Positions 1 through 21,195 of a DNA stretch of 21,195 nt are shown here, piece after piece. Position 1 is the first letter of the stretch. Every line of letters starts with the position of its first letter. The DNA comes from a virus. Below the pieces are notes generated by a model. The model saw only the letters and a list, made by a program, of their open reading frames with translations, did no database searches and was not told where the DNA came from. Made by a program: the position numbers and the translations under genes. The stretch spans positions 1 through 21,195 of the IMG/VR virus record IMGVR_UViG_3300037264_002046. One strand, 5' to 3'.

Positions 1-2
1 TC

Positions 3-416
3 GCCCTGCTAGCCGACGCCGAACAGCGGACGCAGGCGTGGATCGAGAAGGAGGCGGCACGGCAGCTTGAGGTTGCGGCGGACTACATCGCGCAGATCAG
101 GGAGGAGCAGGAGTACGCCGGGGTCGCGGAGGAGCGGGTGGCGGAACTGGAAGCCGCGCTGACGGTCTACCTCGCATGGTTGCGTGAACATCTCGACGCG
201 CTCGATGAGGAGGACTTCGACGAGGACACCTGGCCGGTTATCTCCTCGATGCGCTTCATCCTCGACCTCGACCACGGCGGCCTCGAACGAGACGACTACG
301 CCGTGGGGGACGTAGCGCGGTACGACGCTATCGACACGCTCCGCGCCGCCGCGCCCGCCGCCCCACAGAAGGAACAGACGGGGGTTTACGAGCCTCGACC
401 GGGGTGGCCGTCGTGA
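3..416 (+). CDS. Hypothetical protein, 5' truncated, helical/coiled-coil
   Basis: The frame is open from base 3 to the TGA at 414-416, so the gene begins outside the window. A GTG at 138 is an internal alternative start, but the upstream codons are equally gene-like. The first 60 or so residues are rich in Glu, Gln, Ala and Arg with heptad-like Leu/Val spacing, which suggests a coiled coil. An acidic patch (LDEEDFDEDTW) follows, then a short Pro/Ala-rich tail. No family was recognised. Its stop overlaps the GTG of the next gene, so it appears to be the first visible member of a translationally coupled string of small genes. Confidence 0.6.
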   Translation, partial: ALLADAEQRTQAWIEKEAARQLEVAADYIAQIREEQEYAGVAEERVAELEAALTVYLAWLREHLDALDEEDFDEDTWPVISSMRFILDLDHGGLERDDYAVGDVARYDAIDTLRAAAPAAPQKEQTGVYEPRPGWPS

Positions 417-589
417 CCGCCGCCCGCCGCGCACGCAAGAAAGCCAACCGCCGCCCCCGGTGCGAGCAATGCGGATACCCCGCACCCGGCGACGACCACG
501 ACACAGCCTGGTCACGCGCCGGATGGACGTGGGATGGCATCGTCGTTGTCGCGTGGTGTCAGGCGTGCGGATGGGACGTGTGCTCGTGA
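413..589 (+). CDS. Small double-CxxC putative zinc-binding protein
   Basis: The product is 58 residues if it starts at GTG 413, which overlaps the previous stop as GTGA. A GTG at 404 would add three residues. A GGGGTGG stretch lies about 6 bases before 413. The N-terminus is strongly basic (AARRARKKANRR). Two Cys pairs follow, CEQC and CQAC, with a further Cys near the end, separated by a Trp-rich segment. This is the layout of a single zinc ribbon or knuckle. Small proteins of this kind are common in phages and their role is usually unknown. Nucleic-acid binding is only inferred from the basic tail plus the Cys pairs. Confidence 0.55.
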   Translation: MTAARRARKKANRRPRCEQCGYPAPGDDHDTAWSRAGWTWDGIVVVAWCQACGWDVCS

Positions 590-786
590 TGGGTGCTCGG
601 GTGGGCGTTGCGCTCATGTGGATCTATTCCCTCATGGCGGTCGCTCAGTTCGCGTTGGCGTTTAACTGGTTTGCGATCGGAGAGCTCGGGCATGGTGCCG
701 TATCGGCTGGGGTAGGGTTCGCCTGCTGGGTGTTTTCAGGGGTGCTGCGGTCGCGACACGAAAGGAGGGACAGATGCCGAAGCTGA
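589..786 (+). CDS. Small two-helix membrane protein
   Basis: The start is taken as ATG 589, which overlaps the previous stop as TGATG; GTG 586 is possible. The 65-residue product has two hydrophobic stretches, roughly residues 5-27 and 33-53 with few charges, and an Arg-rich C-terminus (SRHERRDR). This is the topology of a two-pass inner-membrane peptide. Such genes can be holins, but no lysin is visible nearby, so the function is left open. It overlaps the start of the next gene by 13 bases. Confidence 0.5.
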   Translation: MGARVGVALMWIYSLMAVAQFALAFNWFAIGELGHGAVSAGVGFACWVFSGVLRSRHERRDRCRS

Positions 787-1004
787 CGATCCTCAACGGC
801 TTCCACCTAGCCGTCGAGAAAGGCACCGAGGACGAGATCTCGGAGGAGGGCGTTGCCACACACGACGTCTGGACCATCGTCCTCACAGATCGCCTCGTCC
901 ACGATCAGTTCCGCATCTCGTTTCGTCGTGAGACGAGGGACGAGGTCGTGCGCCAGTTGACGGGAGGCATTGTGTTGGCCGGTGGCGAGTTGCCCCGGCT
1001 ATGA
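774..1004 (+). CDS. Hypothetical protein
   Basis: A strong ribosome binding site, AAAGGAGG at 761-768, lies 5 bases before ATG 774, so the start is well supported even though it falls inside the previous gene. The 76-residue product looks like a small alpha/beta protein: alternating hydrophobic strands (KLTILNGF, VWTIVLTD, QFRISFRR), then a helix (RDEVVRQL) and a Gly-rich end. No family was recognised. Its stop overlaps a 20-codon reading frame starting at 1001. Confidence 0.6.
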   Translation: MPKLTILNGFHLAVEKGTEDEISEEGVATHDVWTIVLTDRLVHDQFRISFRRETRDEVVRQLTGGIVLAGGELPRL

Positions 1005-1063
1005 ACCACAGGGAAGTCAACGGCCTCGCGGCCTACATCGAGAGAGGCACATCATCTCTGTAG
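1001..1063 (+). CDS. Possible 20-residue coupling/leader peptide
   Basis: ATG 1001 overlaps the previous TGA as ATGA, and the frame runs 20 codons to TAG 1061-1063, only 8 bases before the ATG at 1072 of the glycosyltransferase. The peptide (MNHREVNGLAAYIERG...) has no recognisable domain. Its value may be positional: terminating ribosomes would be placed next to the downstream start. It may also be chance. Confidence 0.3.
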   Translation: MNHREVNGLAAYIERGTSSL

Positions 1064-1071
1064 CTGCGATA

Positions 1072-1830
1072 ATGATGGTCCGCGACGAGGAGGACGTGAT
1101 CGGGTACGTCCTGGAGCACCTCGTCGCCAACGTCGACCACATCTACGTCTCGGACAATCGCTCGGTGGACGCCACGCCGGAGATCGCCGTCTCCTTCCCC
1201 CAGGTGTCACTGATGCACGATCCCGAGATCGCCTACGAGCAGTCACGAAAGATGACGACCCTGGCGCAGGTGGCCTTCAAGGAGGGCCACGAATGGGTCG
1301 TGCCCTGTGACGCAGACGAGGTCTGGTACCACCCCGGAGGTCGTTCGTTGTCTGACTTCCTGTCGGGCGTCGGCCGCGATGTGCAGGTCGTGCGGGCCGC
1401 GCTGTATAACCACTGGCCCACCTCGCTCGACGACGATGACATCGACGATCCGACGCAGAGAATCACCTGGAGGCAGCGATCACCGGGCGCGCTGCCGAAG
1501 GTCTGCGCTCGCCTCAACCCGGACCTGGTGATCCACATGGGCAATCACGCGGCCACCTATGGCTACCCCGCCCTAACCGCCCGTGGTCTGGAGATCCGCC
1601 ACTTCTCCTGGCGGACCGAGGATCAGTATCTACGCAAGATACGAAACGGCGTCGAGTCCTACCGGGAGACTGAGATGGACGAGTCGATCGGGGAGCACTG
1701 GAGGATGTGGGAGGACCATGACGACGAGACCATCCGGGCTCACTTCCGGCGCTGGTTCTTCATCGAGGACCCGCTGGAGAGCGACATCCTCGTAAACGAC
1801 CGCTGCCCGACAGGAGGTAGGCATGAATGA
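1072..1830 (+). CDS. Glycosyltransferase, family 2-like (GT-A fold)
   Basis: The product transfers a sugar from a nucleotide-sugar donor; its acceptor is unknown. The start of a GT-A domain is visible: a hydrophobic strand followed by MMVRDEEDVI, then a helix, a second strand with DHIYVSDNRSVDAT, and the metal/nucleotide-binding acidic motif CDADEVW (Asp80 and Asp82 counted from ATG 1072). The C-terminal part is rich in Trp, His and Arg, as in phage members of this group. The start is uncertain. ATG 1072 trims the first beta strand. The frame is open up to TTG 970, and an AGAGAGG box at 1041-1047 sits 6 bases before an in-frame ATC at 1054. It is the first of five glycosyltransferase-like genes in the window. 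Confidence 0.8.
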   Translation: MMVRDEEDVIGYVLEHLVANVDHIYVSDNRSVDATPEIAVSFPQVSLMHDPEIAYEQSRKMTTLAQVAFKEGHEWVVPCDADEVWYHPGGRSLSDFLSGVGRDVQVVRAALYNHWPTSLDDDDIDDPTQRITWRQRSPGALPKVCARLNPDLVIHMGNHAATYGYPALTARGLEIRHFSWRTEDQYLRKIRNGVESYRETEMDESIGEHWRMWEDHDDETIRAHFRRWFFIEDPLESDILVNDRCPTGGRHE

Positions 1831-1993
1831 CATCGATGTACTGGAGCTGAAGAATGCGCTCGCAGGGATGGCGGAGCTGCTCGCGACCTACGTGGAGGAG
1901 CTGACCAAGCAGGGCTTCTCCAGGGCCGAGGCGCTGGCGATCACGATCTCCTACCAGGCGTCCATCGTGGCCGGGATCCGTCCCGATCAGTGA
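1823..1993 (+). CDS. Small helical phage protein
   Basis: AGGAGGT at 1812-1818 sits 4 bases before ATG 1823, and the gene overlaps the end of the glycosyltransferase by 8 bases. The 56-residue product is almost entirely helical, with the pattern ELTKQGFSRAEALAITIS. Short proteins with a similar 'GFSR-EAL' core recur beside structural genes in actinophage-like genomes, where they are annotated as hypothetical. It ends one base before the convergent minus-strand gene. No obvious terminator hairpin separates the two. Confidence 0.6.
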   Translation: MNDIDVLELKNALAGMAELLATYVEELTKQGFSRAEALAITISYQASIVAGIRPDQ

Positions 1994-1994
1994 G

Positions 1995-2684
1995 TTACTG
2001 CTTGGGGACCTTGAAAGCCCGGAACTTCAGCGTCGTGGCGACGGAGGGGTCGAAGTACACGTCGCGATCCCCGTTCTGGTTGAACAGGCGCTGGCTGAAC
2101 GGCCCCATGCGCCTAGTGGCACCGGCCGCAACCGACTCTGCGTAGGAGGCGATGATCACGCCTTGCGCGAGGTTCGGCGAGTAGTGGACGGTCACGGTCT
2201 GCGGGCCGGCGTCGGTAGAGACGACCTCGAGGTAGATCTGGCCGTCGTTGCCGGTGAAGTAGTGGTCGTTGGTCGCGTCGCCGTTGGTTGCCGTTGGCGG
2301 GGCGATGCCGAGGGAGCCGCCAGTGAGGTTGGTGGCCGTGAGCGCGGTGACGACGCCCGTGCCATCGTTGCCGCCGGCATGGGCGACCGTCACCAGCAGA
2401 GCGGCGTCCGGCTCCGCCTCGACGGCGGCCTTGATCTGTGCGGAGGTCGAGGTGGCTGCGCCGCCGCCACTGGTGGCCACATTGACGGTGACCAGGAAGC
2501 CGGTGACGACGACCGTCAGCGGCGTGTTGTTGCCGGCGACGATGTAGGCGATCTGGATCGAGTTGCCGCCGGGGCCACCAGTCCGCGCCGTGTAGACCAG
2601 GTCGTTGTTGGCTCCGGCAAGCGAGGTGGTGAGTGCTGACTTCGGCGGGGAGATCTCCGTCACGGGAACAGCAACGCGAGCCAT
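1995..2684 (-). CDS. Virion structural protein on the opposite strand
   Basis: The 229-residue product is beta-rich, Gly/Thr/Ala-rich and poor in charged residues. Residues about 20-125 (LVYTARTGGPGGNSI, then alternating strands, ending TNLTGGSLG) resemble a beta-domain inserted in phage tail sheath and fibre proteins. The C-terminal part (NDGQIYLEV ... TVTVHYSP ... AAGATRRMGPF ... FKVPKQ) resembles small decoration or fibre-associated domains. The family placement is from memory, not a search. The start at 2684 has no clear Shine-Dalgarno. A TAGGAT box lies 8 bases upstream on this strand, so the mRNA may be leaderless. It is the only convincing gene here running against the cassette. Confidence 0.7.
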   Translation of the reverse strand: MARVAVPVTEISPPKSALTTSLAGANNDLVYTARTGGPGGNSIQIAYIVAGNNTPLTVVVTGFLVTVNVATSGGGAATSTSAQIKAAVEAEPDAALLVTVAHAGGNDGTGVVTALTATNLTGGSLGIAPPTATNGDATNDHYFTGNDGQIYLEVVSTDAGPQTVTVHYSPNLAQGVIIASYAESVAAGATRRMGPFSQRLFNQNGDRDVYFDPSVATTLKFRAFKVPKQ

Positions 2685-2949
2685 GAGCGGAATCCTACGC
2701 CATGAAGGGGTCGTCGCTAGTGTTGGTGGCTTGGTGGGCTGGCGGGACGATGTTCCGATCTTCGATCCGGAGGCCTGCCCAGCGTGTAGTTGGCCGCATG
2801 TCTGCCGACTCGACGGAACCTGCTGGCTGGAAGTGACCAGGGAGGCGCAGGAGCGGCAGCGGCAGCGGGGTATATACTCACGCTCGCGTGAAGACGTTCC
2901 TGGTCAAGGTCCCGGAAGGGATGCTCGAGCTCTGGAAGAGGGCGGCTGA
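2683..2949 (+). CDS. Possible small Cys-containing protein (weak)
   Basis: An open frame from ATG 2683 to TGA 2947-2949 gives 88 residues with FDPEACPACSW, a VCRLDGTC pair and a helical Glu/Gln/Arg stretch, which could be a small zinc site. Against it: the first 17 codons overlap the start and promoter zone of the divergent minus-strand gene, no ribosome binding site is seen, and the last 60 bases overlap the ribbon-helix-helix gene in another frame. In-frame TTG 2731 or GTG 2734 are alternative starts. If it is not a gene, 2685-2887 is a divergent regulatory region. Confidence 0.3.
   Translation: MSGILRHEGVVASVGGLVGWRDDVPIFDPEACPACSWPHVCRLDGTCWLEVTREAQERQRQRGIYSRSREDVPGQGPGRDARALEEGG
2693..2698 (-). 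promoter_or_regulatory. Possible -10 box (TAGGAT) for the minus-strand virion gene
   Basis: Read on the minus strand, TAGGAT ends 8 bases before the ATG at 2684 and no ribosome binding site lies between. That spacing would put transcription start on or next to the start codon. No -35 element was recognised. Confidence 0.3.
2873..2878 (+). promoter_or_regulatory. Probable -10 box (TATACT) for the RHH gene
   Basis: TATACT lies within the context GGGGTATATACTC, exactly 9 bases before GTG 2888. No Shine-Dalgarno lies in between, so the transcript would start at or just before the GTG. No good -35 hexamer is present at the standard distance. Confidence 0.45.
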
Positions 2950-3019
2950 GAAGCGCAATGTCCCGCTGGCGGTCTTGATCAGGGAGTCCGTCAACAAGGA
3001 GATCGCCTCCGACCGTTAG
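2888..3019 (+). CDS. Ribbon-helix-helix DNA-binding protein (Arc/MetJ-like)
   Basis: This is a 43-residue protein with one short beta strand (KTFLVKVPE) followed by two helices (MLELWKRAAEKRN, then LAVLIRESVNKEIA). That is the minimal ribbon-helix-helix fold, which dimerises to insert a two-stranded sheet into the DNA major groove. The start is GTG 2888, supported by the upstream TATACT box rather than by a ribosome binding site. Such proteins usually act as local repressors. The divergent promoter zone at 2685-2887 immediately upstream is the natural candidate operator. It is too short for most automatic callers. Confidence 0.65.
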   Translation: MKTFLVKVPEGMLELWKRAAEKRNVPLAVLIRESVNKEIASDR

Positions 3020-3034
3020 GTCACCATATTCACG

Positions 3035-3313
3035 ATGTCCACCGTTGACACCGACCTTGCCTCAGCGGTCGTCGGATCGCTGATCTGGATTCGCCTGGAA
3101 GAGGCGGGGCTCGTCGAGCGCTGTGATCAGCTCGACCGGGATATATCGCTCGACCTGCTCGCGATCTGCCAGGAGCACGCCGTGCTTCCGGACTATGACG
3201 ACACCTTCGCATTCATCGTGCAGCTCGCGCGCCAGACGTACAGCGACCTCAGCGATGACTACGAAGCTGCGCACGAGTGGGTCCTGCTCGCCCTCTGTGA
3301 TCTCGATGGCTGA
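3035..3313 (+). CDS. Hypothetical acidic helical protein
   Basis: The 92-residue product is strongly acidic and helical (SLIWIRLEEAGLVERCDQLDRD, then an Asp-rich C-terminus ending ALCDLDG). It starts at the first ATG in its frame, 15 bases after the RHH gene, without a clear ribosome binding site. It overlaps the RusA start by 8 bases, so the two are probably co-translated. No family was recognised. Confidence 0.55.
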   Translation: MSTVDTDLASAVVGSLIWIRLEEAGLVERCDQLDRDISLDLLAICQEHAVLPDYDDTFAFIVQLARQTYSDLSDDYEAAHEWVLLALCDLDG

Positions 3314-3677
3314 GGCCAAGATGCAGACCGTGCTGGAGATCCCCGGGCGGCCGGTACCCAAAGGGCGACCGCGCAGGGGGAGAAACGGGAGGTGGTACAC
3401 GCCAACGGCGACCATCCAGTACGAGGACTTTGTTGCCTGGATGGCTCGTGCCTCCGGTGATCGCTATGGAGACAGGGACGTCACCGTGCGCATCGAGCTG
3501 CGGACGAGCTCGAGGCTGCGAGGCGACCTCGACAACTACGCCAAAGGGATCCTCGACGGCCTCCAGAAGGGCGGCCTCTTCGACAACGACCGCCAGGTCC
3601 GAGGTCTGACGGTCTATCCGATCGAGGGCGGAAGCAAGGAGCAGGATCACGTAGCGGTGTACATCGAAGAGGCGTGA
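3306..3677 (+). CDS. rusA: RusA-family Holliday junction resolvase
   Basis: This is a homodimeric metal-dependent endonuclease that cuts four-way DNA junctions; in phages it helps clear branched DNA before packaging. The 123-residue length matches the family. Visible features are the basic N-terminal GRPVPKGRPR loop, a YEDFVAWM helix, and the catalytic core GDLDNYAKGILDGL followed by FDNDRQV. Asp74, Asp76 and Asp95 have the same spacing (2 and 19) as the catalytic Asp70/72/91 of the E. coli enzyme. The start is ATG 3306, inside the end of the preceding gene. Its position directly before the terminase genes fits a role in preparing DNA for packaging. Confidence 0.9.
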   Translation: MAEAKMQTVLEIPGRPVPKGRPRRGRNGRWYTPTATIQYEDFVAWMARASGDRYGDRDVTVRIELRTSSRLRGDLDNYAKGILDGLQKGGLFDNDRQVRGLTVYPIEGGSKEQDHVAVYIEEA

Positions 3678-3874
3678 TGGACGACAACGACTTCTTGGTG
3701 CTGCTCATATCGTGCTTGGCGCTCCTGATGGGCGTCCCAGTTATCCTCGGCGTCGCGCTGCTTTCGGCGTGGGTCGGCCCATGGAGTCCATCCGACGTGT
3801 GGCCTCCGCTGATCGGTTTCGTCGCGTTCTGCATCGCCTATCTGGCGGCAGTCGTGCGTGTGATATTCCGGTGA
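3677..3874 (+). CDS. Small two-helix membrane protein, holin-like topology
   Basis: The start is ATG 3677, overlapping the RusA stop as TGATG; GTG 3674 would add one residue. The 65-residue product has an acidic N-terminus (MDDND), a long hydrophobic helix at about residues 6-30, a Trp/Pro turn (VGPWSPSDVWPP), and a second helix at about 44-62 ending in basic residues (VRVIFR). Two short helices joined by a tight turn are typical of class II holins. With no endolysin in the window this is only a suggestion. Confidence 0.5.
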   Translation: MDDNDFLVLLISCLALLMGVPVILGVALLSAWVGPWSPSDVWPPLIGFVAFCIAYLAAVVRVIFR

Positions 3875-3891
3875 CGGACGGCACGCCGTCA
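3872..3891 (+). terminator. Weak hairpin after the membrane-protein gene
   Basis: TGACGG at 3872-3877 pairs with CCGTCA at 3886-3891 around an 8-base loop, with one G-T pair outside. It overlaps the end of the upstream gene and is followed by a pyrimidine-rich CTCTGCTCTCT stretch, not a clean T-run. It may be a weak terminator before the terminase promoter. Confidence 0.25.
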
Positions 3892-3902
3892 TCTCTGCTC
3901 TC

Positions 3903-3908
3903 TACGAT
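3903..3908 (+). promoter_or_regulatory. Possible -10 box (TACGAT) for the terminase operon
   Basis: TACGAT lies 9 bases before ATG 3918, the same spacing as TATACT before GTG 2888. The terminase small subunit gene has no Shine-Dalgarno in this interval. A leaderless start is inferred. No -35 was recognised. Confidence 0.35.
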
Positions 3909-3917
3909 GATCACGCT

Positions 3918-4646
3918 ATGGCGCGGGCGTCCGAGGAAGAGAAGGGGCGATTCCTCGAGTACATTCGCTCGGGGGACGACCGCTCAACTGCGGCGTGGAG
4001 GATCAACCCTGAGTACACGGGTTCGATGTTCCGCTCGCTCTGCAATCCTCGCTCGACCAAGAACTACGACCCGGACTTCGCCGCCGCATATGACGAAGCG
4101 GTAGCAGAGCGCGGACCGCTCGATCCGAACCGAACCCAGGTCGTCCCCGGACCACGTGAGCCACGCGCCCAGACGGCCGGCGGTCATCTGCGCTGGATGC
4201 ATCTGGGCGAGGAGCAGCTCGACCAGTTCATCGACCTCGTGCTGGATGGAGTCCAGGCGGCAACCGCGGCTGGCATGCTCGATCCCCCAACCTCGATCAC
4301 CCAGATCAATCGCCGGGCAGCGCATGATCCCGACTTCGCACGGGAGTTCCGGGAGGCCAAGGAGGAGGGGTACGAGGCGTACAAGGAGAACCTGCGGGCG
4401 GAGGCGACGCGACAGGCATTCGCCGGGGACTATCGCGCCCTGCGGGATCAGATGCTGATGCACCTGGACGAGGCGAAGGCGCTGACAACGAATCGACACG
4501 AGATCGGCGGCCTCGACGGCGGGGCCATCCGCTTGCTCGCCGAGCGACATTTCGCCGAGCTACCTCCGGAGATGCTGGATGAGCTGATCCGCACGCTCGA
4601 GCAGAAGGAGCTCGGACACCCGCTGGAGATCGAGGCCCCGCCATGA
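3918..4646 (+). CDS. Terminase small subunit-like DNA-binding protein
   Basis: In tailed phages the small subunit recognises the packaging site and loads the large subunit. The call rests mainly on position directly before terL and on architecture. The 242-residue protein carries two similar helical, helix-turn-helix-like units, residues about 8-62 and 95-150. Each ends in a matching phrase (YDPDFAAAYDEA and HDPDFAREFREA) and each contains a T/A-A helix turn. A C-terminal helical oligomerisation-like region follows (LPPEMLDELIRTLEQKELG). The duplicated unit looks like an internal duplication. No ribosome binding site precedes the ATG. The gene overlaps the next as ATGA. Confidence 0.7.
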   Translation: MARASEEEKGRFLEYIRSGDDRSTAAWRINPEYTGSMFRSLCNPRSTKNYDPDFAAAYDEAVAERGPLDPNRTQVVPGPREPRAQTAGGHLRWMHLGEEQLDQFIDLVLDGVQAATAAGMLDPPTSITQINRRAAHDPDFAREFREAKEEGYEAYKENLRAEATRQAFAGDYRALRDQMLMHLDEAKALTTNRHEIGGLDGGAIRLLAERHFAELPPEMLDELIRTLEQKELGHPLEIEAPP

Positions 4647-4870
4647 GCGACGACTGCCACATCTGCGGTCGTTGCTGGTGGGTTCACTGCACCAACGATG
4701 CGGACTACACGATGGACGTCGACCTCAAGCGTCGCGGTCTGCCGCTCTACTCCGGCAGGGTGGAGCTTTGTGGTGGCCATGCGCGACTGACTCATAGCAA
4801 CGGAGGACGTCTTGACCTCAACTGGTTGGCTGTCGAGCAAGCGCTCGCGCTCGAGAAGGCTCGCGCTTGA
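4643..4870 (+). CDS. Small Cys/His putative zinc-binding protein
   Basis: The 75-residue product sits between the two terminase genes, coupled by ATGA at its start and TTGA at its end. The N-terminus CHICGRCWWVHC (Cys5, Cys8, Cys11, Cys16) and the later CGGH (Cys43, His46) could form one or two zinc sites. The rest is a short strand region and a C-terminal helix ending in KARA. No family was recognised. Small zinc proteins beside terminases often turn out to be HNH endonucleases, but the HNH His-Asn-His signature is absent here. Confidence 0.55.
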   Translation: MSDDCHICGRCWWVHCTNDADYTMDVDLKRRGLPLYSGRVELCGGHARLTHSNGGRLDLNWLAVEQALALEKARA

Positions 4871-6432
4871 GCGATCTTCAGATCGCCTCCCCCCTTCTCC
4901 GGGCAGCCTGGAAGGCCCGCGAGGAGCAGGCAATACGCGAGGAGATGGCTCGCTGCGAGAAGTCTCTGTCGTTCTTCATTCAGAAGGCCTGGCCCGAGCT
5001 GAAGCCGATGGAGGAGTACATCCACAACTGGCACATCGACGCGGTCAGCGAGAAGCTGGAGGAAGTGAGTCGCGGCGAGATAACGAGATTACAGATCTGG
5101 GTCCCGCCGGGAACGATGAAAACACTGGTGGTCTCGGTGTTCTGGCCGGCCTGGGAATGGATCAACAACCCATGGCTGCGCTACTGGGGGGCCTCGTACG
5201 AGGTGCGTCTCGCGGGCCGCATGGCGGCCATGAGCCGCGACCTGATGATGGGTGACTGGTTCCAGCGTCGCTGGGGAGATCGCTTCAAGTTCGTACGCGA
5301 GGGAGAGAACTACTACGGCAACGACATGGGTGGAACCCGCCTTGCTACCGCTCCACAGTCGACCGGATCTGGCGAGCATGGTCATCGCATCCTGATCGAC
5401 GACCCGATCAACGCCAAAGCCGCTGATGCCACCTCGCGCGCGACCCTCAACGAGGCGAAGACCTGGTGGGACGGAACGGTCGTCACACGCGGCATCGGAC
5501 TCAATCACGCGCGGGTGATCATCATGCAGCGCCTCCATGAAGAGGATCTTGCGGCGCACGTACTGGAGAACGAGGAGTGGGAGGTGCTCTGCCTCCCCGA
5601 GCGGTATGAGCCGGATCACCCCTTCGTCTGGCCCGGAGATCCGCGCAAGGGCGAAGGCGAGTTGCTGTGGCCGGCTTACCGAGACGAGAAGGCGTCCAAC
5701 GCCCTCGCTGCGTCCCTCTCGCCTCATCGCGCGGCCGGGCAGCTTCAACAGCGCCCCGCCGCCAAGGAGGGTGACATCTTGCAGACGTCGTGGTGGCGCT
5801 TCTACGATCCACGCATCCGCTCCAAGGAGCAGTGGCAAGAGCTGCCGAACTTCTCGATGGTGGTGATGAGCCTCGACTGCCCGCAGAAGGATAAGGAGAC
5901 GAACGACAACGTCTCCATCCAGGCCTGGGGCATCCACGGCCTGCATCGCTACCTGCTCGATCTTCGCCTCGGCAAGATGGGCTATCCGCTGGCCAAACGA
6001 GCCACGGTGGAGATGGCTCAGTGGGCACGACGCACCTGGCCTCGATCAAGGCATGTGATCCTGATCGAGAACACCGGCTACGGATCAGACATGATCCTCG
6101 ATCTCAAGCACGAGTTCACGGGTGTGACCAAGGTCAGCCCACAGCAGGACGGCGACAAGGTCGTCCGCGCCGACGCGGCTTCCGACTCCCTCTCGTCGGG
6201 GCACTGCTTCCTCCCGGGCTTCGGCCCGCCCTGGCGACCACCCGTCTACGAAGACTCCAGCACGCCGGCGGATGTCGCGGCGTTTGTGCATAACTGCGCG
6301 CGCTTCCCCAACGCGACTCACGACGATGACGTGGACGCCTGGTCCCAGGTGATCAACTGGCTGCGGGGCAAGCAGACCAATCCGGTGCGCACCTCCTCGG
6401 CGTCCAGGGTTAGAAGACAGGCGCGGGGATGA
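4867..6432 (+). CDS. terL: Terminase large subunit (ATPase-nuclease packaging motor)
   Basis: This is the motor that cuts concatemeric DNA and pumps it through the portal. The 521-residue length is typical. ATPase domain: a deviant Walker A at about residues 79-86 (VPPGTMKT), then Walker B with the catalytic acid at 175-180 (ILIDDP). Nuclease domain (RNase H fold): first metal-binding Asp in MSLDCPQKD (Asp337), Glu401 in ILIENTGYG, and a final acidic cluster HDDDVDAW at about 485-491. The start is TTG 4867, overlapping the previous stop as TTGA, with GAGAAGG about 6 bases upstream. It is the firmest anchor of the window. Confidence 0.95.
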   Translation: MSDLQIASPLLRAAWKAREEQAIREEMARCEKSLSFFIQKAWPELKPMEEYIHNWHIDAVSEKLEEVSRGEITRLQIWVPPGTMKTLVVSVFWPAWEWINNPWLRYWGASYEVRLAGRMAAMSRDLMMGDWFQRRWGDRFKFVREGENYYGNDMGGTRLATAPQSTGSGEHGHRILIDDPINAKAADATSRATLNEAKTWWDGTVVTRGIGLNHARVIIMQRLHEEDLAAHVLENEEWEVLCLPERYEPDHPFVWPGDPRKGEGELLWPAYRDEKASNALAASLSPHRAAGQLQQRPAAKEGDILQTSWWRFYDPRIRSKEQWQELPNFSMVVMSLDCPQKDKETNDNVSIQAWGIHGLHRYLLDLRLGKMGYPLAKRATVEMAQWARRTWPRSRHVILIENTGYGSDMILDLKHEFTGVTKVSPQQDGDKVVRADAASDSLSSGHCFLPGFGPPWRPPVYEDSSTPADVAAFVHNCARFPNATHDDDVDAWSQVINWLRGKQTNPVRTSSASRVRRQARG

Positions 6433-6677
6433 GCGTCCGGACGATGACCTCGCAGACAGCGACGGTGCGCTGCCCGGTGTGCAACGATCTGCGCGAGATC
6501 AGCGTGCGACAGCGCAGACGCCTGGCCAACAGCGGCAAGACCTTTACGTGCAGCATGTGCCGCTGGGTCCCGCCGAAGATAGAGATCAGAGAAGAGCACC
6601 GGCTCTACTGGCTCGAGCGCTATCCACCCGAATGGATCGCCCAGGTCGGGTCGAGCATTTGGGGCCGACGCACTTGA
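6429..6677 (+). CDS. Small zinc-ribbon protein
   Basis: ATG 6429 overlaps the terL stop as ATGA. The 82-residue product has RCPVCNDLREI and TCSMCRWVPP, two CxxC pairs about 25 residues apart with basic residues between them (SVRQRRRL), the layout of a treble-clef or zinc-ribbon finger. A Trp/Tyr-rich tail follows (RLYWLERYPPEW). The pattern resembles short recruitment-type zinc ribbons and suggests nucleic-acid contact, but no specific role can be assigned. Its stop overlaps the TTG start of the next gene. Confidence 0.6.
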   Translation: MSVRTMTSQTATVRCPVCNDLREISVRQRRRLANSGKTFTCSMCRWVPPKIEIREEHRLYWLERYPPEWIAQVGSSIWGRRT

Positions 6678-7348
6678 TCGCCATCCTGATCCCCGTTCTC
6701 GGTCGTCCGCACCTGATCGAGCCGCTGCTGGAGAACATCGCCAGGGAGACGGACGTCGAGCACCGGGTCCTGTTCATCTGCTCTCCTGGTGACCCGGCAA
6801 CCCTGGTCTGCCAGTCGACAACGGCCGAGACGATCGTCACTCCCTGGCAGCCAGGCCGAGCCGACTTCGCGAAGAAGATCAACCTCGGCTTCACAGCGAC
6901 ATCAGAGGAGTGGCTCTTCCAGGGCGCAACCGATCTGGTCTTCCACCCCCAGTGGGCATCCAGGGGGCTCCGAGCTGGAGTCGGCGCTGGTGTCATCGGG
7001 ACAAATGATCTCGGCAACCCCTCCGTCATGCGTGGGGCGCACGCAACGCATGTGCTCTTCTCGCGGGAGTACATCGATACCTACGGCGGGACCTTCGACG
7101 ACAGCGGAGTCGTTTTCAGCGAGGCATACGACCACCAGTTCGTGGACAACGAGTTCGTGGAGCTGGCGAGGATCAGGGGCCAGTTCCGGCCATGCAAGGT
7201 ATCGGTCGTCGAGCATCTCCATCCGAGCTGGGAGAAGGCCGAGATGGACGACACCTATGAGAAGGCGTTGCGCGAGACCAGGGCGGACATGGCGCTCTTC
7301 AGCCAGCGGATGCGTCGCATGCGGACAGTGCGCGCGAGACGGCGTTGA
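6674..7348 (+). CDS. Glycosyltransferase-like protein, GT-A fold
   Basis: The start is TTG 6674, overlapping the previous stop as TTGA; an upstream reading frame exists but would bury the GT-A N-terminal strand. The 224-residue product begins IAILIPVLGRPHLIEPLLENI, typical of family-2-like enzymes, and has FQGATDLVFHPQW where related proteins usually carry an Asp pair. TNDLGN, HATHV, YDHQFVDNE and VEHLHPSW follow, phrases I associate with a phage glycosyltransferase family. The first Asp of the expected pair is Thr86 here, leaving Asp87. Whether it is still active cannot be judged from sequence. It is tandem with the next glycosyltransferase. Confidence 0.72.
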   Translation: MIAILIPVLGRPHLIEPLLENIARETDVEHRVLFICSPGDPATLVCQSTTAETIVTPWQPGRADFAKKINLGFTATSEEWLFQGATDLVFHPQWASRGLRAGVGAGVIGTNDLGNPSVMRGAHATHVLFSREYIDTYGGTFDDSGVVFSEAYDHQFVDNEFVELARIRGQFRPCKVSVVEHLHPSWEKAEMDDTYEKALRETRADMALFSQRMRRMRTVRARRR

Positions 7349-8007
7349 TCTCGATCTGCGTCGCGACCTGTGGGGATGATCGCTGGCGGCATCTGGCAGC
7401 GAAGCGAGCCGTCCCCTCCGCCCGCAAGCAGGATGTCGAGGTCGTTGTCGAGCACCAGCCTGAGGGCAGCGTGGCCAGCGCTCGCAATCGCGCGGCGGAG
7501 AGAGCGGCTGGTCGCTATCTGATCTTCCTCGATGCCGACGACGAGCTCGGCGCCGGCTACGCAGCGGAGATGGCACAGGCAATCGGAGAGGCGCCCGCGA
7601 TGTACGTACCCCGCGTCTCCTACATCAACGGATACCGCGCCCAGGCACCGAAATACTGGCCCGAGGTATCGCTGCGCGATGGGAACTGGCTGGTGATCGG
7701 CACGATGATGCCGAGGGAAGACTTCCTGTCGGCCGGTGGGTTCGCCTCCTGGGTCGACCTCTATGAAGACTGGCATCTGTTCGCGCGCTTGTGGCGAGAC
7801 GGGATGCCGATCGTCAAGGTGCCGGAGGCGACCTACGTTGCCCACGTCTCGAATGCCAGTCGCAACCGCAACCGCAACCAGGCGGCACGCCTGTTCTGGC
7901 ACCAGAAGATCGGCCACGACGTCTTTCCTGAGCATTACGAGCCGACGCGAGAGACCGAGGACGAGAGACTGGCGCTCGAGGGGACACGACTCCGCTTCGT
8001 CTCCTAG
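7345..8007 (+). CDS. Glycosyltransferase family 2
   Basis: This 220-residue GT-A enzyme opens with ISICVATCGD. It has the nucleotide-binding phrase GSVASARNRAAERAAGRYLIFLDADDEL, in which Asp63-Ala-Asp65-Asp66 is the expected metal-binding DxD. Acceptor-side residues follow around YEDWHLFARLW. Small size with a single catalytic domain and no membrane helix suggests a soluble enzyme. The start TTG 7345 overlaps the preceding stop as TTGA, so it is translationally coupled to the other glycosyltransferase and the pair probably works together. Donor and acceptor are unknown. Confidence 0.85.
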   Translation: MISICVATCGDDRWRHLAAKRAVPSARKQDVEVVVEHQPEGSVASARNRAAERAAGRYLIFLDADDELGAGYAAEMAQAIGEAPAMYVPRVSYINGYRAQAPKYWPEVSLRDGNWLVIGTMMPREDFLSAGGFASWVDLYEDWHLFARLWRDGMPIVKVPEATYVAHVSNASRNRNRNQAARLFWHQKIGHDVFPEHYEPTRETEDERLALEGTRLRFVS

Positions 8008-8013
8008 TCGCCC

Positions 8014-8019
8014 TATACT
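8014..8019 (+). promoter_or_regulatory. Probable -10 box (TATACT)
   Basis: The 45-base gap before the next gene holds CCCTATACTC, 33 bases before ATG 8053, and then the ribosome binding site GGAAGGAG. The same TATACTC string precedes the RHH gene. No convincing -35 is present. A new transcript starting here would carry a short leader. Confidence 0.45.
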
Positions 8020-8052
8020 CGGCACGCTTCCCCTACTGGAAGGAGAACGACC

Positions 8053-8265
8053 ATGGCCAGCGAAACGGACGACGCAGGCGACATCGCTGTCGTCTATATG
8101 GACGAGGCGGGGGAATGGCGTTGGCAGAGGATCGCCGCCAACAATCGTCGCGTCGCAGACTCTGGCGAGGGGTACAAGAGGGTGGACGCAGCGATCAAGG
8201 CGGCGCGCCGGCAGGAGATCCCTGTCAAGGTGCGAGACGGACTCGGGAACCTGCGCGAGCCGTGA
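8053..8265 (+). CDS. DUF1508/YegP-like small protein
   Basis: The ribosome binding site GGAAGGAG at 8038-8045 fixes ATG 8053. In the 70-residue product the phrase WRWQRIAANNRRVADSGEGYKRVDAAIKAAR matches the pattern of DUF1508 (YegP-type) domains: Trp-x-Trp, Ala-Asn, then Ser-Gly-Glu-Gly-Tyr, then a helix. These domains form a small swapped beta-sheet dimer whose function is poorly known. Single-copy versions occur in bacteria, archaea and phages. The stop overlaps the next ATG as TGATG. Confidence 0.7.
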   Translation: MASETDDAGDIAVVYMDEAGEWRWQRIAANNRRVADSGEGYKRVDAAIKAARRQEIPVKVRDGLGNLREP

Positions 8266-8597
8266 TGGACATCCCCTCTCCATGGGAAGCGCTTCTCCTC
8301 GCTGCGGCGAGTTATCGGCTCTGGCGACTGCTTGCCGAGGACACCATCCTCCAGCGTCCCCGTAGATGGATCATGCGTCTCGATCGGGGCTGGCAGGAGG
8401 GGATGGAGATCCCCGCGAGTTACCGCTATGCCCTTGCGGAGTTCGTTACCTGTTCCTGGTGCCTGGGGTTGCATGTATCGGTGCTGGTCTGGCTGGCTTG
8501 GCAGATCGAGCCCCAATGGGCCATCGTCATCTCTGTCCCCCTGGCCATATCCACGGCCGTAGGGATCGTCCGCTCTCGTCTTGACCCGCCGGAGTAG
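8265..8597 (+). CDS. DUF1360-like membrane protein
   Basis: The 110-residue product begins at ATG 8265 (TGATG overlap). It shows the DUF1360 pattern: SYRLWRLLAEDTIL followed by basic RPRRWIMR, then FVTCSWCLGLHVSVLVWLAW, where a CxxC-like pair (CSWC) sits at the mouth of a hydrophobic helix, and a second hydrophobic helix (AIVISVPLAISTAVGIV). Two or three membrane segments are likely. The family is frequent in phages and sporulating bacteria with no established function. Its place just before the portal gene is common in actinophage-like genomes. Confidence 0.7.
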   Translation: MDIPSPWEALLLAAASYRLWRLLAEDTILQRPRRWIMRLDRGWQEGMEIPASYRYALAEFVTCSWCLGLHVSVLVWLAWQIEPQWAIVISVPLAISTAVGIVRSRLDPPE

Positions 8598-8618
8598 TCC
8601 TACCCTGGATCTACACTC
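8597..8618 (+). promoter_or_regulatory. Shared 22-base motif, copy 1 (putative promoter)
   Basis: Starting on the last base of the previous stop codon, this segment reads GTCCTAYCCYKGWTCTAC followed by ACTC. It matches 17021-17042 at 17 of 22 positions by my alignment. TACACT at 8612-8617 could serve as a -10 box. It lies 36 bases before ATG 8654. Confidence 0.45.
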
Positions 8619-8653
8619 AGGCGGTTGTAGGTTGATGACGAGGAGGTCGTGCG

Positions 8654-8725
8654 ATGGGCTGTGGTTGCAACAAGGGAAAGCTGCCGAAGGCTCCGGCTCC
8701 ACCCCCGCCCACTGAGCAGAAGTAG
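8654..8725 (+). CDS. Tiny Cys-rich peptide gene (23 residues)
   Basis: AGGAGGT at 8641-8647 lies 6 bases before ATG 8654, an excellent ribosome binding site, so this very short frame is probably real. The peptide is MGCGCNKGKLPK followed by a Pro-rich tail (APAPPPPTEQK): a Cys-Gly-Cys head, a basic patch and a Pro tail. Similar tiny 'GCGCNK' peptides occur next to portal genes in other phages and are annotated as hypothetical. It sits 9 bases before the portal start and may help deliver ribosomes to that weak TTG. Confidence 0.6.
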   Translation: MGCGCNKGKLPKAPAPPPPTEQK

Positions 8726-8734
8726 CAGGTCGCG

Positions 8735-10507
8735 TTGTCGCTTCCCCTCAGGCGTCCAAGAAGCGCGCCCGGGTTTGTAGCGTCCGCTGCCAGTTACAGC
8801 AGCCGCCGATCCGACGGCGCTTACGCGCGTCGCGCGAGCATGACGTGGCAGAGACGCGCCCTGGAGTACGTCGATGAAGTACCGGAGCTCTCGTACTCCT
8901 CGCGCTTCTATGCACGCATGCTGCGCCAACTCAGGATCTTCCCGGCCACGATGGAGGGCGGCCGTTTCAAGGAGATAGAGACGGGTCCTCCCGTCGAGGC
9001 GCTGGCCCGCCTGAAGGGGAAAGACGGCACCATGAAGCCTGTCCTCTCGAGTTACGGACGGCTGATGTTCATCACCGGCGAGGGAGACCTACTAGGGCTC
9101 AAGATCGGCGCACCCGACGAGCACTGGTCATTCGTCTGGACCGACGAAGTGGACGTGGAACAGACCAATACCGGACAGTTGAAGAAGCTGATCCACAAAC
9201 CTCGCGGGGACGAGAAGATCGAGTACGGCCCCAACGAAGCATGGATCTCTCGCATGTGGACGCCACACCCGAGGCGCAGCGGCGAGGCTGACTCCCCGAT
9301 GCGCAGCGTGCTCAAGATCGCCGAAGAGCTGATCGCCCTCACCGACGCGGTGCGCTCCACGGCAGTGTCCAGGACCGTTGCCGGCCTTCTCCTGATGCCG
9401 ACGGAGATGGCCCCGCTGCCAGCGACCGCAGAGGGGGACGAGGACCCGGTCAACGACCCCTTCGTCAATGAGATGCTCGAGCACCTCGAAAGCCAGATCG
9501 AGGACGTGGGATCGGCCGCTGCCTCCGCCCCGTGGGTGATCTGGGGGGCCTACGAGCTGCTCGATCGCATCCGGCGCGTCGACCTGCACGATCCGCAGAC
9601 GGACTACATGGAGCGTGACCTGCGCAAGGAGGCTGTCGAGCGGATGAGTCGCGGGCTGGACTTCCCGCCCGAGGTCCTGACGGGCCTCTCGGCATCGAAT
9701 CACTGGGCGGCCAAGCAGATCATGGACGACATGTGGCGCTCGCACGGAGGGGGGGTGGCCGACCAGTTCGTCGGGGATGTCAACGACGCCTACCTGCGCC
9801 CGGCGATGCGCGAGGCCCAGTACGAGGGATGGGAGGACCTGGTCATCGGCTACGACGAGTCGAGGGTCGTGGTGCCACCCGATCAGTCCGCCGACGCTGA
9901 CACTGCGTACGATCGCGGCCAGATCAGCGGGGATGGCTACAGGCGGCTGAAGAACATCCCCGACACCTACGCGCCCAGCGAGGAAGAGCACGACGAGTAC
10001 CTGGCCATCAAGATGCGCGACATGTCGCTGCTCAACGGAGTAGAGCCTCCCGATCCCTCCGACCAGCCACCGCCGGCGGGACCGGAAGGAGACAGTGGTC
10101 GCAAGACGCGCGTGGTGGAGGCTTCTCTGGAAATGGGGGCCGCCCAGATGGCCCTGGCTCGTTGCCGCGAGCTTGCCGGTGTGAGGATCAAGCAGAAGGA
10201 GAAGGTGTGTCCTGAGTGCCTGGAGGGCACCAACGGCCTTCCCCTCTCGGCCATCGCCGCCTCGCTGGGGCACGAGAAGATCGAGAAGCTATCGGTTACG
10301 CCACAGGCTCTGGTCAAGGGTGGCGCAGACACCCTTCGGGACATGCTCGCCGAGTGGGGCTATGCCAAGGTGCAAGCTACGGCGCTGGCGGAGATGGTGG
10401 AGTCCTACGCAGCGCGTACCCTGTTCAAGGTTGAACACCCACAGTTCCCAAGTGGATTCATCACGCAGTTCGAGAGAGCGAGGGAGGCATCAGATGTCAG
10501 CAACTGA
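8735..10507 (+). CDS. Portal protein
   Basis: This is the dodecameric ring at the capsid vertex through which DNA is pumped. The 590 residues match an actinophage-type portal: an N-terminal ALEYVDEVPELSYSSRFYARML segment, a wing region with WTDEVDVE and NEAWISRMWTPHPRRSGEADSPMRSVL, the stem/crown part SRTVAGLLLMPTEM, and the PPEVLTGLSASNHWAAKQIM phrase seen in many portals. The last 110 or so residues are an extension with a Cys pair (KVCPECLEG) and a helical tail. The start TTG 8735 has only a poor ribosome binding site. In-frame alternatives lie downstream. Confidence 0.88.
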   Translation: MSLPLRRPRSAPGFVASAASYSSRRSDGAYARRASMTWQRRALEYVDEVPELSYSSRFYARMLRQLRIFPATMEGGRFKEIETGPPVEALARLKGKDGTMKPVLSSYGRLMFITGEGDLLGLKIGAPDEHWSFVWTDEVDVEQTNTGQLKKLIHKPRGDEKIEYGPNEAWISRMWTPHPRRSGEADSPMRSVLKIAEELIALTDAVRSTAVSRTVAGLLLMPTEMAPLPATAEGDEDPVNDPFVNEMLEHLESQIEDVGSAAASAPWVIWGAYELLDRIRRVDLHDPQTDYMERDLRKEAVERMSRGLDFPPEVLTGLSASNHWAAKQIMDDMWRSHGGGVADQFVGDVNDAYLRPAMREAQYEGWEDLVIGYDESRVVVPPDQSADADTAYDRGQISGDGYRRLKNIPDTYAPSEEEHDEYLAIKMRDMSLLNGVEPPDPSDQPPPAGPEGDSGRKTRVVEASLEMGAAQMALARCRELAGVRIKQKEKVCPECLEGTNGLPLSAIAASLGHEKIEKLSVTPQALVKGGADTLRDMLAEWGYAKVQATALAEMVESYAARTLFKVEHPQFPSGFITQFERAREASDVSN

Positions 10508-11798
10508 GGAGGCGATCGACACTTCCGGGGAGCGTGACGATGACGCTGTCGCTCTCGGCGAGGAACAGGAGTCCATGCTGCCGACCTGGGAGAGCGAGAT
10601 GGCCTACGAGGGCCTCCCCACGTCGGACGGCCGCTATCTGCTTCCGGGGGAGATCAGCAACCGCGACCTTCCGCTTTCCCTGATGTGTCAGACGGTGACC
10701 GACGAGGGCCACGACGGGGCCGAGATCTGCGGCAAGATCACGCGCATCTGGCGCGAGGATCGTTCGGACCTGGGCGCCGGAGTGGTGGCCGTCTGGGCGG
10801 CCGGTGAGTTCCATGACTCGATGATGGGGCCGGAGGCCGCCAAGCTGGTCGAGGACGAGGTGCTGCGCGGGGTCTCGGTGGACATCTCCCCGCAGAAGCG
10901 CGTGCTGATCGATCGAGAGACTCGTGATGAGGTCGAGCAGTCCGAGTTCGACTTCGAGAAGTACGCGGACGGTGGCTACCTGCTGGGTATCGGAGGCGAG
11001 ATCATGGGTGCCACGCTCGTCCCCTTCCCAGCCTTTGCGGGCGCCAACATGCGCATCGTGGCCGCGGAAAGCGCCGTCACGGCCTCGGCCTTCGCCGGCG
11101 TGCGGCTTGTGCCACGCTCGATCACCGCCTCGGCAGCCGGACTCGCCCCCTTGCGCCCGCCGCGAGAGTGGTTCTTCACAGAGGAGCCCGAGGGCAAGTG
11201 CCCGCTCACCGTCACAGACGACGGCAGGGTCTACGGTCACCTTGCGACCTGGGATCAATGCCACCAGGGGTTCGCTCAGGAATGCGTTCTGGCCAAGCCC
11301 TCGCGCACCGAGTACGCGCTCTTCCACGTGGGCTCGATCAAGACCAAGGAAGGCGAGCAGGTTCCGGTGGGGCGAATCGTCGTCGGCGACGGAGGTCATG
11401 CCAGCATCGCCTACGACGTCCAGGACACCAACAAGCACTACGACAAGACATCGCTCGTTGCCGCCTTCGTGAGGGCCACGGACGGCAAGTACGGGATCTG
11501 GCTCTCAGGCGCCGTGCGCTCGGATTGCCCATCCGAGAAGGTTCGCGACCTGATGGCCAACCCCCCGTCAGGTGACTGGCGTCGACACAATGGTTGGCTG
11601 GAGCTGATCGCCGCGCTCTCGGTCCCCGTTCCGGGGTTCCCGGTTCCTCGCTACGAGTACGCGCTGGCGGCCAGTGCGACTGACCTGCTGGAGGTCAACG
11701 CGCTGATCGCCACGGGGTACTACGAGACAGATGGCCCGAGCTTCACGCGCGCCGAACTCCGCCGCAAGGACATGCTGCTCAGGGAAGCAAGGTCGTGA
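10494..11798 (+). CDS. Capsid maturation protease
   Basis: The protein cleaves scaffold and capsid precursors inside the prohead. The start is ATG 10494 with GGGAGG about 6 bases upstream; it overlaps the portal gene by 14 bases. The 434-residue protein begins with an acidic segment. Its protease-like domain contains PGEISNRDLPLSLM, EGHDGAEICGKI (candidate catalytic His73) and LRGVSVDIS (candidate nucleophile Ser128), the arrangement of HK97-type prohead proteases. A C-terminal domain (PPREWFFTEEP, DDGRVYGHLATWDQCHQGF, VPVGRIVVGDGGH) is characteristic of actinophage versions. The catalytic residues are proposed by pattern, not proven. Confidence 0.8.
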   Translation: MSATEEAIDTSGERDDDAVALGEEQESMLPTWESEMAYEGLPTSDGRYLLPGEISNRDLPLSLMCQTVTDEGHDGAEICGKITRIWREDRSDLGAGVVAVWAAGEFHDSMMGPEAAKLVEDEVLRGVSVDISPQKRVLIDRETRDEVEQSEFDFEKYADGGYLLGIGGEIMGATLVPFPAFAGANMRIVAAESAVTASAFAGVRLVPRSITASAAGLAPLRPPREWFFTEEPEGKCPLTVTDDGRVYGHLATWDQCHQGFAQECVLAKPSRTEYALFHVGSIKTKEGEQVPVGRIVVGDGGHASIAYDVQDTNKHYDKTSLVAAFVRATDGKYGIWLSGAVRSDCPSEKVRDLMANPPSGDWRRHNGWLELIAALSVPVPGFPVPRYEYALAASATDLLEVNALIATGYYETDGPSFTRAELRRKDMLLREARS

Positions 11799-12157
11799 CA
11801 CGGGACGAGCAGCGCAGGATCTCGGTGATGATGGCGACGGTCGACAAGGCAGCCGCCGCAGGCGTCAGCACCTATCAGGCCACCATCCATCTGGGCGCCG
11901 ACTTCCTCGAGCTCTACGAGCGCAAGGGCGGGCAGACGTTCCAGGACTACTCGGCCAAGGTGCGGCGGAGAATGGGTCGGGAAGGATCGGCGCTTCCGAA
12001 CGGGAGCTTCGCCATTGGCACTCGTGACGACGTGCTCGTCGCAATCAGGGCCAAGGGTCGCGTTGCACCGGAGGGACAGGATAGGCTGCGCTCTCATATC
12101 TCCAAGCGCGCGCAGGCGCTTCGTTGTTCCGGCAAGACAGTCGAGCCCTACCTCTGA
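11795..12157 (+). CDS. Small capsid-module protein
   Basis: GTG 11795 overlaps the protease stop as GTGA. The 120-residue product has a helical N-terminal half (about residues 5-45), a basic centre (KVRRRMGREG), and the phrase ALPNGSFAIGTRDDVLVAIRAKGRV ending in SHISKRAQAL. That last phrase resembles a short C-terminal module repeated across phage proteases and capsid-associated proteins (ALPDGSxPI ... AIRAxGR ... HIxKRAxAL). Its function is not known to me. A role at the protease or capsid is inferred from neighbours. Confidence 0.6.
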   Translation: MTRDEQRRISVMMATVDKAAAAGVSTYQATIHLGADFLELYERKGGQTFQDYSAKVRRRMGREGSALPNGSFAIGTRDDVLVAIRAKGRVAPEGQDRLRSHISKRAQALRCSGKTVEPYL

Positions 12158-12814
12158 GTGCTGATCCGCATCCAGCATCGAGTCGGTCGGGATGGGCCGC
12201 TCGAGCGACTGCTCGCGGACCTTCCTGCATCGGTAGAGGTCATCACCGACGACGGGATGCCGCTTGATCCCTGGCGCGGGTATCGGCTCTGTCTGTCGTC
12301 CCTACCCGACGATCAGAGCCATGTCGTCGTGTTGCAGGATGACACGATTGTCTGCCGCAACTTCGTGCCGGCGGTGGAGAGAATCGCGGCGGCCAACCAG
12401 GAAACGGTCGTCTCTCTCTTCCTGAGCAAGGTTCCGCGCAGGACTTTCTCGCAGGCAATGTCGGAGTGGGGAAAGAGTCCCTACGCCTGGGTGCATCCCC
12501 AGGACCTCGTGCACGTCGTGGGGGTGCTGTGGCCGATCGAGAGGGCGCGGTCGTTCCTCCAGTGGGTCGACGCCAACCAGTCACGGCTGCGGGGGCGGGA
12601 ATTCGCCTCCGACGATGCCACTCTCACACGTTGGATGAGATTCACGCGAGAGAGGATCAGAGTGACGATTCCCAGCCTCGTGCAACACCCCGATGACGTG
12701 CCCTCGGTGGTCAACGAGAAGCGTGTGAGCCACGGGGCAGACAGTGGTCGAACTTCCGCCTGCTGGATCGGAAGCGCAGATCCGCTGGAGATCGACTGGT
12801 CGAAGCAGGGCTAG
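12158..12814 (+). CDS. Glycosyltransferase-like protein
   Basis: GTG 12158 follows the previous stop directly, without a ribosome binding site, so it depends on coupling. The 218-residue product looks like a compact GT-A enzyme: an N-terminal strand and helix (LIRIQHRVGRDGPLERLL), a WRGYRLCL helix, and the strand HVVVLQDDTIVCRNFV, in which Asp61-Asp62 is the candidate metal-binding pair. Later come WPIERARSFLQWVD, FASDDATLTRW and LVQHPDDVPSVVNEKR, the last typical of acceptor-side segments. Its position between the protease and the major capsid gene suggests a virion substrate. Confidence 0.68.
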   Translation: MLIRIQHRVGRDGPLERLLADLPASVEVITDDGMPLDPWRGYRLCLSSLPDDQSHVVVLQDDTIVCRNFVPAVERIAAANQETVVSLFLSKVPRRTFSQAMSEWGKSPYAWVHPQDLVHVVGVLWPIERARSFLQWVDANQSRLRGREFASDDATLTRWMRFTRERIRVTIPSLVQHPDDVPSVVNEKRVSHGADSGRTSACWIGSADPLEIDWSKQG

Positions 12815-12939
12815 CACCGACACCACGTCCGCTTCGTCCGCTACACATACTGCAGTTGACTCCGCGGGGCGGATGTCGGCTAGCCAGTCCAGGGGACTAG
12901 GCGCCAGAACGTTCAAGCGTCTACACCAAGGAGTTCCCC
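12815..12939 (+). promoter_or_regulatory. Leader/promoter region of the major capsid gene
   Basis: This 125-base gap precedes the most highly expressed gene. It contains CTACACATACT at 12841-12851, related to the TATACT-type boxes elsewhere, and a good -35-like TTGACT at 12856-12861 but no matching -10. A hairpin spans 12883-12902: GCCAGTCC pairs with GGACT/GGC, one A bulged, three-base loop. The ribosome binding site AAGGAG lies at 12929-12934, just before ATG 12940. Which element drives transcription cannot be decided by eye. Confidence 0.4.
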
Positions 12940-14676
12940 ATGGACGATTCACTGTTTCCTGAGCTTCCGGAGGATCTCACCGAGCTCAGTGACGAAGATC
13001 TGGATGCCCTCCTGGAGGAGCATCAGGTCGCTCTCGGCAAGATCGAGAACGAGGACCCCGAGTACGTCGGCGGCCTGACCGGCCCGGACGTGATCGCAGC
13101 CCTCGAGGTTGGCGTCGATCAGATCAAGACGATCAAGGACGAGAAGCACAACCGCGTCGAGGCCCAGGTGGCGTACTCCGCCAGGAAGGCAGAGCTTCTC
13201 AGCCTTGCCAAGGGCAGCGAGGAAGTGCTCTCGGAGGAGTCGGCCGAAGAGGACGCCGAAGGCGATGGCGACGAGGGCGAGGCCGTCGCGGCGGAGCCCG
13301 AGGAGGCCGCAGCCGAGGAAGAGGTCGTCGAGGAGGAGCCGGTGGTGGTCGCGGCGGCAGAGCCCGCACGCACCTACCGTCGCGCACCGCTCCCGGTGAC
13401 GTCGCCGGAGCGAACGCCGATGGCCAAGAGCGAGCGCACCGTCCTCGTGGCGGCGGCGGGAGCGGACGGCGTCACGCCCGGAGTGGAGCTGGACAGGATC
13501 GGCCTCGCCAACGCGATGGTCGAGCACGTCAAGCGCCGGGCGCGGCCCAGCAAGCACGCCAACGGAACGGAAGAGCGGACGCTGATCGCGTCGGCGCACT
13601 ACAACTTCCCGCCCGAGCGTGTCCTGCGCCCGAACGACATCGAGGGCAACAACTCGAAGATCCGCGCGATCGGCAACCCGTTCCTCGGCGTCGAGGGGAT
13701 CAACTCACTGGTCGCATCAGGCGGCCTCTGTGCCCCGCTGACCCCGCTGTACGAGATCCCCGACTTCGCGGTCACCGACCGCCCGGTCAGGGACGCCCTG
13801 CCGTCGTTCCAGGCAGAGCGCGGCGGCATCTCGGTGCCGTCGGTCTCGACGATCGGCAGCATCACGACAGCGATCTCCGTGATCGAGGAGGCGGACGACG
13901 CGGCTGGCGGGACCTTCGCCACGAAGTCCTGTCAGGACCTGGCGTGCCCCACGTGGACGGACGTTGCGGTGGGCGCGATCAGCCACTGCCGTGAGTACGG
14001 CAACTTCAACGCACGGGCGTGGCCGGAGGGCATCGCGCACGAGAACAACCTCACCATGGCGGCGCACTCACGCACCGCCGAGGAGAGGCTGCTCGACCGC
14101 ATCAAGGCGCTGTCCATCAACGTCACGACGGCGGTCGTCTACGCGACCACGTTCGACCTGATCTACGCGATGGCGCGAGCCGCCGCAGGCGTTCGCTCGA
14201 GGCTCCGCCTCTCGGCAGATCAGGTGCAGTTGCGGGCAATGATGCCGGCATGGATTCTCGAGATGATCCAGGTCGACATCGCGGCCAGCCAGTTCGACCG
14301 CTTCAAGTCGCGCCAGGACGTGCTCAACATCCTGCGTCTGGTCGGAGTGCAGCCGTCGTTCTACCTGGACACGCCCGGCACGGGCACCAGCCAGGCGTTC
14401 GCGGACGAGACGGCCAGCGCGTTGGACGACTTCCCGGACGACGTCCAGTGGGCGCTGTTCGTGGAAGGGGCCTTCCTGCATCTCGACGGTGGCGTGCTCG
14501 AGCTCGGCGTCGTCCGAGACTCGACACTCAACTCGACGAACGACTACCAGGTCTTCGGCGAGACGTTCGAGAACGTGGCTCGCATCGGGCCGACGCAGGG
14601 AGCACTGTGGGTCACCTCCACGGTCTGCCCGTCGGGTGAGTTCCCCGCCACGACCACGGCGCTGTCCTGCGCATAA
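12940..14676 (+). CDS. Major capsid protein with fused scaffold-like N-terminus
   Basis: AAGGAG about 5 bases upstream fixes ATG 12940. The 578-residue product has three parts. Residues 1-90 are helical and acidic (LTELSDEDLDALLEEHQVAL), like a delta/scaffolding domain. Residues about 94-142 are an extreme Glu/Ala/Val-rich linker. The rest, from about residue 160, is an HK97-type capsid body with LRPNDIEGNNSKIR, CAPLTPLYEIPDFAV, a Thr/Cys strand region (SCQDLACPTWTDVAVG), a helix set around MAAHSRTAEERLLDRI, and ILRLVGVQPSFY. The neighbouring protease would be expected to remove the N-terminal part. An ATG at 13420 (MAKSER) marks the start of the body. Confidence 0.85.
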   Translation: MDDSLFPELPEDLTELSDEDLDALLEEHQVALGKIENEDPEYVGGLTGPDVIAALEVGVDQIKTIKDEKHNRVEAQVAYSARKAELLSLAKGSEEVLSEESAEEDAEGDGDEGEAVAAEPEEAAAEEEVVEEEPVVVAAAEPARTYRRAPLPVTSPERTPMAKSERTVLVAAAGADGVTPGVELDRIGLANAMVEHVKRRARPSKHANGTEERTLIASAHYNFPPERVLRPNDIEGNNSKIRAIGNPFLGVEGINSLVASGGLCAPLTPLYEIPDFAVTDRPVRDALPSFQAERGGISVPSVSTIGSITTAISVIEEADDAAGGTFATKSCQDLACPTWTDVAVGAISHCREYGNFNARAWPEGIAHENNLTMAAHSRTAEERLLDRIKALSINVTTAVVYATTFDLIYAMARAAAGVRSRLRLSADQVQLRAMMPAWILEMIQVDIAASQFDRFKSRQDVLNILRLVGVQPSFYLDTPGTGTSQAFADETASALDDFPDDVQWALFVEGAFLHLDGGVLELGVVRDSTLNSTNDYQVFGETFENVARIGPTQGALWVTSTVCPSGEFPATTTALSCA

Positions 14677-14684
14677 GTGACGGA

Positions 14685-14714
14685 ATGAGAGACGACAGGA
14701 AAGGGGCTGAGTAA
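14685..14714 (+). other. Micro reading frame bridging to the next gene
   Basis: ATG 14685 opens a 9-codon frame (MRDDRKGAE) that contains the ribosome binding site region AGGAAAGGGG. It ends in TAA overlapping the next ATG as TAATG. It may be a re-initiation device or chance. Confidence 0.25.
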
Positions 14715-15550
14715 TGTCGACAATCACCTTCGGACCTCCGGTGATGATCGACGGTCCCCTTCCTGTCGCCCCTCCTCGGTCGCTGCTCAAGGTCCCCGGT
14801 GTTCTGCAAGAGAACACCGGGGACCTGCGCTGGATGAACGGAGGGGCGGTCTGGGGCTACCCAGAGGGCCTGCCGCAGACCTGGGACCCCTGCTACACGG
14901 GGACCTTCGAGACCAAGACGGACGCCTACGCAGCGGCCACCCCGGACTTCGCGGCGTTCGTGATCTACCTGCCCGTCGTCTGCTCCTCGTTCTCTCTTGC
15001 CCACGACCCGGAGGGGTTCGGGATGAGGGCGGAGGTTGCCCTGGACGCGATCGCGTCCTACGCCATCGAGGAGGCCCTCTCGCAGGGAGTCCCGATGTCG
15101 GCCAATCCCTTCCTCGCTGACGCCAACGTCACCTTCCCCGCCGGGGCCGGTGCTGTCTCCGTGGCTGCGGGGCGGTCATACCTCGAGGAGGCGATCGGAG
15201 CCACAGCCAGGGGTGGCATGATCCATTTGACCCCAGGGGCAGGCTCCGCTTTCTTCGAGAACGACGGCAGAGACCCGGGGCCGCTATACACGGCTCTCGG
15301 CACGCCGGTTGCTGTCGGCGGCGGGTACGCAGGCGCCACACCGTCCGGCCAGGGCGCGGCAGCCGCCGGCCAGTCATGGGTCTATGCCACCGGACCCGTG
15401 CGGGCCTGGCTGGCAGACGAGGCGATGTTGAACATCAAGGACGTTCTCGACCGATCCAACAATGAAGTGACCTTCAGGGCAGAGCGTTACGCACTCGTCG
15501 AGTGGGATACCGCACTCCAGGCCGCTGTGCTGATCGACTGGACACCCTGA
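14714..15550 (+). CDS. Virion structural protein downstream of the capsid gene
   Basis: AGGAAAGGGG upstream supports ATG 14714. The 278-residue product is Ala/Gly-rich, with an opening Pro-rich stretch, a helical middle (MRAEVALDAIASYAIEEALSQG), then beta-type segments (GTPVAVGGGYAGATP, QSWVYATGPVRAWL) and a C-terminus VTFRAERYALVEWDTALQAAVLIDW. The 'ATGPV ... AER ... D ... AAV' pattern is one I associate with actinophage virion proteins encoded after the capsid, function unassigned. Residues 26-38 are encoded by a perfect 16-bp inverted repeat (listed separately). There is no recognisable enzymatic motif. Confidence 0.65.
   Translation: MSTITFGPPVMIDGPLPVAPPRSLLKVPGVLQENTGDLRWMNGGAVWGYPEGLPQTWDPCYTGTFETKTDAYAAATPDFAAFVIYLPVVCSSFSLAHDPEGFGMRAEVALDAIASYAIEEALSQGVPMSANPFLADANVTFPAGAGAVSVAAGRSYLEEAIGATARGGMIHLTPGAGSAFFENDGRDPGPLYTALGTPVAVGGGYAGATPSGQGAAAAGQSWVYATGPVRAWLADEAMLNIKDVLDRSNNEVTFRAERYALVEWDTALQAAVLIDWTP
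14790..14826 (+). repeat. Perfect 16-bp inverted repeat inside a coding region
   Basis: AGGTCCCCGGTGTTCT (14790-14805) is exactly complementary to AGAACACCGGGGACCT (14811-14826) around the loop GCAAG. It begins 76 bases into the gene after the major capsid protein. No T-run follows, so it is not a classic terminator. It would form a very stable RNA hairpin. Confidence 0.9.
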
Positions 15551-15588
15551 TGACATCGAAGGCTACAGAGCCAGAGAAGGAGGAATAG
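15550..15588 (+). other. Micro reading frame bridging to the next gene
   Basis: ATG 15550 overlaps the previous stop as TGATG and opens a 12-codon frame (MTSKATEPEKEE). Its last codons are the ribosome binding site AAGGAGGAA of the next gene. Its TAG ends 3 bases before ATG 15592. It may act in translational coupling or be chance. Confidence 0.25.
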
Positions 15589-15591
15589 CTG

Positions 15592-16269
15592 ATGGCCGCA
15601 CCATGCGGAGTGCCACTCGGGCTCTGTGCCGCGAGGGTCACTCGTCTCATCGCGACAACGGGCTGCGTTGCCGCGTCGCCCGACAACAGCTTCGTCACCA
15701 CGGAGCTGATCTCGCTCCAGCTCTCCCCGGTCGTGGAGGCCGGGGCGGACACCACCCTCACGGGTGGCTGCGACTGCGTCATCGCCTCGTACCGAGGGAC
15801 GGACAAGCTGAAGCGCTTCGAGTTCACGATCACCGACCCGAAGCTCTCGCCGGCCCTCTACGAGATGATGATCGGTGGCGGGATCATCAACGATGCAGGG
15901 GTGCCGGTCGGCACCACCTGGCCCGGAGAGCTCTCGTGTGACGAGGCGCAGGACGCCGTCGCACTCGAGTTCTGGGTGAAGCACTGGAACGGAAGCTCGC
16001 AGGATGCCACGTATCCGTGGATTCACCACGTGTATCCGCAGACGTACTGGCAGATCGGCCAGCAGCAGTTCCAGAACGACTTCGCTCAGCCGACGATCAC
16101 TGGCTTCTCGCGGAGCAACGGCTGCTGGGGTGACGGACCCTACGGGGATGGGCCGGAGGCTGAGTACGGGGCCTCGATCGACATCTCAAACGGATCGTTC
16201 TGGTACACGGCTTCGACACCGCCGGTGTCGACCGACTGCGACTACGCAGACGTGACGCCGTCCAGCTAG
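15592..16269 (+). CDS. Virion structural protein (possible tail or neck component)
   Basis: A strong AAGGAGGAA lies 6 bases before ATG 15592. The 225-residue product is beta-rich with many Cys (CGVPLGLC, GGCDCV), aromatic-rich strands (EFWVKHWNGSS, WIHHVYPQTYWQIGQQQF), the phrase FTITDPKLSPALYEMMIGG, and a GCWGDGPYGDGP loop near the end. The acidic, aromatic beta character and the location after the capsid and a second virion protein fit a tail-tube, neck or decoration protein. I cannot choose between these. A strong hairpin follows it, marking the end of a transcription unit. Confidence 0.6.
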   Translation: MAAPCGVPLGLCAARVTRLIATTGCVAASPDNSFVTTELISLQLSPVVEAGADTTLTGGCDCVIASYRGTDKLKRFEFTITDPKLSPALYEMMIGGGIINDAGVPVGTTWPGELSCDEAQDAVALEFWVKHWNGSSQDATYPWIHHVYPQTYWQIGQQQFQNDFAQPTITGFSRSNGCWGDGPYGDGPEAEYGASIDISNGSFWYTASTPPVSTDCDYADVTPSS

Positions 16270-16287
16270 AGCGTCTCCGGATGGAAG

Positions 16288-16315
16288 CGGAGGGCGGCCG
16301 TCGAGCCGCCCTCCG
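16288..16315 (+). terminator. Strong hairpin, probable terminator
   Basis: CGGAGGGCGGC (16288-16298) pairs perfectly with GCCGCCCTCCG (16305-16315) around CGTCGA, 18 bases after the stop at 16269. A GTCGTTGTG tail follows, with T but no clean run. GC-rich hairpins with poor T-tails are common terminators in high-GC Gram-positive bacteria. Confidence 0.65.
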
Positions 16316-16328
16316 TCGTTGTGGGCGC

Positions 16329-16334
16329 TATCCT
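16329..16334 (+). promoter_or_regulatory. Possible -10 box (TATCCT)
   Basis: GCTATCCTCTATCTC directly follows the terminator hairpin and precedes the ribosome binding site AAAGGAG of the next gene. It resembles the other CTA(T/C)(A/C)CTC boxes in the window. Since the upstream unit appears terminated, a promoter is needed here. Confidence 0.35.
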
Positions 16335-16362
16335 CTATCTCTTCCCGAGAAAGGAGATAGCA

Positions 16363-17016
16363 ATGTCAGCGAGCTCGACCCACGTTCCGGGGATGGTGGG
16401 GGTGCTATCCGCATCCGAGGCGGTGTCCTTCTCGTCCTTCGCCTCCGACCTGGACGGCCTCGTTCTGCCGCAGGGGACGGTGAAGCACTTCGTCTCCAAC
16501 CCCGACGTGTCGTGGGCATGCAATGAGGTCGTGGCCCTGGCGCGGGAGCGAGGGCTGGGCTGGGTCTGGCTCATCGGGTCCAGCCGCTCATTCGCCCCGG
16601 ATACGATCGTCACGCTACTGGCTCGAGATGCAGAGATCATCGGCCCCGTCGTCTTGGAGCCCGCAGCTCCCTTCAGGCCCGAAGCGACACCGTTCCGACT
16701 CGATGAGGTCACCGGCCCGGGGACGCTGCACGAGGTAGATCAGATCACATCTCCCATGGGCGTCCTGATCAGGCGCTCGGCGTTCGAGCTCGGCCTGCCA
16801 GTCTTCGACGAGGATGGGATGGCCGGGTTCTGTGAGCGTGCCGCCGCTCGAGGAGTGCAGTCGTACGTCGACACCTCGGTGCGTCTCGGGCACAGGTTTG
16901 TTGCCACGATCAGACCCGAGCATCGCGCCGGCCGCTGGGAGCTCGTGGCTTCCGTGGGCGGGATCGAATTCACCCTGCCCGTGACGAGCAAGGCGGTGGA
17001 GCCAGCCCTGCGCTAG
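16363..17016 (+). CDS. Glycosyltransferase-fold protein lacking the acidic motif
   Basis: AAAGGAG sets ATG 16363; an upstream in-frame GTG at 16321 lacks support. The 217-residue product follows the plan of GT-A proteins. A helix (ACNEVVALARERG) leads into the strand WVWLIGSSRSFAPDTIVTLLARDAEIIGPVV. Then come LHEVDQITSPMGVLIRRSAFELGLPVF and YVDTSVRLGHRFVAT, matching the acceptor/donor segments of phage glycosyltransferases in which the strand normally reads Trp-x-Asp-Asp-Asp-His. Here the triad is Gly72-Ser-Ser74. It is probably inactive, metal-independent or repurposed. A terminator and its own promoter-like box separate it from the capsid operon. Confidence 0.6.
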   Translation: MSASSTHVPGMVGVLSASEAVSFSSFASDLDGLVLPQGTVKHFVSNPDVSWACNEVVALARERGLGWVWLIGSSRSFAPDTIVTLLARDAEIIGPVVLEPAAPFRPEATPFRLDEVTGPGTLHEVDQITSPMGVLIRRSAFELGLPVFDEDGMAGFCERAAARGVQSYVDTSVRLGHRFVATIRPEHRAGRWELVASVGGIEFTLPVTSKAVEPALR

Positions 17017-17020
17017 GAGT

Positions 17021-17042
17021 GTCCTATCCCTGTTCTACCATC
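17021..17042 (+). promoter_or_regulatory. Shared 22-base motif, copy 2 (putative promoter)
   Basis: GTCCTATCCCTGTTCTACC followed by ATC, 4 bases after the previous stop, matches 8597-8618 at 17 of 22 positions. TACCAT at 17036-17041 is a reasonable -10 box. It lies 68 bases before ATG 17111. Confidence 0.45.
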
Positions 17043-17093
17043 GTTGGTGTTTGAAGATGGCCGGCGTCCATGCCGGGCAAGCCAACGCCAACG
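17042..17093 (+). promoter_or_regulatory. Folded mRNA leader before gene 17111
   Basis: CGTTGGTGTT (17042-17051) pairs with AACGCCAACG (17084-17093), 10 base pairs with one G-T. It encloses a smaller CCGGC/GCCGG stem. The outer stem ends 2 bases before the ribosome binding site GGGAGGT. This leader could protect the transcript or gate translation. It does not match a riboswitch class I know. Confidence 0.45.
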
Positions 17094-17110
17094 CAGGGAG
17101 GTAGGACAGC

Positions 17111-17437
17111 ATGGCAAGAACACCGACTCGGTTCCACGGCCCGGCACAGGTGTCGAACGCGGCGGCGACCAAGTACACGGTCCTCACGAACGAGAAGATC
17201 ATCGTTCGGCACATCCACGTCTACAACCCGGGTACGGGTTCGGCGACGTTCACGCTCTCCATCGGCGCGGACGCGGCGGCGCTGCGTCTGTTCGACGCCT
17301 ACCCGGTCGCGGAGGACGTGCCGCTCGACCACTGGTGCTACTACGTGGTCGAGGAGGCCGAGATCATCCAGGGGCTGTCCGGCACCAACAACCAGCTCGT
17401 GCTCACGATCGACGGCGACCGCATCACTCTCGGCTGA
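17111..17437 (+). CDS. Small beta-rich virion protein
   Basis: GGGAGGT upstream supports ATG 17111. The 108-residue product begins RTPTRFHGPAQVS, continues KYTVLTNEKIIVRHIHVYNPG and TFTLSIGADAAALRLFDAYPV, and ends LVLTIDGDRITLG. It is a compact beta-sandwich pattern that I recognise as a recurrent small phage virion protein (RFHGPAxL ... IRHIHVxNP ... LSIGAD). It is usually located near tail-fibre genes and presumed to be a fibre-associated or decoration protein. It sits directly upstream of the collagen-like fibre gene, in line with that idea. The family has no biochemical function that I know of. Confidence 0.65.
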   Translation: MARTPTRFHGPAQVSNAAATKYTVLTNEKIIVRHIHVYNPGTGSATFTLSIGADAAALRLFDAYPVAEDVPLDHWCYYVVEEAEIIQGLSGTNNQLVLTIDGDRITLG

Positions 17438-17455
17438 GATGGTCACCTCTGGCTA

Positions 17456-17496
17456 AGCGCGGACCGAGATTCGGTCATGAGGATCTCGGCCGCGCT
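17456..17496 (+). terminator. Long bulged hairpin, probable terminator or processing site
   Basis: AGCGCGG (17456-17462), a bulged A, then CCGAGAT (17464-17470) pairs with ATCTCGG-CCGCGCT (17483-17496): 14 base pairs with one bulge and a 12-base loop, 18 bases after the stop at 17437. There is no T-run. It separates the small virion gene from the fibre gene. Confidence 0.55.
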
Positions 17497-17704
17497 CGGC
17501 GACTGGACGGGAAATGTTCACAAAGAAGCCGGCCCCTCTCCGAGGAATCGAGGCGATCGATTGGGGATGGGAACGGGGGCAAACGAAGGGCGAAAGTTGA
17601 GTCTGTTCTCACATTTCGAAACCGAACGAACACTCCCCTTCGCCGGCATTCGCCACTCAGCGGAACGTCCTGACCGGGAGGTTTATCGCGGACAGGGTGG
17701 CTAG
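17497..17704 (+). other. Long untranslated region before the fibre gene
   Basis: No convincing gene is present. It is richer in A and T than its surroundings (for example TTCTCACATTTCGAAACCGAACGA in two parts) and holds an imperfect repeat pair CGAAGGG / CCCTTCG. GGGAGG at 17676-17681 is too far from ATG 17705 to serve it. AGGGTGG at 17694-17700 is the likely ribosome binding site. A 75-codon frame starting in the hairpin loop at 17477 is judged spurious. The fibre promoter probably lies here but was not identified. Confidence 0.5.

Positions 17705-21195
<3,491 letters not shown>

Follow-up and report, generated by a model that had tools for sequence, protein, structure and literature searches.

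A perfect 16-bp hairpin lies in the early codons of the gene after the major capsid gene

What does a perfect 16-bp inverted repeat do inside the gene that directly follows a phage major capsid gene? We addressed this question in an entire 21,195-base IMG/VR virus record (66% G+C; hereafter the window), for which an initial annotation had described a hairpin with a GCAAG loop in codons 26–38 of the open reading frame at 14714–15550. Exact complementarity of the two arms over 16 bp was confirmed. The elements of the hairpin and of the folds around it are the following (all on the + strand):

14790–14805, + strand: 5′ arm of the hairpin, AGGTCCCCGGTGTTCT, codons 26–31 of the gene (termed the pentamer gene below), with the rare codons GGT (0.12) and GTT (0.10)
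14806–14810, + strand: hairpin loop, GCAAG, between the two 16-base arms
14811–14826, + strand: 3′ arm of the hairpin, AGAACACCGGGGACCT, codons 33–38, with pairing retained in the closest relative (L072)
14767–14775, + strand: 5′ strand of an outer stem that encloses the hairpin, CGCCCCTCC, in the predicted fold only
14840–14848, + strand: 3′ strand of the outer stem, GGAGGGGCG, in the predicted fold only
14716–14752, + strand: start-codon-region hairpin, GTCGA..ATCACC / GGTGAT..TCGAC, of which L072 has a perfect 9-bp version

This hairpin is the longest perfect stem in the whole window, its surroundings fold with z = -6.8 relative to dinucleotide shuffles, and 233 kb of related sequence contained no perfect stem of at least 16 bp with a loop of up to 15 bases. 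The next short-loop perfect stem in the window, which is also its second strongest short-loop hairpin, has 11 bp (16288–16315) and directly follows the major tail protein gene. A fold-back assembly artefact was rejected, given that both arms lie in one reading frame and that homologues align on both sides.

The hairpin had been judged unlikely to be accidental on the basis of an expectation of about five per million windows under equal base frequencies. At 66% G+C the expectation rises to 2.3e-5 for a 5-base loop and to 3e-4 for loops of 3–15 bases. Furthermore, synonymous resampling of the encoded peptide (VPGVLQENTGDL) alone yields a mean of 11.7 of 16 pairs, a high value that arises because Pro-Gly codons are near-palindromic, and the probability of all 16 pairs given the protein is 2.3e-4. 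Pairing thus still exceeds chance with the protein held fixed, which upholds the original judgement at a far less extreme level. Rare codons make up part of the arms both here and in L072.

The hairpin-bearing gene is predicted to encode a second capsid protein

To place the hairpin in its genetic context, we assigned the two genes that flank the junction:

12940–14676, + strand: upstream gene, major head protein (phrog_777), related to the actinophage 'major capsid hexamer protein'
14714–15550, + strand: hairpin-bearing gene, PHROG 779, predicted HK97-fold capsid protein, of a family annotated 'major capsid pentamer protein'

The product of the hairpin-bearing gene matches phrog_779 (E 1.5e-28), as does gp12 of Mycobacterium phage Oline (E 1e-122), which is annotated 'major capsid pentamer protein' and adjoins a 'major capsid hexamer protein'; the pentamer name is carried by many relatives among the matches listed (506 matching records). 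PHROG 779 itself is listed with function unknown, and no solved structure related to it by sequence was found. An AlphaFold model of the protein (29 sequences, pLDDT 84) adopts the HK97 capsid fold (Foldseek E 3e-9; VIA Z 13.6 to HK97 and 3jb5 chains), so that a capsid fold is now predicted for this family and the hairpin is predicted to sit in the early codons of a second capsid gene. From homologue annotation and gene order, the protein is probably the vertex (pentamer) subunit.

Icosahedral phages that build hexamers and pentamers from different proteins need a several-to-one ratio of the two from neighbouring genes; by standard geometry, a T=9 shell contains 480 hexamer to 55–60 pentamer proteins. 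The means by which tailed phages fix this ratio are rarely known. The window shares its gene order, PHROG 779 and a junction hairpin with the actinophage pairs Oline gp11/gp12 and Jayden gp28/gp29 and with the Rosebush-like group; the Rosebush capsid shell is T=9 (PMC7150772). In most actinophage hexamer/pentamer pairs the hairpin is intergenic, whereas the window and Jayden-type phages have it inside the pentamer gene.

Pairing is retained in the closest relative

Neither a DNA similarity search with the junction against phage records nor a protein search of species genomes returned relatives. On viral contigs, a single-sequence capsid-protein scan likewise found none, and an alignment-based scan succeeded. 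The closest relative recovered, L072 (IMGVR_UViG_3300048070_000176), shares 79% identity in the capsid protein, 70% in the pentamer gene (protein) and 85% in the tail protein. It is the only close relative with the same hairpin, at the same codons (GTCCCTGGGGTCCT-TC-AGGACCCTGGGGAC).

Compensatory codon changes in homologues had been proposed as the check on selection for pairing, and L072 provides them: all 14 inner pairs are retained, two of them through double changes (one U-A became G-C, the other C-G) and two as G-U wobbles, with no both-side changes in register-slid controls. ViennaRNA forms 13 of these pairs around a UUCA loop. The probability of 13 of 13 pairs given the L072 protein is 1.8e-3, or 1.7e-2 with the codons shared between the two phages also fixed. 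We consider this sequence evidence from a single relative good but not overwhelming.

Hairpins recur at the hexamer-pentamer junction of actinophages

Strong hairpins lie 10–45 nt 3′ of the capsid stop codon in many relatives. Several metagenomic relatives (L073–L078, L080 and L083) have a perfect 11–16-bp hairpin right after the stop codon and no such hairpin in the gene. In L079, L084, L085 and L094, a strong hairpin occupies the same codons as in the window but differs in sequence, and many further relatives (e.g., L082, L088, L091 and L103) have neither an intergenic nor a strong in-gene hairpin. An in-gene hairpin as the ancestral state of the clade was rejected on the grounds that relatives have intergenic hairpins or nothing strong. 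A clade-wide in-gene folding signal is present at codons 22–48 (Stouffer -6.1); it is only moderate, since capsid coding sequence, too, is in general more structured than its synonymous shuffles.

The post-capsid hairpins of L078, L080 and L083 surround both the ATG and the ribosome site of a very short open reading frame (MTNQLAHSLLS.., MTTTSHQSLISP.. and MNQTLLSPAF.., respectively), which may encode a related short peptide or act as a decoy start. Separately, some relatives (L023:3613-3644 and L024) carry 14–15-bp hairpins farther downstream, past the gene that follows the tail gene.

Cultured actinophages, many of which have an intergenic hairpin of 10–20 bp at this junction, show a similar picture: the junction stem is longer than in all 30 shuffles in 12 of 20 named phages. 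Across 12 of these phages, mostly mycobacteriophages, both-side changes with pairing kept occur at 13 of the 18 pairs of the intergenic hairpin. Its loop, CCGAGGCC, is conserved among mycobacteriophages and relatives (L110–L121) and is a possible protein-binding site. In Pumpernickel, the region before the start codon instead pairs with codons about 21–27 over about 17 bp. In ten Microbacterium phages, Jayden among them, codons 12–23 of the pentamer gene contain an independent hairpin of 14–15 bp (P(15/15 | protein) = 1e-5). All ten retain it, with one compensatory change from U-A to A-U that replaces Tyr by Phe as well. The pentamer product of Jayden (L123, 2533–3687) exceeds its relatives in length by about 110 residues; a C-terminal stretch in it resembles tail-fibre families and may serve in vertex decoration. 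We found no published description of such a junction RNA element in the open literature searched.

Predicted pairing between the pentamer ribosome-binding site and early codons of the gene

Upstream of the hairpin, the predicted fold brings together two further strands:

14694–14706, + strand: ribosome-binding-site strand of the pentamer gene, GACAGGAAAGGGG, predicted sequestered, with co-variation over 30 relatives
14756–14767, + strand: anti-ribosome-site strand, CCCCTTCCTGTC, codons 15–18 (DGPLPV region), in the predicted fold

In minimum free energy folds of the start regions of 28 relatives, the Shine-Dalgarno stretch pairs with codons about 13–25 in most cases. Duplex energies between the ribosome-site region and its own gene peak at codons 13–27 (-28.8 vs about -18 kcal/mol elsewhere), and the duplex beats a synonymous null at the 0.05 level in 18 of 30 relatives. 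Own pairs also outperform permuted pairs (z -7.7, 0/20000). A comparison of phylogenetically independent sister pairs confirmed the effect, with own pairing favoured in 14 of 15 (p = 0.0005); the same test gave no own-pairing effect for the tail gene or for any of five coding windows farther downstream. An apparent ribosome-site signal at the tail gene (permutation z -4.6) was rejected, as it is lost in the sister-pair test. Pentamer ribosome-site pairing persists even in L080, L083 and L096, where the gene order differs, with the major tail protein gene placed between those for capsid and pentamer.

For the window itself, partition-function calculations gave the Shine-Dalgarno stretch (14698–14706) a mean unpaired probability of 0.12 with or without the 16-bp hairpin, and closure of the ribosome site is predicted as soon as the transcript extends beyond 14770, again whether or not the hairpin is present. 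A requirement for the hairpin in hiding the ribosome site is thus unsupported, and because sequestration needs no hairpin, it does not account for the hairpin's own role.

A proposed attenuator of pentamer expression and its alternatives

We hypothesize that the hairpin belongs to a cis-acting RNA attenuator by which the pentamer protein is kept below the hexamer protein, a reading to which we give about even chances. It draws on the pairing and its conservation, the recurrence of hairpins at the junction, the predicted capsid fold and the co-varying ribosome-site pairing. Among the functions initially offered for the hairpin (lower downstream expression, stabilization of the 3′ region of the capsid message, ribosome pausing, and binding of a protein or small RNA), lower downstream expression fits best, because the HK97-fold 'pentamer' protein encoded downstream is expected in fewer copies and because sequestration of its ribosome-binding site is predicted, with strong co-variation; the exact in-gene hairpin is absent from most relatives, which have intergenic hairpins or ribosome-site pairing instead.

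In the proposed mechanism, the pentamer ribosome-binding site would fold onto codons 15–18, with the 16-bp RNA helix a few codons beyond. Most ribosomes would stop after the capsid gene, with initiation at the pentamer gene limited by the ribosome-site lock, and since initiation is so limited the long hairpin would remain folded in the under-translated pentamer message. The folded hairpin would then most likely act as a barrier that protects the 3′ side of the capsid message, slows or stops polymerase, or both. The hairpin would be opened occasionally, and limited pentamer protein made, only by ribosomes that restart after terminating at the capsid stop codon 38 nt upstream. Both the reduction in pentamer expression and the step responsible for it are what we infer, and that step could be translation, termination or mRNA stability.

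Attenuators that sequester a ribosome site, and translational coupling, are known from systems such as the coat/replicase junction of RNA phages. As there, the window has a downstream start site folded onto nearby mRNA between two structural genes and a downstream translation predicted to depend on upstream ribosomes; the Shine-Dalgarno stretch is paired in the predicted fold, and this pairing is conserved by co-variation. Unlike the RNA phage case, the window belongs to a tailed dsDNA phage, its anti-site is formed by early codons of the pentamer gene itself and is followed by a separate 16-bp hairpin within that gene, and the system is known from predicted pairing.

More tentatively, the window may represent a widespread and so far undescribed cis-acting RNA element that sets capsomer stoichiometry at the actinophage hexamer-pentamer junction, one that would have shifted repeatedly between intergenic hairpin, in-gene hairpin and ribosome-site lock without a change of function, and that may be bound by capsid protein in some lineages. 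Such a junction RNA is a concrete, testable candidate for ratio control found in many cultured actinophages, and a case of RNA structure conserved within coding sequence.

A rather unlikely account is that the hairpin acts at the transcript level only, as a leaky terminator, polymerase pause, 3′-end stabilizer or RNase III-type processing site that yields more capsid than downstream message independently of ribosome-site folding. The independence of ribosome-site sequestration from the 16-bp hairpin is consistent with this account, as are the strong hairpins past the capsid stop codon in many relatives, some of which (L073–L076) have no ribosome-site pairing, and the second hairpin just past the major tail gene. 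Like an intrinsic (Rho-independent) terminator, the window has a G+C-rich perfect stem (16 bp, above the criterion of at least five pairs) with a short 5-base loop, and this stem follows a gene for which high expression is expected. Unlike such terminators, it lies within a coding region, where ribosomes would open the stem, and no T run follows (GCGCTGGATG comes next), which excludes a canonical terminator. A scan for canonical terminators and promoters made no call at the hairpin or elsewhere on its strand, and neither the window nor 16 related loci had an Rfam 15 match at the gathering score. A purely transcript-level role would also leave the ribosome-site co-variation unexplained.

The main non-functional rival is template-switch mutation, which is able to create and maintain perfect inverted repeats: the near-palindromic codons of the PG...TGD motif would give an imperfect palindrome that a replication template switch perfected, with the L072 pairing inherited or re-templated. 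The 11.7 of 16 pairs predicted by the protein alone are as expected under this reading, as are the weak 6–7-bp pairing at PG/PGD codons in other relatives and the one extra codon that the window has at the hairpin loop, and template switching would itself generate correlated changes. We nevertheless consider it improbable, in view of L072 pairing that survives four changed pairs, the independent hairpin of unrelated sequence inside the same gene of Microbacterium phages, and the many phages with hairpins at the hexamer-pentamer junction.

A putative binding site for a protein (e.g., a capsid protein that represses translation, by analogy with RNA phages) or a small RNA would fit the conserved intergenic loop of the mycobacteriophages, but the loops of the window (GCAAG), L072 (UUCA) and Jayden (CACTC) resemble neither that loop nor each other, making this very unlikely for the hairpin studied here. 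We consider a role at the DNA level, as a cruciform or as a packaging or recombination site, extremely unlikely: the inverted repeat is perfect as DNA, but L072 and the Jayden relatives carry G-U pairs, which are RNA-type, and its position follows the capsid gene end and not a packaging site.

Other features of the window

Elsewhere in the window, open reading frames judged by eye to be glycosyltransferase-like lie among the packaging genes (970–1830 and 6479–8007), and a long low-complexity stretch (17700–21195), probably the collagen-like repeats of a fibre protein, runs off the end of the record.
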